Part shown: in pieces, positions 1-64,000 of the stretch
Layout: each line of letters opens with the position of its first letter
How positions within the stretch are numbered: the first letter of the stretch is position 1
Assembly (NCBI GenBank): GCA_903929755.1
Contig: CAIYVZ010000206.1
Location: 1-64,000 of the forward strand
Origin: an uncultured Acidobacteriia bacterium
Lineage (GTDB): Bacteria > Acidobacteriota > Terriglobia > Bryobacterales > Bryobacteraceae
Direction: 5' to 3'
DNA length: 64,000 bases
Translations under genes and position numbers: made by a program
The notes under the pieces: generated by a model
Seen by the model: the letters and a program-made list of their open reading frames with translations, nothing else
Told to the model about the DNA's origin: nothing
Databases searched by the model: none

Positions 1-123
1 ACAACCTTCTCAACCTCCTGACTTGTGCGTCAGTGACCATTTGTGTGCGCTCCACAGCGCTTCAAAATAGTCTTCTATCGTTGTCGTTTTTTGGGGAATT
101 TTAGTTGTCGTTGATGGGTACTT
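1..123. other. Gene-free window edge, possible mobile-element end
   Basis: No gene is visible. The hexamer TTGTCG occurs at 81-86, 105-110 and 128-133, about 24 bases apart, in a stretch richer in A and T than the operon beside it. Regularly spaced short repeats next to a truncated gene are what one would expect at the end of an insertion sequence with several terminal transposase sites, as in IS21-type elements. The element itself would lie outside the window, so this is inference only. Confidence 0.3.
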
Positions 124-429
124 CTAATTGTCGCCAATCATGGCGAGACCCCTCGGCCCGACAATGGCACCGAGGTTCTTCAGATCGGGCCCGACTGCCG
201 CACCCGTGCCTTCCATCGCGTGACAGGTAGTGCAGGAAACGCCTTCCGTTGCCTTCCGGAATAACTGACGTCCGCGATCTATCTGGCTGGATACTGCCTG
301 GCTGGATACTACCTGGCTGGATACTGCTGACTGGTCCCCTGCTTTCGGCTCTTCCGCTTTCAGGGGTGTGCTGAACATGGCCGCACCGAGAACGAAAAAT
401 ACGGCGCGAAATACGAATGTCTTGAGCAT
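124..429 (-). CDS. Truncated monoheme cytochrome c
   Basis: Exported c-type cytochrome of about 101 residues starting at the ATG at 429 (MLKTF), followed by a hydrophobic signal peptide ending near PLKA. A single CTTCH haem-binding motif is present. The protein stops soon after the haem region (ending MIGDN), whereas acidobacterial cytochromes of this kind normally continue for roughly 100 residues carrying the axial methionine and C-terminal helices, so it is probably truncated. The linker contains three copies of a 15-bp repeat (283-327) giving AVSSQ/VVSSQ units. It follows the respiratory operon by 72 nt in the same direction and may have delivered electrons from it. Whether the short protein still binds haem stably is unclear. 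Confidence 0.6.
   Translation of the reverse strand: MLKTFVFRAVFFVLGAAMFSTPLKAEEPKAGDQSAVSSQVVSSQAVSSQIDRGRQLFRKATEGVSCTTCHAMEGTGAAVGPDLKNLGAIVGPRGLAMIGDN
283..327. repeat. 15-bp tandem repeat, three copies
   Basis: Three adjacent copies of ctggctggatactgc at 283-297, 298-312 and 313-327, with one mismatch in the middle copy. It lies in the linker of the truncated cytochrome, where it encodes a five-residue Ser/Gln/Val unit and keeps the frame. Confidence 0.9.
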
Positions 430-501
430 AAAAACCTCCTGCAACTCGACGCAGGGGTACGTGCACGCGTGTTGCCAGAGTAAAACAGGCTTAGTTTCGC
501 G

Positions 502-924
502 TCAGAAGGGGGGCTTGTGGCTGGGGAATGTGCGGGATGGCGCAGGTTTGGGCCATCTCGCCTGGGTCAACAACTGGGTCTGGAGGTAATCCACAATCAG
601 GTCAATTTGTCCGGGGGAGAGGGTTTTCTGGAAGGCCGGCATAAAAGCCCCCCCGAACCGGGTGCGAAGCTTGATGTATTCGCGGTTGGGTTTCATGGCG
701 GACATGGGCATTTTCTCGCGATGGAAAAGCTGATAAAAGCTGGGGCCGAATTTTTTCGACTTCGCTTCGTCCACATCGTGGCAGACCACGCAGTTGCTGC
801 GGTACAGCGCCTGGCCAGCCGGAATGCGCCCTTTTTCCCAGGCCGGAACCGGACGATCCGCAAATGCCGGAACCGTGGCTGCCAGGGCAGCCAGAACCAG
901 GCCGAAGGTAATGGCGTACTTCAT
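502..924 (-). CDS. actE: Monoheme cytochrome c, ActE-type subunit
   Basis: Periplasmic cytochrome c of 140 residues with a clear signal peptide (cleavage near AFA-DRP) and one CVVCH haem motif. A Met-rich stretch (MPMSAMKP) and a later FMPAF may supply the axial methionine. The C-terminal tail is rich in Pro. The ATG at 924 is separated by one base from the TGA of the upstream DUF3341 gene (TGAAATG), so the two are almost certainly co-translated. In alternative complex III (ACIII) a small monoheme cytochrome is the exit for electrons from quinol toward terminal oxidases. The role comes from the operon context and family knowledge; the haem motif is seen directly. Confidence 0.8.
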   Translation of the reverse strand: MKYAITFGLVLAALAATVPAFADRPVPAWEKGRIPAGQALYRSNCVVCHDVDEAKSKKFGPSFYQLFHREKMPMSAMKPNREYIKLRTRFGGAFMPAFQKTLSPGQIDLIVDYLQTQLLTQARWPKPAPSRTFPSHKPPF

Positions 925-925
925 T

Positions 926-1426
926 TCACTTCACTCTCTCTGTTTTGATGCAGCCCGCCGCCCGCAGGATTTCCACAAATGTGTCGGCGCGCCCAGTTTC
1001 GCAGCGGACGCGCAGGCTCATGGACGCCGGGCCAATATTCGGCACAGGCGCTGCGGGGTCGCGCTTGCGGATGAGGCCACTCTCCCACAGAAACCAGAAG
1101 AAGGTGGCGAAGATCGCGCCCAGCATGGTCATTTCGTAGGTGATGATGCCGGTGGCCCAAAAGGAAAAGATGGGCATGCCGCCCGTTACGATCTCGTAGT
1201 TGTGTTGGGCGTAGTAGACGAACGAGGTGGCTGCCGTACCCAGGCAGACAGCCCCGGCGACGGCGGCCTTCGACATATGGGAGGGGCGGTCCAGAATGCC
1301 TTTACGGAATTCGATGGGCTCTTCGGAGAAGATGGCGAGATCGTTCGGGGTCAACCCGGCCTTCTTCAGGGCAAGAAGGGCTACCACGAGCGCGTCTTTG
1401 GAGCGGAATTCGGAAATCAGGAACAC
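926..1426 (-). CDS. actD: DUF3341 membrane protein, ActD-type subunit
   Basis: About 166 residues, beginning with the GTG at 1426 (V/M-FLISEF), which sits two bases after the TAG stop of the actC-like gene and about ten bases after a GGAGGAGGAAG ribosome-binding site. An earlier in-frame ATG at 1468 would overlap actC by 40 nt and lacks family similarity. The start FLISEF-x10-ALKKAG is typical of DUF3341/ActD proteins. Two hydrophobic segments follow (AVAGAVCLGTAATSFVYY and a second around IFSFWATGIITYEMTMLGAI), giving a helical hairpin. In ACIII this subunit packs against the NrfD-like subunit; it has no cofactor. Confidence 0.8.
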   Translation of the reverse strand: MFLISEFRSKDALVVALLALKKAGLTPNDLAIFSEEPIEFRKGILDRPSHMSKAAVAGAVCLGTAATSFVYYAQHNYEIVTGGMPIFSFWATGIITYEMTMLGAIFATFFWFLWESGLIRKRDPAAPVPNIGPASMSLRVRCETGRADTFVEILRAAGCIKTERVK

Positions 1427-1428
1427 GG

Positions 1429-2748
1429 CTAGTCTTCCTCCTCCGGCGAATGGGGTTTGTATTCCCACACGGCGATGATGGGGAAGAGGCGGGCGAACAG
1501 CAGGTACAGCATGATCATGGCGGCAAAGGTGGCTACCGTAATCATCAGCTCAACCCAGCTCGGAGAATAGAAACTGGTGGCCGAGGCGAGGCGCGGGGTA
1601 ACCAGCGTGGGGATGACGATCAGGTAGCGCTCCAGCCACATGCCGATCAGAACACCGACCGATGCGATCACAGCCGTTTTGATGCTGCGGAGTTTTTTGA
1701 TGCCGAGCAGGATGACCGGGATGACAAAGTTGACGACCACCATGGTCCAGAACCAGAACGCGTAGTCGCCGCGGGTTCTCTGCCCAAAGACGGCCATTTC
1801 CTTGGGTTCATTGCCATACCAGATGGTGATGTGCTCAGACATGGTGAAGTAGAACCAGAGCAGGCTCATGGTAAGCATCAGCTTCGACATATTGTCGAAG
1901 TGGCGCTTGATGAGGTAGTTTTCGAGGTGTAGGGTGTGACGCAAAGTGGCCATCACGATAATGAGTGCGCCGATGCCGGAGAAGATGGCGCCAACCACGA
2001 AGTAGGGTCCGAAGATGGAGCTGTGCCAGGTAGGCGCGATGGACATGGAGAAGTCCCACGCGACGACGGTGTGGACGGAGATGGCCACGGCCAGAATAAT
2101 GACCGCATTCAGCTTCATCGCCATTTCGAGCGCGTGCCATTCGCGGTCGCTGCCGGTCCAGCCGAGCGAGAGTGCGCGATAGAGTTTCCTGCGCCAGGGC
2201 TTGTTATGCGCGCCGAGCTGCGCCATGTCAGGAATCAGCGGCAGGTACAGATAAATGGCGCTGCCCGTGACGTAAGTCACGATAGCGGTAAGATCCCAGA
2301 CCAGCGGAGACCGGAAATTCGGCCACATCAGGCGGGCGTTGGGGTACGGGATGAGCCAGTAGAAGAACCAGGCACGGCCCAGGTGAATGATGGGGAACAG
2401 GCCGCCTATCATCAGCGCGAAGAGAGTAATCGCTTCAGCGGCGCGGGTGACGGGTTTCCGCCAGGCGGCGTCGGTGAGGCGGAGAATCGCCGAAATCAGC
2501 GTACCAGCGTGCGAAATACCGATCCAGAAGACGAAATCTACAATGTAAAGGCCCCAGAAGACGGGGCGATTGAGACCGGTGACTCCCAAGCCATCACGAA
2601 GCTGAACACCCCAGGCTGCAAGGCCTGCCAACACCAGCAGGAAACAGACAGCAACCGTGAACCACCACTTCCTGCCGGCTCGGGAAAGAGGCCGGAAGAG
2701 GTCTTCGCGGATAATGCCGTAGGGTAGCAGTTCGGGATGTTCTGCCAT
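1429..2748 (-). CDS. actC: NrfD/PsrC-like integral membrane subunit, ActC-type
   Basis: Polytopic membrane protein of 439 residues with around ten predicted helices. The N-terminal half carries the FWIGISHAGTLISA stretch characteristic of ActC subunits, which form the quinol site and a proton path in ACIII. Its ATG overlaps the TAA of the ferredoxin gene by one base (TAATG at 2750-2746), which fixes the start. Only one NrfD-type subunit is visible in the cluster; the second one (ActF) usually present in ACIII is not found before the window edge. A related polysulfide-reductase-like CISM enzyme cannot be fully excluded, but the DUF3341 and cytochrome neighbours favour ACIII. Confidence 0.85.
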   Translation of the reverse strand: MAEHPELLPYGIIREDLFRPLSRAGRKWWFTVAVCFLLVLAGLAAWGVQLRDGLGVTGLNRPVFWGLYIVDFVFWIGISHAGTLISAILRLTDAAWRKPVTRAAEAITLFALMIGGLFPIIHLGRAWFFYWLIPYPNARLMWPNFRSPLVWDLTAIVTYVTGSAIYLYLPLIPDMAQLGAHNKPWRRKLYRALSLGWTGSDREWHALEMAMKLNAVIILAVAISVHTVVAWDFSMSIAPTWHSSIFGPYFVVGAIFSGIGALIIVMATLRHTLHLENYLIKRHFDNMSKLMLTMSLLWFYFTMSEHITIWYGNEPKEMAVFGQRTRGDYAFWFWTMVVVNFVIPVILLGIKKLRSIKTAVIASVGVLIGMWLERYLIVIPTLVTPRLASATSFYSPSWVELMITVATFAAMIMLYLLFARLFPIIAVWEYKPHSPEEED

Positions 2749-3455
2749 TACCGGGCCTTCTCCAGATAGATAACCTTGGGTTTGGTGCCGAGCTCTTCCA
2801 TCAATTTGGTGGCGCGGCCATCGCCTGCGAAGCGGGAAACTTTGCTGTCGGGGTCGTTGAGGTCCCCAAACACCATGGCTTCAGCGGGGCAGGACTGGAC
2901 GCAGGCCGGTTGCACTTCGCCATCGGCTACCGGGCGGGAACCAGCGTGGGCCTGCTCTTCAACTCTCTTGATTTTCTGGATGCAGAAGGTGCACTTTTCC
3001 ATCACGCCACCGGGGCGAATGGAGACATCGGGATTGTGCTGCAACTGCATTGGTTCGGGCCACTTTGGGTCAAACCAGTTGAATGACCGCACCGTGTACG
3101 GGCAGTTGTTGGCGCAGTAGAAAGTGCCCACACAACGGTTATAAACCTGTACATTCAGGCCTTCGGGATTGTGATACGTCGCGTTCACCGGGCAAACCGG
3201 CTCGCAGGGCGCTTCATCGCAATGCTGACACAGGACGGGCTGGTACTTCACCTTTACGTCCGGAAACTCACCTTCGTAATACCGGTCCACGCGAATCCAG
3301 TGGTTCACCCGACCGCGGGCAGCCTCTTCCGGATCCGACATGCCGATGTTGTTTTCCGCATGGCAAGCCACGACGCAGGCTTCGCAGCCCGTGCAACGGT
3401 CCAGGTCAATGACCATGCCCCAGCGGTGTGGCTTGACTGGATTACCGGTGGCCAT
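2748..3455 (-). CDS. actB: Four-cluster ferredoxin subunit (ActB C-terminal half)
   Basis: A 235-residue protein of the DmsB/NrfC type. Cysteine groups read in order are CTGCEACVVAC, then C-x4-C-x3-CP (CDEAPCEPVCP), then CVGTFYCANNCP, MEKCTFC and CVQSCP, enough for four iron-sulfur clusters. It conducts electrons between the membrane quinol site and the cytochromes. In the classical ACIII this domain is fused to the molybdopterin-like domain as ActB. Here it is a separate gene whose ATG at 3455 lies 14 nt inside the end of the upstream gene, so translational coupling is likely. No signal peptide is seen, so it is presumably exported with its Tat-type partner. Confidence 0.85.
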   Translation of the reverse strand: MATGNPVKPHRWGMVIDLDRCTGCEACVVACHAENNIGMSDPEEAARGRVNHWIRVDRYYEGEFPDVKVKYQPVLCQHCDEAPCEPVCPVNATYHNPEGLNVQVYNRCVGTFYCANNCPYTVRSFNWFDPKWPEPMQLQHNPDVSIRPGGVMEKCTFCIQKIKRVEEQAHAGSRPVADGEVQPACVQSCPAEAMVFGDLNDPDSKVSRFAGDGRATKLMEELGTKPKVIYLEKAR

Positions 3456-5625
3456 GAGGTCTCTCTTCCTTATCGTGAGCGGAGTATTGAATCAGGTCTT
3501 TGCCGGGGCCCACGCGGGTGAGGCGGACGCGGGTGGCACCGGTGGCCAGATCGCCGGTGGCCGGCTCATAGGCCAGCGCCAGAATTTCCAGGGGGTTGAC
3601 GCCGCGTCCCGAGGCGAAGCGACCGAAATGCTGGTGGCCACCTCCAATCGCCATGGATAAGACACCGGGAACCGCGCCGGGGTGGATGTAAGCGGGGGCC
3701 GTAATGGAACCGGAGGCGGATTCGAGCTTCACGTTGTCGCCGGTGGCAATGCCGAGACGTTGGGCGGTGACGGGGTCGATTTCCACCGGAAGGGACCAGA
3801 CAGCGCTGGAAGCCGGGTCCGGGCATTCCTGCAGCCAGGGAAGGTTGGCAGAGGCACCTTCGTGGTGCTGCGGAGACAGGTACGGCTGCAGCAGGAAGGG
3901 TCCGTCGCCTTCGAATTTCGCGGCGCTGAAGCTGACGGCTCGCAGAGGAGCTGCAGCTTTGGGGGCTTTCTTCGTTCTTGCGGCTGGGGTAACAAGCGCT
4001 GCCGCTTCAACGTGGAATCCGCCTTCGCGAACCACCGTTTCCCAGGTTAGATCTTTCGGCAGCAGGGGTTCCGCGATCTCTTTGGCGGTGGCCGGCTGGA
4101 AAGTCACCTTCATTACGGAGGCGATTGCCGCTAGTGTTGCGGGCACGGACTGCGTGTCGTAGAGCGGCTGCACAAATGAGCCGCCCATAGCGAGAGAAAG
4201 GTGCGCTGCGGTTGCCGGGGCAACTGCCAGTTCCCCTTCCAGGGCGTGGTGAGCGGGGAGGATGATGTCGGCCCAGGCGGCGGAATCGTCCAGTGTGGTG
4301 GCAAAGCTGAGGACAAAACCGGCCTTCATGAGCGACTCGCGAACATGAGCCGCTTTGGGCGCGGTGTAGAGCGGATTGGCTTCGTCGAGGATGATGGCTC
4401 GCGCCTGTGCCAGGGATTCGGAAAACTTGACAGCGGTGAGCGGGTCGATGGCCGACTTTGGCGGAGCCTGCATGCCGCCGGGGGTTCCGATGGTCCCCAG
4501 CATCATATTGATGTAGTGGGACGCGACAATCGCGTCCACGGAATTTGTATGAATGGTGGAGGCGCCAGCCAGAACCAGTGGTCCTTCGGAACGGCCCAGT
4601 TGCTCAACCGCTGCGCGCAGCTTGCGTTCTTCAATTCCGGTGGCAGCGATAAACGAAGCAAGGTCGAGCGCTTGGAACGCCGCCAGAACGGGAGGTGGCA
4701 ACGTGGCGGCTTTCGGGGCCAGATTCAACTCGAGCAGGATACGCCCGACTGCGCCCAGGAACTGGGCTTCCGAGCCGGGCTTCAGGGGCAACCACTGGTC
4801 AGCTGCGGCGGCTGTGATGGAGAGCCGCGATTCGGCATGGGCCAGATAGCCGCGAATTTCGGTACGCGCCTGCCGGAACGCCCCGAACTGACGCGCATAG
4901 TTGACGGGAGAAACCCAGCCACCCAGGAAATCGGCACCCACGCTGAGAATGTGGCGAGCGTTGGCGATGTCGTAGAAAGGGAGGCCCTGCCAGGCGAGGG
5001 CAATTTCGGCAGCTTTCCGCTCAGCGGCGTGCGATGCAACCGAGCAAACGAGGGGTTCCGGCGCGCCAATCGCTTTGGCAAAGCCGCGCAACGCCAGGCT
5101 GCGCGTGCTGGAAACCGTGCCGGTCACCAAAGCAATGCGGTCGGCGCCTTCGTTCTTCACTTTCATTAGTTGGTCGGCAGCTTCGGCAATAGCTTCTTTC
5201 CAGGAAATGGGCTGGAACGTCGCTTCGCCCCGAACCCCGGAACGCTTCAGGGGGCCGCGCAGACGGTCTGGATTATAAAGCGCCTGGACGCCAGCCTGGC
5301 CGCGAGCGCACAGGCGACCGCCGCTTACCTGGTCCAGCGGATTGCCTTCCAGTTTCTTGACCGCGGCCAGACGCTGCCGCAGCTTTTCGGTCTTGCCTTC
5401 CGTACTGCGTTCGATGATGCGTTCGCCATCCATCACGCGTGCGACAACTCCGCAACCGGAGGAGCAGGACGTGCAGACAGAGGGATGCCAGTACTCAACG
5501 CCGGGAATGAGATCCTGCTCGGGAACAAGCAGCGGGATCAGCTTATCGGTGTCGGTACCGCAGCCCGTGGCCAGGGCCCCGGCCGAGGCCGTCGAGAGGA
5601 TCTTGAAAAAATTTCTGCGCTCCAT
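3442..5625 (-). CDS. actB: Molybdopterin-oxidoreductase-like subunit (ActB N-terminal half)
   Basis: A 727-residue protein with a twin-arginine signal (MERRNFFKILSTASAGALA), so it is folded before export. Residues after the signal show CTSCSSGC and a later RLCARGQ, the C-x2-C-x3-C...C arrangement that ligates the proximal iron-sulfur cluster in bis-MGD enzymes. The rest matches the molybdopterin oxidoreductase fold, including a C-terminal dinucleotide-binding-like part. In ACIII this domain (ActB1) is thought to have lost the molybdenum cofactor, so the retained cysteines are notable. It starts 18 nt after the pentaheme cytochrome gene and overlaps the ferredoxin gene. Whether it holds a cofactor is unknown. 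Confidence 0.8.
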   Translation of the reverse strand: MERRNFFKILSTASAGALATGCGTDTDKLIPLLVPEQDLIPGVEYWHPSVCTSCSSGCGVVARVMDGERIIERSTEGKTEKLRQRLAAVKKLEGNPLDQVSGGRLCARGQAGVQALYNPDRLRGPLKRSGVRGEATFQPISWKEAIAEAADQLMKVKNEGADRIALVTGTVSSTRSLALRGFAKAIGAPEPLVCSVASHAAERKAAEIALAWQGLPFYDIANARHILSVGADFLGGWVSPVNYARQFGAFRQARTEIRGYLAHAESRLSITAAAADQWLPLKPGSEAQFLGAVGRILLELNLAPKAATLPPPVLAAFQALDLASFIAATGIEERKLRAAVEQLGRSEGPLVLAGASTIHTNSVDAIVASHYINMMLGTIGTPGGMQAPPKSAIDPLTAVKFSESLAQARAIILDEANPLYTAPKAAHVRESLMKAGFVLSFATTLDDSAAWADIILPAHHALEGELAVAPATAAHLSLAMGGSFVQPLYDTQSVPATLAAIASVMKVTFQPATAKEIAEPLLPKDLTWETVVREGGFHVEAAALVTPAARTKKAPKAAAPLRAVSFSAAKFEGDGPFLLQPYLSPQHHEGASANLPWLQECPDPASSAVWSLPVEIDPVTAQRLGIATGDNVKLESASGSITAPAYIHPGAVPGVLSMAIGGGHQHFGRFASGRGVNPLEILALAYEPATGDLATGATRVRLTRVGPGKDLIQYSAHDKEERPHGHR

Positions 5626-5643
5626 TGTCAGTCAGGCCTTTTC

Positions 5644-6117
5644 TCAGTAGTGACAGGTCGCGCAGTCGTCAGAAGCGTTATTCTGCCGGTGGCACGTGAT
5701 ACAGGTCCCCATGTTGTGCTTCACCAGGGGCTGGGCGGTAATCGCGTTGGGCATGTCGCCGTGGCAGGTGGCGCATGGGACCTTGTGGCGGGCATGGGGA
5801 CCGTGGCGGAACTTCACTGCGGCACCTTTCTCGAAGCCGTAAATCCGCTGCCAGGGAATTTCGCGCCCGCTGGCGGCAATCGCGGCCAGTTTCTTGATCT
5901 CGGGCTTGTCGGTGGCCACTTTGGCGTGGCAAAGCATACACTTCCGAACCCCAGGAATGGTTGCCGCGTCACTGGTATCGGCAGAGATGTGGCAGTCAAT
6001 ACATTTCAGGTGAACTTTATTGATGTGGGTGGAGTGGGGGAACAGAATAGGCTGCTCCCCGCGCACGTGGGGCACGACAAGGGCCACGGAAAAGAACAGC
6101 AGAAGATGATGCTTCAC
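5644..6117 (-). CDS. actA: Pentaheme cytochrome c, ActA-type subunit
   Basis: Multiheme cytochrome with five CxxCH motifs: CIDCH, CMLCH, CATCH, CITCH and CATCH. The most sensible start is the GTG at 6117, which gives MKHHLLLFFSVALVVPHVRG as a short signal peptide followed by the mature FPHSTH region typical of cytochrome c7/ActA proteins; an in-frame ATG at 6234 would add 39 unlikely residues ahead of the signal. It is the first gene of the respiratory operon and 18 nt upstream of the molybdopterin-like gene. In ACIII the pentaheme subunit takes electrons from the iron-sulfur protein and passes them to the monoheme subunit. The haem count is direct; the role is by family. Confidence 0.82.
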   Translation of the reverse strand: MKHHLLLFFSVALVVPHVRGEQPILFPHSTHINKVHLKCIDCHISADTSDAATIPGVRKCMLCHAKVATDKPEIKKLAAIAASGREIPWQRIYGFEKGAAVKFRHGPHARHKVPCATCHGDMPNAITAQPLVKHNMGTCITCHRQNNASDDCATCHY

Positions 6118-6366
6118 GGTACAGAGGACCGAAGACGTTGCTAGCAGTTTAGCAAATGTGACTTCCGCCTGAAGCCCGATTGAAACGGAAGGCGGGATTT
6201 CGCTTAGATGCGCCCCCGCTCGCAAGGAGAACATATTTTCTGCTCTCTTCGGGGCAAAGGCCCCCGGCGTCGTAACGCTGCCGGGTTCCCGAAAGCCCGT
6301 GATCCCGCTAAAATGGATTCATCTCCCCGGAGTTGCCCAGCAGGACAGTAAGAAGCCGCACCGACC

Positions 6367-9300
6367 ATGTCTGACATCCCTTTCGTACACCTCCATAACC
6401 ACACCGACTACTCGCTGCTCGACGGCGCGTGCGAAATCGACCAGCTCATGGAAGTCTGCGAGCAGCAGAAGATGCCCGCCGTCGGCATGACAGACCATGG
6501 CAACCTGTTCGGCGCGGTTCCGTTCTACAACGCGGCCAATGCCAAGGGCATCCGGCCCGTTATCGGCTGCGAAGTCTACGTCTCCGGGCAGGGCATGAAG
6601 GTTCGCTCGGACACGGACCGCTACAACCACCTCGTCCTGCTTTGCGAAAACCAGGAAGGTTATCAGAACCTGATGAACCTGGTGTCGACGGCCTATCTGG
6701 AAGGCTTCTACTACAAGCCCCGCATTGACAAGGATCTGCTTGCGAAACATTCCAAAGGCCTGATCTGCCTCTCGGCCTGTCTCCGGGGCGACCTGAACGA
6801 GAGTCTTCTCAACGACAAATACGACGTAGCCAAACGCTACGCTTACGGCTATCAGGAAATGTTCGGGAAAGAAAATTTCTTCCTCGAAATCCAGGACCAC
6901 GGCCTCGAACAGGACAAACGCCTGACACCGCAGGTGAACCGGCTGTCCATTGAGACTGGAATCCCGATGGTGGCGACCAACGACTCGCACTATCTCCGGA
7001 AAGACGACGCCCGCGCTCACGAGATCCTCATGTGCATCTCGACGGGCAAGACCATCAACGACCCCAAGCGCATGCATTGGGATCATCCTGAGTTCTACCT
7101 CAAGACCCGCGACCAGATGATGGAGCTGTTCGGCGAACTGGAAGACGCCGTGAACCGTCCGTGGGAAATTGCCCAGCGTTGCCACGTGAAGCTGGGCAAG
7201 GTGGACGATCCGTTCCCGCGCTTCGATATTCCGGAGACGTTCAATACGGACACCTACTTCGCGTACATCGCGCGGCAGGGTTTCGAACGCCGCCGCCCCC
7301 GTTTGGAAGCGTTGCGCGCCTCGGGCTGGCTGAAGCACGATCTGGCCGAGTATGTGGAACGTCTGGAACGCGAAATCGCCATGATCCAGAAGATGCAGTT
7401 CCCCGGCTACTTTCTTATCGTCTGGGACTTCATCCGTTACGCGAAATCCATTGGCATCCCGGTCGGCCCTGGCCGTGGTTCGGCGGCCGGCAGCCTGGTC
7501 GGCTACGCCATGTCGATCACCGATGTGGATCCGATGCAGTACGGCCTGCTGTTCGAGCGCTTCCTGAATCCGGAACGCATCAGCATGCCTGATATCGACG
7601 TCGATTTCTGCATGCACCGGCGCGGGGAAGTGATTCAGTACGTTACGGAGAAGTACGGTCGGGATCAGGTCGCGCAGATCATCACGTTCAATACTCTGGC
7701 CACGCGCGCGGCCATCAAAGACGTGGGCCGCGTACTGGAACTGAGTTTTGCCGACGTGGACCGCATCACCAAGCTGGTGCCGAACACGCTCGGCATCAAG
7801 CTGAAGGACGCGATTGCGCAGGAGCCCGGCTTCAAGGAACTGGCCGCGAAAGACCCCCGCGTGAAGGAAGTTCTGGACGTGGCGCAGCGGTTGGAAGGCT
7901 TTGCGCGTAACGCTTCGGTACACGCTTCGGCGGTGGTGATCGCGCCGGTGGCGCTGAAGACTCTGGTGCCGCTGTCACGCACCAATAAAGAGGAAATCGT
8001 CACCCAGTACGACATGGATGGCATTGAGAAGATGGGCATCCTGAAAATGGATTTCCTCGGTCTCACCACCCTGACGCTCATTGACGACGCGCAGAAAATG
8101 ATCAAGCGCCGCCATGGCGTGGACGTGGTGATTGATGACCTTCCGGTAGAAGATCCCGGTGCCTATGAAGTCTTCTGTAAGGGCTTTACCTCGGGCGTGT
8201 TCCAGTTCGAATCGCCGGGCATGCGCGACATTCTGCGCCGCTATCAACCGAGCCGGATTGAAGATCTCACCGCCCTGAATGCTCTCTATCGCCCCGGACC
8301 TATCCAGGGCGGCATGCTCGATGACTTCATTGAGCGCAAACACGGGCGCAAGGCCGTTCTTTACGATCTGCCCGAGCTGAAAGAACTTCTCGGAGAAACC
8401 TTCGGCATCATCCTCTATCAGGAGCAGGTGATGCAGATTTCGAATCGCCTGGCCGGCTACTCGCTGGGCGATGCCGACATGCTGCGCCGCGCCATGGGCA
8501 AGAAGAAGCCCGAGGAAATGGCCAAGCAGCGCCAGCGCTTCATCACAGGTGCGCTGGAACGCGGGCATCCTCAAAAGAAGGTCGAAAAAGTTTTCGATTA
8601 CATGGAGCAGTTCGCGGGTTACGGCTTCAACAAGTCGCACTCCGCTGCTTATGCTTTCCTCGCTTTCGTCACGGCATACCTGAAAGCCCACTTTCCGGTG
8701 GATTTCATGGCCGCGCTGCTCACGTCGGAAACAGGCAACGTCGCGAAGGTGGTGAAGTACATCAACGAATGCCGCGACATGGGCATTCGCGTTCTGCCGC
8801 CTGACGTGAACCACAGCGAACTAACCTTCACGCCAACCCAGGATGAACAGGGTGATGCGATCCGCTTTGGCATGGGCGCCGTGAAGAACGTGGGCCAGGG
8901 CGCGGTGGAAGCGATCATCGCGGCCCGCAGGGGAAACGGCGCGTTTAAGTCCATCTACCAATTGTGCGAAAAGACAGACATGACCGCAGTGAACCGCCGG
9001 GTGATGGAAAGTCTGATTCGCGCCGGCGCCATGGATAACCTGGAGGGCACCCGGTCGCAACTCCTGCTGGCGCTGGATGGCGCGATGGAAGCTGCCGCCC
9101 GGGCGGCGAAGGACCGGGCTTCGGGCCAGGAAGGGCTGTTCGGGGGCTTTACGGAAGAAGAGCAACCTGAGCCTCAGTTGCCGAAGGCTGCCGACTGGAC
9201 CGCGAAAGAGAAGCTGGTCGGGGAGAAAGAAATGCTCGGATTCTATGTGTCCGGGCACCCTTTGAACGATTACGCCGACAAGATCAGCGAACTGGCCACC

Positions 9301-9837
9301 CACGACTCTTCGAAACTGGAAGGCCTGGAGAAAGGCACGGAAGTAGCCATGTGCGGCGTGCTGACCGGCATCCAGCGACGTCGTAATAAGGAGGGCAAAC
9401 CCTGGGCTTCCTTCGTGCTGGAAGACCTGGTGGGGGCGACCGACTCCATGGTGTTTACTACGTCGTACGAAAGCATCGCCGGGATGCTGGAAGAAGATAA
9501 GGCGGTCCTGATTCGTGGGATGGCGCTGCCGGAAGAGGGCAACCCCACCAAGATTTCCGTAAAGGAACTGGTTCCGCTGGATCTGGTTCGTGTGCCCCTT
9601 GCCACTTTGATCGGGATTAAGGTGCCGATGGGGAAGAACGGCCTCGACAGGGCTGCGGAGTTGCAGACTCTGTTCGCTCGCAAACCCGGAACTTCGGGAG
9701 TGCGGCTCAGGCTGGAGGCCTCCCGCGACTTCATGCTAACGCTCGATGTCCCGGCGAAGGTTCGTCCGGACAAAGAATTCAAGGCGGAAATTGAACGCAT
9801 TTGCGGGCGGGATACTTTTGAGGCCCTGGCGCACTAG
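6367..9837 (+). CDS. dnaE: DNA polymerase III alpha subunit
   Basis: Replicative polymerase of 1156 residues, a normal DnaE length. The N-terminal PHP domain begins with FVHLHNHTDYSLLDGA and includes TDHGNLFGA. The PolIII palm contains GPGRGSAAGSLVGYAM and PDIDVDF with the metal-binding aspartates D411 and D413, equivalent to D401 and D403 of E. coli; the fingers and tandem helix-hairpin-helix region follow. An OB-fold lies near residues 990-1080. It reads divergently from the respiratory operon across 250 bases, in which a TAAAAT hexamer at 6309-6314 could be a -10 element. The ATG at 6367 agrees with the usual start of the PHP domain. Confidence 0.97.
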   Translation: MSDIPFVHLHNHTDYSLLDGACEIDQLMEVCEQQKMPAVGMTDHGNLFGAVPFYNAANAKGIRPVIGCEVYVSGQGMKVRSDTDRYNHLVLLCENQEGYQNLMNLVSTAYLEGFYYKPRIDKDLLAKHSKGLICLSACLRGDLNESLLNDKYDVAKRYAYGYQEMFGKENFFLEIQDHGLEQDKRLTPQVNRLSIETGIPMVATNDSHYLRKDDARAHEILMCISTGKTINDPKRMHWDHPEFYLKTRDQMMELFGELEDAVNRPWEIAQRCHVKLGKVDDPFPRFDIPETFNTDTYFAYIARQGFERRRPRLEALRASGWLKHDLAEYVERLEREIAMIQKMQFPGYFLIVWDFIRYAKSIGIPVGPGRGSAAGSLVGYAMSITDVDPMQYGLLFERFLNPERISMPDIDVDFCMHRRGEVIQYVTEKYGRDQVAQIITFNTLATRAAIKDVGRVLELSFADVDRITKLVPNTLGIKLKDAIAQEPGFKELAAKDPRVKEVLDVAQRLEGFARNASVHASAVVIAPVALKTLVPLSRTNKEEIVTQYDMDGIEKMGILKMDFLGLTTLTLIDDAQKMIKRRHGVDVVIDDLPVEDPGAYEVFCKGFTSGVFQFESPGMRDILRRYQPSRIEDLTALNALYRPGPIQGGMLDDFIERKHGRKAVLYDLPELKELLGETFGIILYQEQVMQISNRLAGYSLGDADMLRRAMGKKKPEEMAKQRQRFITGALERGHPQKKVEKVFDYMEQFAGYGFNKSHSAAYAFLAFVTAYLKAHFPVDFMAALLTSETGNVAKVVKYINECRDMGIRVLPPDVNHSELTFTPTQDEQGDAIRFGMGAVKNVGQGAVEAIIAARRGNGAFKSIYQLCEKTDMTAVNRRVMESLIRAGAMDNLEGTRSQLLLALDGAMEAAARAAKDRASGQEGLFGGFTEEEQPEPQLPKAADWTAKEKLVGEKEMLGFYVSGHPLNDYADKISELATHDSSKLEGLEKGTEVAMCGVLTGIQRRRNKEGKPWASFVLEDLVGATDSMVFTTSYESIAGMLEEDKAVLIRGMALPEEGNPTKISVKELVPLDLVRVPLATLIGIKVPMGKNGLDRAAELQTLFARKPGTSGVRLRLEASRDFMLTLDVPAKVRPDKEFKAEIERICGRDTFEALAH

Positions 9838-9852
9838 GGCGCTGAGGTTCGT

Positions 9853-9858
9853 CATAAT
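9853..9858 (+). promoter_or_regulatory. Candidate -10 element (CATAAT)
   Basis: CATAAT lies nine bases before the ATG at 9868, so a transcript starting at the usual distance would have almost no leader. No convincing -35 is seen. Offered only as part of a pattern of -10-like hexamers close to start codons. Confidence 0.25.
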
Positions 9859-9867
9859 AGTAGCCGA

Positions 9868-10260
9868 ATGATCCGCATTCTGAGCGTCGCGATTCCCACC
9901 CGAATCCTAACGTTGGTTCTGACAGAAACGGCCATTCTGTTTGGCTGCTACTTCTTTGCCGCGTGGGTGGATCCGGATATCGCCGAGATTGGTACCTTCG
10001 TCCAGTTCGATGCTGGGCTGCAGCGGGCCGCCATCGTGGTGGGAACAATTCTTCTGGGCCTGTACTTCCGTGATCTGTACGCCCAGGTGCGAATTCGGAG
10101 CAGGCTCGAAATGATCCAGGAACTGATCACGGTTTTCGCAGCTGCCTTTATCGCGCAGGGCCTGATCCACTATGTTGCGAACGACTACACGCTCCCCCGC
10201 AAGATGATGCTGATCGGGAGTCCTTTGGCGCTGGCAGCTTTGATCGCCTGGCAGCTTTGA
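9868..10260 (+). CDS. Sugar phosphotransferase-like protein, N-terminal fragment
   Basis: 130 residues with at least three membrane segments, matching the N-terminal membrane part of polyprenyl-phosphate sugar phosphotransferases of the WbaP/PssY type. The frame ends at TGA 10258-10260, inside the second copy of a perfect 17-bp tandem duplication (10233-10266). Removing one copy joins codon 122 onward (LAALIAWRLLFDAA) to the next open frame and yields a 439-residue protein, close to the 435 residues of the paralogue at 12361-13668. The stop overlaps a TTG start for the downstream frame (TTGA), so reinitiation is conceivable. The gene is either a recent frameshift mutant, a phase-variable locus or an assembly artefact. 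Confidence 0.75.
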   Translation: MIRILSVAIPTRILTLVLTETAILFGCYFFAAWVDPDIAEIGTFVQFDAGLQRAAIVVGTILLGLYFRDLYAQVRIRSRLEMIQELITVFAAAFIAQGLIHYVANDYTLPRKMMLIGSPLALAALIAWQL

Positions 10261-10266
10261 TCGCCT
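10233..10266. repeat. 17-bp perfect tandem duplication causing frameshift
   Basis: The unit ggcagctttgatcgcct occurs at 10233-10249 and again at 10250-10266 without mismatch; flanking bases extend the match. Because 17 is not a multiple of three, the duplication shifts the sugar-phosphotransferase reading frame by +2. Confidence 0.95.
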
Positions 10267-11204
10267 GGCGGCTTCTTTTTGATGCCGCGGCGCGTGACGA
10301 GAAGGTGGCCCAGAGGTTGCTTTTCCTGGGTATCTCCCCCACGGCGCGTGAACTGGCATCGCATTTGCAGAGCCATCCGGAACTTGGAATCTTGCCCCTC
10401 GGCTACCTTTCCGACCAGAAACCCGGGCCGGACGCTGAATCCACGCTCCCCTGGTTGGGTGGTTTTGCCTTGCTGGACGCCGTGATTGAAAATCAGGAGC
10501 CGGGTTCTCTGGTGATTGCCCGGCGCGAAGAGATTCTTCCCGTCTGGAGTCACAACTTCCTGGAACTGGGCTTTGGGGGCATCCGGATCGAAGAGGTCAG
10601 CGCCCTTTATGAGCGCACTTTTGGCCGTATCCACGCTTCGGATGCCTGGCCACCCCGCTTTATCGTGGCGGACGTTTTTGAACCCGACCCGGCGATTTCC
10701 CGGTTGCAGGACATCTATTCTCCTGTTCTGGCAGCGGGGCTTTTGCTTTTTCTGGCACCTGTGTTGCTGGCGGTGGCGGCCTGGGTTCGCTTCTCGTCCG
10801 GGGGGCCAATTCTGGTGCGCCCGTGGCGGGCTGGCCTCGATGCTGTTCCCTTCCGCTTGTGGCGGTTTCGGATTGCCGGAGTGTCCGGTGGCCAGTGGCT
10901 GCGCCGCCGGGGTCTCGACGCCTTGCCTCAACTTCTAAACGTGCTTGCCGGACAAATGTTGCTTGTCGGGCCCGCTGCGGAACGACCGGAGTACGCAGCA
11001 ACTCTGAGTGGCCTGATTCCGTTTTACAGCCAGAGAACCCGGGTAAAGCCGGGCATCACCGGGTGGGAACAAGTTCACCGCTTCGAATCGGGGGCTCCGG
11101 ACACCTTGCGCCGTCTGGAGTACGACCTCTACTACATAAAGAACCTGGCACCTTCCCTCGATTCGGCTGTAGTAATGCTGGCGCTGAAAGAGCGCTTTCT
11201 CTAA
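10257..11204 (+). CDS. Sugar phosphotransferase-like protein, C-terminal part
   Basis: 315 residues readable from TTG at 10257, continuing the frame broken by the 17-bp duplication. It holds a nucleotide-binding-like middle region, one hydrophobic hairpin (YSPVLAAGLLLFLAPVLLAV) and a PF02397-type catalytic region ending with KPGITGWEQV and YDLYYIKN. The usual SLDELPQ, whose Asp-Glu pair is catalytic in PglC/WbaP enzymes, reads GLDALPQ, so the glutamate is lost, and GPRP reads GPAA. Activity is therefore doubtful even if translated. It converges on the GT2 gene and the stop codons overlap by four bases. The family would add a sugar-1-phosphate to undecaprenyl phosphate at the inner membrane. 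Confidence 0.75.
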   Translation: MIAWRLLFDAAARDEKVAQRLLFLGISPTARELASHLQSHPELGILPLGYLSDQKPGPDAESTLPWLGGFALLDAVIENQEPGSLVIARREEILPVWSHNFLELGFGGIRIEEVSALYERTFGRIHASDAWPPRFIVADVFEPDPAISRLQDIYSPVLAAGLLLFLAPVLLAVAAWVRFSSGGPILVRPWRAGLDAVPFRLWRFRIAGVSGGQWLRRRGLDALPQLLNVLAGQMLLVGPAAERPEYAATLSGLIPFYSQRTRVKPGITGWEQVHRFESGAPDTLRRLEYDLYYIKNLAPSLDSAVVMLALKERFL

Positions 11205-12364
11205 ACCGTTCTGGTCGGTTTCCAGATTACCGAGGCGGGCAGAAAGAATACCGCCATCGCGGTGAATGCGGCCAGATTCATTACCAGGAAAGTCCGGGAG
11301 GGGGAGGTTAATCTCTTCAGTGGTAACCGGGCGGGTACCAGAAAATTCACGGCGGCCAGCAGGACAGGCGCAAACTCCGCAGTCAGGGCAATGGTGCGAA
11401 ATGTTCCCGCCGGAGCCGCCAGCGTTCCGCCCCACAGCAGCAGGAGCATCCATGGCAAGGCCAGGCGGCCAAATTTGTGTGACAGGAAATGCCACCGCAT
11501 CCGGTTGCGAGAAGTAAAAAGCGCGGGAACGCGGGCGTAAACCTGCCAGAGGCCAGCCAGGGTCCGGAAGCGTCTGCGGAATTCAGTACCGGGCAGGGCG
11601 GGGTAGTCCCAGGCAATGGCGGCGGGGTCGAAGATCACCCGGTAGCCCGCAAAAAAGGCGCGCAGAGGCAGAATCGCGTCATCCGTCAGCGTGTCCGCGG
11701 GAATGGGGCCAGCCAGGCTTCGCCGCATCGCGTAGATGCAGCCCGTGGTGTTGAAGAGCGAGTCTGTTTCCGATTGCCGGCCACGTGCCCAGATCTCGTA
11801 ACGCCAGTAGAGATCCATGTCTGCCTGCTCGCCGCTGTCACCGCTCTTTAAATGGAGTTCCCCGGTGACTGCGCCCACCGAAGGATCCGCGAAATTAGCC
11901 GCCAAATGCTGCAGGGCCGCGGGGTCCAGGGGCTGCCGGACATCGGTGAAGAAGAGGATTTCGTGCTTTGCCCGGGCGATCCCCAGGTTCAGGCATGCGG
12001 CCTTTCCTCCCTTCGGGGCTTCGATCAGAATCAACTTCGGTCGCAGTTTTTGCCACGCAGCCTGGTATTCCCGAACGATGGCGCTGGTTTGGTCGGTTGA
12101 GCCGTCCGAGATGACAATTATCTCCAGCAGTTCAGGCGGGTACTCCAGCCCGCACAGCGTGTCGAGCTTCTCGCGGATCAGGTTGGCCCCGTTAAATACC
12201 GCCATCACTACCGTCACGGTCGGTTTGTAGGAAAGGTCCTTCGCCACTGCAGGGGCTTTTCGTCCCTTCAGTCGCCACAGCAGCAGGGGATAGCCGGCGA
12301 TGATGTAAATCGCCCCGGTCAGCCCCAGTGCGGATACCAGCCACGGCAGCAAACTCGCGCTCAC
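11201..12364 (-). CDS. Membrane glycosyltransferase family 2
   Basis: 387-residue processive-type GT2. An N-terminal membrane segment (LVSALGLTGAIYIIAGYPLLLW) precedes the GT-A domain: TVTVVMAVFNGA at the nucleotide-sugar site, VISDGSTDQT, FFTDVRQPLD as the metal-binding region, TDDAILPLRAFF, and RRRFRTLAGLWQV as the QxxRW-like acceptor region. Two to three C-terminal membrane helices follow. The GTG start at 12364 overlaps the TGA of the upstream sugar phosphotransferase gene by four bases (GTGA). It would elongate an exopolysaccharide or lipid-linked chain from the cytoplasmic side. The sugar cannot be told from sequence. Confidence 0.85.
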   Translation of the reverse strand: MSASLLPWLVSALGLTGAIYIIAGYPLLLWRLKGRKAPAVAKDLSYKPTVTVVMAVFNGANLIREKLDTLCGLEYPPELLEIIVISDGSTDQTSAIVREYQAAWQKLRPKLILIEAPKGGKAACLNLGIARAKHEILFFTDVRQPLDPAALQHLAANFADPSVGAVTGELHLKSGDSGEQADMDLYWRYEIWARGRQSETDSLFNTTGCIYAMRRSLAGPIPADTLTDDAILPLRAFFAGYRVIFDPAAIAWDYPALPGTEFRRRFRTLAGLWQVYARVPALFTSRNRMRWHFLSHKFGRLALPWMLLLLWGGTLAAPAGTFRTIALTAEFAPVLLAAVNFLVPARLPLKRLTSPSRTFLVMNLAAFTAMAVFFLPASVIWKPTRTV

Positions 12365-13668
12365 AGAGGTACCTCAGCGGCTCTCTGTTTGGCCGCACCC
12401 CAGGGTAGTTGTTCTGAAAGGATCTCGAGATCCAGCCAGAGGGAACTGGCCTTGATGTAGTAAAGATCGTACTCAATTTCCAGGCGGGCGTCCCGAACTT
12501 CCGACGGTGACAAATACACTTCCGCCCAGCCCACCAGGCCGGGCTTTACCGAAAAACGGTGGGCGTAGAAAGGCATGGTTGCCGAGAGGCAGGCCGCGAA
12601 CTTGCTGCGCACTGGCCGTGGCCCCACCAGTGCCATCTCGCCGCGCACCACGTTGACCAACTGCGGAAGATTCACCAGGTGGAAATGCTTCAGGACGCGC
12701 CCCACTGCTGTCTCGCGGCCCTCGGAATCCGTGGTGCGAAAGCGCTGGAGTCGAAACGGGATGTACTGGAAGCCGGCACATTCCACACTCTCGTTGACCG
12801 GGCCCGATCCAGAAAGGGCCACGGCCGCAGCGATTATGAGCAGCAGGGGCGAAAGGAGAACCAGAAAGGCCAGGCCGATCAGGTTGTTATATATCGCCTG
12901 GATTGCCATGGTCCGGGCGTCTCCGCGCAGGGCAGTGGAGAGTACCAGATCCACTGGCTGCAAGCGCTCGCAGCAAATTCTGGAAAATACCCGTTCATAG
13001 AGCGACGCGGCTTCCGTTACGCGAACGCCTTCGAGTCGAAGCTTCAGCAGGGTACCGGAAGGGAGTTGCTGGTCCCAGTGGGGCACCCCGATCAGGATCT
13101 CGGTGGGCTTTACGCTGGCCACGATTGCACCAAACTGGTCCAGACTTCCCAGAACCGGGATGCCGGGCGGTAACGGCGCCCCGATCGGCCCGCAGATACC
13201 CGCTATTGGAACCCGCAGGAACGGCAGCAGTCGCTTTGACAGGCCGTCATAGCCGACCAGCAGGATCTTGCCCTGAGGGGCATGGGAATGCTGCTGAGCC
13301 CTTCGCCACAGCGTAATGGCAATCGCTGACAGCAGACTTCCGCCAACCACGAGAAACGGCGTGCGGCGCGCCAGAATGCCGTACGTCACCAGCGCGTGCG
13401 TCAGAAGACTGAGACCGGTGCCAAAGCAGAACTGTTCCGCCAGTATGGCCCACGGATTATCCGGCCCCGATTCGTGGTCGTGGTCGCTGGTGTCTCGCAG
13501 CTGGGATGCCAGCCAAAATGCCAGAATGGCTGCCACACAACCCGCCAGAGTCTCACGGAGAGGTAAATCCCCGCCGAAGTATTTCAGGTAGGTCCCGTAG
13601 ACGGAGCCAAAGGCTGTTGCGATCAGCGCGAGTTCCAGGAATCGCCGGGAACCTTGCTTACGAGCCAT
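12361..13668 (-). CDS. Polyprenyl sugar phosphotransferase-like protein
   Basis: 435 residues with the layout of exopolysaccharide phosphoglycosyltransferases: N-terminal helices, a CoA-binding-like middle domain, a hydrophobic hairpin (GLAFLVLLSPLLLIIAAAVAL) and the PF02397 region with MALVGPRPV, SVKPGLVGWAEV and YDLYYIKA. At the catalytic SLDELPQ position it reads HLVNLPQ, so both acidic residues of the Asp-Glu pair are missing. It is a paralogue of the frameshifted gene at 9868-11204. It sits nine bases after the WecA-like gene and overlaps the GT2 gene. The family role is initiation of a lipid-linked polysaccharide; loss of the dyad argues for an inactive or altered function. Confidence 0.8.
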   Translation of the reverse strand: MARKQGSRRFLELALIATAFGSVYGTYLKYFGGDLPLRETLAGCVAAILAFWLASQLRDTSDHDHESGPDNPWAILAEQFCFGTGLSLLTHALVTYGILARRTPFLVVGGSLLSAIAITLWRRAQQHSHAPQGKILLVGYDGLSKRLLPFLRVPIAGICGPIGAPLPPGIPVLGSLDQFGAIVASVKPTEILIGVPHWDQQLPSGTLLKLRLEGVRVTEAASLYERVFSRICCERLQPVDLVLSTALRGDARTMAIQAIYNNLIGLAFLVLLSPLLLIIAAAVALSGSGPVNESVECAGFQYIPFRLQRFRTTDSEGRETAVGRVLKHFHLVNLPQLVNVVRGEMALVGPRPVRSKFAACLSATMPFYAHRFSVKPGLVGWAEVYLSPSEVRDARLEIEYDLYYIKASSLWLDLEILSEQLPWGAAKQRAAEVPL

Positions 13669-13677
13669 GAGGTCCCG

Positions 13678-15090
13678 TTACCGCGCCTGGGCCTTCGGGG
13701 CGCCCATGGGCTTTCCGGCGAAAGTATCCCGCAGGATTCCGGCAAGCTCGGGCAGGTTGATGGCCGCACGGGGACCGTCCAAGGCAACCGCCGCCCCCCC
13801 CAGTTCAATCACACCTGCCCCTGCCAACGGTACTTCGAAGCGCCAGGCGACAGGGCTATCCGGGCTGATTCCGGGTGTCAGCCGATCCTGTCTTGCTCCG
13901 TGAATTGGGATCCAGACCAACGAAACAAGACCTTCTTCCCTGCAGGCCCGAGTTAACAGGTCCCACCATTCCCGTTCGCCGGGCGCACGCAGCAGCGATT
14001 CCCGCAGGTAGCCCAAACGGGCCTTCGCGCCTACCGCCTTTCGAAATTCACCGAACAAGAGAGTTTTCGTGGCCTCAAATTCAGGGTAGCGCAACTTCCG
14101 GATTCCAACTCCACACACGATACAAAAAACTCCCAGCACCGCGGCGTGGTAACCACCAGCCATCGGCTGCCAGGTGAGCAGGAAGGCAAATACGCCCCCG
14201 GTCAGGGCCACCAAATACAAAGTTCCCGTCGCCTGCCGAACGGTCATGCCGCGGTCCAGCAGGCGGTGATGGGTGTGGCCCCGGTCGGCCCCGAAAAGGG
14301 GGTAATTTTTCAGAAAGCGCCGGACTACGGAAATGAGAACGTCGAAAAGCGGTACCGCCATGGCCAGCAGGGGTGGGGCGATGCTGGCCAGTGTCATGCT
14401 CTGCTGGCTCCAGATCAGGCCCAGACAGCCGAGCAGGAAACCAATGGTCAGAGCTCCGGAATCGCCCAGGAAAACGGTGGCCGGGTTGAGATTATAGACC
14501 AGAAAACCCAGTTGGGCAGCCGCCAACGGAAAAGCGATCAGCACCAGGGGCCCGTTGCCTTGAATAATTGCAGCCAGGCCCAGGGCCAGGGCGGCGAAGA
14601 AACCCATGCCGGAGCACAAACCGTCCAGGCCGTCGATCAAATTGAGCGCATTCGTTGTCAACAGGAGCCAAAAGACGGTTAGCCCCAGGCTGACCCATTC
14701 GGGCAGGTGCAGGCTGCCGAGCCTTTCGAGGCGAAGGCCGTTCGCGTAAACCAGCAACGCCGCGCCAATTTGCCCGACAAGTTTTACAGTCGGCTTCAGG
14801 TCGAAAAAATCGTCGATCAGGCCGGTCGCGAAGATCGCCACGGCTCCCGGGATCACAGCCCAGATCCAGTCTCCCGGCACCTGGCGGTCCAGGTCGGCCA
14901 GGCCGAGGAGCGCCAGTAAGAACCCTGCCGCAATTGGAATGCCCCCGACGCGGGGAATCGGATACGCATGAACTTTGCGGCGACCCGGGCGGTCCACCAC
15001 ATTATAGGCGCGAAAAACATCCCGAATTATGGGGGTTAGAACCAGCGATATCGCCAGAGCCTTGAGCGACGCGAGGGTAATGGGGCTCAC
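13678..15090 (-). CDS. WecA/MraY-like glycosyl-1-phosphate transferase with C-terminal extension
   Basis: 470 residues. The first ~330 form a polytopic PNPT enzyme with intact motifs: PRVGGIPIAAGF, LIDDFFDLKP (Mg-binding aspartates), NALNLIDGLDGL, GDSGALTIGFLLG and DRGHTHHRLLDRG. It transfers a HexNAc-1-phosphate from a UDP-sugar to undecaprenyl phosphate, the first step of a polysaccharide or O-antigen. Given the missing dyad in the neighbouring phosphotransferases, this is the only clearly intact initiating enzyme here. After the last helix there is an extra soluble segment of about 130 residues unlike WecA. The GTG at 15090 lies three bases after the stop of the preceding gene. Confidence 0.88.
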   Translation of the reverse strand: MSPITLASLKALAISLVLTPIIRDVFRAYNVVDRPGRRKVHAYPIPRVGGIPIAAGFLLALLGLADLDRQVPGDWIWAVIPGAVAIFATGLIDDFFDLKPTVKLVGQIGAALLVYANGLRLERLGSLHLPEWVSLGLTVFWLLLTTNALNLIDGLDGLCSGMGFFAALALGLAAIIQGNGPLVLIAFPLAAAQLGFLVYNLNPATVFLGDSGALTIGFLLGCLGLIWSQQSMTLASIAPPLLAMAVPLFDVLISVVRRFLKNYPLFGADRGHTHHRLLDRGMTVRQATGTLYLVALTGGVFAFLLTWQPMAGGYHAAVLGVFCIVCGVGIRKLRYPEFEATKTLLFGEFRKAVGAKARLGYLRESLLRAPGEREWWDLLTRACREEGLVSLVWIPIHGARQDRLTPGISPDSPVAWRFEVPLAGAGVIELGGAAVALDGPRAAINLPELAGILRDTFAGKPMGAPKAQAR

Positions 15091-15093
15091 GAT

Positions 15094-15471
15094 TTACTCG
15101 CCCGAAGCACTACCGGAACCGGGTGTTGGCCCTGTGCCGGTTCCCCATGCTGCCTGAAGTGCCGTTACCGCGGACCGTTCCAGTTCATGTTCCGTCCTGA
15201 CAACGCCGGTGTTGCCCTTGCGAGACACAACCTCCCCCAGATAGTAACGGTCGGGGGTGATGATTTCAACCAGCGTACCCACCGGTAACACGTGGCTGTC
15301 ACCCGGTATTGTCAGCGTGACTGGCTCCCTGCCAGGCCCGTCAATGGTTGCGGAAACAAGAGGCTCAGGTTGTGCATCCGAACCCGCGAGGACTCGGACC
15401 TCCACCGCCAGTTGTTTATCTTCTGCCAGTTGTTTATCTTCCGCCACCGGTCCCGTCACCACTAGTCCCAT
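15094..15471 (-). CDS. Small soluble protein of unknown function in polysaccharide cluster
   Basis: 125 residues without signal peptide or membrane segment. The middle (TLVEIITPDRYYLGEVVSRK) looks like a small beta-barrel, reminiscent of PilZ domains, but the RxxxR and D/NxSxxG signatures are not present, so no function is assigned. Near the N-terminus a duplicated 18-bp unit gives AEDKQLAEDKQLA. The C-terminus is a Gly/Ser/Thr/Pro tail. It lies 46 nt after the ATPase gene and three nt before the WecA-like gene and is presumably in the same operon. Confidence 0.6.
   Translation of the reverse strand: MGLVVTGPVAEDKQLAEDKQLAVEVRVLAGSDAQPEPLVSATIDGPGREPVTLTIPGDSHVLPVGTLVEIITPDRYYLGEVVSRKGNTGVVRTEHELERSAVTALQAAWGTGTGPTPGSGSASGE
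15407..15442. repeat. 18-bp tandem duplication
   Basis: Two adjacent copies of gccagttgtttatcttct (15407-15424, 15425-15442) differing at the final base. It is in frame and duplicates six residues (AEDKQL) of the small polysaccharide-cluster protein. Confidence 0.9.
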
Positions 15472-15517
15472 CTTAGCGCCGGTGTGAATTACCGCTGTAA
15501 ATTCCCGGTGTAACTTC

Positions 15518-16384
15518 TTAGTTTCCCGCGATATGCATTCCGGAACGGTTGGGCCGCCCGGAGTCGGGGCGGGCCGACTCCAGTCTCAGGTCTCTGGCCA
15601 CCTCGTCATACATTTCGGCGGTAACCACAGGGCGCGCCATCGCGAAGCTGGTTAACAGAAGGTTGTCGCACACCGAATTAATCAGGCGGGGAATACCTCC
15701 CGTACCCTTGTGGATGCGGGCCAGCACGTTCGGAGGGAAGACGTTTTGATCCCGCAGGCCGGCAATACCCAGTCGTGTGGCGATGTAAGCAGTGGTTTCG
15801 CTGTCGCTGAATGGCCGCAGGCGGCAACGAAGGGCGATTCTCTGGCGGAGTTGGCGATATTCGTCCCGCTCCAGCTTTTCGTCCAGCTCGGGCTGGCCGG
15901 AGATGATGATCTGCAGCAACTTGCCGCGCCGATTTTCAAGATTACCCAGCAGGCGGATCTCTTCAAGAACATCCCAGTCCAGATTCTGGCCTTCATCCAC
16001 AATCAGGACGGTGGTTTTGTTCTGATTCGCCCTCTCCAGCAGGATCGTGTTCAGGGCGATGAGAACTTCCGTCTTGGACGTCCGGGTGCACGGAAGGTCC
16101 AGATCGTAAGCGATCATTTCAAAAAACTGATCCGCCGTTAGTCTGGAATTAAAAATAAAGGCGAACGGGATCTGGTGAGAGTCCAGATGGTCGCGGAGGC
16201 ATTCCAGCATGGTGGTCTTTCCCGTGCCGACTTCCCCTGTGAGCAGGATAAAGCCCTTGCGGCTCTGGACTCCATAGACCAGGTTGGCAAGTGCCTCCTC
16301 GTGGTGCGGACTGCGATACAAAAACGCGGGGTCCGGACTGAGGTTAAACGGGTTACTGATGAGGCCAAAGAAAGCCTTATACAT
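15518..16384 (-). CDS. ExeA-like AAA ATPase of a polysaccharide locus
   Basis: 288 residues from ATG 16384 (MYKAFFGLISNPFNLSPDP), the standard N-terminus of this family; an upstream in-frame extension to 16789 has no family similarity and overlaps the divergent gene. Walker A is GEVGTGKTT and Walker B is VLIVDEGQNL; a sensor region (QIIISGQPEL) and the C-terminal lid (GGIPRLINSVCDNLL) follow. Related ATPases lie in exopolysaccharide/PEP-CTERM loci and general secretion clusters, where they probably energise assembly or export. It is the first gene of the minus-strand polysaccharide operon. A GAGGACG stretch upstream may be the ribosome-binding site. Confidence 0.85.
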   Translation of the reverse strand: MYKAFFGLISNPFNLSPDPAFLYRSPHHEEALANLVYGVQSRKGFILLTGEVGTGKTTMLECLRDHLDSHQIPFAFIFNSRLTADQFFEMIAYDLDLPCTRTSKTEVLIALNTILLERANQNKTTVLIVDEGQNLDWDVLEEIRLLGNLENRRGKLLQIIISGQPELDEKLERDEYRQLRQRIALRCRLRPFSDSETTAYIATRLGIAGLRDQNVFPPNVLARIHKGTGGIPRLINSVCDNLLLTSFAMARPVVTAEMYDEVARDLRLESARPDSGRPNRSGMHIAGN

Positions 16385-16511
16385 TTGTGACGTCCTCAGC
16401 GTAGCACGCGCGGAGCAGATTCGGACCGCCTGAAACACCCGGGGGAGGGGGGCCGTCAGGGGGGCGTACCCCGACCGGCCGCAGAACGCGTTAGACTGAG
16501 AGGAGTTGTCT

Positions 16512-17537
16512 ATGCAAATCCCTGGTCTTCGTCTCCGTTCATTTCGGGTTGCCGCCGGTGTGGCTTTCGTTACTGCCCTGGCTGTCGCGCAGCAGCCGAT
16601 CCGCGTCTCCGTCAACGAAGTTATTGTCCCGGTTACGGTTACCGATGATAAAGGGCGCTTTGTCTCCAACCTCGATAAGGCGGATTTCCACCTGTACGAC
16701 GAGGGCAGAGAGCAGAACATTGGCTTCTTCAGCCACCAGCAGTCGCAGCCGATCGTGATCGGTTTTTTGATCGACCAGAGCAGCGGCATGAAGATTCACT
16801 GGGAGAAGTACAAGGAAGCGGCCATGGAACTGATGCTGCACCTTCTGCCCGGCGATAAGAAATACAGCGGCTACCTGATCACCTACGGGAACGAAGCGGA
16901 ACTGGTGGTGGATACCAACAGCGACGCTGAAAAGATGGTCGACAAAATGCGGAAACTGAAGCCTGGTGGCGGGTCTTCCCTGTTTGACGCCATTTATATG
17001 GCGTGCACCAGCCGCCGAACCGTGCAGGGTGAGCCGTTCGAGCCGCGTCGCGTCATCGTCATTATTGGCGACGGGCATGATACTTCCAGCAAGAAGAACC
17101 TGAAGGAAGTGATCGAGATTGCGCAGCGTAACCTGGTAACTGTTTACGCGATGAGCACGGTGGCTTTCGGGTTCCACACGGATGCGGAGGAAAATCTCAC
17201 GCAGATCACCGAGCGCACCGGCGGCAAAGTCGAGATGCCGCTCAACAACCTCTATAAAGATATATCCGGCTATCTTTCCACTCCGTCCGACTATGGAAAC
17301 TACGCCATCGCGGTCGGTTCCGGCGGCTATACGGCCGAGATTTCGGGTTCGATCTTCCGCTCCATCGCGAACCTGGGCGGGGAGATTACCAGCCAGTACG
17401 TGATGCGTTATACCCCGGATGTTGCTGAAAAAACAGACAATAAGCAATTCCGCCGCGTCAAAGTGACGGTCAACAATCTGCCCAATGTGATTATCAGGCA
17501 CCGCGAGGGGTATTACCCGTTCGCGCCTCCGCAATAA
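16512..17537 (+). CDS. Secreted VWFA-domain protein of Acidobacteria type
   Basis: 341 residues starting at ATG 16512, seven bases after AGGAG. A signal peptide (ends near ALAVA) is followed by VNEVIVPVTVTDDKGRFVSNL and DFHLYDEGREQNI, the N-terminal signature of the Acidobacteria-specific VWFA-related family (TIGR03436). The VWA domain has IGFLIDQSSGM in place of the canonical DxSxS: the second serine of the metal site is present but followed by Gly-Met. The fold continues through LFDAIYMACTS and VIVIIGDGHDTSS. The family is very numerous in these genomes; function is unknown, presumably protein-protein contact in the envelope. Confidence 0.85.
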   Translation: MQIPGLRLRSFRVAAGVAFVTALAVAQQPIRVSVNEVIVPVTVTDDKGRFVSNLDKADFHLYDEGREQNIGFFSHQQSQPIVIGFLIDQSSGMKIHWEKYKEAAMELMLHLLPGDKKYSGYLITYGNEAELVVDTNSDAEKMVDKMRKLKPGGGSSLFDAIYMACTSRRTVQGEPFEPRRVIVIIGDGHDTSSKKNLKEVIEIAQRNLVTVYAMSTVAFGFHTDAEENLTQITERTGGKVEMPLNNLYKDISGYLSTPSDYGNYAIAVGSGGYTAEISGSIFRSIANLGGEITSQYVMRYTPDVAEKTDNKQFRRVKVTVNNLPNVIIRHREGYYPFAPPQ

Positions 17538-17545
17538 GCTCATCT

Positions 17546-17569
17546 GGGGAAGGAGCAATTCCCTTCCCC
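17546..17569 (+). terminator. Possible terminator hairpin after VWFA gene
   Basis: A perfect 8-bp stem GGGGAAGG (17546-17553) / CCTTCCCC (17562-17569) with an eight-base loop lies just after the VWFA stop. Only a short T run follows, so intrinsic termination is uncertain. Confidence 0.35.
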
Positions 17570-17581
17570 TCCGTTTCCGGG

Positions 17582-17587
17582 TAGAAT
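17582..17587 (+). promoter_or_regulatory. Candidate -10 element (TAGAAT)
   Basis: TAGAAT ends fourteen bases before the ATG at 17602, which would give a leader of about seven bases. No clear -35 or Shine-Dalgarno sequence is seen. Confidence 0.3.
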
Positions 17588-17601
17588 CGAAATTTCCGGG
17601 C

Positions 17602-18480
17602 ATGGCATTCCGCACCTCCATTTCGCGCTATCAGGCATCGGGGCCCGCTCCGGTGATCTCCATCGACAGTCGGCGGACTGGTGAGTCTCACGCTGCCTGG
17701 TCCCTGTTGGAGATTGAGCGCCCCGGGCACCGTTCCGAGCCTCTGGGGATTCTGCTGGTGGATGAGGCGTCAGACAATCTGACCCGGCGGCTGCGTCCTG
17801 CCGTCGATTTTGCAGATCTGGAGGAACAGGCGGTCGACATTCTGGAGCTCTTAGGGGAAGATCTGGCCGCGAAAGCCCAGGAAATGGGCGGGGCGCGACT
17901 CCTGGCTTCTCTGGAAGATTCGCTGTCCGGCTTCTTTAGAATCAGTGACCGGACCCGCATCACCTATTCCGGAGATCCGCGCCGTCAGGTAGACAGGCTG
18001 TTTGACGAATATGTGGACAGCACGGTCCTGCCCTACGTGACGCATTTCCCGAAGTATGCCCTGAGGGCTGCCGCCACGAAATTCGGCGAAGGTATGTCGG
18101 GGGAAGTGGAAGAATGGCTTCGTGCGCCGGAAGGTCTGCGGCTTTCGGAAGATCATTTCGCCGTCCGGGTGGTGGGCCGTTCCATGGAACCGCTGATTCC
18201 CGATGGTGCGCTCTGTCTTTTCCGGGCCAACGTGAGGGGTACTCGCCAGGGGAAACGGGTTCTCATCGAGAAATTCGATGAAAATGATTTTTCTGCTCGC
18301 TATACGGTCAAGCGCTACACCAGCAAGAAGGTCCAGGCTGGTGACGCCGGGGGGGAAGACGCCGGGTGGGAACACAGCATGATTCGCCTGGAACCTCTGA
18401 ATCCGGAATTTGAAGCCTTCGAGCTTTCTCCCGACGCTTTCCGCGTGATCGGAGAGTTCGTGGAGGTTCTGGAATCCTGA
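17602..18480 (+). CDS. S24 (LexA/UmuD-type) peptidase-domain protein
   Basis: 292 residues in two parts. The last ~110 residues are an S24 peptidase fold: VVGRSMEPLIPDG with the nucleophile Ser194, and RYTVKRY with the general base Lys237, spaced as in LexA and UmuD. The first ~170 residues are not a helix-turn-helix repressor domain; they contain SRRTGESHAAWSLLEIER and LGILLVDEASDNLTRRLRP and are not recognised. No AG/CG self-cleavage site is obvious near the junction. The gene runs directly into mutY, whose ribosome-binding site lies within its end, so the pair is probably one transcript. A DNA-damage link is suggested by the neighbour and the fold but unproven. A 15-bp tandem duplication lies at 18343-18372. 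Confidence 0.7.
   Translation: MAFRTSISRYQASGPAPVISIDSRRTGESHAAWSLLEIERPGHRSEPLGILLVDEASDNLTRRLRPAVDFADLEEQAVDILELLGEDLAAKAQEMGGARLLASLEDSLSGFFRISDRTRITYSGDPRRQVDRLFDEYVDSTVLPYVTHFPKYALRAAATKFGEGMSGEVEEWLRAPEGLRLSEDHFAVRVVGRSMEPLIPDGALCLFRANVRGTRQGKRVLIEKFDENDFSARYTVKRYTSKKVQAGDAGGEDAGWEHSMIRLEPLNPEFEAFELSPDAFRVIGEFVEVLES
18343..18372. repeat. 15-bp tandem duplication
   Basis: gacgccgggggggaa (18343-18357) is followed by gacgccgggtgggaa (18358-18372), one mismatch. It is in frame and repeats five residues (DAGGE/DAGWE) in the S24-domain protein, between the catalytic lysine and the C-terminus. Confidence 0.85.
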
Positions 18481-19550
18481 TTCCGGAACAGACCCCAGGC
18501 GCGCCCGCCGCAAAAGCCGCCCCCTTTCGACGCGCTCTCCTCACCTGGTACGACGCCCATGCCCGCGACCTCCCCTGGCGGCATTCCACGGAACTGTATC
18601 CGGTGCTGGTTTCTGAAATCATGCTCCAACAGACCCGCGTGGAAGCGGTGATCCCCTACTTTCTGGCTTTTCTCGCAAAGTTTCCCACCGCCGCGCATCT
18701 TGCCGCAGCGTCAGAAGCGGAGGTTTTGACCGCTTGGGCGGGCCTCGGCTATTACTCGCGGGCGCGAAACCTGCGGAGCGCGGCGGGTATTCTCGCCGCC
18801 GACGCGCCCGTGAGTTGGGAAGCCTGCATGAAATTGCCGGGGGTGGGCCCCTACACCGCTGCCGCGCTCGCCAGCATCTCGCTCGGCGCCGTGAGGGCTG
18901 CGGTAGATGGCAATGTGATGCGCGTTGTCAGCCGGCTTACCAACGATCCTTCGGAAATCTCCGCGCCCCTCACGAAACGCCGCTTCGCTGAGGTTGCCCA
19001 GACCCTGCTGGCACCCTTGCGTCCCGGCGATTTCAATCAGGCCATGATGGAACTCGGCGCAACCGTCTGCCTGCCGACGAAGCCCAGATGCTTGCTATGC
19101 CCGGTACAGAAGTTCTGCGCCGCACACAGCGCGGGGACTCAGGGTTCGCTGCCCGTGAAGCTGGGCAAGGTCCCCGCCCGCAGACTCGATTTGGATCTGT
19201 TGGTCTGCTGGTGGGAGGGCCGCGTCGGTCTGGTGCGACGTTCCGCTGCGGAGAGCCGCCTTGCCGGTTTCTGGGAACTGCCTCAGAAACCAGCCGATGA
19301 CGTTCCCGCCGGTTCGTTCCAGGCTGAATTTACCCACCAGATTGTAAATGATCGGTTCCGTGTTCGCGTTTGGGTGGACGAGTCCGAATCGAGGCCGGGT
19401 TTTTCGGGGGCCTGCCAGTGGTTCTCCCCGGCAGAACTGGTCGCGATCCCCGTTACCACCATCGCCCGGAAGGCCCTGACCGCAACCACAGGCGGGAAGC
19501 TGATGTACCCGCGAGGAAAGCGTTCCCGTAGTGTTACTCAGGGAGTCTAA
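18477..19550 (+). CDS. mutY: A/G-specific adenine glycosylase
   Basis: Removes adenine mispaired with 8-oxoguanine. Motifs are LPWRH, VSEIMLQQTRVEAVIPYF (catalytic Glu), the helix-hairpin-helix LPGVGPYTAAALAS followed by DGNVMRV (catalytic Asp), and the 4Fe-4S ligands C-x6-C-x2-C-x5-C (CLPTKPRCLLCPVQKFC). A NUDIX-like C-terminal domain for 8-oxoG reading follows (GFWELPQ). The conserved N-terminus (ALLTWYDAHARDLPW) lies upstream of the first canonical start (GTG 18603). Between the in-frame stop at 18411 and 18603 there is no ATG, GTG or TTG, so translation must begin at CTG 18477, ATT 18480 or ATC 18474, 7-13 bases after GGAGG (18462-18466). The start given is the best guess. Confidence 0.88.
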   Translation: MIPEQTPGAPAAKAAPFRRALLTWYDAHARDLPWRHSTELYPVLVSEIMLQQTRVEAVIPYFLAFLAKFPTAAHLAAASEAEVLTAWAGLGYYSRARNLRSAAGILAADAPVSWEACMKLPGVGPYTAAALASISLGAVRAAVDGNVMRVVSRLTNDPSEISAPLTKRRFAEVAQTLLAPLRPGDFNQAMMELGATVCLPTKPRCLLCPVQKFCAAHSAGTQGSLPVKLGKVPARRLDLDLLVCWWEGRVGLVRRSAAESRLAGFWELPQKPADDVPAGSFQAEFTHQIVNDRFRVRVWVDESESRPGFSGACQWFSPAELVAIPVTTIARKALTATTGGKLMYPRGKRSRSVTQGV

Positions 19551-19634
19551 GATTACTGCTAGAATCCGAAGTTACGCAATGGGGGCGTCCTGCTTTGGAG
19601 TCGTCCCCAAACAATCCGCAGGGTGATATTCGTC

Positions 19635-20996
19635 ATGAAACAGCGCAAATTCTTACTCAAAATCGGCCTCATCGCCGCCGTAGTTCCCGTCCTCGCTTAC
19701 GCCTATGAATTCGGGCCGGACCCCCGCCGCACCGGTGCTCCGGGTGATAGCGGTACCTGCCTCGGGTCGGGTTGCCATACCGGGACAGCCCTCAACACCG
19801 GTGGGGGCAGCATTAAGATCACGGATGGTAGCGGTGCGGCTCTGACCACCTATACTCCGGGTGTCAAACAGAGAATCAAGGTGCAGATCACCGATGCCGC
19901 CAAAGCGAAGTTTGGCTTCGAATTTACGGCGCGCCTTGCCAGTAATCTCTCCAACGGCCAGGCAGGAGACTTCATAACCGTGGACGCGCTGACGCAGACA
20001 CTTTGCGACGACGGCAGCCCCAAAAATAATGGCGGTAGCTGTGGAAAATTCCCGGTTCAGTTCATTGAACATACCCAGGCGGGTTATGCGGCCTCCACAA
20101 ACGGCGGCTACACTTACCAGTTCGACTGGACGCCGCCTGCCGCGGCCAGCGCGGGCAGTGTGACCCTGTATGCCGCAGGTCTTGGCGGTCCGGCCGGAGC
20201 CGCCAATCAGAGTAACGCCAACGTCTACACCACCAACGTCACCCTGACACCGGCCGCCACCAATCCCAACGCTCCGTCCATCACGGCCGGGGGCGTGGTT
20301 CCGGTCTACAGCTCCTCCACCACAATTCAGCCAGGTAACTGGTTCTCGATTTACGGCGCCAACCTCGCTGCCGCTACCACGGTCTGGAATAACGACTTCC
20401 CCACCTCCCTCGGAGGCACCACTGTGAATGTCAATGGCAAGCCGGCCTATCTCTGGTTCGTCAGCGCTGGCCAAATTAACGCCCAGGCTCCCGACGATAC
20501 CGCTACTGGCACCGTTCCGTTTACCGTTACTACCGCGAACGGCACCGCCACCACCACGGTTACGCTGGCACCATCCGCCCCCTCCCTGCTGCTGCTGGGG
20601 GACGGCAAGCACGCTACAGGCATCATCGTCACACCGGATGGCTCTGGTTCTCAGGCTGGCGGCGTCTATGATCTTCTTGGCCCCTCCACCCTCGGCGCAG
20701 GCTTCCGCGGCGCCAAAAAAGGCGAGCCCGTTGCTCTTTACGGTGTTGGTCTTGGCCCCACTGTCGCTCCCGTTCCTGCCGGTAAGTTCTTCAGCGGTGC
20801 CACCTTGACAACTACCTTGCCCACGGTCACGCTGGGAGGCGTCAGTGTAAAGGTGGATTTCGCGGGAATCGTTGGCGCTGGTCTGTACCAGATTAATTTC
20901 TCGGTGCCGCAGAATGTTGGCTCCGGTGAGCAGACGATTCTGGCGACCATCAACGGCGTTACCACCCAGGCCAACATCACCATACCGATCCAGTAA
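19635..20996 (+). CDS. Secreted protein with Solibacter-type C-terminal domain
   Basis: 453 residues from ATG 19635. A signal peptide (ending AYAYE) leads into GAPGDSGTCLGSGCHTG, the N-terminal signature of the choice-anchor/reelin-like family that contains a C-x4-CH motif and could bind haem or metal. A beta-rich domain follows to about residue 215. The remainder is the Solibacter uncharacterised C-terminal domain (TIGR03437-like): SITAGGVVPVYSSSTTIQPGNWFSIYG, AYLWFVSAGQINAQAP, and a final ALYGVGLGPT...LYQINFSVP unit. Function is unknown; surface or periplasmic. A strong hairpin terminator follows. Confidence 0.8.
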   Translation: MKQRKFLLKIGLIAAVVPVLAYAYEFGPDPRRTGAPGDSGTCLGSGCHTGTALNTGGGSIKITDGSGAALTTYTPGVKQRIKVQITDAAKAKFGFEFTARLASNLSNGQAGDFITVDALTQTLCDDGSPKNNGGSCGKFPVQFIEHTQAGYAASTNGGYTYQFDWTPPAAASAGSVTLYAAGLGGPAGAANQSNANVYTTNVTLTPAATNPNAPSITAGGVVPVYSSSTTIQPGNWFSIYGANLAAATTVWNNDFPTSLGGTTVNVNGKPAYLWFVSAGQINAQAPDDTATGTVPFTVTTANGTATTTVTLAPSAPSLLLLGDGKHATGIIVTPDGSGSQAGGVYDLLGPSTLGAGFRGAKKGEPVALYGVGLGPTVAPVPAGKFFSGATLTTTLPTVTLGGVSVKVDFAGIVGAGLYQINFSVPQNVGSGEQTILATINGVTTQANITIPIQ

Positions 20997-21020
20997 TCAA
21001 CTTTCAGCGCATTCTGATAA

Positions 21021-21053
21021 AAACGGGGGGCTTCGGCTCCCCGTTTTTCTTTG
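21021..21053 (+). terminator. Rho-independent terminator
   Basis: Stem AAACGGGG plus GGC pairs through a TTCG tetraloop with GCTCCCCGTTT (21021-21046, one G-T pair), followed by a T-rich run to 21053. It lies 25 bases after the stop of the preceding secreted-protein gene. Confidence 0.9.
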
Positions 21054-21172
21054 CGGCAAGGAGCTGGAGGGCATCTATCACCCCTCGAAAAAGGTAATAC
21101 CTCCTTCCATTTCGGGAGAGGTATAGACTCTCTCCCCGAACCGCCGCAGAATAGAGTTGGACTAACTCTCAG

Positions 21173-22006
21173 ATGGCTTGGGTTCGCAGGCGTGGACAGT
21201 TTCGGATGGCGATTTCCCTGGCGGTGGTTTTCCTCGCCGGGGGCCGGACGCGGGCGCTTGCGGCCGATTCATCCCCTTCCTATACGCTGCAGGGCCTGGT
21301 AAATGCTGCCACCCAGACAGCGTCCGCGCTGGCACCCAACACCATAGCGACGCTGTACGGGTCAAATCTGGCCTTTGCCACCCACGCAGTGATTCCCGGC
21401 GAACTCCGTGGCGGGGTTTTGCCCAATGTTCTGGAGGGGGTCACGGTCTACGTGGGTGGCTTTGCCGCCAACCTGTTCTACGTTTCTCCCACGCAGATCA
21501 ATTTCCTGATTCCCTACGAGCTTACCGGCGGGACTGTGAATGTGGCGGTTGCCCGGCAAGGTGTGGCTGGCCCCACGCTCCGAGTCCAGCTCAACCCGAC
21601 ATCTCCGGGGCTGTTTCTGTGGAACGGCAACTATGCCATCGCGGCGCACCTGGCAGGGAACATCATTGGGCCAGACGCGCCGGCCAAAGCCGGCGAAATC
21701 ATCGTTGTCTACGCCGTTGGGCTGGGGCGTACCACTCCCGAGTCTTCATCCGGACGTGTCGCCTCCGGTGCCGCCTCCATTTTGGCCCTGTCCCAATTAC
21801 AGGTCACCATCGCGGGCTTGCCGGTAGCGGCGAAAGACATCCTCTACGCCGGTCTTGCTCCGGGCTTTGCAGGGCTTTACCAGATCAATCTTCGTTTGCC
21901 CGCATCAGTCCCCCCTGATCCGGAGATCCGCATCTCCGTGGCGTCGCAGATCAGCGCCCCCAGGGTCCAGTTGGCCGCCCAGCAGTCGCCGCCTGCCGTA
22001 AACTGA
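21173..22006 (+). CDS. Secreted protein with Solibacter-type C-terminal domain, second copy
   Basis: 277 residues, signal peptide in the first ~30 (an inner ATG at residue 12 is an alternative start). The body is a single Solibacter C-terminal domain: LVNAATQTASALAPNTIATLYGSNL, NLFYVSPTQINFLIPYEL, IIVVYAVGLGRTTPESSSG and GLYQINLRLP. It is a shorter relative of the gene just upstream, lacking the N-terminal choice-anchor part. A perfect 6-bp inverted repeat AGAGTT/AACTCT (21153-21158, 21164-21169) sits four bases before the ATG and could limit translation or be an operator. The stop codon lies within the first unit of a 16-bp tandem repeat. Function unknown. Confidence 0.78.
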   Translation: MAWVRRRGQFRMAISLAVVFLAGGRTRALAADSSPSYTLQGLVNAATQTASALAPNTIATLYGSNLAFATHAVIPGELRGGVLPNVLEGVTVYVGGFAANLFYVSPTQINFLIPYELTGGTVNVAVARQGVAGPTLRVQLNPTSPGLFLWNGNYAIAAHLAGNIIGPDAPAKAGEIIVVYAVGLGRTTPESSSGRVASGAASILALSQLQVTIAGLPVAAKDILYAGLAPGFAGLYQINLRLPASVPPDPEIRISVASQISAPRVQLAAQQSPPAVN

Positions 22007-22059
22007 GAAAGCTGTGAACTGAGAAAGCTGTGAACTGAGAAAGCCGTGAACTGAAAAAA
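21998..22059. repeat. 16-bp tandem repeat, about 3.8 copies
   Basis: Units of gtgaactgagaaagct begin at 21998, 22014, 22030 and 22046; the first has one variant base, the third differs at its last base and the fourth is partial. The first unit contains the stop codon of the preceding gene. Sixteen is not a multiple of three, so the array is not coding beyond that stop. Confidence 0.9.
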
Positions 22060-22091
22060 ACGCTGCAACGAAGCAGGGTCGGGAACGGTCC

Positions 22092-22097
22092 TACAAT
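22092..22097 (+). promoter_or_regulatory. Candidate -10 element (TACAAT)
   Basis: TACAAT ends fifteen bases before the ATG at 22113, implying a leader shorter than ten bases. The 16-bp repeat array lies immediately upstream, where a -35 element would fall. Confidence 0.3.
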
Positions 22098-22112
22098 GAG
22101 AAAAGAGTTCTC

Positions 22113-22895
22113 ATGCCAATTAACCTCCAACGTAGTGCCGCTCTTATTGTCCTGGCTTGCGTTCCGGCGCTGAATCTGTTCTCTCAGGCTCCGGAGGCCT
22201 CCACGCCTGCGGCGCAACCGTCGGGCTACACCGTAGAGGCCGGCACTCGTATCGCACTGGGTCTCATCAGCAGCGTGAGTACCAAACACTCCGCCGTGGG
22301 TGACAAGGTTTATCTGGAAACGGTGTTCCCCATCGTCGTCCGCCAACATATCGTGATCCCTACGGGAAGCCATGTGACCGGGACGGTTACCGAGGTAAAG
22401 CGCCCCGGCCGGATGAAAGGCAAAGGCGAGCTCTACGTCCGCTTCGATTCCATTATTCTGCCGAATGGAACAACCCGCGACTTCCGCTCGCGGCTCGGAG
22501 GCATTGATGCCCGTGGCAGTGAGCACCTCGACACCAAAGAAGGCGTAGTACAGGGTGATTCCAACAAGGCCGGTGACCTGAAGACAGTGGCAACCGGGGG
22601 TCTGGGTGGCGCCACGCTCGGCGGGCTCATTGCACGAAACGGTGCGGGAGCCGGGATTGGGGCGGCTGCGGGTGTGGCTGCCGGGATTGCGGGCGTACTT
22701 CTGACTCGCGGCCCCGACGCGGTCCTGGCCAAGGGAAGTACGGTAGAGATGATCCTCGACCGACCTCTCAATTTTGCAGCAACCGAAGTGAATTTTGCGG
22801 GCATGCAGACGGGAGCCCGCTATTCCGAGGGTCCGGGACCTGCCCAGCCAAACAGCGGCGGTGTGTCCACGCCGGTACGCCGGATTCCCTTCTAA
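22113..22895 (+). CDS. Secreted glycine-zipper protein of unknown function
   Basis: 260 residues with a signal peptide ending near LFSQA. A beta-rich segment follows (TRIALGLISSVSTKHSAVGDKVYLETVFPI, then IPTGSHVTGTVTEVKRPG), resembling TrbI/VirB10-like beta domains common in acidobacterial envelope proteins. Residues ~160-200 are a Gly/Ala zipper (GGLGGATLGGLIARNGAGAG and onward) able to form a membrane hairpin. The C-terminus is proline rich. It faces the toast-rack operon tail to tail, five bases away, with no visible terminator between. No function can be given. Confidence 0.7.
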   Translation: MPINLQRSAALIVLACVPALNLFSQAPEASTPAAQPSGYTVEAGTRIALGLISSVSTKHSAVGDKVYLETVFPIVVRQHIVIPTGSHVTGTVTEVKRPGRMKGKGELYVRFDSIILPNGTTRDFRSRLGGIDARGSEHLDTKEGVVQGDSNKAGDLKTVATGGLGGATLGGLIARNGAGAGIGAAAGVAAGIAGVLLTRGPDAVLAKGSTVEMILDRPLNFAATEVNFAGMQTGARYSEGPGPAQPNSGGVSTPVRRIPF

Positions 22896-22900
22896 ACGCT

Positions 22901-24238
22901 CTAGTTTTTCTTAAAGGTCAGACTGCCGCGCTCGGTGTTCAGGATAACCTGAGGCCCGGCTCCCGACTTGCCCTTGATGGTGGCACCGCGTCCGTCGCTC
23001 TTCTGCTCCAGTGAGCCGCCGAATTCATTTGACGCTTCCCCTTGGGCGGTCCGGGCATCCAGATCAAAGCCGGATTTCTCCGGGGCACTCACGGTGATAT
23101 TGCCGTTCCGGGTCCGGATTTCCATCTTCGGCATCGGAGTCTTTGACTGCGAGACCTGAATGTCACCACGGTCGAGCGTAAGTTCCAGGGAATTGGTGAC
23201 ATCCGTGATCTGGACATCCCGGGAGCCGGTCTGGAACCTGACGGGGCCAACCACGTTTTCCATCTTCAGCTCGCCCAGATCCAGCACCACGCTGCCTGGG
23301 GTCTGCTCAGTCCGCAGATCGCTGCGTGCCGACGTGAAGTGCAGCGACTTGGCCAGGGCCCGGAATTCCAGGGTGCCGCCGAATTCACCGTTCACCTTCA
23401 CCTCACCCTTCACGTTTTCAATCTGAACCTCGGAACCGCGACCCTGCAGGTCAACACCGCCCTTAATATCGATCGCGCGAACCAGACCGGAGCGGCTGGA
23501 TTCCACCTTCACATCCTTACCAATGCGGTTCAGGCGAACATCGCCACGGCCACCAGAGATCTCAACGCCGCCATCAATATCTTCAATGCTCAGGTCCCCG
23601 GCACGCCCGCGGGTTTCCACGCTGACGCCTTTCGGGATCACCAGGTCAAGATCCGTGGTCACCGACAGCATGCGGGAGTTGTGGGGCTCCTGGGCTCGGA
23701 CGATGAGCAGTTCACCCTGGCGGTCGAGCTGAACCGTACTTTGCTGGTCTGCGCGGTCTGCGTCGGTTTTATTGAAAGCCCGGATGGATTTGTGACCGGT
23801 CAGTTTTATGTCGGAGGTATTTTCCCCCTTCAGCGACAGGTTGCCTTTGATGTTTTCGAGCACCACGCGAGTCACGCCCTGGGCGGGACTGGAAGCGTTA
23901 ACATCAAAATCGTAATCGCTGCCGAGAATGTTCACACCGCCGGAGTTCAGTCCGCCAATGTGGATGCCGCTGCGGTTCGAGCCCCAGATGGCAAACATGA
24001 TCAGGACGAAGATCCAGAAGAAACCTCCCCCTGACAACGGGCGGGGCGGTGGTTCCGTATTCCGGCTGGCATGGAGCAGGACTTCCACCAGGCCGACGAT
24101 GCCCATGATGATGAGCAGGACGGGCCAGTAGTCGGCGAAGAGGGTCCAGATTGCTACGTCGCGCCAGATGTTGTTGATCAGGAAAAGAACGCCGATACCC
24201 ACCAGAATCAGGGGGCCGGTGATGGAACGCTGTCTCAT
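22901..24238 (-). CDS. Membrane-anchored toast-rack/DUF4097-like protein
   Basis: 445 residues from ATG 24238, which overlaps the TGA of the upstream gene (ATGA); longer in-frame starts would run through that gene. Three hydrophobic segments lie in the first ~100 residues (GPLILVGIGVLFLINNIW, WPVLLIIMGIVGLVEVLL, FFWIFVLIMFAIWG), and the rest is a long series of short beta strands (GRAGDLSIEDIDGGVEISGG and similar), the pattern of DUF4097/toast-rack beta-solenoids that face the periplasm. It is the last gene of the sigma-factor operon and probably an envelope-stress effector or sensor. Related LiaF/PspC-type proteins bind membrane components; no ligand can be inferred. Confidence 0.78.
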   Translation of the reverse strand: MRQRSITGPLILVGIGVLFLINNIWRDVAIWTLFADYWPVLLIIMGIVGLVEVLLHASRNTEPPPRPLSGGGFFWIFVLIMFAIWGSNRSGIHIGGLNSGGVNILGSDYDFDVNASSPAQGVTRVVLENIKGNLSLKGENTSDIKLTGHKSIRAFNKTDADRADQQSTVQLDRQGELLIVRAQEPHNSRMLSVTTDLDLVIPKGVSVETRGRAGDLSIEDIDGGVEISGGRGDVRLNRIGKDVKVESSRSGLVRAIDIKGGVDLQGRGSEVQIENVKGEVKVNGEFGGTLEFRALAKSLHFTSARSDLRTEQTPGSVVLDLGELKMENVVGPVRFQTGSRDVQITDVTNSLELTLDRGDIQVSQSKTPMPKMEIRTRNGNITVSAPEKSGFDLDARTAQGEASNEFGGSLEQKSDGRGATIKGKSGAGPQVILNTERGSLTFKKN

Positions 24239-24453
24239 GACCGGGGGCCTCCCGGAGGTGGCGGCGGGGTTGCGTAGTCCCGCTGGCGACGCCCGCCCAA
24301 AAGCTTCAGCAGGCCGATCACGATCAGCAGAATTGGCCAGGTCTGGCCAAAGCCGAAGGTGGTGAAACGGTCCACGGTGAACAGCACGCCTACGGTGATC
24401 AGGACGATGGGGCCGGTAACGGCGCGCATCAGGGATTGACTCTGGTCGTTCAT
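24235..24453 (-). CDS. Small LiaF-type transmembrane protein
   Basis: 72 residues with two membrane segments (TGPIVLITVGVLFTVDRF and WPILLIVIGLLKLL), matching the DUF5668/LiaF transmembrane hairpin also seen at the start of the next gene. The C-terminus is a short Arg/Pro/Gly tail. Both ends overlap neighbours by four bases (ATGA at 24453 and 24238), so it is translated with them. It may dimerise through the hairpin with the toast-rack protein. Confidence 0.75.
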   Translation of the reverse strand: MNDQSQSLMRAVTGPIVLITVGVLFTVDRFTTFGFGQTWPILLIVIGLLKLLGGRRQRDYATPPPPPGGPRS

Positions 24454-25223
24454 TGGCGTGCCTCCCCGTTCGTTGTGCCGGACGTGGCATCTGGTGTTGG
24501 GTTCAGGCGGTTATAGAGCATATATCCTCCAACGAGGATGAGAGATAGTGGCCAGTAACGAGCGAACTGGTCGAGACGGATAATATCGGTGGTATCCAAC
24601 AGCAGGACGAAACCGATACCGATCAGGAAGATAGCGCCGGTGGGGAATTTGCCCCCCGTGGCCCGGACATCAAACAGGCTGGAGAACTCTTCCACGGCGA
24701 GACCGTAACGCCGTTTGCGCGCGGTGTGATACGCCTCGAAGGCCTGATACATTACCCAGACCGAGATCATGATGCCAATCAGGGGTTCAGAGCCCCCGAC
24801 ATGGCCGCTGCTGATCAGGCTGACTAACAAGCCAAAGACAACCGCGTGGATCAGGCCCTTCGCGTACTGCCCGTTATAGATGGCACCGACCCCGGGGATG
24901 AAGCCCAGCAGGAGCGCCAGAACCGGGTGCGCGTGGGGATCGGCGGCGACGACCACGGCGGGAGCGCCGGGAGCCGAATACGGGGAGTCGGCAAAGCTGG
25001 CCGCAGGAGGCGGGGTTTGCCGGAAGGCGGCGTAGCCGGTAGCCTCACCCTGACCAGAGAACGGTGCCTGCTCAGGTAACGGCGGAGGCGCGGCGGAGGC
25101 AGGCACATGGTCCTGACAGTAGATACTGCCCAGAGCAGGGCACTGGCACTCGGCGCACATAGGCTTACCGCATTCGCGGCAGAAAGCTGTCGCGTTGGCC
25201 TCGGGATGATTCGCGCAATTCAT
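24450..25223 (-). CDS. B-box zinc-finger membrane protein
   Basis: 257 residues. The N-terminus (C-x2-H, then CRECGKPMCAEC and YCQDH) is a B-box-type zinc-binding unit, followed by a proline-rich linker. Residues ~95-160 carry hydrophobic helices including LLLGFIPGVGAIYNGQYAKG, a TM2-like motif, and residues ~195-240 form a LiaF-type hairpin (GAIFLIGIGFVLLLD; WPLSLILVGGYMLYN). Overlaps of four bases join it to the anti-sigma gene before and the 72-residue protein after. Likely an accessory sensor of the ECF pathway; function inferred only from position. Confidence 0.78.
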   Translation of the reverse strand: MNCANHPEANATAFCRECGKPMCAECQCPALGSIYCQDHVPASAAPPPLPEQAPFSGQGEATGYAAFRQTPPPAASFADSPYSAPGAPAVVVAADPHAHPVLALLLGFIPGVGAIYNGQYAKGLIHAVVFGLLVSLISSGHVGGSEPLIGIMISVWVMYQAFEAYHTARKRRYGLAVEEFSSLFDVRATGGKFPTGAIFLIGIGFVLLLDTTDIIRLDQFARYWPLSLILVGGYMLYNRLNPTPDATSGTTNGEARQ

Positions 25224-25861
25224 TTCTTTTTCTCCTGCGTGTTCTGTGTGGCCGGGGCATTCGCCGCCGGCGCGTTTAACTTCCGGCTGTCAGCGCTCGA
25301 TTCCGCCGCAGCCTCCTCCGCATCCGCCTGCTGTTGCTTCCAGTCACTTATCTGGTTCCGGATCTCGTAAACCAGACGCATACTTTCATAGCTTTTCAGG
25401 GTGCGGTCCCACATCCGGTTGGTCCGGTCGTCCAGCGACGTCCAAAGCCGTACGGGATCCAGATCCGCAGCCGTCAATATCTTCTTCGGAGCGCCCGCGC
25501 ACCGGCTGAGCATCGTCACCGACATCAGCGTCATCATGGCGCCCATTACCAGGCGGGGCCGCAACACCGGAGCCAGCGTCCGGTTGATCCAGCCGCGAAC
25601 GCCACCGCCTCGAAGCTTCAGTTCCCAACCCGCATTCGTGGCATGCAGAATTTTAGTCATCAGCGCCGGGGGCGGTTCCACGTCGGCGGCAATCTCCATA
25701 AAAGCCACGGCACTGCCCGCGTCTTCCGCAAGCTCGGCGCACATCCGGCACGACGCCCGGTGCGCTTCAAACGCAGCCCGGTCCGCCGCCCGCTCCGCAG
25801 GAGCCAGCGCGCCGTCCAGATGGTCGGCCAGGAGGATCTCGAACTGTTCACAACTCAACAT
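25220..25861 (-). CDS. Anti-sigma factor with zinc-finger N-terminus
   Basis: About 213 residues from ATG 25861 (MLSCEQFEILLADHLDG), the usual start of zf-HC2 anti-sigma domains; an in-frame ATG at 25891 adds ten residues and is an alternative. The HRASCRMCAEL stretch is the H-x3-C-x2-C zinc site. A hydrophobic segment (LVMGAMMTLMSVTML) would anchor it, with a Gln/Ala/Lys-rich coiled tail beyond. It follows the ECF sigma gene by 48 nt and overlaps the B-box gene by four, so it most likely holds that sigma factor at the membrane. Confidence 0.8.
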   Translation of the reverse strand: MLSCEQFEILLADHLDGALAPAERAADRAAFEAHRASCRMCAELAEDAGSAVAFMEIAADVEPPPALMTKILHATNAGWELKLRGGGVRGWINRTLAPVLRPRLVMGAMMTLMSVTMLSRCAGAPKKILTAADLDPVRLWTSLDDRTNRMWDRTLKSYESMRLVYEIRNQISDWKQQQADAEEAAAESSADSRKLNAPAANAPATQNTQEKKK

Positions 25862-25909
25862 AAAAATCTCAACTTCACTTTCAGCCCGCATTTGCTCAAT
25901 ACGGCCACT

Positions 25910-26563
25910 CTATACGGCGGAGCGATATTTCTTCAGCAGCCTGGCCAGTTCGGCGCGACCGCGGTTCAAACGGGATTTTACGGTACCTTCGGGGATGCTG
26001 AGGATCTCAGCGATTTCGCGATACTCCATGTCCTGCAGATCACGGAGGATGATGGTTTCGCGCAACTCGGGCGACAACTTTGCCAAAGCACCCTGCAATA
26101 ATTCACTGGCTTCACGGCCGGCCAGCGCCGTATCCGGGCGGCTCACTGCCACAAAACCTTCCTCAACACGAGGCAGTTGTTCCTCTATGGAATCGGTGGC
26201 GCGCTCGTTTCTGGTGCGCCGGTAATGGTCGATCAGCAGGTTCCGGGTGAGCCGGGTCAGCCAGGTGGCGAAGGACCCCTCAGTGGACCGGAAACCGCCT
26301 AAAGCTTTGAAAACTCTCAGGAAAACGTCCTGCGTCAGATCCTGCGAATCAGAATCTTTCCCGGTAAACCGATAACAGATCCCGTAGACCCGGCGGGTAT
26401 GGGTATGCACGAGGCCTTCCCAGGCGGCGTCATCACCGCTTAGGCACCGCTCTACGAGTGTGCTGTCCTGGTCCACGTTTACATTCGCCGCAGCGGACGC
26501 CAGAGAACCCTGCGGGACTGCTCCGGCCCAGGTCCAGTTCGTCGTTACTACGCCCGCTGTCAT
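25910..26563 (-). CDS. ECF RNA polymerase sigma factor
   Basis: 217 residues. Region 2 includes RVYGICYRFTGKDSDSQDLTQDVFLRVF and FATWLTRLTRNLLIDHYRR; region 4 includes LSPELRETIILRDLQDMEYREIAEILSIPEGTVKSRLNRG, the helix-turn-helix for the -35 element. The N-terminal ~35 residues are Ala/Val-rich and less certain, so the start may be further in. A short inverted repeat AGAGGG/CCCTCT lies at 26583-26599 just ahead of the start. It heads a five-gene operon with an anti-sigma factor and three membrane proteins, implying an envelope-responsive regulon. Confidence 0.9.
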   Translation of the reverse strand: MTAGVVTTNWTWAGAVPQGSLASAAANVNVDQDSTLVERCLSGDDAAWEGLVHTHTRRVYGICYRFTGKDSDSQDLTQDVFLRVFKALGGFRSTEGSFATWLTRLTRNLLIDHYRRTRNERATDSIEEQLPRVEEGFVAVSRPDTALAGREASELLQGALAKLSPELRETIILRDLQDMEYREIAEILSIPEGTVKSRLNRGRAELARLLKKYRSAV

Positions 26564-26740
26564 GATCGCCTGTCTCCCTGGAAGAGGGCCGAACCCTCTC
26601 TCAATTTCGTCTTACATTACAAGGAACGAGGCTTTCTCATGATAGGTTCATTCTTTGTAGAGAATCCAGTCCTGGGGGCCTATTGGGACCATAGTTGCCC
26701 AAATTGGAACCGAGCCTGTTATTCTTCGTTGCAGTAGCGC

Positions 26741-27193
26741 ATGATTTGCCCTTTTTGCGGTCACCTCGAAGACCGCGTCATCGATTCCCGGGAAAGTAAG
26801 GAAGGCGACTCCATCCGCCGGCGCCGGCAATGCAACGGGTGCGAGAAGCGCTTCACCACGTATGAGCGGATTGACGAAGTTCCGTACATGGTGATTAAGA
26901 AGGACGGACGGCGGGAGAAGTTCGACCGCCAGAAGGTTCTTTCGGGGCTTCTGAAAGCCGCGGAGAAGCGTCCCATCAGTATGGTTCGGCTGGCGGACCT
27001 GGTGAATTTGGTGGAAGCCCGGGTAACGGATTCCCCGGACCGGGAGATTACGACGATTGAAATCGGCGAGTATCTGATGGACGAACTGAAAGCCATCGAC
27101 AAGATCGCTTACGTTCGGTTTGCGTCGGTTTACCGCGATTTCCAGGACGAACAGGCCTTCCTGAACGAACTGAAGAGTCTGACGCGACCCTAA
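26741..27193 (+). CDS. nrdR: Transcriptional repressor of ribonucleotide reductase genes
   Basis: 150 residues, the standard NrdR length. The N-terminal zinc ribbon has MICPFC (Cys3, Cys6) and CNGC (Cys31, Cys34) with RVIDSRESKEGDSIRRRRQC between; the ATP-cone follows (PYMVIKKDGRREKFDRQKV to the YVRFASVYRDF C-terminus). It senses dATP/ATP and binds NrdR boxes ahead of nrd genes, none of which lie in this window. It stands alone, divergent from the sigma operon and ending two bases before the convergent PepSY gene. Confidence 0.96.
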   Translation: MICPFCGHLEDRVIDSRESKEGDSIRRRRQCNGCEKRFTTYERIDEVPYMVIKKDGRREKFDRQKVLSGLLKAAEKRPISMVRLADLVNLVEARVTDSPDREITTIEIGEYLMDELKAIDKIAYVRFASVYRDFQDEQAFLNELKSLTRP

Positions 27194-27195
27194 AG

Positions 27196-27651
27196 TTAAT
27201 CTTTGACGGCGCTGCCGTCTGCCGTTACCTGAAATTCCTGCTTTTTGCCCTTCGCGGTGGTAAATGACGCTTCCCAGGTGGTCTTGCTGCGCGCGGTAAT
27301 CAGTTCCACGCGTTCCAGTTTGCCGGATGCCACTTTCTTCTCGATGGCAGTCCGGGCGGCGGCGGGAATACTGTCCAGCGCGACTTCTTCTTCCACGGAC
27401 ACAAGCTTTCCCTGGCTGTCGAGGTTAAAGTCGCGGTGCTTGCCGTTGAGCATGGTTTCGACTTCGTATTCGGTGACGCCTTTCTCTTTTTCGCTGGTGA
27501 TCGCCTTGATCTCGGCACCTTTGGCATTCTCGGTGACCGCCTGGCGGACTGCCGGGGGCAGGCTCGAGAGCTTCAGAGACTTGGCGGGGCTCAGAGTGGA
27601 CAGCAGCAACAGGGTTGGCAGAACGTATTTCATCGTCATGAACTTCATCAT
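27196..27651 (-). CDS. Secreted PepSY-like protein
   Basis: 151 residues with a signal peptide (cleavage after SPAKS or nearby). Two PepSY-like repeats are visible: LPPAVRQAVTENAKGAEIKAI...EYEVETMLNGKHRDFNLDSQGKLVSVEEE and IPAAARTAIEKKVASGKLERVELI...TAKGKKQEFQVTADGS. Its start overlaps the TGA of the histidine kinase gene by four bases (ATGA), so it belongs to the two-component operon and may modulate or be controlled by that sensor. A relative lies at 42396-42860. Several Met codons at the start make the exact N-terminus uncertain by a few residues. Confidence 0.75.
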   Translation of the reverse strand: MMKFMTMKYVLPTLLLLSTLSPAKSLKLSSLPPAVRQAVTENAKGAEIKAITSEKEKGVTEYEVETMLNGKHRDFNLDSQGKLVSVEEEVALDSIPAAARTAIEKKVASGKLERVELITARSKTTWEASFTTAKGKKQEFQVTADGSAVKD

Positions 27652-29036
27652 GCGCCCGGATTCTGAACTTCCCCTGAATAAAACGGCAGATGGACGACAA
27701 ACCTTGAGCCGCTACCCGGCTCGCTCTCAGCTGTGATGCTGCCTCCGTGCTGCCTGGCGATCCACTGGGCGATAGACAGGCCCAGGCCCGCGCCTCCGTG
27801 GTGGCCTTCGCGACGCCGGGCCTTTGACGCACGGTAGAAACGCTCAAAAATGTGGGGGAGGTCGCCGGGAGTGATACCGACGCCTGTGTCACGGACGGCG
27901 ATTTGCACTTCGCCGGATGGCTTACTCAGAGAAACGTGTACCACGCCTGCCGGGGGTGTGTATTTCACAGCGTTATCGAGCAGGGCGAGCAACAGGCGGT
28001 GCAGGGCCTGGCGGTCGGCCCGGATTTCAAGCCGGGGCGGGGGCTCCAGCGCCAGACTGATGCCTCGCGCGGTGGCCAGAACCCTTGCCTCCTGACACGC
28101 GTCGCGGATCGCCTCGGCGAGGTCCATTACTTCAAACTCCAACCCGGAGCCAGGAGCGTCGGCCCGTGCGAGCAACAGCAGATCGTCGATCAGCGACGAC
28201 GTGCGCTCGCTCTCGGCCAGGATAGCGTCGAGAGCGCTTTCGTACTCGGCCGCCGTACGCGGCTTGCTTCGCGCCAGTTCAGCGGTGGTGCGAATCACCG
28301 CTACGGGAGTGCGGAGTTCGTGGGAAGCGTCCGCGGTGAAGTTGGTGATGCGCCGGAATGCGCTGTCGAGCCGGATAAACATGCCGTTCAGGGTATCGGA
28401 GAGCCGGTCGAGTTCGTCGCGCGTGCCGCGCACAGGGAGCCGCAGAGAAAGATCGTGAGCTCCGATGTCTCGGGCGGCCCGGGTAATGGCGTCCACGGGT
28501 GCCAGGGCCCTGCCACTGAGCCAGTACCCGCCCATGCCGGCCAGAAGCAGGAGAATCGGGCTCGCCAGCAGAGCAGTCCACGTGAAGTCCTCCAGCACTT
28601 TATTGAAGGCGCCCAGGGGTGCCCCCAGTTGCAGGGTTCCGGGGAGAGCGCGTGCGGTGAGGACCCGGTAGACTTCCCCCCCGGCCGCGATGGTTCGGAT
28701 GCCCGGCGTGGGGTCAAATGTGCCCCAGCCTTTGGTCGCGATCGACTCGTAGAGCCATTGCCCGGCGGGGTCTGCGATGCGGAGAGGTGCTCCGGCGGGA
28801 GTCAGGCCGGCCTGTTCCCGGAGCTCGTCCGCCAGGCTCTCGCCGTCCGGGTGTTTGGCCTGGTTTTCGAAAAACTCGTTCATGCCACGAAGCCGGGCCC
28901 GGAGTTCGCCATCCACGGTATCCCGGATACTGGTTCGCAGGCCAGCCCAGGCTCCCAGCCCGAGCAGCAACAGCGTGGCGGCGAGAACTGCGGAGTACCA
29001 GGCGGTCAGGCGGCCGCGAACCGTTTGCAGCATCAT
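27648..29036 (-). CDS. Sensor histidine kinase
   Basis: 462 residues. Two membrane helices (residues ~12-32 and ~155-175) flank a periplasmic sensor of about 120 residues. A HAMP domain follows, then the HisKA box FTADASHELRTPVAVIRT with phospho-acceptor His239, and HATPase motifs LLDNAVKYTPP (N box), VRDTGVGITPGDLPHIFERFYRA (G1/F box) and GGAGLGLSIAQWIARQHGG (G2). It overlaps the response-regulator gene upstream and the PepSY gene downstream by four bases each. Signal and targets are unknown; the operon partner suggests an envelope or metal-related cue, as PepSY proteins accompany several such sensors. Confidence 0.92.
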   Translation of the reverse strand: MMLQTVRGRLTAWYSAVLAATLLLLGLGAWAGLRTSIRDTVDGELRARLRGMNEFFENQAKHPDGESLADELREQAGLTPAGAPLRIADPAGQWLYESIATKGWGTFDPTPGIRTIAAGGEVYRVLTARALPGTLQLGAPLGAFNKVLEDFTWTALLASPILLLLAGMGGYWLSGRALAPVDAITRAARDIGAHDLSLRLPVRGTRDELDRLSDTLNGMFIRLDSAFRRITNFTADASHELRTPVAVIRTTAELARSKPRTAAEYESALDAILAESERTSSLIDDLLLLARADAPGSGLEFEVMDLAEAIRDACQEARVLATARGISLALEPPPRLEIRADRQALHRLLLALLDNAVKYTPPAGVVHVSLSKPSGEVQIAVRDTGVGITPGDLPHIFERFYRASKARRREGHHGGAGLGLSIAQWIARQHGGSITAESEPGSGSRFVVHLPFYSGEVQNPGA

Positions 29037-29707
29037 GCCGACTCCCGCACGATGTAGCCGAAACCACGAACCGTCTGGATCAGGCGTTGGTTGTAGCCAG
29101 CATCTACCTTGTCCCGCAGCAGCTTGATGAAAGCATCCACCGTGTTCGTTTCCACGTCTTCCTCGAAACCCCAGACGGCGTCAATGATGGCGGCGCGCGA
29201 AGCCACACGTCCCGCCCGGCGCATCAGGAACTCCAGCAACCGGAATTCCGTCGCCGTCAGGGTGACGGCCCGGCCCGCTCGCTGGACGACTCTGGAGGCA
29301 GGGTCGAGCGTCAGGTCGTCCACCTTCAGCAGCGAGACTGGAGGATTCCCGGAGCGGCGGGAAAGGGCACGGAGGCGGGCGAGAAGGACTTTGAACGAGA
29401 AGGGCTTGGTGAGGTAGTCGTCGGCACCTGCGTCGAGGCCCCGCACAACGTCGGCCGGAGCGTCACGCGCTGTGAGCATCAGGATGGCGGTATCGGAGCC
29501 TGCGGCCCGCAGCTGGCGCGCAACTTCCACGCCGTCCAAACCCGGCAGCATCACGTCCAGGATAACCGCGTCAAAATGCGAACTCTCGGCCGTGTGCAGA
29601 CCTTCGGGGCCGGTCCGCGCCAGGGCGACAGAATGATTGGCCTCTTCCAGCCCGCGCCGGATGAGGTCGCCCATCGGAATATCGTCCTCCACCACCAGAA
29701 TCCACAC
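29033..29707 (-). CDS. OmpR-family response regulator
   Basis: 224 residues from GTG 29707 (MWILVVEDDIPMGDLI). Receiver domain with acidic pocket Glu-Asp-Asp at residues 7-9, phospho-acceptor Asp51 (VILDVMLPGLDG), Thr in MLTARD and Lys in LTKPFSF. The C-terminal winged helix includes LTATEFRLLEFLMRRAGRV and a YNQRLIQTVRGFGYIVRESA end. It is the first gene of the RR-HK-PepSY operon, divergent in no obvious way from a promoter: the 90 bases ahead of it mainly hold the terminator of the neighbouring receptor gene. Confidence 0.93.
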   Translation of the reverse strand: MWILVVEDDIPMGDLIRRGLEEANHSVALARTGPEGLHTAESSHFDAVILDVMLPGLDGVEVARQLRAAGSDTAILMLTARDAPADVVRGLDAGADDYLTKPFSFKVLLARLRALSRRSGNPPVSLLKVDDLTLDPASRVVQRAGRAVTLTATEFRLLEFLMRRAGRVASRAAIIDAVWGFEEDVETNTVDAFIKLLRDKVDAGYNQRLIQTVRGFGYIVRESA

Positions 29708-29746
29708 AACCCCAGTATCTCCCCCGTTTCTGAAGTATTCCTGAAA

Positions 29747-29776
29747 TAAAAAAGGCCGCCCCGGTAAGGGCGGCCT
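29747..29776 (-). terminator. Rho-independent terminator of TonB-receptor gene
   Basis: AGGCCGCCC (29753-29761) and GGGCGGCCT (29768-29776) form a perfect 9-bp stem with a six-base loop. On the minus strand it is followed by a T run (the A tract at 29747-29753). It lies 23 bases after the receptor stop codon. Confidence 0.9.
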
Positions 29777-29798
29777 GAGTTGGGACTGCCTGGTTTAG

Positions 29799-32258
29799 CT
29801 ACTTCTTCGGTGCGTAGCCGAAAGTCATGGAGACGGAGACGCTGCGGCCAGCCATCAGCGTCAGGAAATCGCCCGGCGCCGCAGCAGGATGAGGCCCGGC
29901 TGTGGCCGATGAGACACCGACGATGTTGTGCTTGTCCATGAGGTTGTTGATACCGACGCGGAACTTGGTTCCACGGAGATACGAAGCCTTCTTGATCGTG
30001 TAGTTCACGAACAGGTTGGTGATGTTCATCGGGTCGATCTGGACCGCCTGATTGAAGCTGCCGTTGTCGTTGTAGAACGTTCCGATGCGCTTGTTGAAGA
30101 AGCCGATATCCCAGTTGGCGTGGAGGTAAGTCAGACCAACGGTCTGGGTATCGTGGGGCGAAGTGGCGACGTACAGTTTGGTGTCGGCATACTTTGCGGA
30201 GCCAAGGGTGCCGTTGCCGTACAGGAAGAAGCCCTTACCCAGGGCGGCGTTGCCTTCCACTTCGAAGCCCATCGTGTGGGTGTCCGCTGTGGCGTAGTAA
30301 ACCGGCTCACCATTGGCGTCGGGAGCGGAGGCATAAGCGTTACCGGCACGGATGAAGTAAGCGTCGGCATCGAGAGTGAAGCGGTTGGTCTTCAGGACCG
30401 AGCCAAACTGGAAAGTTTTGGTTTGGGTCGGCTTGGGGGTCACGGCCACTTTGGCGTTCTTCACGTCGAAGACGCTGCTGGGCGGGATGATGTTGCCCGT
30501 CGCCCACTGGGCGTAGACCGAGAGGTTGTCACGTACGCGGTAGCGAGCATCAACCGTCGGCTGCCACGAGCGATAGTTGGCCGTATGTGTGACGAAGTCG
30601 AGGCCATTCTTGCAGATTCCGGCCACTACCGTGCCGCCGATGCAGCCGATGGTCTTGCCGTTATCGGAGTACTGCAAGAGGTGGACGTTATAGTTCGACA
30701 TCTTGAACCCACCGGTAATCACCAGACGTTTGGTGGCATGGAATTCATACTGTGCGAACGGCTGCGCGGACTGGGTGATAAATTTCTCGTGGAAGTTCGA
30801 CGACAGCAGGTCAATCCACGTGCGGGGATCGACAGGCGTCTGGAAGCGGTCCGTATTGGCACGCTCGTACCAGAAGCCGGCGCGGAAGACGCCCCATTTG
30901 GAGGCCTGCGCGACTGAGGTCGACTCGCCGTACTTGCGGTAGCTGTTCAGCTTGTCGGTCGCGCTGGTAGCGGTGATCGATGTGCCGTTGTTGTACTGCT
31001 GGTGGTTGTAGTAGCGGTTGGAATAGATCTTGCTGTCGAGGCTCCAGCCCCGCCCGAGTTCCGAACGCAGGCCGACGTACTCAAAGTCCGTTGGAATCTG
31101 GTAGAAGTTGAACTTGTAGTAGAGAGGGTCGGTCGGATTGTTGTTGAGCAGGTAGTTATCGCCGAACTGGGCAACCTGGGCGCGCGTCGGACCCTTCACA
31201 TTGGGGGTGTTGGCGGCCACATCCACAACGCCGGTGAAGGCGGTGATAACGGTGCGGTCCGTGAGCCGGTATTGATACTTCGCGGTGCCTGCCCAGCGGT
31301 CTTGATTGTTGTACGTCTGGTAACCGTCGGAGGTCAGGTTGTGGAGGTTCAGGAAAATGTTGGACTTCTTCGCTTTACCGCCAAAGTTTCCCGAATCATA
31401 ATCCAGGCTGAGCATGCGCGTGTTGAAGGAGCCGTAGGAGATGGTCGCCTGAATACTTTGGTCCACGGTCAGTTCGCGGGACTGCAGGTTGATGGAACCG
31501 CCGGCGTTGGCCGGTCCGATGGAGGTTGCGTCACCGGGGCTGCGATCGAAAACGGTGCTGCCGATGAACGGTGTGGGGAACCAAACCCAGGAGTGATGAG
31601 TGGGGTCATTCGTGTCGTTAAACGGGAGACCGTCGAACGTCATATTGTACAGGCCGTCTTTGAAGCCGCGGAAGTAGGTCTTCGTGTCGCCGAGGCCTGG
31701 GCCGTTGGGGCTGACGCTGAAGGTTCCGGGCGACATCTGCAGAACGTCCGAATAGTCGCCGGTGGAAGCGATAAAGTTGCGGATGTAGGTGGAACTGATC
31801 ACCGATTCGGCGCTCTTGGCGTCGAGGGAAGACTGCGAAGGGGCGGCTTCCACGGCGAGCGTCACGGCCGCTTCAACCGTGACTGACTGCGAGACGCTGG
31901 CCAGTTCGAGCGCGACCGGGACCGAGATCGTAATGCCGGAAGGAACTTTCACGGCGGTGGTGCGGTGGGTCGCGAACCCGTTGGCCGCCACTTCCACGGT
32001 GTAAACGCCGGCGGGAAGACCGGTGACGGTGTAGTGTCCGTCGCTGCCGGAAGCGGAAGTGCGAACGGCGCCCGACGCTTCATTCCTGACTGCTACGGTT
32101 GCTGTGGGAACCGGGGTTCCGCTTTGATCGTTTACTGTTCCGGCGATGGTTGCATTGCCGGTTGCTTCGCCCTGCGCCTGCAACGGGACTTGCCCCGCCG
32201 CCAGAAATAAAGCAATCCCGGCCACAACGACCGAGAGTATTCTTCTATTGATTTCCAA
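29799..32258 (-). CDS. TonB-dependent receptor with carboxypeptidase-like N-terminal domain
   Basis: 819 residues, outer membrane. A signal peptide (ending PLQAQ) is followed by a carboxypeptidase-regulatory-like domain, residues ~37-115 (ATIAGTVNDQSGTPVPTATV, YTVTGLPAGVYTVEVAANGF), typical of acidobacterial and Bacteroidota receptors. The plug spans roughly 140-250 (DVLQMSPGTFSVSPNGPG, TYFRGFKDGLYNMTFDGLPF, SINLQSREL), and the beta barrel runs to the C-terminus with aromatic-ended strands (SVSMTFGYAPKK). It imports a substrate that cannot be identified; no transport genes adjoin it. It stands as a single transcript with its own terminator. Confidence 0.9.
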   Translation of the reverse strand: MEINRRILSVVVAGIALFLAAGQVPLQAQGEATGNATIAGTVNDQSGTPVPTATVAVRNEASGAVRTSASGSDGHYTVTGLPAGVYTVEVAANGFATHRTTAVKVPSGITISVPVALELASVSQSVTVEAAVTLAVEAAPSQSSLDAKSAESVISSTYIRNFIASTGDYSDVLQMSPGTFSVSPNGPGLGDTKTYFRGFKDGLYNMTFDGLPFNDTNDPTHHSWVWFPTPFIGSTVFDRSPGDATSIGPANAGGSINLQSRELTVDQSIQATISYGSFNTRMLSLDYDSGNFGGKAKKSNIFLNLHNLTSDGYQTYNNQDRWAGTAKYQYRLTDRTVITAFTGVVDVAANTPNVKGPTRAQVAQFGDNYLLNNNPTDPLYYKFNFYQIPTDFEYVGLRSELGRGWSLDSKIYSNRYYNHQQYNNGTSITATSATDKLNSYRKYGESTSVAQASKWGVFRAGFWYERANTDRFQTPVDPRTWIDLLSSNFHEKFITQSAQPFAQYEFHATKRLVITGGFKMSNYNVHLLQYSDNGKTIGCIGGTVVAGICKNGLDFVTHTANYRSWQPTVDARYRVRDNLSVYAQWATGNIIPPSSVFDVKNAKVAVTPKPTQTKTFQFGSVLKTNRFTLDADAYFIRAGNAYASAPDANGEPVYYATADTHTMGFEVEGNAALGKGFFLYGNGTLGSAKYADTKLYVATSPHDTQTVGLTYLHANWDIGFFNKRIGTFYNDNGSFNQAVQIDPMNITNLFVNYTIKKASYLRGTKFRVGINNLMDKHNIVGVSSATAGPHPAAAPGDFLTLMAGRSVSVSMTFGYAPKK

Positions 32259-32461
32259 GTTGAGTCCTCAAACTGCGTGTTATTGAAAGCACTGTTTTCA
32301 TGCTATCGGGGCAAAGTTACACCTGGATTTCAATTTGGTTAGAAAACGTATACAGCCCGGTATGAATGATTACAGGCTGGTGAATAACCGGGTCCGAAGC
32401 CCGCCAGCCGATGTCTGCTGGCGAGCGTGGTTCAATGAAAACGTTCGCCCCCGAGACCACA

Positions 32462-34045
32462 ATGAACCGCAGAGATCTCCTCCTCAGTCCCCTTTACTTC
32501 GGGGCGTTGGCCGCATCGCGTGCTGTCGCCGCCGAGAGTCCTTCCCCGATTGTTGATACCGAAGCAGGTAAGCTGCGCGGTGTTTCGGTCCGACCTTTAA
32601 CCAGTCAAGAGGGTGTCCACATCTTCCGCGGGATTCCCTACGGAGCGCCCACCCAGGGCCCTGCCCGTTTCCTGCCTCCCGCGAAGGTGGCTCCGTGGCG
32701 CGGGGTCCGCGACGCGGTTCAGCCCGGCCCCCGATGTGCGCAGGCGGGCGGCCAGCTCTTCCGCTCCCCGGTCATCGGCGATTATTTTCGCGGGGGCAAG
32801 CTCCGTCCGGAACTCGACGACGAAGAAACCAGTGAGAACTGCCTGGGGCTCAATGTTCTGACGCCTGCCCTGTCCGGCAAACGCCCCGTGATGGTGTATC
32901 TCCACGGCGGCGGTTTTACCGGCGGCTCCGGCATGTTAACGCTGTTCGGCGATGGCCATGTTCGGGAACAGGATGTTGTGTTGGTCGGCGTGAATCACCG
33001 TCTCAATCTGTTCGGCTATCTCTATCTGGGGGGCCTAAGCCAGAAGTATGCTGCGGGAAATCCAGGTAATCTGGATTTGGTCCTTGCCCTGCAGTGGGTA
33101 CAGACGAACATCGCTCGTTTTGGCGGCGATCCCGCCAATGTCACGCTCTGGGGCGAATCCGGGGGCGGAGGCAAAATCAATTGCCTCATGGCGATGCCTG
33201 CCGCAAAGGACCTTTTCCATAAAGCGATTGTAGAGAGCGGGTCCACTCTCCGGATTGGCACAAAAGAATCCGGTACGGCTGACGCGCAGACTCTGCTGTC
33301 GAAACTCGGTCTGCGGGAAGGTCAGGTGGAAGAGCTACACACCGTTCCCGTGGCGAAGCTCATTGCCACCGGCGTCAGCGGCGCGCCGGTAGTGGATGGC
33401 CACACCATCCCCGAGCAGATTTGGGACCCGAAGGCTCCGGAAGTTTCGGCCCGCGTGCCGATGATTATTGGCAACACGAAGGACGAATCCACCTTGTTTT
33501 CAAAGGACGAGACTTTGTTTGCCCTGGACGATGCCGAGGTTCGCGACCGCCTGGTCCAGACCGGGATCTCCGGCACCGACGCTGCGGAACTCATCACCCT
33601 GTATAAGTACGACTACCCGAAAGACACCCCGCCAGACCGCTGGTTTCGCATTGCCAGTGACCGCGCGCTGCGGCGCAATGTGATTCGCCAGGCTGAACTC
33701 AAACTGGAGCAGGGCAAGGCCAGCGTCTACCTGTATCAGTTCGTGTGGAATACGCCGGTTGGCAACGGCAGAATGAAGGCGTTCCATACTGCGGAACTGC
33801 CTCTTGCCATGCGAGCGGTGGCGAATCCCGCGGCCGAGCAACTCTCGAAGCAGATCAGCGGGGCCTGGGCGGCTTTCGCGAGGACCGGCAATCCCAGTCA
33901 TGCCGGTCTGGGTAAGTGGCCCGCTTACACAAAGGCGACCCGCGACACGATGATCTTCGACGCCGATACTTCCAGGATCCGCAAAGACCCCGACAATGAA
34001 CAGTTGTCTATCCTGCTCAGATACCCGGTTCCCAATCTTCTGTGA
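32462..34045 (+). CDS. Exported type-B carboxylesterase
   Basis: 527 residues from ATG 32462 ([20 protein letters not shown]), a twin-arginine-like signal; an earlier in-frame start at 32411 would bury it. The alpha/beta hydrolase motifs are [15 protein letters not shown] (oxyanion hole), [22 protein letters not shown], and the nucleophile elbow GESGGG with Ser233, plus NTKDESTLF (acid) and AFHTAELPL (histidine). The elbow has Gly where PnbA-type enzymes usually have Ala. Hydrolyses carboxylic esters in the periplasm; substrate unknown. It overlaps the next gene by four bases. Confidence 0.85.
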
Positions 34046-36090
34046 ACTCGTCTTCTTCCAGATCCCTGTTTGGCGGCACCATCTTTCTGGGCGCCTTTCT
34101 GCTGTTTCAGGTGCAACCTTTAATCGCGAAACAGATTCTGCCCTGGTTCGGCGGGACTGCGGCGGTCTGGACTGTCTGCATGCTCTTCTTCCAGGTGGCG
34201 CTTCTGGCTGGTTACGCCTGGGCACACTGGCTGTCGAAGCAGTCGAAAACCAGCCAACTGGTAATGCACCTTGCGCTCCTCGCGCTCAGCCTGGCGGCGC
34301 TGCCCATTGCTCCCGCGGAGATCTGGAAACTTCGAGGTGCGGAAGATCCGGTCCCCCGCATTCTCGGCCTTCTTGCCTCAACCATTGGGTTGCCGTATTT
34401 GGGGCTCGCTTCTGCCAGCCCCCTGTTGCAAAGCTGGTTCGTGCGTGTAAGCGGCGGGACACCGTGGCGCTTCTTCGCGCTCTCAAACGCAGGTTCGTTG
34501 CTGGGCCTCATCACTTACCCCGTCCTGATTGAACCCTGGCTCACGAATCGGCAACAGGTCTGGCTTTGGACGGCCACCTACGCCCTGTTCGTGCTGTTGA
34601 CTGCGGCGATCGCATGGAATACGCGCAACGCTGAGGCACCACCCGCTACCTCACCGGCCACACAGGCGGCGGCATTCAATCGGCCGCTGTGTGTCGCACT
34701 CGCCGCCCTCCCAACGGCGCTTCTGTTAGCCGTCACCAGCCATCTGACGGAAAATATCGCAGCTATCCCGTTCCTCTGGGTTCTTCCGCTTGCTCTGTAT
34801 CTACTCAGCTTCATCCTCTGTTTCGAGAGCGGCCGCTGGTACCGCCGCTGGTTCTGGATGCCCCTCGCGGCTCTTGCCCTGCCCGTGATCGCCTTCGCGA
34901 TCGCACAGAACCCCCGTATTTCTGAACCAGGAACCGGCGATCTCCGCACCGCCCTTATCGTGTTTCCCGCAGCTGCGTTTGCGTTGTTCATGACATGTCA
35001 CGGGGAACTTGCTGCCCGCCGTCCCGCAGCCTCCGGCCTGACCTCGTTCTACCTGACTCTTGCCGGAGGGGGGGCACTCGGCGGCGGCCTCATCGCAATT
35101 CTCGCGCCCGCCGTCTCCAACGGACTCTACGATCTCCCGGTAACGGTCACGCTGGCGGCGGGCCTGCTGGTCTGGACGCTGTGGTCGGCAATTCCGAGTA
35201 AGACCGAAACCCGCCTCGCGTTATTGACCCTGGCCGCGGGACTCGCTGCCGGCTTCTGCTACGTGGTCGCCCGCGACACCTGGCACGCTGTCAGTTTCGC
35301 CCGCGTTCTGGTGCGCAATTTCTATGGCGCGCTGATCGTCTATGACGACCGCTCCCCTGGCGATCTCGGGCCAGTCCGTGTCCTTCGCCACGGCGCCATT
35401 GAGCACGGCGCACAGTTTCAGCGGGAGCAAAACCAGAACCTTCCCACCACCTACTACTCGCACAATTCCGGCGTCGGGCTGGCGCTCGATTCTTTAATGC
35501 CGCAGGGGCCGCTCCGCGTCGGCGTGGTGGGACTGGGTGCGGGCACACTGTTTGCTTATGGCCGCAAAGGCGACCGTTACTCCGCCTATGAGATCAATCC
35601 GGCCATGCTGAATCTGGCTGCCAGTCAGTTCACGTTCATGAGCGAGTCGCCCGCCGCGCGGGAAATCGCCCTCGGGGATGCACGCCTCTCTCTGGAACGG
35701 CAAACGCCGCGCAACTTCGACCTTCTGGCGCTGGACGCCTTCTCGGGCGATGCGATTCCGGTCCATCTGCTGACGCGCGAGGCTTTTGCGCTCTACTGGC
35801 GGCACCTGAAGCCCCATGGCGTGCTGGCCGTTCACGTTTCGAATAAGTACCTCTCGCTCGCGCCGATAGTGGATCTGGCGGCCCGCGAAGCTGGCAAAGA
35901 TGCCCGGCTGTTTACCTTCGACGGCATTGCCCGCAGCGCGGAATCTTCCTCCGACTGGGTTCTCGTCACGTCTCAACCCGGTTTCTTTCAGCTGCCTCTG
36001 CTTCGGGAATCGGCCCGCCCCATAACGCGGATTCCCGATCTGAAACCCTGGACCGACGACTACAGCAATCTCTTCCGTATTTTGCGTTAG
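34042..36090 (+). CDS. Fused membrane/spermidine synthase-like protein
   Basis: 682 residues starting at GTG 34042, overlapping the TGA of the esterase gene (GTGA). The N-terminal ~430 residues form about a dozen hydrophobic helices ([21 protein letters not shown] is the family signature). The C-terminal ~230 residues are a Rossmann-type spermidine-synthase/methyltransferase fold: [60 protein letters not shown]. Such fusions are common in soil bacteria and their substrate is not known. Polyamine synthesis should not be assumed. Confidence 0.8.
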
Positions 36091-36112
36091 TGCTTACGAC
36101 GCAGATTCGATA

Positions 36113-36118
36113 TATAAT
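36113..36118 (+). promoter_or_regulatory. Candidate -10 element (TATAAT)
   Basis: A perfect consensus TATAAT lies 55 bases before the PQQ-dehydrogenase ATG. The -35 region is poor (TTACGA or TAGTGC at non-ideal spacing). A GAAAGGAC ribosome-binding stretch lies just before the ATG. Confidence 0.45.
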
Positions 36119-36173
36119 GGCCACCGATCGGACCTGAGACCACGTCTCAGCCACGAAAGGACTTTTCTCTGCC

Positions 36174-37832
36174 ATGAACAAGCGCATCTTCCTGCCTCTT
36201 ATCTTTCTGGGCGGCTCCCTGCTTGCCCAGGTCACATATGACCGTCTGCTGAACTCGGCGAAAGAGCCACAGAACTGGATGACTTATTCCGGCGGGTACG
36301 ACGGCAACCGCTACAGTCCTCTCACCCAGATCAATCCGTCCAATGTGAAGAATCTGCAGATGAAATGGGTCTATCACCCCATCTACCAGAAGACGGGCAA
36401 GAACCAGTCCAAGATGGAGAACACGCCTCTGATTGTGGACGGCGTCATGTACACGGGCACAGCTCTGGAAGCTGTGGCTCTGGACGCGGTCACCGGGCGC
36501 CAGTACTGGAAACTGTCGCATGTTCTGGACCCCAACGCTTTCTACAACGCCTATGAAGTTAATAAAGGCATGGCTATTTCCGGCGACACGCTCTACTGGG
36601 CAACCATTGATTGCCACCTGCTCGCCATCGATATCAAGACCGGCAAAGTGAAGTGGGATAAAGTTATGGCCGACTGGCGCAAGGGTTACCAGTACAACAT
36701 CGCGCCGCTGGTGGTGAAGGATCTCGTCATTCTTGGTCCGGCAACGAATGAAGCTGGTGCCAATTGCTGGGTCTCCGCCTATGACGCGAAGACGGGCAAG
36801 GAAGTGTGGCGCTTCAACACCAATCCCGAGTCCGCCGACGAGCCTATCGCCAAAACCTGGACCGGTGACTCCTGGAAACACGGCGGCAGTCCACTGTGGA
36901 ACGGCGGCGCTTATGACCCCGAGACGAATCTTACTTTTTGGGGTACCGGTAATCCGAACCCCGGTTGGAATGGCGATCCCCGCACGCCTGGCGACAATCT
37001 TTATTCCGACTGCGTGATCGCGCTCGACGCCACCACCGGCAAACTGAAGTGGTACTTCCAGTTCACGCCCGGCGACGAGTATGACTGGGATGCCACTCAG
37101 GTGCCTGTCCTGGCCAACATCGATTTCAAGGGCAAGCCGCGGAAGGTTATGCTCTGGGCAAACCGCAACGGCTTCTTCTACGTGCTGGATCGGGCGAATG
37201 GCGAATTCCTGCTGGGCAAGCCGTTTGTGAAGCAGAATTGGGCCGTTGGTCTGGATGAAAAAGGGCGTCCGGTGAAGAACCCCGCCTTCTGGCCGAAACC
37301 CATGGGGGGCATTGTCGTAGAACCTGGCACTCAGGGCGGCACCAACTGGTATCCGCCGTCCTACAGCCCCCACACCGGCCTGTTCTATATTCCGACCTGG
37401 GAAAATTCAGGCGCACGGTCGCCCAAGGGCGATCCAGGTAAGTGGGTGGAGGGGCAGCGGTACACCGGAACCGGTCCCGCAGTGGGTCGTGGTGGTCGCG
37501 GGCCTGCCCGGGCTTCTTCAGCGTTCAAGAAGGAGGACGAGGGTTTCGGAGCCGTTCGCGCCATTGATCCGAAGACAGGCGAAAAGGTCTGGGATTTCAA
37601 AATGGTCGATTACACCGAAGGCGGTGTTCTCTCCACCGCCTCTGACCTCGTGTTTTCCGGTGGCCGCGATGGCACGTTCTTCGCCCTCGACGGCAAGACA
37701 GGCAAGGAACTGTGGCATGCTTTCCTCGGTGGCCCAAACGCCAGTGGTCCGGTTTCCTACGCAGTGAACGGCAAGCAGTATATTGTCGGAACCGGCGAGG
37801 GCACCATGTACGTCTTTGGGCTGCCGGATTAA
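36174..37832 (+). CDS. PQQ-dependent alcohol dehydrogenase, possibly lanthanide type
   Basis: 552 residues with a signal peptide (ends LLAQ). An eight-bladed propeller is shown by repeated Trp-docking ends such as ALDAVTGRQYWKL, AIDIKTGKVKWDK, YDAKTGKEVWRF, ALDATTGKLKWYF and AIDPKTGEKVWDF. The catalytic aspartate is Asp304 in EYDWDATQ; the Asp two residues later (Asp306) is the extra ligand that marks lanthanide-dependent enzymes such as XoxF and PedH. No vicinal Cys pair is present, unlike methanol dehydrogenases. It oxidises alcohols in the periplasm and would pass electrons to a cytochrome; no cytochrome or PQQ genes adjoin it. Substrate unknown. Confidence 0.85.
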   Translation: MNKRIFLPLIFLGGSLLAQVTYDRLLNSAKEPQNWMTYSGGYDGNRYSPLTQINPSNVKNLQMKWVYHPIYQKTGKNQSKMENTPLIVDGVMYTGTALEAVALDAVTGRQYWKLSHVLDPNAFYNAYEVNKGMAISGDTLYWATIDCHLLAIDIKTGKVKWDKVMADWRKGYQYNIAPLVVKDLVILGPATNEAGANCWVSAYDAKTGKEVWRFNTNPESADEPIAKTWTGDSWKHGGSPLWNGGAYDPETNLTFWGTGNPNPGWNGDPRTPGDNLYSDCVIALDATTGKLKWYFQFTPGDEYDWDATQVPVLANIDFKGKPRKVMLWANRNGFFYVLDRANGEFLLGKPFVKQNWAVGLDEKGRPVKNPAFWPKPMGGIVVEPGTQGGTNWYPPSYSPHTGLFYIPTWENSGARSPKGDPGKWVEGQRYTGTGPAVGRGGRGPARASSAFKKEDEGFGAVRAIDPKTGEKVWDFKMVDYTEGGVLSTASDLVFSGGRDGTFFALDGKTGKELWHAFLGGPNASGPVSYAVNGKQYIVGTGEGTMYVFGLPD

Positions 37833-37868
37833 ATTCGGCAACTCTTGTATTTAGACGCTGCGCCGCGC

Positions 37869-39104
37869 TTACCGGAGCAGATCTTGCCGGAGCAGATCTG
37901 CCACGTGCAAAGCTCCCGTTTGTGAGACGGCGGCCTGCGCGCGGGGTCGGCTCAGGGCATCTTCGAGGCGCCCCAGTTCCCCGGGAGCATGGTGGTCATT
38001 CGTCCGCCCCGCGCCAAACGAGCAGATGCGCCCCTTGCCGGTTCGCTTCGCCTCATACATGGCACGGTCCGCAGCTCTTACCAGGTGGTCGGCCGTGATG
38101 GCATCATCCGGAAATAATCCAACGCCCACGCTTGCTCCCACCACACAGCTTCGACCTTCAATTTCGTGGGGTTGGCAGATTGTCTCCAGGACTCCGCGCG
38201 CGAACTCCATCAGGGCTGGTCGCGAAATCGTGAGCTTCGAATCCGAGATCAGAAGTGTAAACTCATCTCCACCCAGGCGCGCCACCCTGTTCGTTAGCCC
38301 CGAGAAGCAATCCAGTCGCCGCGCAATCTCGCACAAGAGTAAATCTCCCACCCGGTGCGAACACGCATCGTTGACCGCCTTGAAGCCATCCAGATCAATG
38401 AACAACAGCGCAACCCTTCGTCCGCTTTCCATTGCGCTCTTCAGTTCCCGCTCCATGTGGCTCTTCATCGCGGTCCGGTTCAGAAGTCCCGTCAGCGGGT
38501 CTCGCCGCGCGGAAGCCTCCAGATCCCGAGTCTCCTCCAGGCGCAAAGCATAAGCAGCACACAGCCTTTTCAGCCGAACAGAAAGAAATGAAACGTAGAA
38601 GGAAAAGGCACAGAGCGGTCCCCACAGCTGTCTCTCGGGAAAGGCAGCATACACGGCCATGGGAGGCAGGAAAAGAACAACCAGATACCACTGCCCCATC
38701 CGCCGGTCATGCACAAACATCTCCGCCCCAATCACCGAGATTGCAGCATGGTAGAGCAACAACAGGTAGCTGTTCGGGTGCTGAAAACCATACACCACGC
38801 AAGCCCACGCGGCCAGCAACCCCCAAAGCAGGCCGCTTCCCATCAGCAGCCACAACATGGTGACCCTCCATGCCCTCATAGAACCTGGTCGCAGGCCCTC
38901 CAGCCGTCGGATTAACACTATGCGAACTGCAGTTTGTCCCGCGAACAACAGAACAAACGCTGAGATCATCGCCGGGTGATCGGGAAAAACGGTCGTCGTC
39001 AGACAGGCCAGCAGCAGGCAAAGCGGGTGCCCCCACAGCCCGTCATGCGTTCTTAGGGCCAAGTCCCGATTAATGCGAAGCTCCGTCTGCTCGGAAGACA
39101 CCAT
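37869..39104 (-). CDS. Membrane diguanylate cyclase (GGDEF)
   Basis: 411 residues. About six N-terminal membrane helices (residues ~25-195) precede a GGDEF domain: DPLTGLLNRTAMK, LFIDLDGFKAVND and the intact signature RLGGDEFTLL, so c-di-GMP synthesis is expected. The inhibitory I-site (RxxD) five residues before GGDEF is absent; the segment reads GLTN. The C-terminal tail ends in LLRQDLLR, created by a 15-bp duplication. It follows the HEAT-repeat gene by 62 nt on the same strand. Confidence 0.9.
   Translation of the reverse strand: MVSSEQTELRINRDLALRTHDGLWGHPLCLLLACLTTTVFPDHPAMISAFVLLFAGQTAVRIVLIRRLEGLRPGSMRAWRVTMLWLLMGSGLLWGLLAAWACVVYGFQHPNSYLLLLYHAAISVIGAEMFVHDRRMGQWYLVVLFLPPMAVYAAFPERQLWGPLCAFSFYVSFLSVRLKRLCAAYALRLEETRDLEASARRDPLTGLLNRTAMKSHMERELKSAMESGRRVALLFIDLDGFKAVNDACSHRVGDLLLCEIARRLDCFSGLTNRVARLGGDEFTLLISDSKLTISRPALMEFARGVLETICQPHEIEGRSCVVGASVGVGLFPDDAITADHLVRAADRAMYEAKRTGKGRICSFGAGRTNDHHAPGELGRLEDALSRPRAQAAVSQTGALHVADLLRQDLLR
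37872..37901. repeat. 15-bp tandem duplication
   Basis: ccggagcagatcttg (37872-37886) and ccggagcagatctgc (37887-37901) differ only at the end. It extends the C-terminus of the diguanylate cyclase in frame. Confidence 0.8.
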
Positions 39105-39166
39105 TACGCTACTCTTATCGGCTGGTTTCGCTGATTTCTTTACCCTCGCCCAACCAACTGCCCACG

Positions 39167-40198
39167 CTAACCTTTCCGGTATGAATAATTTTGCCCTTCC
39201 AGCCCTAAGCCAGGCACTGAAACTATCGGCTGGACCGCTTCTTCAGCAACGGCCAGGCGAGAGCTTGTCTCCTCTGGCGTCAGGTTCTGGGCGCGCTCGG
39301 CAATTGTCGCCACAGTCAATTCCTCCGCGCGCCGGATGGAGATCACAGCCTTCCTCGCGCTGGTTCGCACAAACGGATTGTCATCCTTCATCAGGACCGT
39401 CAGCGCCACCATGAATTCCGGATAGCCGATGCGCCCCATAATCCAGGCCGCGGTCGAGCGAAACTCCCACTTCGGGGAACTCATCAGTTGCGGAATGAAT
39501 TCGAATACTACCGGCTGATTCAAAATATGCAGGCCCATCAGACCATTGCCCACTACCCGGTTATTACTGTCCCGGGCGCTATCTTCAAGAACCGATACCG
39601 CCGCGTCCTGTGCCACGCCCCAAATCGATTCCACGGCGTTTGCCCGTATTCTCGGATCCTGATGTCGCAACAGGTTTGCCGTCCACTGAACGCTCTGCAT
39701 GCGTCTTCCAACAAACAAAGTTGCTTTCGCCGAGAGATTCTTGTCGTCGCTGTTCACCAAATGCGAAAGCACCGGCAACAGCCGCCGCCCGCTTGAAACT
39801 TCGTCCAGAATATCCAGAACCCTGGTAGCCCGCCGACCATGCAGCGCGGTATGGTGATTCAGGCCGGCGCGGTCCGGCAGCCGCCTCGCCACCCTCACAT
39901 CAAACGACGGGTCGAACGCCATCATTCGCCGCATCACCCGGATCGCTTTATCCCGCGTTCCCGAAATCGGGTCCGACAAAAACTCGAAGAGCCCCTGCTG
40001 CCTCACCATCAGAATGCTCAACAAACGGCAGGCGTCGGGATTATCCGGTTTTTCCAGATGCCGCAGCGCGCTCTGGCAAAAAAGATCCGGGAGCTCGTCG
40101 GAGAACCTCCGCAGCATCTTGGTTGCGACAGGGTTCTTCTTGAACTCCTCGACCGCGCGGTCCACATATGAATCGACAATTTGTTGATTGACAGCCAT
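39167..40198 (-). CDS. HEAT-repeat protein
   Basis: 343 residues, all helical and without signal peptide. HEAT-like units are visible from about residue 140: SAKATLFVGRRM, DPRIRANAVESIWGV, RVVGNGLMGLHILN, KWEFRSTAAWIMGRIGYPEF and NPFVRTSARKAVISIRR. Such solenoids are protein-binding scaffolds. It lies upstream of the diguanylate cyclase on the same strand and may act with it, but nothing shows that directly. Confidence 0.75.
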   Translation of the reverse strand: MAVNQQIVDSYVDRAVEEFKKNPVATKMLRRFSDELPDLFCQSALRHLEKPDNPDACRLLSILMVRQQGLFEFLSDPISGTRDKAIRVMRRMMAFDPSFDVRVARRLPDRAGLNHHTALHGRRATRVLDILDEVSSGRRLLPVLSHLVNSDDKNLSAKATLFVGRRMQSVQWTANLLRHQDPRIRANAVESIWGVAQDAAVSVLEDSARDSNNRVVGNGLMGLHILNQPVVFEFIPQLMSSPKWEFRSTAAWIMGRIGYPEFMVALTVLMKDDNPFVRTSARKAVISIRRAEELTVATIAERAQNLTPEETSSRLAVAEEAVQPIVSVPGLGLEGQNYSYRKG

Positions 40199-40318
40199 TT
40201 ACACCGGCCTCTACCGGATTCTCTAAGTCCCTCCATCGGCAAAGCCGCCCCGAAACATTAGCCGCGCCTGTCTCGTGGGACGTTTTGGGGCGCTACGCTG
40301 GTAGAGGCCTCAAACTCT

Positions 40319-41101
40319 TTGAAAAAACACACTCTCCTCGATTCCGCCCAGACCCCCGACGGTCGTCAACTCCAGTTCACCGAGCATGACGGCGACTACA
40401 GCATCGCGGTGGGCGGCGCTGAACTCATGTCCACCCGCAGGCACTATTCCGAGGACCGCCTGGCTGAACTCGCCTGCGAAGGTCTGCGCACGAAGCGTGG
40501 AGCCCGGGTTCTCATCGGTGGGCTGGGCCTCGGTTTCACGCTGAAGGCCGCGCTCACATCGCTTGGCCCTGACGCGCAAATCGTCCAGGCTGAAATTCTG
40601 CCCGCCGTCATCGCATGGAATCGCAACCCGGCTTACCCTCTCGCCGCGAAAGCGCTCGAAGATCCCCGCGTGACACTCGCAAAAAAGGATGTCGCCCTCG
40701 TCATTCGGCAATCCCCGGGCGGCTTCGATGCCATCATGCTCGATGTCGATAATGGCCCCGCCGCTCTCACCGTGGATGGCAATAAGGGCCTCTACGTTCT
40801 CCCTGGGCTTCACGCCGCTCTTGCCGCGCTCCGCCCCGGTGGCCGAATAGTCTACTGGGCCGCCGCCGCCGACCAGCCCTTCGAAAGACTCATGGAAAAA
40901 GCAGGCTTCACCGTGAAGGTGCACCGTTGCCGCGCCCACGTCAACAATGGCAGTTGGCACACGCTCTACGAAGGCACCGTCAGCGCCTCGCCGAATGTCA
41001 GGCCCGCCGCAAAGGCCCTGCCTCGTGCTGCCAAATCTGCTGCCAAACCTGTTGCAAAGCCGGTCGCTCCCCCCACCAGACCAAAATCACGCCGCACCTG
41101 A
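40319..41101 (+). CDS. Spermidine-synthase-like methyltransferase-fold protein
   Basis: 260 residues from TTG 40319 (KKHTLLDSAQTPDGRQLQF). A Rossmann core shows LIGGLGLGFTLKAAL (SAM/dcSAM loop), QAEILPAVIAWN, FDAIMLDVDNGPAALT and a final strand (FTVKVHRCRAHVNN). The C-terminus is a low-complexity Ala/Lys/Pro tail. The spermidine synthase catalytic Asp pair is not clearly present, so it is better called a methyltransferase-fold protein of unknown substrate. It stands alone, divergent from the HEAT gene. Confidence 0.65.
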   Translation: MKKHTLLDSAQTPDGRQLQFTEHDGDYSIAVGGAELMSTRRHYSEDRLAELACEGLRTKRGARVLIGGLGLGFTLKAALTSLGPDAQIVQAEILPAVIAWNRNPAYPLAAKALEDPRVTLAKKDVALVIRQSPGGFDAIMLDVDNGPAALTVDGNKGLYVLPGLHAALAALRPGGRIVYWAAAADQPFERLMEKAGFTVKVHRCRAHVNNGSWHTLYEGTVSASPNVRPAAKALPRAAKSAAKPVAKPVAPPTRPKSRRT

Positions 41102-41123
41102 GAATTAAACCCTGAGAAACAAG

Positions 41124-41429
41124 ATGGACCCCTTCAAGCTGGAATGCTTCGTCGCCGCGCAGGCCCCCTCTACCAGGTGGCGCTGAAAGAACTGCACGCG
41201 GGCAGTAAGCAGAGCCACCGGATGTGGTTCGTCCTCCCGCAGCTTGCGGGCCTGGGCTCCAGCGCCACGGCGCAGCGCTACGCCATCTCGGGCACCGACG
41301 AGGCCCGTGCTTATCTTGCGCATCCCGTGATTGGACCCCGTCTCCGAAGACCCCGCACTCTTCACCTTCGCCCTCGACAAGTACTTCAGCGGCCAGCAGG
41401 ATCCCCGAACCCTTGCTCTGCTCGTCTAA
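41124..41429 (+). pseudogene. DUF1810 family pseudogene
   Basis: Remains of a DUF1810 protein in three frame segments. It begins MDPFKLECFVAAQ (ATG 41124), shifts frame at about 41165 to give YQVALKELHAGSKQSHRMWFVLPQ and the family core SATAQRYAISGTDEARAYLAHP, then loses roughly 40-45 codons and ends DPALFTFALDKYFSGQQDP with TAA at 41427. The small indel and the internal deletion make it non-functional. Confidence 0.75.
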
Positions 41430-41451
41430 ACGTAACCCCGCGTCTGAAAGC

Positions 41452-41483
41452 AAAAAGGGGGAGAGTCTCGCGACCCTCCCCCT
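41452..41483 (-). terminator. Terminator hairpin of the DUF2147 gene
   Basis: AGGGGGAGAGTC pairs with GACCCTCCCCCT (41456-41483) with one mismatch and a short loop. On the minus strand it is followed by a T run (A tract 41452-41456). It lies 21 bases after the DUF2147 stop. Confidence 0.8.
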
Positions 41484-41504
41484 CGCCAGTCTCGGAATCA
41501 GGAA

Positions 41505-41936
41505 CTACTTAACGCGAACCCACACCTGAGTCTTGCTCAGAAACGCGATGGAACCCTTCACGTTCAGCTTATTGCCGCCTTCCAGAACCTCAACGGCGCC
41601 CTTTACAATCTTGCCGCCCTCTGGATCCAGCAGCTTGCCTTCTTTCCAGTTATTGCCATCCTTCTTCGTGTCCCACAGAATCCGCAGGCCAGCCAGAGGC
41701 TTATCTTTATTCTCAGCCGTGCAGCTACCGCAGGCGGCCGTCGGGTCTTCCTTGCCGTCCTTCGTCACTTTGGTGATCTTAGCCTGCAACTGGCCGCCTT
41801 CTTCCGTGGTGGTGATGTGGGTCGTCTTGGTGCCGTTCACATACTGCCAGTTGCCGACAGCGTTATTCTGGGCCAGCGCGGCGGCTGCACCGAATGTTGC
41901 GAGTGCGAATGCTTTTAATAAGCTTGCTTTGATCAT
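41505..41936 (-). CDS. Secreted DUF2147-like protein
   Basis: 143 residues from ATG 41936 (MIKASLLKAFALATFGAAAA), which gives a clean signal peptide; GGAGA lies about ten bases upstream. The mature domain (VGNWQYVNGTKTTHITTTEEGGQLQAKI, GLRILWDTKKDGNNWKEGKLLDPEGGKI, VKGSIAFLSKTQVWVRVK) is a small DUF2147 beta-barrel. Function unknown, periplasmic. It has its own terminator and is one of few intact genes between decayed ones. Confidence 0.8.
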   Translation of the reverse strand: MIKASLLKAFALATFGAAAALAQNNAVGNWQYVNGTKTTHITTTEEGGQLQAKITKVTKDGKEDPTAACGSCTAENKDKPLAGLRILWDTKKDGNNWKEGKLLDPEGGKIVKGAVEVLEGGNKLNVKGSIAFLSKTQVWVRVK

Positions 41937-42034
41937 GTTTGGAGTCTCCAGTTTTCTAAGTTTACAATGCAGTTTCCTTGTTCCGATGGCCCTTAACACA
42001 ATTTTGATCATGTCCCCCCCCCGAACCTGTTCAC

Positions 42035-42232
42035 GTGGTCCGCATCGCCGCCTTCGGCGAGCCCGTTCTCTATCATCCGGATCTGCTGCCTTCCCCCCGG
42101 AAAACCGCGCACAGGGGGCGCTTCCACGTCGTCCACCCGATCGCGGATCTGCACTCTGTCCTCACGCGGGCTGACGCTGTGCTCCTCACCACTCCCCACA
42201 CAAAGGCCGTCCCGTTCACGATGCCACAATGA
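42035..42232 (+). pseudogene. Remnant of a D-2-hydroxyacid dehydrogenase-like gene
   Basis: VRIAAFGEPVLYHPDLL and the later LHSVLTRADAVLLTTPHTKAV resemble two parts of the NAD-binding domain of D-2-hydroxyacid dehydrogenases (the second Rossmann strand and the strand before the hinge). The glycine-rich loop, catalytic Arg/Glu/His and the rest are missing. A short fragment, so identification is tentative. Confidence 0.35.
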
Positions 42233-42236
42233 ATCT

Positions 42237-42332
42237 GGACGATACCCTGAAGCCGAACAGAACAAGTTCGACTTCCACGAGAGCGAAGGTGCCCACACCT
42301 GGATCACCTGGCACCACGCTTTGAACGATTAA
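42237..42332 (+). pseudogene. C-terminal remnant of an esterase gene
   Basis: The frame RYPEAEQNKFDFHESEG continuing into AHTWITWHHALND and ending with TAA at 42330-42332 matches the C-terminus of enterochelin-esterase-like hydrolases, including the catalytic-histidine region (GAHTW). Nothing upstream belongs to it. Confidence 0.5.
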
Positions 42333-42395
42333 GCCCAGCAGTTGTTTCAGTAACCAGCAGCCGCAGCACGCCGTATGCTGGAGAAGAGAGTCGGT

Positions 42396-42860
42396 ATGAA
42401 CATAGCAAAAATCTTTCTGGCGGGTTTGGCTGCGGCTGTACTTACATTCGCCTTCGACGGCAACGGCTTCGCGGAGAAGTTCGACGCTCTGCCGAAAGCG
42501 GTTAAGGCAACAGCCACCGCCCACATGGAAAATGCGTTTCCGCTGAATATCAGCTCCGCAAAGAGCGAACAGAGCTGGGACTACCAGATCAACACACTCG
42601 TCAACGGCAAACACCATAACATCGTGATTGATGCGGCCGGCAAGCTGGTGGCCCTGAAAGACGAAACCGAACTGGCCGCCCTTCCCAGTGCGGCCAAAGC
42701 AGCTATTGAGAAACAGGCGTCATCGGCGAAGATAGTGACGCTCGAAAAAGTCACCGAAGGTGGCCAGGTCAGTTACGGTGCCATCATGCGGGACGAAGCC
42801 CAGGGAACCCTCGTTCAGGTCCGGGTCACTCCCGATGGAACGCTCAAATCGAAGAACTAA
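42396..42860 (+). CDS. Secreted PepSY-like protein, second copy
   Basis: 154 residues from ATG 42396 (MNIAKIFLAGLAAAVLTFAF), a signal peptide preceded by GAGAAGAGAG. Two PepSY-like halves are visible (LPKAVKATATAHMENAFPLNI...INTLVNGKHHNIVIDAAGKLVALKDE and LPSAAKAAIEKQASSAKIVTL...TLVQVRVTPDGTLK). It is a relative of the protein at 27196-27651, but here there is no two-component system. Surrounded by pseudogenes; it appears intact. Confidence 0.7.
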   Translation: MNIAKIFLAGLAAAVLTFAFDGNGFAEKFDALPKAVKATATAHMENAFPLNISSAKSEQSWDYQINTLVNGKHHNIVIDAAGKLVALKDETELAALPSAAKAAIEKQASSAKIVTLEKVTEGGQVSYGAIMRDEAQGTLVQVRVTPDGTLKSKN

Positions 42861-43136
42861 GTCTGGTAAAACATGCAGACGGCTGTCTCTCCCGACGGTC
42901 TGACTTTCCCGACGCTGCCCGGGATTTCGTCGCCAACCTCGTTTTCCCACTTATTTCGCTGGGCTGGACGGGTGAGACACGTTGCGCCAATTTGAATCCA
43001 CCGACATTCCGATTACGGTTTGGAAGAGGGGTGAGCAGGAAGGCCGGGAACACGTATTGCCCGATCCTGGGGTGATTGAGGACAAGGGCCGAGTGATCCG
43101 GTTCCAGTCAGAAGCGAGGTCGGAGGGAATTGGGGA

Positions 43137-43532
43137 AAGCCACTTCGGCTGCTTTGGGCCCATTGCCGGCGCAACGCGGAGGAAGCACGGCGGGATCTGG
43201 CCGCCTGGCTGACAAAGTGGAACCCACGGTACGCCAGACTCTGCGTTTGGGTGGAGGAGAATATCGAGGAGACACTGAGCTTCTACCGACTGCCACGACA
43301 GCATCACAAGAATCTGCAATCGACCAATATGCAGGAGCGAATCATGGAAGAGATCAAAAGACGAACCCTGATTGTTCGCATCTTCCCCCATGCGCCCAGT
43401 TGTCCGCGACTCGTTCGCGCCCTCGCCGTCGAAATGCACGAGAACTGGATCGAAGCAATCCGCTATCTGAATATGGAACCGCTCCGCGAGCAAAATACAG
43501 ATGCTCTCAGGCGGTTCGGTGAGGCGGCGTGA
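43137..43532 (+). pseudogene. IS256-family transposase remnant
   Basis: One frame reads NAEEARRDLAAWLTKWNPRY, VEENIEETLSFYRLPRQHH, STNMQERIMEEIKRRTLIVR and ENWIEAIRYLNME up to TGA at 43530-43532. This is the C-terminal third of an IS256-type DDE transposase (mutator class). The N-terminal two thirds and the first two catalytic aspartates are missing, and no inverted repeats are seen. The 5' boundary is approximate. Confidence 0.8.
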
Positions 43533-43563
43533 TCGCCGCCCGTCACTACAATACTGAGCAGGA

Positions 43564-43589
43564 GAAGGGGCTCATTCGCCAGCCCCTTC
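43564..43589. other. Hairpin near end of beta-helix gene
   Basis: GAAGGGGCT (43564-43572) and AGCCCCTTC (43581-43589) form a perfect 9-bp stem with an eight-base loop about 90 bases beyond the beta-helix stop. Neither strand has a T run, so a terminator is unproven. Confidence 0.4.
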
Positions 43590-43675
43590 CCTGCACCCAA
43601 CCCCGCTTCATGGACTCGTTTTTCATGTGGTTGGTCCCGGCCTGCCGATGGCTGTGCCGGCCGGTCCCGATTCGC

Positions 43676-45874
43676 TCAGGGAGCGGTAATGAACAGGAAT
43701 CGGCGCCCCTCCACTCCGGTCTCCAGTTTCAGTCCGTCGCACGTCGCACGGGCAAAGTAAACCTGCCCGGCCGCCAGGCCTGACCATGTCGCGACTCCGT
43801 CACGCCCATTTCTCGTTTGTGATGTTACCGGAACTGGCGAAGAATAGCCGTTGGCGTCGGGACTCAGTTCCCACGTGCATGCGTTGCCGCTCGGGGCGGT
43901 AAAGTAGATGTTCGCAGACTTGGCCGCATCTGATCGGAACGTGACAGCGCTACGCAGTTTGTACTCCAGAGCTGTGTTAAGGGAGCCATCAACAGCGTGG
44001 GCCGAAGCCCAGGTCACGCGGTCGACGTCAGCGCCGGCGTCGCGCCCGTCCACGGCTGAATTCCTGTATGTTGTCAGACGGTAATTGGCGTCGGTGATTA
44101 ATTTCCCGCTCGGAGCGGTTATTGTTCCACTCGGCCAGAGATTGTAAGCCGCGCAAGGAAACGGCGTTGGACCAAATGAGAGCGGAGCGGACCATTCCTG
44201 GCGGTCCGCAGTCAAAATGTTTCCGCGCAGGCTGTAAACGGAGTTCTGTCCCAGGCCGGAAATAAACGAGCACGTGCCGCCCCAGCCCAAGCCGTCCGCT
44301 GTGTTGCTGTGCGTTGACTTGGGGATGATATTGTCCCGTACGTTGATTGTGCCGCTAATCGTCCCTGCCCCGGCCATGTTGACTATCGAGTACATAGCGC
44401 CGCTGGCGGCAGACCAGGTGGACAGCAGAAAAGTATTGTGCCGGATGTCAATGTCAAAGTCCCCTTTATTTAGGAGTCCCAACCAGCCTCCAACCGGGGC
44501 TCCCCGATTATAGTCTCGCTCGTCGGCCATGTTGTAGATCAGGTTGTCATGGATCCGGATGTCATTGTGGGAGTTCTGATAGCACCAGGGTTGCGGGAAG
44601 CCCGCTGCGCACGGCCCCCCGCCGTTCCCTGGAAACGCCAGCGTCATGAAAGTAATCGCGTCATGCACCCGGTTGGCGTCGATCTGCACATCACTGATCG
44701 TCGTCCACGGTTGGGCTTTGATGGAATTCGGCTGCACCCACGCCGGATTGCTGGTGGTGTCCTGTGTAGTAAGGTTCATGACGAAGACTTCCCCGTTCTG
44801 AGCGCTCGGCCACCATGTGCCCGACATATCGTTACCGAAGACCCGAACGCCACGCCCCATCTTGATCTCCCAGAGATTCTTCACATTATCCGGGCCATAG
44901 GCTGTGGTGCCACCCTGGTCGGCCCACGAGCCGTCGCTGCCGCAGGTCCAGTCGTGATTCGTCGCCGTATTCCGGTATACGTTCCCCTGCCTGCAGGCCC
45001 AGGCCGGATCGGTCGTTCCGGACGTGAATTTATAGTAGCCTTTCTTCGAATATTGATTGCCCACGAACCGAAGGAAAGAAGGCAGCATTCCGGCCGGCAT
45101 CAGCGCGCCCCCGACGATCGAGTTCTCTGTGGACGAGTCCAGTAAATTGTTGACGATATCGACCGGGCCGTCGGTGAAGGTAAGCGCGACCGCGTGGGCT
45201 TCCGTGCCATCAGCGGCAATGTCTTCAATGACGCTGTCAACGATGCGGACGTTGTTACCTGCCACGTGGATTCCGTTCTGCACGTTGCGCGCTCCCGGTA
45301 CGCCGTGGAACCAGCAATGTTTCACTTCCAGATGGTCGGGACGCGTACTCCGATCCAGCGAGGCCGGGAAAGTAGAGCCTGACTCGCCAAAAAACAACAA
45401 CGCGTTGTAAGCGCTCCGTCCGGCATTCTGACCGTTGCCGTAGAAGTCGATCCCTTCGAAGGCCCAATAGCGTGTCTTAGCGCGGGCCGCGACGGTGACC
45501 ATAAAAGCACTAGGGGCGGACATCGTACTTTGTATACGCGCCATATATGGAGCCTGCGTAGCGGGATTCACTCGCGTGCCGTCTGCAGGGAGCGCACCTG
45601 CCTGACGCGTTCGGATTCGGATGTACTGAGCGCATGTCTTGGCAGGCAGAGTGAGAGTGTTTCCGTTCAGGTCGACCGGGTTGGCCGGGTCGATTTCAAT
45701 GATGTACGGAACGCAGGACGAGTTCTGGTAAGCAGCAGCGTCCCTCACTGCACTGTTCAGGCCGGCATATGTGCTCGCATAGTCACAGCCGGATGCGCAT
45801 ACGGTCTTGCGCGTGGAAGTTTGGGCGGAAGCTGAAATGGCCGCCACCAGGAGTATCAGGAATTTTGATCGCAT
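43676..45874 (-). CDS. Secreted parallel beta-helix protein
   Basis: 732 residues from ATG 45874 (MRSKFLILLVAAISASAQ), with GAGGAG seven bases upstream and a clear signal peptide. Right-handed beta-helix coils are suggested by repeats such as HLEVKHCWFHGV, NVRIVDSVIEDIAADG, VDIVNNLLDSST, VRVFGNDMSG, DVQIDANRVHDAI, DIRIHDNLIYNMAD, DIDIRHNTFLLST and INVRDNIIPKST. The N-terminal KTVCASGCDYASTYAGLNSAV resembles the pectate-lyase/tailspike lead-in. The C-terminus looks like a fibronectin-III-type module. No catalytic residues could be assigned: a polysaccharide lyase, adhesin or tailspike-like binder are all possible. It neighbours a tail-fibre-like gene on the same strand. Confidence 0.7.
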   Translation of the reverse strand: MRSKFLILLVAAISASAQTSTRKTVCASGCDYASTYAGLNSAVRDAAAYQNSSCVPYIIEIDPANPVDLNGNTLTLPAKTCAQYIRIRTRQAGALPADGTRVNPATQAPYMARIQSTMSAPSAFMVTVAARAKTRYWAFEGIDFYGNGQNAGRSAYNALLFFGESGSTFPASLDRSTRPDHLEVKHCWFHGVPGARNVQNGIHVAGNNVRIVDSVIEDIAADGTEAHAVALTFTDGPVDIVNNLLDSSTENSIVGGALMPAGMLPSFLRFVGNQYSKKGYYKFTSGTTDPAWACRQGNVYRNTATNHDWTCGSDGSWADQGGTTAYGPDNVKNLWEIKMGRGVRVFGNDMSGTWWPSAQNGEVFVMNLTTQDTTSNPAWVQPNSIKAQPWTTISDVQIDANRVHDAITFMTLAFPGNGGGPCAAGFPQPWCYQNSHNDIRIHDNLIYNMADERDYNRGAPVGGWLGLLNKGDFDIDIRHNTFLLSTWSAASGAMYSIVNMAGAGTISGTINVRDNIIPKSTHSNTADGLGWGGTCSFISGLGQNSVYSLRGNILTADRQEWSAPLSFGPTPFPCAAYNLWPSGTITAPSGKLITDANYRLTTYRNSAVDGRDAGADVDRVTWASAHAVDGSLNTALEYKLRSAVTFRSDAAKSANIYFTAPSGNACTWELSPDANGYSSPVPVTSQTRNGRDGVATWSGLAAGQVYFARATCDGLKLETGVEGRRFLFITAP

Positions 45875-46085
45875 ATATCGTCTCCTCGAACACCGCACAT
45901 CAAAGTCCCCGGGAAGGACGGGTTGACGTTTTGGATAACGTTCCGCTGTATCGGTAAGCAGTGTGCTGCCTGCCCCTTCATTTCCACCTGAAAGCGGCCA
46001 TACCGGATTGCAGGGCTGTTGTTGTCGGCATCCACAAAACGCGTTCCTGCCTCCAATCTTACCGCGCTCTGTCCGTCAGCCCGGC

Positions 46086-46376
46086 TCACTTTTTCCCTTC
46101 CGGCGGAGACGGTGGGACGGGGACGCACGTGACGGCGCCGTCTGGCCCCGCCTGGATATCGTGCGCCTGCGTCTGCTGGCATCCTTTGCGCATCTCTGAT
46201 TCAATTCCGACCAGCTCGCTATCAAAGGGTGCGATGTATTTCTGATAAGCCGCTAGCCGCCTCAACATCAGCAGCGCGCGTTGTGCCTGCAAACTGTCCG
46301 GGATTGCCGCACTTTGGCTCCGGTCATCGGCGCCGAGCACCATTGCACAAATCAGGAGGAGTATAAGACGTTTCAT
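46086..46376 (-). CDS. Small secreted protein of unknown function
   Basis: 96 residues: a short signal peptide (MKRLILLLICAMVLGA), a helical middle (LQAQRALLMLRRLAAYQKY) and a Pro-rich tail with two cysteines (GCQQ, VTCVPVP). Not recognised. It lies between the 1005-residue repeat protein (57 nt upstream of its start on the same strand) and the beta-helix gene about 210 nt downstream, so the three may be one transcript. Confidence 0.55.
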   Translation of the reverse strand: MKRLILLLICAMVLGADDRSQSAAIPDSLQAQRALLMLRRLAAYQKYIAPFDSELVGIESEMRKGCQQTQAHDIQAGPDGAVTCVPVPPSPPEGKK

Positions 46377-46433
46377 GGGTATGTTCTCCGGCTATGAATT
46401 TTCATTTCTGTTTACGCTGTGGGGACCCGGCAG

Positions 46434-49400
46434 TTAGGGCGCGTTGGTGCTCCAGGCCGGTACGTAGTAAGTCGTGCCGTTGTATGACATTGGAATCCAG
46501 ACAGCATTCGTGGCCCCGTTAGCGGTTGACATCTTCACTGATCCGACGCCTGCGCCGATTGTGATCGAGCCGCCAGCGGACGTGTTGAATAGCGTTGCGC
46601 TTGCAGTGCCGTTTACATCAAGCGGGAAGTTCGGCGCGATACGGTCGATACCGATCCTGGCAGTCGCATTCTGCAGGATCGTGAAGTGCTCCACCGCGTT
46701 TCCGTCCATGATGCCGAACCGTGATCCCGTAGTCAGCAACCCCGCGTCCCACCCTCCCACACCGTTGTAGAATGTGATCGGAGATGGCGCTGCGTTCGTG
46801 GCGACCTGCAGGTAGCGCTGCGCCTTTGTTAGCCCACCACTCGCCCAAAGGCTCGGGATATTCCCATCCCCGAATACTCCACCCGCGTGAAAATTGTTTC
46901 GTGCGTAGTTGTAGATGCCGTAGTTGGTCCCTGCTGTTGTCGCTCCGGCAACCGTGATCGCCAGACCGGCGTTGGCCGAGATTGGCCCCCCGATAGCAAT
47001 ACTCTGCCGATTCGTTCCAGCCCCGCCACCGGCAAAATCTTGCACGTTGATTCCTATTTGCCGCGTAAGCGTCAACCCGCCCGTCAGTGCAGTCGGGCCA
47101 CCCACTGTTATGCCGTCCAATTCCGTAATGGTCCCGGTGCCATTCATCACGCCGCCGTTGGCGACGTACAGCCCGGCCATTGTGGTCATGGTTCCAGCGT
47201 GATTGATTACGTCGTTAGTCACGTAGAGGGTAGCCGATAGCGTTGTGTTCGTCCCCGCTACTGTCGTCATATTTTGCCGTAAGACGTTGCAGAGAGGGTG
47301 ATCCAATTGGTTCGCATCTCCCAGCAGAAGCGAAAAAGCGCAAGTGTCGTACAGGTAAGACCAAGTACTGCCAGCCCGTGCCGTGCCCGTGACGTTCATG
47401 GTTCCCCCGATTAGCTTGGCATCACCAGCTGGCGTTGCACCAGCAGTCACGGTATATGTACTGTTGAGGCCGAGCAAGTTACTGGTACCAGCGGCATTAG
47501 CCACTGATGAGTTACCAGTTAACGTGTTGCCAGAATTGGTGAGGGCCCACTGTGAGAGCCCGCCGAAAGCTCCGGCGTTATTGTACTGGAGTTGACCTGT
47601 TGATCCACCGGGGGAGCCGCTACCACTGATTGTGTTGCAGCCCCAGGAATGGGTAGTGGTGTTGTAGGTCAGAGCGTTCGCCGCTCCGGCACAACCGTTC
47701 GTCCCGCTGGTTGGAAGGGCCACTGCGGTCGGCGCAGCAGAACCACCTGTTGCGTTCATCACCGCAGTATCAGCCGCCTGTGTGGCTATTTTGGTCAAAG
47801 TCACTGCCCCCGTCGCAATCGTGGTTGCCACTGCTCCCGCTGAAGTCGTGACATCCCCGGTGAGCGCAGGCATTCGGCCAGCTGGCAGCGCTCCAGACGT
47901 GATGTTGGTCGCACTCGTTGTGTCTGTGGAGCAGGAAGCAGTTGCGTTGCTTAGATCAGCACAGGCAAGTTGTGATACGGAGACAGTTCCTCCAACTGTT
48001 GATTGCCGCAACACCTGCGATGTGCCGCCAGTGGCTGCGAGACTCGTGCCGGTTCCACCGTAAGCAACGCCGATTGCGGTCCCGTTCCAAACGCCTGCGG
48101 TAACCGTGCCGAGTGCCGTAATGGTGGGGAGATCCGCCGCCACGAGAGCGCGGAATGTTCCAGCTGCTGGACTGCCGGTAGTCGGCCCGCTGTAGATCGT
48201 GTTTGCCGTCCTAACCACTGACGTGTCGAGAGCGTTCGTCACCCCCGAAGCAGCAATGGTGCAGGTACCGCCGAGAGCGCAACTCTGGCCACTCACCGTA
48301 GTGGCTGAGTTGGCCAGTGCCGAGTTCGGAATCGCGGAGAGCCTGGCGGTGGGCAGGATGCCAGTTGTCAGATCCGAGGCGCTGCCACTGGTTGCCACAG
48401 CGGCGAGGGTTGCTGAACAGCCGGTCCCGGCATTGGCAAGATCGGCACACCCCGCCTGGGTGATTGTACCTGCGCCATTGCCTTTTAACGCGCCCGTCAC
48501 TGTTCCCAGACCACCGCCGTTGATCGTGGTTCCAGTAACGGTGATCGGGGCAGTGCCGCTGTAGGCGATCGCTGCCGCGGGTGTCCAGGTGTTTGCCGCC
48601 GTGCAGTACTTCATCGTGCTGGTGGCAGTATTGAAATATTGCTCGCCAAGGACGCATAGCGGAGGGTCCGACGCCGCCAGCCGGGAAGGAAACGTTTTCG
48701 TAGCGATTCTTGAATCCTGTACTCCCGCATATATATTGCTCCCGCCGAGTTGCGCCACCGTTGCCGGATCGACCGAAATGAGGCAGGGGCCGCTTGCGCA
48801 GTCCAGAACCACGCCGGGCCCTGCCATTGCAGCGAACGTCGAGATCATCGACCGCTTGTCCACCACCGATGTGATGACGCCGCCCGTGATGTTCAGGTCC
48901 CCGATATAGAACGCACTGGAAGGCACACCGGGAGTACTGACAGCGGCGGCAGTTATCCCGTCCAGCGTGAGCGCCAGGGTCAGTGTATTGGGGTACTCCA
49001 TGACAACGGCGCATGAGTCGCTGACGTAGAGAGTGGCAATGGCGTCTCCCGTGCCGGAACTTATCTGCGCCGTCATCGGCCGTGTAAAGCTCGTGCACGG
49101 GAATGTCCCGAACCGCAGGCGTCCCGGCTGAATCGTCAGGATACTGGAACTTACTGTCGGCAAAAAATCATTCAGATCCTTCGCCGCCAAACCGATGCCC
49201 GTCTCGGCGGACCAGGTATTTGTCGCCGCGCACCCGTAGAGATTCTTCCCGGGCGGCGTATCCACTTTGAAAAACATGTCTCCCACGGTGCAGGTAGCGG
49301 GCAGAGTGGTCCCCGTCTTAACCGGACGAGTGTACGGTGCTCCGCTAAAATTTATTTCCCGGGCCTGCGTGCCCATTTGGATCTGCGTCTGGGCCATTAG

Positions 49401-49451
49401 TCCGGTGCAGGCAAATAGCTGCGCGCAAAGATATAAAGTTCTTGAATTCAC
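46434..49451 (-). CDS. Large secreted protein with phage-tail-fibre-like repeats
   Basis: 1005 residues with a signal-like start (LYLCAQLFACTGLMAQ). The body is rich in Thr, Ala, Gly and Asn and poor in Lys. Segments such as LGTVTAGVWNGTAIGVAYGG, GALPAGRMPALTGDVTTSAG and GSTGQLQYNNAGAFGG are the repeat forms seen in phage tail fibres and related trimeric surface fibres. The C-terminus (NFPLDVNGTASATLFNTSAGG) resembles the region before fibre tip domains. No membrane anchor or translocator domain is visible. It may be a domesticated fibre, an adhesin, or part of a phage-like cluster; no capsid, baseplate or sheath genes are present. Confidence 0.65.
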   Translation of the reverse strand: MNSRTLYLCAQLFACTGLMAQTQIQMGTQAREINFSGAPYTRPVKTGTTLPATCTVGDMFFKVDTPPGKNLYGCAATNTWSAETGIGLAAKDLNDFLPTVSSSILTIQPGRLRFGTFPCTSFTRPMTAQISSGTGDAIATLYVSDSCAVVMEYPNTLTLALTLDGITAAAVSTPGVPSSAFYIGDLNITGGVITSVVDKRSMISTFAAMAGPGVVLDCASGPCLISVDPATVAQLGGSNIYAGVQDSRIATKTFPSRLAASDPPLCVLGEQYFNTATSTMKYCTAANTWTPAAAIAYSGTAPITVTGTTINGGGLGTVTGALKGNGAGTITQAGCADLANAGTGCSATLAAVATSGSASDLTTGILPTARLSAIPNSALANSATTVSGQSCALGGTCTIAASGVTNALDTSVVRTANTIYSGPTTGSPAAGTFRALVAADLPTITALGTVTAGVWNGTAIGVAYGGTGTSLAATGGTSQVLRQSTVGGTVSVSQLACADLSNATASCSTDTTSATNITSGALPAGRMPALTGDVTTSAGAVATTIATGAVTLTKIATQAADTAVMNATGGSAAPTAVALPTSGTNGCAGAANALTYNTTTHSWGCNTISGSGSPGGSTGQLQYNNAGAFGGLSQWALTNSGNTLTGNSSVANAAGTSNLLGLNSTYTVTAGATPAGDAKLIGGTMNVTGTARAGSTWSYLYDTCAFSLLLGDANQLDHPLCNVLRQNMTTVAGTNTTLSATLYVTNDVINHAGTMTTMAGLYVANGGVMNGTGTITELDGITVGGPTALTGGLTLTRQIGINVQDFAGGGAGTNRQSIAIGGPISANAGLAITVAGATTAGTNYGIYNYARNNFHAGGVFGDGNIPSLWASGGLTKAQRYLQVATNAAPSPITFYNGVGGWDAGLLTTGSRFGIMDGNAVEHFTILQNATARIGIDRIAPNFPLDVNGTASATLFNTSAGGSITIGAGVGSVKMSTANGATNAVWIPMSYNGTTYYVPAWSTNAP

Positions 49452-49809
49452 TCTCGCTCCTGTATTCTGTCGTGACGTTGAATCGCCCAGACCTCTCTTA
49501 CGCCCACAGAATATCTACAGGAACCTGCAAGACGGCCTCATTGATGGCCTGAGATTTTGTTGGCTTGCGTTGTCAAGATCTGTTTTTTCAAGAACTTGGC
49601 AGCGTACAAAATAAATATCAGGATCCCGTGACCGGCTCACCGGGGGTACCCGGCACCGGGGGATGAAACGATCTCCGGGCCGGAGTAAATTAAGAGTGCC
49701 GTAGCCTGAAGACAGGGGCTTCACCCTCCGGTCGGGAATGCGGCCGGTGCCACCGGCTCCCTCTGCGATTGGAACTCACGTTCCGCGGCTCCACTTCCGG
49801 TGCCCTACA
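49452..49809. other. Intergenic region between fibre-like gene and miaB
   Basis: 358 bases without a convincing gene. It must hold divergent promoters; a TTGACA on the minus strand (49576-49581) lacks a good -10 at proper distance. A GC-rich patch near 49625-49670 (ccggctcaccggg and similar) could fold locally. Nothing else is seen. Confidence 0.5.
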
Positions 49810-51135
49810 ATGAAGACTCCGGTGGAAAAAACCTTTTACATAGAAACCTTTGGGTGCCAGATGAATGCCCACGACTCCGAAAAAGTCGTCGGCACCCTTC
49901 TGAACACCGGCTATTCGCAAGTGGAGACGCCCGAAGAAGCGAACTACATCTTCTACAACACCTGCAGCATCCGCGACAAAGCGGAGCAGAAAGTCTTCAA
50001 CCGCCTGCAGCACCTGAAGAACTCAGGTAAGAATAAGGTCCTCGCTGTCCTCGGCTGCGTCGCCCAGCAGGAAGGCGAAAAGATCTTCGACCGCGCCCCC
50101 CACGTCAATATGGTGGTCGGCTCGGCCAGCTACACGAAACTCCCACAGCTTCTGGTCCGGATTGAACAGGGCGAAAAGCGCGTCACCGGCCTCAGCCTCG
50201 ATACCACCGAGACCTTTGACACCCCCTTCACCCGCCGCGACAACCCGCACCGCGCCTACATCACCATTATTGAAGGCTGCGACAAGAACTGTTCCTACTG
50301 CGTGGTTCCGTTCACCCGCGGCCCGGAACGCAGCCGCACCAGCGAGAGCGTCCTCGAAGAGGCCCGTCGCGTGGCTGGTCTTGGTTACACCGAAATTCAG
50401 CTCCTGGGCCAGAACGTGAACAGTTACCGGGACCCGTCATCCGTCGGTTGGGACTTCTCGCCTCTTCTCGACGCCGTCGGCAAGGTTCCCGGCATCCGCC
50501 GCGTCCGCTTCATGACCTCCCACCCCCGGGATTTCGTGAAGTCGATCATCGACGTCATCGACGAAAACCACAACCTCTGTAATCACGTCCATCTGCCCGT
50601 CCAGTCCGGCTCCACGAACGTTCTGGCCGGCATGCAGCGCTCTTACTCGCGCGATGAGTACATGCGTCGCATCGACTGGATGCGCAACGCCAAACGGAAC
50701 ATTTCCATCACCACCGACATCATCGTTGGCTTTCCTGGCGAGACCGAACAGGACTTCCAAGACACTCTCGACCTCCTCGACGACGTGCAGTACGAGTCTC
50801 TCTTCGCCTTCAAGTACTCCCAGCGCCCCAATACCTCCGCGCTCACGCTGGGCGACCACATCCCCGAAGAAGAGAAGACGCGCCGCATCATGATCCTCCA
50901 GGAGCGGCAGCGCGCCATCCAGCTGCGCCGCAATGCCGACCGCATCGGGCGTGTGGAAGAAGTTCACGTGGAAGGTCGCCACGCATCCCTCAACCAGTGG
51001 ATCGGCCGGACTGCCCAGAACCAGACCCTCAACTTCTCCGGCCGCGACACCGAAGCCCTCTTGGGCGACTACGTCCCCGCACGCGTCACCCGCGCGGGCC
51101 CGAACTCCCTCGTCGGCGAAGCTGTAATCCTGTAG
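49810..51135 (+). CDS. miaB: tRNA-2-methylthio-N6-dimethylallyladenosine synthase
   Basis: 441 residues from ATG 49810 (MKTPVEKTFYIETFGCQMN), matching the family N-terminus; an in-frame ATG at 49738 adds 24 unrelated residues. The UPF0004 domain has cysteines in GCQMN, NTCSIRDKAEQKV and LGCVAQQEG; the radical-SAM triad is CDKNCSYC; the TRAM domain (GRVEEVHVEG...GRTAQNQTLNF...ARVTRAGPNSLVGEAV) closes the protein. It methylthiolates i6A37 in tRNAs reading UNN codons. Followed closely by the bifunctional nuclease gene. Confidence 0.95.
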   Translation: MKTPVEKTFYIETFGCQMNAHDSEKVVGTLLNTGYSQVETPEEANYIFYNTCSIRDKAEQKVFNRLQHLKNSGKNKVLAVLGCVAQQEGEKIFDRAPHVNMVVGSASYTKLPQLLVRIEQGEKRVTGLSLDTTETFDTPFTRRDNPHRAYITIIEGCDKNCSYCVVPFTRGPERSRTSESVLEEARRVAGLGYTEIQLLGQNVNSYRDPSSVGWDFSPLLDAVGKVPGIRRVRFMTSHPRDFVKSIIDVIDENHNLCNHVHLPVQSGSTNVLAGMQRSYSRDEYMRRIDWMRNAKRNISITTDIIVGFPGETEQDFQDTLDLLDDVQYESLFAFKYSQRPNTSALTLGDHIPEEEKTRRIMILQERQRAIQLRRNADRIGRVEEVHVEGRHASLNQWIGRTAQNQTLNFSGRDTEALLGDYVPARVTRAGPNSLVGEAVIL

Positions 51136-51165
51136 GCCGATTCCCGGCTGTGCTGTAATAAAACT

Positions 51166-51651
51166 ATGGAAATCGAGATGAAGATCCGCGGGTTAATGAT
51201 GGATCCCGTCACAAGCATGCCGATCGTCATCCTTAAGGATGGCGGCGCAAACGTCCTGCCTATCTGGGTTGGCGTTTACGAAGCAAATGCGATCGCGCTT
51301 GAGATTGAAAAAGTCTCAACGCCGCGCCCGATGACGCACGACCTGATCCGCAACCTGCTGGTCGGTTTCGGGGCCGGAATCCGCAAAGTTGTGGTCAATG
51401 AACTGAAGGACGACACGTTCTTCGCCGTCATCTGGGTGGAACGCGACGGGCAACTAATGTCCGTCGATTCGCGCCCCAGCGACGCCCTGGCGCTCGCGTT
51501 GCGCCTCGATTGCCCTATCTACGTTGACGAATCCGTGCTGAAATCAGCCAAAACGACCTCCGCCATGTCCGACAAGCTGAACACCAACGCCGAACTTCGC
51601 CGTTACCTGGAAAGCCTGGGCGACGAAGACCTCGGCCGTTACAAGATGTAA
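51166..51651 (+). CDS. Bifunctional nuclease family protein (DUF151)
   Basis: 161 residues. EIEMKIRGLMMDPVTSMPIVILKD, VLPIWVGVYEANAIALEIE and SRPSDALALALRLDCPIYV are the conserved BFN/DUF151 blocks. Plant members show DNase and RNase activity; the bacterial role is unclear. It lies 30 nt after miaB, which fits the frequent miaB-BFN pairing in many bacteria, and 18 nt before the S9 peptidase gene. Confidence 0.9.
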   Translation: MEIEMKIRGLMMDPVTSMPIVILKDGGANVLPIWVGVYEANAIALEIEKVSTPRPMTHDLIRNLLVGFGAGIRKVVVNELKDDTFFAVIWVERDGQLMSVDSRPSDALALALRLDCPIYVDESVLKSAKTTSAMSDKLNTNAELRRYLESLGDEDLGRYKM

Positions 51652-51657
51652 AGCCGC

Positions 51658-51663
51658 TAAAAT
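51658..51663 (+). promoter_or_regulatory. Candidate -10 element (TAAAAT)
   Basis: TAAAAT ends six bases before the ATG at 51670, so a transcript starting at the normal distance would be leaderless. No Shine-Dalgarno sequence precedes that ATG. Confidence 0.35.
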
Positions 51664-51669
51664 CGACGC

Positions 51670-53721
51670 ATGAGATTCGCGCTCGCCCTTTTGGCGGCAC
51701 TTCCGCTCTTCGGAGCTGCGCCGTTCACCCTGGAACAAGTCCTGGGCTCTCCGTTCGTCGAAAATCTGGTCGCGTCGCCGAAAGCGGACGCCATCGCCTG
51801 GGCTTCAAACACAAAGGGCATCCGCAGCATCATGGTGGCCCGTGCACCGGGCTTTGAAACCACCGCCGTAACGAAATTCACTGAGGACGACGGGCAGGAA
51901 CTCAGCGAAATTACCTGGCTCCCCAACGGTTCCGCCGTAATCTTCACGCGAGGCGGCGAAGCCAACGGCAAAGGCGAAGTCCCCAATCCCCGCAGTAACC
52001 CGGCAGGCGTCCGCCAGGAAGTCTGGCTCGCGCCAATCGGCGGCACACCCCGCAAGCTGGGCAACGGCAATTCCCCGGCGGTTTCTCCCGACAGTGCCAC
52101 CGCCGTCTGGATTTCCGGTGGCCAGGTCTGGTCCTCGCTCTTAACGGCAGACAGCAAAGCCGCCCAGCTCATCCATGCCCGCGGGACTGCCGAAAGCCTC
52201 GCCTTCTCCCCAAACGGAGCCCACCTCGCCTTCCGCAGCAATCGCGGCGACCACGCCTTCATCGGTGTCTACACCCTGCGCGACAAAACCCTCTCTTTCG
52301 TCGATCCCAGCGTTGATCGTGACGAAGCCCCCGTCTGGTCGCCCTCCGGTGACCGCATCGCCTTCCTCCGCATCCCCGCCTCCCGCACCGCCGGAGCCTG
52401 GGGCCCGAAACGCACCGCCGAACCCTGGTCCATTCGCATCGCCGACGTGAAGACCGGCAAAGGCAAAGAAATCTTCCATGCAGATCCCGGCATGGGCAGC
52501 GTGTTCCACGCCATGACGGCGGAAAACCAGCTTCTCTGGGGAGCCGATAACCACCTGGTCTTCCCCTGGGAGCGCGACGGCTGGCAGCACCTGTATTCGA
52601 TCTCTACCGAAGGGGGCAAGCCAACCGCGCTTACCCCAGGCGAGTTCGAAATCGAGCACGTAGCCCTCGCGCCCGACCGCGAAGCCGCCATTTACTCCTC
52701 TAATAGCGGAGACCCGGACCGCCGCCACCTCTGGCGCGTCCCCGTCGCAGGCGGTGCCCCCCAGCCGATAACCTCCGGCAAAGGCATCGAGTGGGCTCCG
52801 GCGCCGCTCACCGGCGGCCTGATCGCCACCCTCCGGTCCGACGCGCAAGGCCCCGCGCGCCCCGCCATCATCGACGCCGCCGGCAAATTCCGCGATCTTG
52901 GGACCCTGCCCGCCGACTTCCCAGCCGCCTCACTTGTAGCGCCACAGCAGGTCATCTTCCCCGCCGCCGACGGCATGCAGATCCACGGCCAGCTCTTCCT
53001 GCCGCCCAACGCAGCAGCCGGACGCCATCCCGCCGTCATCTTCTTCCACGGAGGCTCCCGCCGCCAGATGCTTCTCGGCTGGCACTACATGTTCTATTAC
53101 CACCAGGCATACGGCTTCAATCAGTACCTGGCCAGCCAGGGCTACGTGGTTTTATCGGTGAATTACCGCAGCGGCGTCGGCTACGGCGAGCAATTCCGCG
53201 AAGCTCAACACTACGGAGCCACCGGAGGCAGTGAATACAACGACGTGATGGGAGCCGGCCTCTTCATGCGCAACCGCCCGGACGTCGATGGCGCCCGGAT
53301 CGGCCTCTGGGGTGGCTCCTACGGCGGCTATCTCACCGCGCTCGGCCTCGCCCGCGCCTCCGACATGTTCGCCGTTGGCGTCGATCTCCACGGCGTCCAT
53401 GAATGGAATCTGGAAATCTCCAACCTCGCCCAAATCTGGAAACCGGAAGATCGCCTCGAAATCGCGCGCGTCGCCCATGAATCGTCCCCCATGGCCTCCA
53501 TCCAGACCTGGAAATCCCCGGTTCTGCTCATCCAGGGCGATGACGACCGCAACGTCCCTTTCTCAGAAACCGTGCAGCTTGCCGAAGCCCTGCGCAAGCA
53601 GGGCGTCTACTTCGAGCAACTCATCTTCCCCGACGAAATCCACGACTTCCTGCTGCACCGCAACTGGCTGAAGGCCTATACGGCGGCCGACGAATTTCTG
53701 GGGCGTTACCTGAAACGCTGA
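51670..53721 (+). CDS. S9 family peptidase, secreted
   Basis: 683 residues with a signal peptide (MRFALALLAALPLFGA). A beta-propeller built from TolB-like repeats (ITWLPNGSAVIFT, VSPDSATAVWISG, FSPNGAHLAFRSN, WSPSGDRIAFLR) occupies residues ~20-420. The C-terminal alpha/beta hydrolase has the nucleophile Ser550 in GGSYGGY, Asp626 in GDDDRNVPF and His658 in DEIHDF. It is a dipeptidyl or acylaminoacyl peptidase type of enzyme cleaving short peptides outside the cytoplasm. Start fixed by the signal peptide. Confidence 0.92.
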   Translation: MRFALALLAALPLFGAAPFTLEQVLGSPFVENLVASPKADAIAWASNTKGIRSIMVARAPGFETTAVTKFTEDDGQELSEITWLPNGSAVIFTRGGEANGKGEVPNPRSNPAGVRQEVWLAPIGGTPRKLGNGNSPAVSPDSATAVWISGGQVWSSLLTADSKAAQLIHARGTAESLAFSPNGAHLAFRSNRGDHAFIGVYTLRDKTLSFVDPSVDRDEAPVWSPSGDRIAFLRIPASRTAGAWGPKRTAEPWSIRIADVKTGKGKEIFHADPGMGSVFHAMTAENQLLWGADNHLVFPWERDGWQHLYSISTEGGKPTALTPGEFEIEHVALAPDREAAIYSSNSGDPDRRHLWRVPVAGGAPQPITSGKGIEWAPAPLTGGLIATLRSDAQGPARPAIIDAAGKFRDLGTLPADFPAASLVAPQQVIFPAADGMQIHGQLFLPPNAAAGRHPAVIFFHGGSRRQMLLGWHYMFYYHQAYGFNQYLASQGYVVLSVNYRSGVGYGEQFREAQHYGATGGSEYNDVMGAGLFMRNRPDVDGARIGLWGGSYGGYLTALGLARASDMFAVGVDLHGVHEWNLEISNLAQIWKPEDRLEIARVAHESSPMASIQTWKSPVLLIQGDDDRNVPFSETVQLAEALRKQGVYFEQLIFPDEIHDFLLHRNWLKAYTAADEFLGRYLKR

Positions 53722-53829
53722 GGTCATTTTGAGCACCCGAACGCCCCCTGGTACCATGAAGTCAACGAGTTGTAACAGAATTTCACTAGTCATATCCTCT
53801 TTCGCTTCATTTCTTGCTACGGTGACATA

Positions 53830-54924
53830 TTGGACTATCACATCAGATTGGGATCTGTACTTGGGTTCGTGCAGCGATCGGCAAAAGCTCTTGGTGTTTA
53901 CCTGCCTGGGCACGAGGTGGCGGAGGTCTCGAACAAGCTGGAGGCATTTCGCCTCTTCGCCTATGTAGAGCAGGAACTCGGGTTTCCCCCGACCCTGCCG
54001 TCTCTTCCGGACCTGGTCCGCCTGGCGGAGCCACTGCCACCTTTGCAGAGAAGCTTTGCGCTGGAAGGCATCGCGCATTATTACGCGAACAACGTAGCCC
54101 CCGAGAATTTCGAAGGCGGACTATTGGCGGATCCCGCGCTCCCCGAGACCGCGATGGTGCCCATGCACGCCGGCATGGGGATTTCCTTTGCGACGGCCGC
54201 GCTTGCTGACCTGGGCCTTTCACCGTCCGCCGCGGAATTGCACGACGCGCTGGGCGGGTTTATTCAGCGTTGCCACGAGCATTCCCGTCCCGGATGGCAT
54301 AACAGCGCCATTGAGGCCATGGGGCTCACGGTCCGAACGCTTCATCCTCACCTTCGCATGCCCGTGAGCGAGGCGCTGGGTGAAATCGACCCTTCCGCAC
54401 AGCACCTGTTCTGGCATGGTGTCGGCCGGTCACTGTACTTTATTCCCAAAAACTTCCTGACTTTTGGAGGCTCCCACGAGCGCGCGCTGGAGTCGGCGAT
54501 CGACGAAGCCCCCACGCCGGAATGCTGTTCCAACGCAGTGGCTGGCCTCGTGTGGGCCGTCACCCTGGTCAATATCAAATGCCCCGGGATTGTGGAGAAT
54601 CTTCTGCAGAAATGCGGCCCCTTCCAAATGCCGCTAGCTTTCACGAACGGCGTTGTCTCTGCCCTGATGGTCTGGAAGCACATGGTGCCGGACGGCGAGG
54701 GAGTTCTTGCGCCTTACCTGCAGGGTATTTCGCCCGGCGGCATCCATTTCGGACGCTGGAATGACCTCATCGCGGAGCCGGCCAGAGAGGCGTTTGTCGA
54801 AACCTTCCCCGTGTTAACCACCCCGGTGGCACCCGGTCAGCCGCCCGCCGGAACCCCCACCATCGCAGACCTCTTCCAGTACCATGAGACTGGCATGAAC
54901 CCGCACCTTTCCCTCGGCTCATGA
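53830..54924 (+). CDS. Unknown protein with faint DUF1702 resemblance
   Basis: 364 residues, soluble, starting at TTG 53830; no ATG or GTG is available between the in-frame stop at 53773 and this codon, and GGTGA lies just upstream. Blocks LQRSFALEGIAHYYANN, MHAGMGISFATAALADLGL, LFWHGVGRSLYFIPKNFLTF and CCSNAVAGLVWAVTLVN follow the order and shape of DUF1702 proteins (enediyne E3/UnbL type: a buried EGxA, GxGWAxA and GxGRxLWF), but similarity is faint. Its stop overlaps the ATG of the UbiB-like gene (ATGA), so the two proteins are co-translated. No catalytic residues are recognised. Confidence 0.6.
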   Translation: MDYHIRLGSVLGFVQRSAKALGVYLPGHEVAEVSNKLEAFRLFAYVEQELGFPPTLPSLPDLVRLAEPLPPLQRSFALEGIAHYYANNVAPENFEGGLLADPALPETAMVPMHAGMGISFATAALADLGLSPSAAELHDALGGFIQRCHEHSRPGWHNSAIEAMGLTVRTLHPHLRMPVSEALGEIDPSAQHLFWHGVGRSLYFIPKNFLTFGGSHERALESAIDEAPTPECCSNAVAGLVWAVTLVNIKCPGIVENLLQKCGPFQMPLAFTNGVVSALMVWKHMVPDGEGVLAPYLQGISPGGIHFGRWNDLIAEPAREAFVETFPVLTTPVAPGQPPAGTPTIADLFQYHETGMNPHLSLGS

Positions 54925-56597
54925 GTTCCATCCAGCCAATCATTGACTACGCCAAACGGATGCTTCAGATCATGGGGGTTATGGCCTCTCAGATCGCGAA
55001 GCTGGCTGCGCGGAACCTGCGGGGGCTGCCCCTCGAAGGCCCCGACCTGCTGCGGGAAGGTTTTGAGAAGGCCGGCGGAACCTTCGTGAAGTTCGGCCAG
55101 ATTCTGGCCCTCCAGGTGGATACGCTCCCGCGCGAGTACTGTACCGCCCTCATGGCGCTGCTGGACCGAATGCCAACCGCGAGCAGGGAAGAGGTCCTCC
55201 GTACTTTTCAGGAAGAGCTCAAAGCAGCACCTGAATCGCTGTATCTTGATTTCGACTATGAGGCCATCGCGTCCGCTTCCATCGGCCAGGTTCACCGGGC
55301 ACGGCTTCACGATGGAACCCAGGTGGCGATTAAGGTTCAGCGCCCTAAAGTCCACCAGGATTTCCATCGCGACGTCCTCGTGATGCGTGGCTTCATCTGG
55401 CTCGTGTTCGCGCTGCGAATCCGGAGCCTCTACTTCATGCGGGATCCCATTCGTGAACTCGGCCACTGGACCGACGACGAACTGGACTACCGGAGAGAAG
55501 CCGCGCACTGCAACCTGCTCGCCCAAAACGCCGAAGGTTCCACCACGGAGCGGATTCCAAAAATCTACTGGGAACTGACCACTCCACGGGTCCTCACTAT
55601 GGAGTTCCTCGAAGGTCCCAATGTTTCCACGTACCTCAAATACGTCAAAAACGGCGACCACGAAGCGATCGGCAAACTGCGGGAAGCAGGTTTCGATCCG
55701 GCGATTTTCACCGGCAACGTCATCACGAACTTCCTTCGTGACGCCTTTCGGCATGGCGTTTTCCACGCCGACCTCCATCCTGCGAATCTCCTGATCCTGC
55801 CCAACAACGTGGTAGGGTACGTCGATTTCGGCATTGTGGCTTCGCTCACCCCCGAGGCCCGCCGGAAACAGATTGAGCTGACGCTTGCCTATGCGTCCGG
55901 CGATCCCGACGCGATTTACCGCGAGTTCATCAACATCTGCAAACCCAGCGGCGATGTGGATTTCGACGGCATCCGCCGCCAGATCGCCCAAATGACCCGG
56001 AACTGGTACGACGAACCGACCATTACCGGCAACGTCCGCTTCCGCGTCACCGTAACAGCGGCCATGATGGACCTTCTGACGGTCTGCCGCGACTATGGCA
56101 TCCTGGTCGATCAGGAGATGATCAAGTACATTCGCTCGACCATTCTGGTGGACGGTCTGGTGTCGCTGATCGCGCCCGGTCTGGATATTGCTGACTCTCT
56201 CCGCACAGTGGTGGAGGAGTATCTGATCGCACAGGCGCGCAGCAAGATACTCTCCCGCGCCGGGGGTTTATCCATGCTCACCGATCTGGTTATCTGGATG
56301 AAAATGGGTCCCGCCGCCATGCTCCGTTCTCTGGACATGGTGGAACGGCGTCAGCTTCGCCTGCGGGGCAGTGCCGGCCACGGACCGGGCAACGCACCGG
56401 GCCAGCAGCGCCTGAGTCGGCGGACCGCGGCGGTGCGTGCGGTATGGACTGTAGCCATCGTTTTCCTGGCGCTGGGAGGGGGACTTCCCTCCTGGCAGGC
56501 CACGCCGGGCCTCGCGGTCCTGGCGGTCGTTTTCGTCGCATCCTGGACACTTTGGATGCTCCTCCTGCTGCGCCGACTGGATACCCGGTTTGACTAA
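54921..56597 (+). CDS. UbiB/ABC1 (AarF) family atypical kinase
   Basis: 558 residues with all hallmarks of the family: the KxGQ motif FVKFGQILALQVDTLP (Lys57, Gln60), the Ala-rich loop ASASIGQVHRA, the ATP lysine VAIKVQRP (Lys138), the catalytic loop HADLHPAN (Asp284) and DFG (Asp302). Two C-terminal membrane helices (VAIVFLALGGGLPSW and LAVLAVVFVASWTLWMLLLL) anchor it. UbiB proteins act as ATPases that make membrane prenyl lipids such as quinones accessible to enzymes. It overlaps the unknown gene before it by four bases and the pseudokinase after it by eight. No quinone-biosynthesis gene lies nearby. Confidence 0.9.
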   Translation: MSSIQPIIDYAKRMLQIMGVMASQIAKLAARNLRGLPLEGPDLLREGFEKAGGTFVKFGQILALQVDTLPREYCTALMALLDRMPTASREEVLRTFQEELKAAPESLYLDFDYEAIASASIGQVHRARLHDGTQVAIKVQRPKVHQDFHRDVLVMRGFIWLVFALRIRSLYFMRDPIRELGHWTDDELDYRREAAHCNLLAQNAEGSTTERIPKIYWELTTPRVLTMEFLEGPNVSTYLKYVKNGDHEAIGKLREAGFDPAIFTGNVITNFLRDAFRHGVFHADLHPANLLILPNNVVGYVDFGIVASLTPEARRKQIELTLAYASGDPDAIYREFINICKPSGDVDFDGIRRQIAQMTRNWYDEPTITGNVRFRVTVTAAMMDLLTVCRDYGILVDQEMIKYIRSTILVDGLVSLIAPGLDIADSLRTVVEEYLIAQARSKILSRAGGLSMLTDLVIWMKMGPAAMLRSLDMVERRQLRLRGSAGHGPGNAPGQQRLSRRTAAVRAVWTVAIVFLALGGGLPSWQATPGLAVLAVVFVASWTLWMLLLLRRLDTRFD

Positions 56598-58161
56598 ACA
56601 CGAAACCAACGCCGACAATGTCTTCCGCCGGTTTGGCCTGGAAGCGCCCGGGCTTCTGGGTGGCCTTGCCGTACCACCCCGCAGCGACGGGATCGGTGCC
56701 GGCGAAAAACTCAAAGACGCCTTAGAACAACTTGGCGGAATCTACCTTGCGTTCGCGGAATTTCTGCTGTGGCGGTCGGATCTGCTCGGCGTGGACTACC
56801 TGATGGCTCTCCGCAAAGTGCGGCCCGACTGTCAACCGGTACCCCGCGACACCGCCGTGGCTCTCATCCGTCAGGAACTGGGCGAAAAGGCCAACGAAGT
56901 GGTCGGCGAAATGGAGACCCAACCCGTCTGGTCCACGCTCTCCCGCACGGCCTGGCTCAGCCGGTACTGCGGTTCCACAGTGGTGGTTCAGGTGGCCCAG
57001 GAACCTTTCCCGGAAGCCGAACTGGCCCGGTTTGAAACCGGTATCCGGTACCTGGGCGGTACAGATGTCCGCCAGGTGGCTGCGCCGGAGATTATTGCGG
57101 AATTCCGCAGCTGGCTGCGTCAGGCCGAATCCTGCGTCACCGAACGTTCCTACCTGGAGGTGCTCGGCCGCGTCAGTGGCGACACCATGGTCGCGTATCC
57201 GGTCCTGATACCGGAGATTTCTACCAGTCGCGTCCTGTGCTGGCCGTGGATCGAAGGAGAGACCGTGAGTTCGCTGGTCCGCCGCGGCTCTGTGGACGCG
57301 GTCACTCAGGTTGCGATGACCGTCCTCGAACAGTTCTGCAGCCTTTCTGTCGTCGATGCGGAACTCGATTGGGACGCCATGGTGCTGCCGGAAGGTGGTA
57401 AGCGCCTCGCCGTGCGGCGTGTGAGCCACCCTCTGGCGATCCCGTCGTCGCAGGTCAATGCGGGCATGAAGTACCTGGCTGCGGTCCTGGAGGGACGCAC
57501 TTCCCTCGCGGTCCAGACGCTGGTGAAGCTGACGGTCGGCAAGTCAACGGCAAATCTGGAGTCCTCACTCCTGGGCCTGATGTCTGCCCTGGAACCGGAG
57601 TTGAAGGTGAACCTGTGGTTCCCGGAATCGGCCGCGGCGTTTGAGAGCAACTGGCAGGCCCTGGCCCACTTGGGCGGCGGCAGGCCCCTGTACCTCAATT
57701 GCCTCCATCGAAATCTGATGGCGGTGGGCTATTGGACAGCCGAAGCCGTCGCCGCCGGCGGAACAGCCGCTGACACCATCGCGGATGCCCATTGGCCCGT
57801 GGTGGAGCGGATGGTGAAGCTGAATGCCTCCAGGTTCCTGAAACCTGAAGTGCTGACCGAGTGGGCGGTCGGCCTGGGCTTGCTGGGCTTCGGAGCTGTC
57901 CGCGAAGCCAACCGGTTTGCGGAGGAAGTCCGCGACAACAGCGTCACGCTGGAAGTGGACCTGGGGGCGGGCCGAAAGCCGGCCCGGGGACACGGCGGCA
58001 GTTCCATCCTCCGACAATTACTGATTGCCGGCCTCCTCGCCGCCCTGCTGTTCATTCTGCGCTGGGGCGGAACTGTGAACCCTGGGGCGCAGGGAATCCT
58101 GGTCGTGGCGGGCTCCTTGATCCTGGTGGCGCTGTTCTGGGCGGTCGCGCGAATCCGATAG
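56590..58161 (+). CDS. UbiB/ABC1-like pseudokinase
   Basis: 523 residues from TTG 56590, inside the end of the UbiB-like gene. It keeps the family outline: LGGIYLAFAEFLLWRSDLLG aligns with the KxGQ region, PVWSTLSRTAWLSRYCGS with the Ala-rich loop, VVVQVAQEPF with the ATP-lysine strand, ISTSRVLCWPWIEGETVSSLV with the hinge, and two C-terminal membrane helices remain. Every functional residue is gone: no KxGQ, Gln in place of the ATP lysine, and LSVVDAELDWDAM where HxDxHPxN should be, with no DFG. It therefore cannot act as a kinase or ATPase and probably serves as a scaffold or regulator of the upstream kinase. Confidence 0.75.
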   Translation: MTKHETNADNVFRRFGLEAPGLLGGLAVPPRSDGIGAGEKLKDALEQLGGIYLAFAEFLLWRSDLLGVDYLMALRKVRPDCQPVPRDTAVALIRQELGEKANEVVGEMETQPVWSTLSRTAWLSRYCGSTVVVQVAQEPFPEAELARFETGIRYLGGTDVRQVAAPEIIAEFRSWLRQAESCVTERSYLEVLGRVSGDTMVAYPVLIPEISTSRVLCWPWIEGETVSSLVRRGSVDAVTQVAMTVLEQFCSLSVVDAELDWDAMVLPEGGKRLAVRRVSHPLAIPSSQVNAGMKYLAAVLEGRTSLAVQTLVKLTVGKSTANLESSLLGLMSALEPELKVNLWFPESAAAFESNWQALAHLGGGRPLYLNCLHRNLMAVGYWTAEAVAAGGTAADTIADAHWPVVERMVKLNASRFLKPEVLTEWAVGLGLLGFGAVREANRFAEEVRDNSVTLEVDLGAGRKPARGHGGSSILRQLLIAGLLAALLFILRWGGTVNPGAQGILVVAGSLILVALFWAVARIR

Positions 58162-58242
58162 GGAGTTCGGGAGCCGTTCAGAAGAAAACAGGAATAGCCT
58201 GAGAATTATTGCCCTCGCGCGCCACTTCGTCAGTAGCCCGAG

Positions 58243-58703
58243 ATGCAGCGCTTTGACATCACGCTGAAGACCATGCTCCAGCGCCAACTGCAAGGGGGCG
58301 CTCTGGCCCGTCTCCTGGGCTTTTCCATCCGTGAATGGCTGGATGCCGAACTGCCCGAGGCTGGCCTGCCGGAAAAACGAGTGAGGACAGCCAGGATGCG
58401 GGCCTGCGCCAGTTTGGGAGCATAATAGAGGAAGAGATCAAGAAAATGCCGATTGTGATCGACCTGAATACGCATACCGTCTTCGGCCCCCATTACCGCC
58501 GGGGCCTGAAAGAAGGTATTGAGGAAGGCGTGGGTCAAGGTATCCGTCAGAACTTAACAAGTCTGATCACCCACCGCTTTGGCAAGATCCCGGCCCGGTA
58601 CGCCCGGCGGCTGAACGCCATGTCGTCTACCGAACTACAGGCGCTCTCAGATCGGCTATTCAGTGCCGGAACCATCAGCGAGCTCTTCGGCCCGCCCGCC
58701 TAA
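58243..58703 (+). pseudogene. Rpn/DUF4351-type nuclease pseudogene
   Basis: Starts MQRFDITLKTMLQR and RLLGFSIREWLDAELPEAG, the N-terminus of Rpn-like PD-(D/E)XK family proteins, then shifts frame near 58380 and continues FGSIIEEEIKKMPIVIDL and GLKEGIEEGVGQGIRQNL to the family C-terminus (ALSDRLFSAGTISELFG). About 150 residues in the middle, including the nuclease core, are missing. Such genes are mobile and frequently decay. Confidence 0.65.
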
Positions 58704-58757
58704 TAGCCACTTCCGTATCTGGTCTGTTCCGACACGATAGACGCAGAAGCTCTTCCG

Positions 58758-59111
58758 TTACTTCGCCAATGTGAAGTTGATCTGAACCGTCGTCAGCACT
58801 TCCACCGGCTCGCCGTTCAACAAAGTCGGCTTATACTGCCACTGCTTCACCGCCTCAATCGCCGCGTCGGAAAACTCGTGGGGAACGCTGGTGTCCCGAA
58901 CGCTGATCGTCACGGGCACGCCCTCTTTTGAGATCGTCACGTCCAGCATCACTGTCGCCTCCAGGCCCTGAGCTTTCATGGCCACCGGATAGACCGGGTT
59001 CACTTTCTTCGCGATGTTGGCCGCCTGCACGTTGCCGCCAACGCGAATCGGTTGCGCAAATGCCCCCACCGTGAGAGCCACCACCAGCAGGGTCTTCAGA
59101 ACTTTGTTCAT
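58758..59111 (-). CDS. TonB C-terminal domain protein
   Basis: 117 residues from ATG 59111 (MNKVLKTLLVVALTVGAFAQ); a longer in-frame reading to 59204 lacks a signal at its start. The mature part is a TonB C-terminal domain: KKVNPVYPVAMKAQGLEATVMLDVTI and FSDAAIEAVKQWQYKPTLLNGEPV. There is no N-terminal anchor other than the signal and no proline-rich spacer, so it is a free periplasmic domain rather than a normal TonB. Acidobacteria have many such energy-transducer-like proteins of unknown role. Confidence 0.8.
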   Translation of the reverse strand: MNKVLKTLLVVALTVGAFAQPIRVGGNVQAANIAKKVNPVYPVAMKAQGLEATVMLDVTISKEGVPVTISVRDTSVPHEFSDAAIEAVKQWQYKPTLLNGEPVEVLTTVQINFTLAK

Positions 59112-59270
59112 TACTGGAGAATATCCGATCTCGCGCCGCAATACCAGCCATACAGAGTGGCCCGTGGCGCTCATTCTGCCCTTCGCCTTGAATTCACACC
59201 GCAAGCCCTGTTAGAATGCGACTGCAATCGTGCTTGCATATTACGCAAGCGAAAACGGAGTTCGGTATAC

Positions 59271-60539
59271 ATGTCAAAGAAGACCACGGTAGGCATTGCC
59301 CACTCGGACGCCGATCTCGGCAAACCCGGCGAATACACCCGCGAGCAGCTGGATCGCGTGAAGGAAATGATCCGGGGCATCGCCGATCAGACCATGGGCG
59401 GCATGCACAAGATCGTCAAGAAGGGCGACAAGGTCCTAATCAAGATCAACACCGTCATCCCCATCGACCCGAACGAGGGGTTCACCACCGATCCACGCAT
59501 GCTGGAAGCGCTCATCGAACTCGTCCAGGAACAGCAGCCCTCGCGCATCCGGATCGGCGAACGCTGCGCCATGGGCGGCGATACGAAGAATGCCATGGAC
59601 GTCTGCGGGATCACCGCCGTGGCGGAACGCACCGGAGTTGAACTCTGCCCGTTCGACAACGAGCCGTTCGACATGTTCAAGATCGACCGGCCCATTAGTT
59701 TCAACGAATTCCCCGTCCCGCGCGCCGTCCTCGAAGCCGATTGCTACATCGGCCTCCCGAAGATGAAGGTCCACCTCCACACCACCTTCACCGGTGCCAT
59801 GAAGCTCCAGTTTGGCAACCTGCCCGACTATGACTGGATGGTCCGCTGCCACAAAGATGACATCTACCAGAAGATCTGCAACCTGACGCTGGCCGCCAAA
59901 CCCACCTGGTTCATCATGGATTCCCTCTACGCCTGCCAGGGCAACGGCCCTTTCAGCGCGTATCGTGACGATCTGATCAAGGATTTCAACACCCTCTGCG
60001 GCGGCCCCGATCCCGTTGCCGTCGATACCATCTGCGAAGCCCTCATGGACTGGGAAGACCCGGGTACCAACGTCCCCTCCACCATCCTGGGCGCCGCCGA
60101 CGGCCTCGGCACCAATAACATGGACGAGATCGAACTCACTGGCGCCCCGCTCGACAAAGTGAAGCGCCGCTTCCGCCGCCAGAACAATAAGCTGCAGGGT
60201 TCCTTCAAGAATGTGAACGTGGTGATGGGCTCCACCTGCGAAGCCGGCTGCAAGGCCATCCTGCGGATTCAGCTCGATCAGGCTAAAGCCGCCGGAACTC
60301 TCGACAACCTGAAGCGCCCGGTCCACATTTTCACCGGCCTCCAGTTCGAAGAGATCAAGCCGGTTGACGGCGACGTCATCCTCTTCGGCGATTGCGCTAA
60401 ACCACTTCTGGAGCGCTTCCCCAACGCGAAGTACTGGGGCGCCACCGAAGAGCACCCCAACTGCACCCCCATTTGGGCCAACATCCCTTCGCGTTCCATC
60501 GCGAACTACCTGCAAACGTTAACGGAGATATCGAGTTGA
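59271..60539 (+). CDS. DUF362 domain protein
   Basis: 422 residues, no signal peptide. VLIKINTVIPIDPNEGFTTDP, IRIGERCAMGGDTKNAM, CYIGLPKMKVHLHTTFTGAMK and GGPDPVAVDTICEALM are the DUF362 blocks (a fold related to LarA-like or uncharacterised metal proteins). Scattered cysteines are present but no ferredoxin-type cluster. Its TGA overlaps the TTG start of the transketolase gene, so the products are made together. The family has no assigned reaction. Confidence 0.8.
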   Translation: MSKKTTVGIAHSDADLGKPGEYTREQLDRVKEMIRGIADQTMGGMHKIVKKGDKVLIKINTVIPIDPNEGFTTDPRMLEALIELVQEQQPSRIRIGERCAMGGDTKNAMDVCGITAVAERTGVELCPFDNEPFDMFKIDRPISFNEFPVPRAVLEADCYIGLPKMKVHLHTTFTGAMKLQFGNLPDYDWMVRCHKDDIYQKICNLTLAAKPTWFIMDSLYACQGNGPFSAYRDDLIKDFNTLCGGPDPVAVDTICEALMDWEDPGTNVPSTILGAADGLGTNNMDEIELTGAPLDKVKRRFRRQNNKLQGSFKNVNVVMGSTCEAGCKAILRIQLDQAKAAGTLDNLKRPVHIFTGLQFEEIKPVDGDVILFGDCAKPLLERFPNAKYWGATEEHPNCTPIWANIPSRSIANYLQTLTEISS

Positions 60540-62602
60540 GGACGAGTTTCACAGCATCCCACGCCACACAAGTGCGCAAGGGTATTCTCAAGCTCCTGGA
60601 GATCAAGGATTCGGACATCCGCATCCTCACGCTGGAGCAATGCCGCGATGCGGCTGATAAAGGCCTCCACGCGGGCGGCGCATTTTCCGCCACCGTGCCA
60701 CTGGTCTCGCTCTATTACGGCGGTTTCCTCGATATCGACGTCGAGAACCCCACCAAACGCGGCCAGGATATGTTCACGCTCAGCAAGGGCCACGCCGTAG
60801 CTGCCATGGCGTCCATCTACGCCGAACTGGGCTACTTCGACCGCTCTCTGCTGAAGGGTTCCCGCTCCTACGCCAGCATCCTGAACGGCCACCCCGGTCC
60901 CGTCCTGCCCGGCGTCCACATCGCTACCGGCCCCATGGGGCAGGGCATCGCCGTCGCCCAGGGTTTCGCCATCGCCGGCCACACCAGCCCGCGCTTCGAT
61001 TCCTACGCGCTCTGCGGTGACGGCGAACTCCAGGAAGGCCCCGTCTGGGAAGCCGTCATGTTCGCCGGCCAGAAGAAGCTCGACAACTTCTGTGTCATGG
61101 TGGATCAGAACAACGGCCAGCTCGACATGGCCAACCGCATGATCTTCCCCACGCCGGATCTGGAAGCCGTTTTCGCCGCCTTCGACTGGAACGTCCACAG
61201 CTGCGACGCCACCCAGTATTCCTCCGTTTTCGACGCCCTCGACCAGTTCCGCAACGGAGTCCGCAACGGCAAGCCGACCGCCATCATCTGCCACACCTCC
61301 AAAGGTCATGGCGCGTTCTCTGACTTCCTCAACAAGCACAAGGTCACCGGGACCGATGCCCTGATGGCGCAGGAACTTCGCCTCCAGGCCGACCAGCGCG
61401 CCGCCCGCGTCGCCGATTTCGACCGCTACGCCCGCGATTGCGACCGCGCCGCTCACGAAACCCTGCTCAACATCGCCGCGCGCATGAATCTCGACGTCGC
61501 CGCGGGCTTCACCCAGGTCGTCGGCCCCGTTCGCACCAAACGCGCCGAACCCCGCAACAAGCAGATCTGTTACGACGCGGCCCAGCTCCCGAAGTTCGAC
61601 CCGAAGAAGGAATACGCCGCGCAGGACGTCATCACCGCGGCCATGAAGATCTTCGCCCGCGACCCGCGCGTCATCTCCGTCGATTCCGATCTCGCCACCA
61701 CCAGCGGTCTCGAAGCCGGCATCGCGGCGGTCGATCAAAAACGCGCCCTCAACGTCGGCGTCGCCGAAGCCAACATGATGAACCTCGGCGAAGCGTTTGC
61801 CGCCCTCGGCTATAACGCCTGGGTCAGCACCTTCTGCCCGTTCTTCGATTGGAAAGTGATGCGCCGCATCGCCGTCGGCCATCAGGAACGTCTCGAAGCG
61901 ATAGCGGATCCCAAAAGCTGGCTCAGCGAAGGCCACGGCCTGGATCTCACCTACCTCGCCACCGCGCCCAACTTCGAAACCCGCACCAACGGCGCTACCC
62001 ACATGGGGAACGACGACATCACCGTCTTCGATGGCATGGCCCATCTGAAGATCATCGACGTCTCCTGCCCCGAACAACTCCTCGGCATCATGAAGTGGAT
62101 CGTGGCCGGTAACCAGGGCGTCACCTACGTCCGTGTGATGCGCACCGGCTCCGCTGTCATCTATCCCACCGGCTACGAATTCCAGTTCGGTAAAGCCTCC
62201 GTCGTGCGCCAGTCCGAAACCGATTCCGCCGTCATCATCAGCTCCGGCCGAGGCGTTCACGAAGCCCTCTCCACTGCCGCCCGCTGCGCTGAAAAAGGCA
62301 TCGGCGTCACCGTTATCGACATGCCGTCCGTCGATGAAGCCTGCCTCCTCAGGCTTTGCGATTCAGACAAGCTCGTCCTCTTCGCCGAGCAGAACAACGG
62401 CTATCTCTGGAACGCTTTTATCCGGACCGCCGCGAAGCATCGCAAAGCCTGGGCCGAACGCCTCCGAGTCCTCTCCATCAACACGCTCGACCAGCATGGC
62501 GAGAAGCAATTCATCCATTCCGGGACGTACGAAGAACTGCTCGACGCCTTCCATCTCTCCCCGGTACAGTTAGCGCAAGTCATTCTCGATAAAGTCGGAT
62601 AA
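60536..62602 (+). CDS. Transketolase-like thiamine diphosphate enzyme
   Basis: 688 residues from TTG 60536 (LRTSFTASHATQVRKGILKL), overlapping the preceding TGA (TTGA) with GGAG eight bases upstream. N-terminal TPP-binding domain: LSKGHAVAAMASIYAELG, GPMGQGIAVAQGFAIAG, GDGELQEGPVWEAVMFA and VDQNNGQLD. Central pyrimidine domain: NVGVAEANMMNLGEAFAALG (the essential Glu), and a C-terminal domain from about residue 540. Length and domain order are those of a full transketolase, but the central region differs from TktA, so the substrate may be different. In an operon with DUF362 and cupin genes. Confidence 0.85.
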   Translation: MRTSFTASHATQVRKGILKLLEIKDSDIRILTLEQCRDAADKGLHAGGAFSATVPLVSLYYGGFLDIDVENPTKRGQDMFTLSKGHAVAAMASIYAELGYFDRSLLKGSRSYASILNGHPGPVLPGVHIATGPMGQGIAVAQGFAIAGHTSPRFDSYALCGDGELQEGPVWEAVMFAGQKKLDNFCVMVDQNNGQLDMANRMIFPTPDLEAVFAAFDWNVHSCDATQYSSVFDALDQFRNGVRNGKPTAIICHTSKGHGAFSDFLNKHKVTGTDALMAQELRLQADQRAARVADFDRYARDCDRAAHETLLNIAARMNLDVAAGFTQVVGPVRTKRAEPRNKQICYDAAQLPKFDPKKEYAAQDVITAAMKIFARDPRVISVDSDLATTSGLEAGIAAVDQKRALNVGVAEANMMNLGEAFAALGYNAWVSTFCPFFDWKVMRRIAVGHQERLEAIADPKSWLSEGHGLDLTYLATAPNFETRTNGATHMGNDDITVFDGMAHLKIIDVSCPEQLLGIMKWIVAGNQGVTYVRVMRTGSAVIYPTGYEFQFGKASVVRQSETDSAVIISSGRGVHEALSTAARCAEKGIGVTVIDMPSVDEACLLRLCDSDKLVLFAEQNNGYLWNAFIRTAAKHRKAWAERLRVLSINTLDQHGEKQFIHSGTYEELLDAFHLSPVQLAQVILDKVG

Positions 62603-62603
62603 C

Positions 62604-62987
62604 ATGCCCGCACTCCACGAATCTCAAACTGAAGAACTCGACCTCCCCGGCCGCCACCTCCGCTGGGTCGCCAATCAGGAACTCATTGGCGCGAAACACT
62701 GCTCCTCCTGCGTGATCCGCGTGGAGGCTGGCCACACCGTCAAGCCCGCCCACTCGCACCCCAACGGCGAAGAGCTCATCTACATCATCACGGGCACGGG
62801 ACGCGTCTGGATTGAAGGCGAAATCTCGCCCGTAAGCGCGGGCAGCATCGTCCTCTTCCCGCAGGGCCATGTCCACATGCTGCAGAACAACGGGACTGAA
62901 GAAATGAAGGTCGTCTGCTTCTTCTCGCCCGCCACCGACCTCGATAACTACAAGATGTTCCCCGACGTAGAATTCCCGGATGCCTGA
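62604..62987 (+). CDS. Cupin domain protein
   Basis: 127 residues. A single cupin barrel with the metal-binding signature PAHSHPNGEELIYIITGTGRV (two His and Glu) and PQGHVHMLQN (third His). It begins one base after the transketolase stop and closes the DUF362-transketolase-cupin operon. Small cupins may act as isomerases, epimerases or sugar binders; which applies here is not known. Confidence 0.85.
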   Translation: MPALHESQTEELDLPGRHLRWVANQELIGAKHCSSCVIRVEAGHTVKPAHSHPNGEELIYIITGTGRVWIEGEISPVSAGSIVLFPQGHVHMLQNNGTEEMKVVCFFSPATDLDNYKMFPDVEFPDA

Positions 62988-63248
62988 TTAGCGACGGGCC
63001 GATAGGCTCAGTGAGGCGGATGCGGGTAAGGTGAGGGAAAAACCTGGCTCTTGATGTTGGAATGCTGCATCCGGGGTCTTGCAACTCGAGACATGCCCAT
63101 CCGGGGCGATTACTTGCGCTACAAAAAGGAGCCGCCAGGAAGTTCTCATCAAGCTGCGGGAACACAACCTGACCGAATACATACGCTCCCTCAAGCAAAA
63201 ACAGCCCCCCCGAGCGCGCCCTCCCCCATACTCTGATATAAAAGCAGG

Positions 63249-64000
63249 ATGCCCAGTAGAGTTCTGTCCTCCCTCTTCCTTCTCACCACCCTCCTCCCTG
63301 CCGCCGAATTCGTTCGGGTCCGCACTACCGACGGCGCCACCCTCGAAGGCACCACCACCGCGAAGGCCCTCGGCAAAATCCCCCTCACCCAAATTCTCTC
63401 TGTCCACACCGGAAGCCCCGCCACCGACTCCGAAACCGCCAAAATCACCGCTGGCTTCGCCGCCATTCAGGACAAAGACCGCGCCGCCCGCGACAAAGCC
63501 GTTGATGAGCTCACCGCCATCGGCCTCCCCGTCATGACGCCTCTCCTGAAGGCCTACAAAGATACCGACCAGCACGAACCCCGCCCCCTCTACCGCCTCT
63601 TCGAGCGCATCATGCCAAGCTACGCTGACGATTTCGACCGCACCCTCACCCTCGTCCGCCTCGCCAACGGCACCGCCCAGCGTCTCCCGCTCCCCGAGGG
63701 CAACCTCGACATCATCGATGCCACCGGAGCCAAAACCTCTCTTGCCTGGTCCAAAATTCGCACCCTCGCCGTCCGCCAGAAGAACGTGAAGCGTGCTATG
63801 CAGGTCCACGCCCTGAAGCACTCCACCCAAATCGAATTCCTCGACACCGGCGTTATCCTCAGCGCCACCTCGAAAGCTACCCTCACCGCTCGCGGCATGG
63901 TCCGCCTCTCCTGGGAGACCGACAGCTGGGCCTCCGACGCCACCGGCATCAAGGTTCCCGGAGCCCCGGCCTATATGTCGAACCTCGTCGATGGCTTCCC
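63249..64000 (+). CDS. Secreted protein of unknown function, cut by window end
   Basis: Open from ATG 63249, seven bases from an AGCAGG stretch, to the window edge: 250 residues without a stop. A signal peptide (VLSSLFLLTTLLPAA) is followed by two similar units: FVRVRTTDGATLEGTTTAKA with IPLTQILSVHT, and TLVRLANGTAQRLPLPEGNL with AWSKIRTLAV, each resembling a small beta-barrel for a 'change in X leads to Y' pattern seen in planctomycete and acidobacterial proteins. A helical linker lies between (residues ~60-115). Not recognised further. The shift in codon use toward C-ending Pro/Thr/Ala codons is strong but shared with neighbours. Confidence 0.7.
   Translation, partial: MPSRVLSSLFLLTTLLPAAEFVRVRTTDGATLEGTTTAKALGKIPLTQILSVHTGSPATDSETAKITAGFAAIQDKDRAARDKAVDELTAIGLPVMTPLLKAYKDTDQHEPRPLYRLFERIMPSYADDFDRTLTLVRLANGTAQRLPLPEGNLDIIDATGAKTSLAWSKIRTLAVRQKNVKRAMQVHALKHSTQIEFLDTGVILSATSKATLTARGMVRLSWETDSWASDATGIKVPGAPAYMSNLVDGF

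Follow-up and report, generated by a model that had tools for sequence, protein, structure and literature searches.

From human COQ8A to plant plastoglobules, one question about the ABC1/UbiB family still awaits an answer: how do its proteins use ATP to move or modify hydrophobic molecules? The window, by which we mean the whole stretch of 64,000 nucleotides that was analysed (part of contig G000:C206), raises this question through a locus in which the gene for a canonical member of the family overlaps that for a relative predicted to be catalytically dead. What might such a pair do, and does the further gene that overlaps it belong to the same unit?

Gene arrangement in the window

The locus consists of three genes on the forward strand. 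The first (A, 53830–54924) has a TTG start and encodes a protein of 364 amino acids, all-helical in its model and probably a remote relative of DUF1702. The second (B, 54921–56597) has an ATG start and encodes a canonical ABC1/UbiB atypical kinase of 558 amino acids with catalytic residues, the KxGQ extension and C-terminal hydrophobic helices. The third (C, 56590–58161) begins with TTG and encodes 523 amino acids, a probable ABC1 pseudokinase in which the fold is predicted to be kept, the catalytic set is lost and two C-terminal hydrophobic helices are present. A and B share four bases (ATGA, 54921–54924) and B and C share eight (TTGACTAA, 56590–56597), which confirms the layout given in a preliminary description of this DNA. 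Both overlaps recur in G003, another genome of the genus, at a locus (L027) where the order is again A-B-C, the four-base overlap is identical and the longer one is of equal length. Amino-acid identity between the two loci is 73% for A, 87% for B and 71% for C, with dN/dS values of 0.15, 0.06 and 0.17, respectively, at a dS (1.3 to 1.4) that is near saturation. The order, overlaps, identity and low dN/dS seen in G003 indicate that A, B and C are all maintained genes.

An ABC1 kinase and a predicted pseudokinase

Protein B scores 203.9 bits against PF03109, above the curated cut-off of 22.9. It carries the full motif set previously ascribed to it, consisting of Lys57 and Gln60 of KxGQ, the ATP-binding Lys138, the catalytic Asp284 and Asp302 of the DFG motif. 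In an alignment of 69 ABC1 proteins these five residues are kept in all 17 partner B proteins and in all 34 other ABC1 proteins. The family motifs and the C-terminal hydrophobic helices are likenesses to COQ8A/COQ8 and bacterial UbiB (PF03109). B was not filed as a ubiquinone UbiB, however, because its score against the corresponding equivalog model (TIGR01982, 258.7 bits) is far below the cut-off of 487.55.

At the five positions of C that align with these residues, the letters are Ala, Glu, Gln, Glu and Arg. The catalytic set is kept in none of the 18 C-type proteins of the alignment; single letters survive in some. Sequence profiles recognise just the N-terminal two fifths of an ABC1 protein in C, and the profile search proposed as a check gave a divided answer: the UbiB model TIGR01982 matches residues 37–230 with 49.3 bits (E 2.6e-13), but PF03109 reaches only 16.3 bits, below its cut-off of 22.9. 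An AlphaFold2 model built from 10 aligned sequences (mean pLDDT 79) fits the ABC1 fold, with the N-terminal KxGQ region included. Compared with human COQ8A (5i35), it gives a Z of 22.3 over 351 residues (model range 43–412) at an rmsd of 4.3 and 9% identity. Mycobacterial ABC1 structures come next, with Z of 15.6 to 16.9, RIO and other kinases do not exceed 12.5, and the best Foldseek E is 3.8e-12. The preliminary description had made its view of C depend on an ABC1 fold, and such a fold is what is predicted. The two C-terminal hydrophobic helices, a further likeness to COQ8A, occupy residues 472–495 and 498–522 in the model, with hydropathy peaks of 2.26 and 2.55. Alignment, model and hydropathy thus agree that C keeps the family outline and both helices and does so without the five residues. 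These observations support C as a probable pseudokinase of the UbiB/ABC1 family. With its ATP-binding and catalytic residues lost, it is predicted to be catalytically dead.

In an IQ-TREE tree of the 69 proteins (18 C-type, 17 partner B and 34 other ABC1), a branch supported at 100/99 separates the C proteins from the rest, and another, supported at 100/100, separates the B proteins. Both branches are retained in 200 of the 200 bootstrap trees examined. The tree is unrooted, so the source kinase of C cannot be named. The earlier term 'UbiB-derived pseudokinase' therefore holds as to family, judged by motif counts, and as to a single origin, but descent from B is not seen in the tree. Several of the C branches are long, with two of them joining, and the branching order within C is unsure.

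Distribution of the pair

When C was searched against 61 related genomes, its own included, nine matched. Seven are genomes of the genus with full-length C, one (G012) is a genome of the genus with a partial match, and one (G044) lies outside the genus, with a match (E 2.4e-4) weak enough to be excluded from the count. Full-length C occurs at nine loci in the seven genomes, with two loci each in G000 and G003. In a sample of 396 genomes from the phylum, C is present in at least ten (G000, G075, G176, G232, G286, G305, G306, G428, G439 and G445); few candidates were scored per genome, and counts of phylum genomes are lower bounds. A contig scan for presence outside Acidobacteriota gave seven loci, apparently all from genomes of the genus that had already been counted.

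Twenty C loci were compared in total, made up of the nine full-length loci of the genus, the partial one of G012 and ten from elsewhere in the phylum. B is found on the same strand as C, with zero to two genes between them, in 17 of these, distributed over nine genera and nine families. This includes every full-length locus of the genus (9 of 9) and 8 of the 10 from elsewhere. At the remaining three (L034, L098 and L100, among them the partial C of G012) the contig stops on the side of B. Adjacency beyond this genome, which had been set as a test, is thus observed for B and C. G012, which is 83% complete, has partial matches to both C and A and no canonical ABC1 match. A simple ORF picker missed B of G232, A of G428 and A of G232:C84, and these were added from other searches. 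No B-C fusion gene came to notice; the one long frame considered as such (L076_5, 1055 amino acids) was dropped, as two ABC1 genes lie on opposite strands there.

The third member of the locus is less constant. The most common is not A but a short protein that we call P, detected in 14 of the 20 fetched C stretches, and the window locus is without it. A was detected in 12, and P, A or both in 18. The orders seen include A-B-C, B-P-C, B-A-C, B-P-A-C and B-C-P, and in L030, L032 and L033 A lies on the opposite strand. The exact order A-B-C is limited to the window and L027 among the loci examined. The suggestion that the three genes form a unit is borne out to the extent that A-B-C recurs in G003. 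However, at 8 of the 20 C loci the fetched stretch has no A, and the trio was rejected as a conserved unit for this reason. The conserved unit is the B-C pair. B and C, often with a third helical protein, have been kept together over long evolution in some Acidobacteriota.

The two members of the pair also agree in phylogeny. In the genomes with two pairs (G000 and G003), each B and its own C fall in matching subclades. Across 16 pairs, the pair of G232 being excluded because its C is cut, the B and C trees have 6 of 13 splits in common, compared with at most three in 2000 permutations, and differ in the other seven. The B and C distances correlate with an r of 0.966. This agreement is partly due to shared species history.

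A and C match in the identical 8 of 19 genomes of the genus, G012 holding fragments of both. The chance of identical sets is 1.3e-5 if genomes are taken as independent, which they are not, and the figure is overstated accordingly. In the phylum sample A is present in at least 7 of the 396 genomes, all of them among the ten with C; G286, G439 and G075 have C without A. Canonical ABC1 proteins occur in 10 of the 19 genomes of the genus, seven of these with C (P 0.015). They appear without C in G001, G009 and G018, and G007 has two extra copies. Most of the ABC1 proteins examined in the phylum have no neighbouring C, as far as seen. Canonical ABC1 is tied to C less tightly than A is.

Proteins A and P

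Protein A has no match in Pfam or NCBIfam at E ≤ 10, and PF08012 (DUF1702) has none anywhere in the genome at E ≤ 1, which places A below Pfam detection. The faint DUF1702-like pattern noted earlier nonetheless gains some support from profile-profile comparison. An A family alignment of 15 rows scores 37.6 against one of 11 DUF1702 proteins (P 5e-4, probability 31%). The controls score lower: no more than 25.3 in 60 column shuffles, 13.2 with the reversed profile and 15.7 to 20.4 with three ABC1 alignments. Starting from one sequence alone, the probability is 53%. Conserved blocks (EG, GxG..A and GxGR..F) follow one another in the same order in both families. The two differ in their neighbouring genes, and several A relatives, unlike DUF1702, carry an additional N-terminal domain, which corresponds to P (A7 against A6, probability 96.7%, E 4e-10). 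There is moderate support in these profiles for A as a remote DUF1702 relative. The model of A is all-helical (pLDDT 88.9, pTM 0.90). It was not matched to a known fold in the PDB by either Foldseek (best E 0.19) or VIA-align (best Z 6.2 over 49 residues), a result that does not imply a novel fold. The highest hydropathy window of A is 1.7, which makes the soluble nature previously ascribed to it likely but not certain. Three of the A matches (G002:C8, G003:C29 and G016:C582) run across stop codons, perhaps beyond the gene ends.

The P domain also opens a GDSL-like protein and two further proteins in G445, and X413 in G305. No Pfam family was found for P among 13 members scanned. A phasin identity is not supported, only one of the 13 touching Phasin_2 (E 0.13). 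An amphipathic anchor at the N-terminus was dropped as well, as the 11 of 13 P proteins tested show no excess amphipathic character: the observed moment is reached by 4 of 300 shuffles in L029 and by between 39 and 149 of 300 in each of the ten others. That P serves as an address tag is a guess.

Neighbouring genes

The window locus consists of A-B-C only, with no lipid gene beside it. The second pair of the same genome (contig C19, L026) is arranged S-B-P-C, after which come one cNMP-binding protein and two SRPBCC proteins of PF03364, the family that also includes COQ10. On the other strand this locus has a porin of FadL type (PF03349), a GDSL-like protein (E 0.005, below the cut-off) and a protein of 644 residues that Pfam does not match. 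At five of the 20 C loci (L026, L030, L031, L032 and L074), C is followed by a cNMP-binding protein. Genes found at other loci encode a CrtI-family oxidase (a phytoene desaturase/CrtO-like flavoprotein with 160 bits, below the cut-off of 238), an SDR-like/PlsC-type acyltransferase, a PapA-like protein, an acyl-CoA/AMP ligase, a patatin and FadL. The N-terminal half of the acyltransferase is SDR-like by eye, with NAD_binding_10 at E 0.018 in one example. The CrtI-like oxidase, acyltransferase, FadL and SRPBCC proteins at these other loci point to hydrophobic-lipid metabolism, and the client of the pair is probably a hydrophobic lipid.

Possible function of the pair

The reading we tentatively prefer, at a probability of roughly 45%, is that one membrane-anchored ABC1 complex contains B as its catalytic and C as its dead subunit, forming a lipid-handling ATPase in which C acts as regulatory or scaffold partner. 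Both proteins would be anchored in the membrane through their C-terminal hydrophobic helices, and B would bind and hydrolyse ATP in an atypical ABC1 pocket, probably as an ATPase rather than a protein kinase. C, having retained fold and anchor, might tune the activity of B or offer client proteins a surface on which to dock. Through its ATP cycle the complex could help to extract a very hydrophobic molecule (isoprenoid-like, acylated or both) from a membrane or lipid body, or to deposit it there, serving it to the enzymes and carriers encoded near the pair elsewhere, such as the CrtI-like oxidase, the SDR-acyltransferase, the SRPBCC carriers and the FadL porins. A may be a helical partner in the same machine, possibly holding substrate or product. 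The heteromeric membrane ATPase of the preliminary description, which would require physical contact between B and C, is consistent with the B-C pairing, the matching subclades and the hydrophobic helices on both proteins.

ABC1 lipid ATPases are already a known family, and partnership with a pseudokinase is in itself a familiar design. In open full-text literature no description of an ABC1 kinase-pseudokinase gene pair or module was found among the matches listed (title and start of abstract; subscription papers and preprints lie outside this search). PMC9758233 names ABC1 among ordinary Legionella kinases. The pair differs from COQ8A and UbiB in consisting of two proteins, one of them dead, in its neighbours, and in the score of B below the UbiB equivalog cut-off. 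It resembles the yeast UbiB pair Cqd1/Cqd2, two ABC1 proteins that, according to PMC8346625, alter CoQ distribution and so act on the distribution of a membrane lipid. Unlike B and C, however, both yeast proteins require their active-site residues, counteract each other and are suggested to be active enzymes (PMC8346625). A conserved pair of active and dead ABC1 proteins would split catalysis from scaffold and would make each role testable, and the module places both DUF1702-like proteins and ABC1 pseudokinases in a definite genetic setting.

Among the alternatives, it seems unlikely that B phosphorylates proteins as a genuine kinase, with C as substrate, decoy or activator in a signalling switch; the lipid genes would then form the pathway under control and not the place where the pair acts. 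Signalling systems often pair a kinase with a pseudokinase, and the cNMP-binding protein that follows C at five loci would suit such a switch. For the plastoglobule proteins ABC1K1 and ABC1K3, PMC12587418 discusses a possible control of VTE1 and CCD4 through phosphorylation. B, however, has the UbiB-specific KxGQ extension, and the COQ8 fold is reported to confer ATPase activity and to shut out larger protein substrates (PMC8346625).

About equally doubtful is the view that C has moved past kinase chemistry to become a stand-alone lipid-binding adaptor, lying beside B merely through a common pathway. C does evolve faster than B (dN/dS 0.17 against 0.06), and 13 aligned C proteins have merely 10 invariant columns. 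This view is opposed by the adjacency of B and C at 17 of the 20 loci, their translational overlap and their matching subclades.

A somewhat less probable extension would place the module at a plastoglobule-like lipid body or membrane domain, where a heteromer of ABC1 kinase and pseudokinase would act as gatekeeper, proteins with the P domain, among them P itself, A relatives and a GDSL-like protein, would be addressed to it and A would hold a lipid client. It is drawn from a parallel with plant plastoglobules, which contain ABC1K proteins, fibrillins and PES acyltransferases (PMC12587418), and with cyanobacterial droplets, which contain ABC1K3, a fibrillin, CrtO and an SDR protein (PMC12923008). 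The combination of ABC1, a CrtI/CrtO-type flavoenzyme, an acyltransferase and an SDR-type protein is common to these bodies, as the two papers describe them, and to the module. However, here the SDR-like part is the N-terminal half of the acyltransferase, and any droplet would be hypothetical.

It is improbable that the module belongs to a DUF1702/CRTAC1-type pathway for a specialised metabolite, such as is known to lie next to genes for enediyne polyketides, with B and C only supporting self-protection or export. The resemblance of A to DUF1702 in profile comparison would suit such a pathway, and a figure legend in PMC7692728 lists DUF1702 as a protein of enediyne biosynthesis. Of six plasmid records, five have DUF1702 genes beside CRTAC1/VCBS genes within flanks of 1.5 kb, and in the sixth (Serratia) the gene is near VCBS and ketosynthase genes; a tblastn search of 72,556 records with one A relative (L077) found no A on plasmids. 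An FG-GAP protein is present at the G075 locus, and the ligase at the G439 locus also matches a PKS/NRPS model over its ligase part. However, no polyketide synthase was found among 40 neighbour proteins scanned with Pfam, and the CrtI-like, SDR-acyltransferase, FadL and SRPBCC genes are of lipid type.

That C is a functionless, decaying duplicate, as the loss of its catalytic set might suggest, was rejected as highly implausible on account of its dN/dS of 0.17 and its spread, the full-length copies having long open frames and the one C group extending across nine families of the phylum with B alongside at 17 of 20 loci.

Conserved residues of the pseudokinase family

In the ABC1 pseudokinase (C) family, the KxGQ region is replaced by a pattern of the family's own, L..R.D.L, which covers residues 59-66 of the window protein. 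Across the 13 C proteins of alignment A5, Leu59 and Arg62 of the window protein are invariant, and Asp64 and Leu66 are almost invariant.

Locus L076 (G408:C108:37000-51000) has two ABC1 genes in head-to-head arrangement, one on each strand, and the motifs are intact in both. In G033, a family relative from a different genus, two ABC1 genes (L153, G033:C61:145117, and L160, G033:C61:157097) are separated by 12 kb. The second is a weaker match (E 1.1e-24), and the two are perhaps another diverging pair.

Genomic context

Immediately after the pseudokinase gene of the window comes an open frame of 122 aa that contains a DUF4351 domain (58335-58703). Genes for a DUF362 protein, a transketolase-like protein and a cupin then occur consecutively (59271-62987); nothing links this row to the ABC1 module.

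The genome of the window (G000) carries two further genes for A, the helical probable DUF1702 relative, at L103 (G000:C160:123000-141000) and L104 (G000:C89:11000-29000), both away from the kinase-pseudokinase genes. One is neighboured by acyltransferase, FadL, GMC oxidoreductase, GDSL-like and X645 genes, and the other adjoins a gene for a protein similar to the cNMP-binding protein.

At L101 (G445:C23:195000-214500), several proteins begin with the short P domain. Its bearers are a lone P, A relatives, one GDSL-like protein and two others, as if the domain were an address or docking module common to them.

DUF1702 genes occur on plasmids, as at L139 on a Serratia plasmid (NZ_MT039191.1, 33372-46235). 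CRTAC1/VCBS-repeat genes adjoin or neighbour the DUF1702 genes at L139 and at L140-L144, and on the Serratia plasmid RnfD-like and ketosynthase genes likewise lie nearby.
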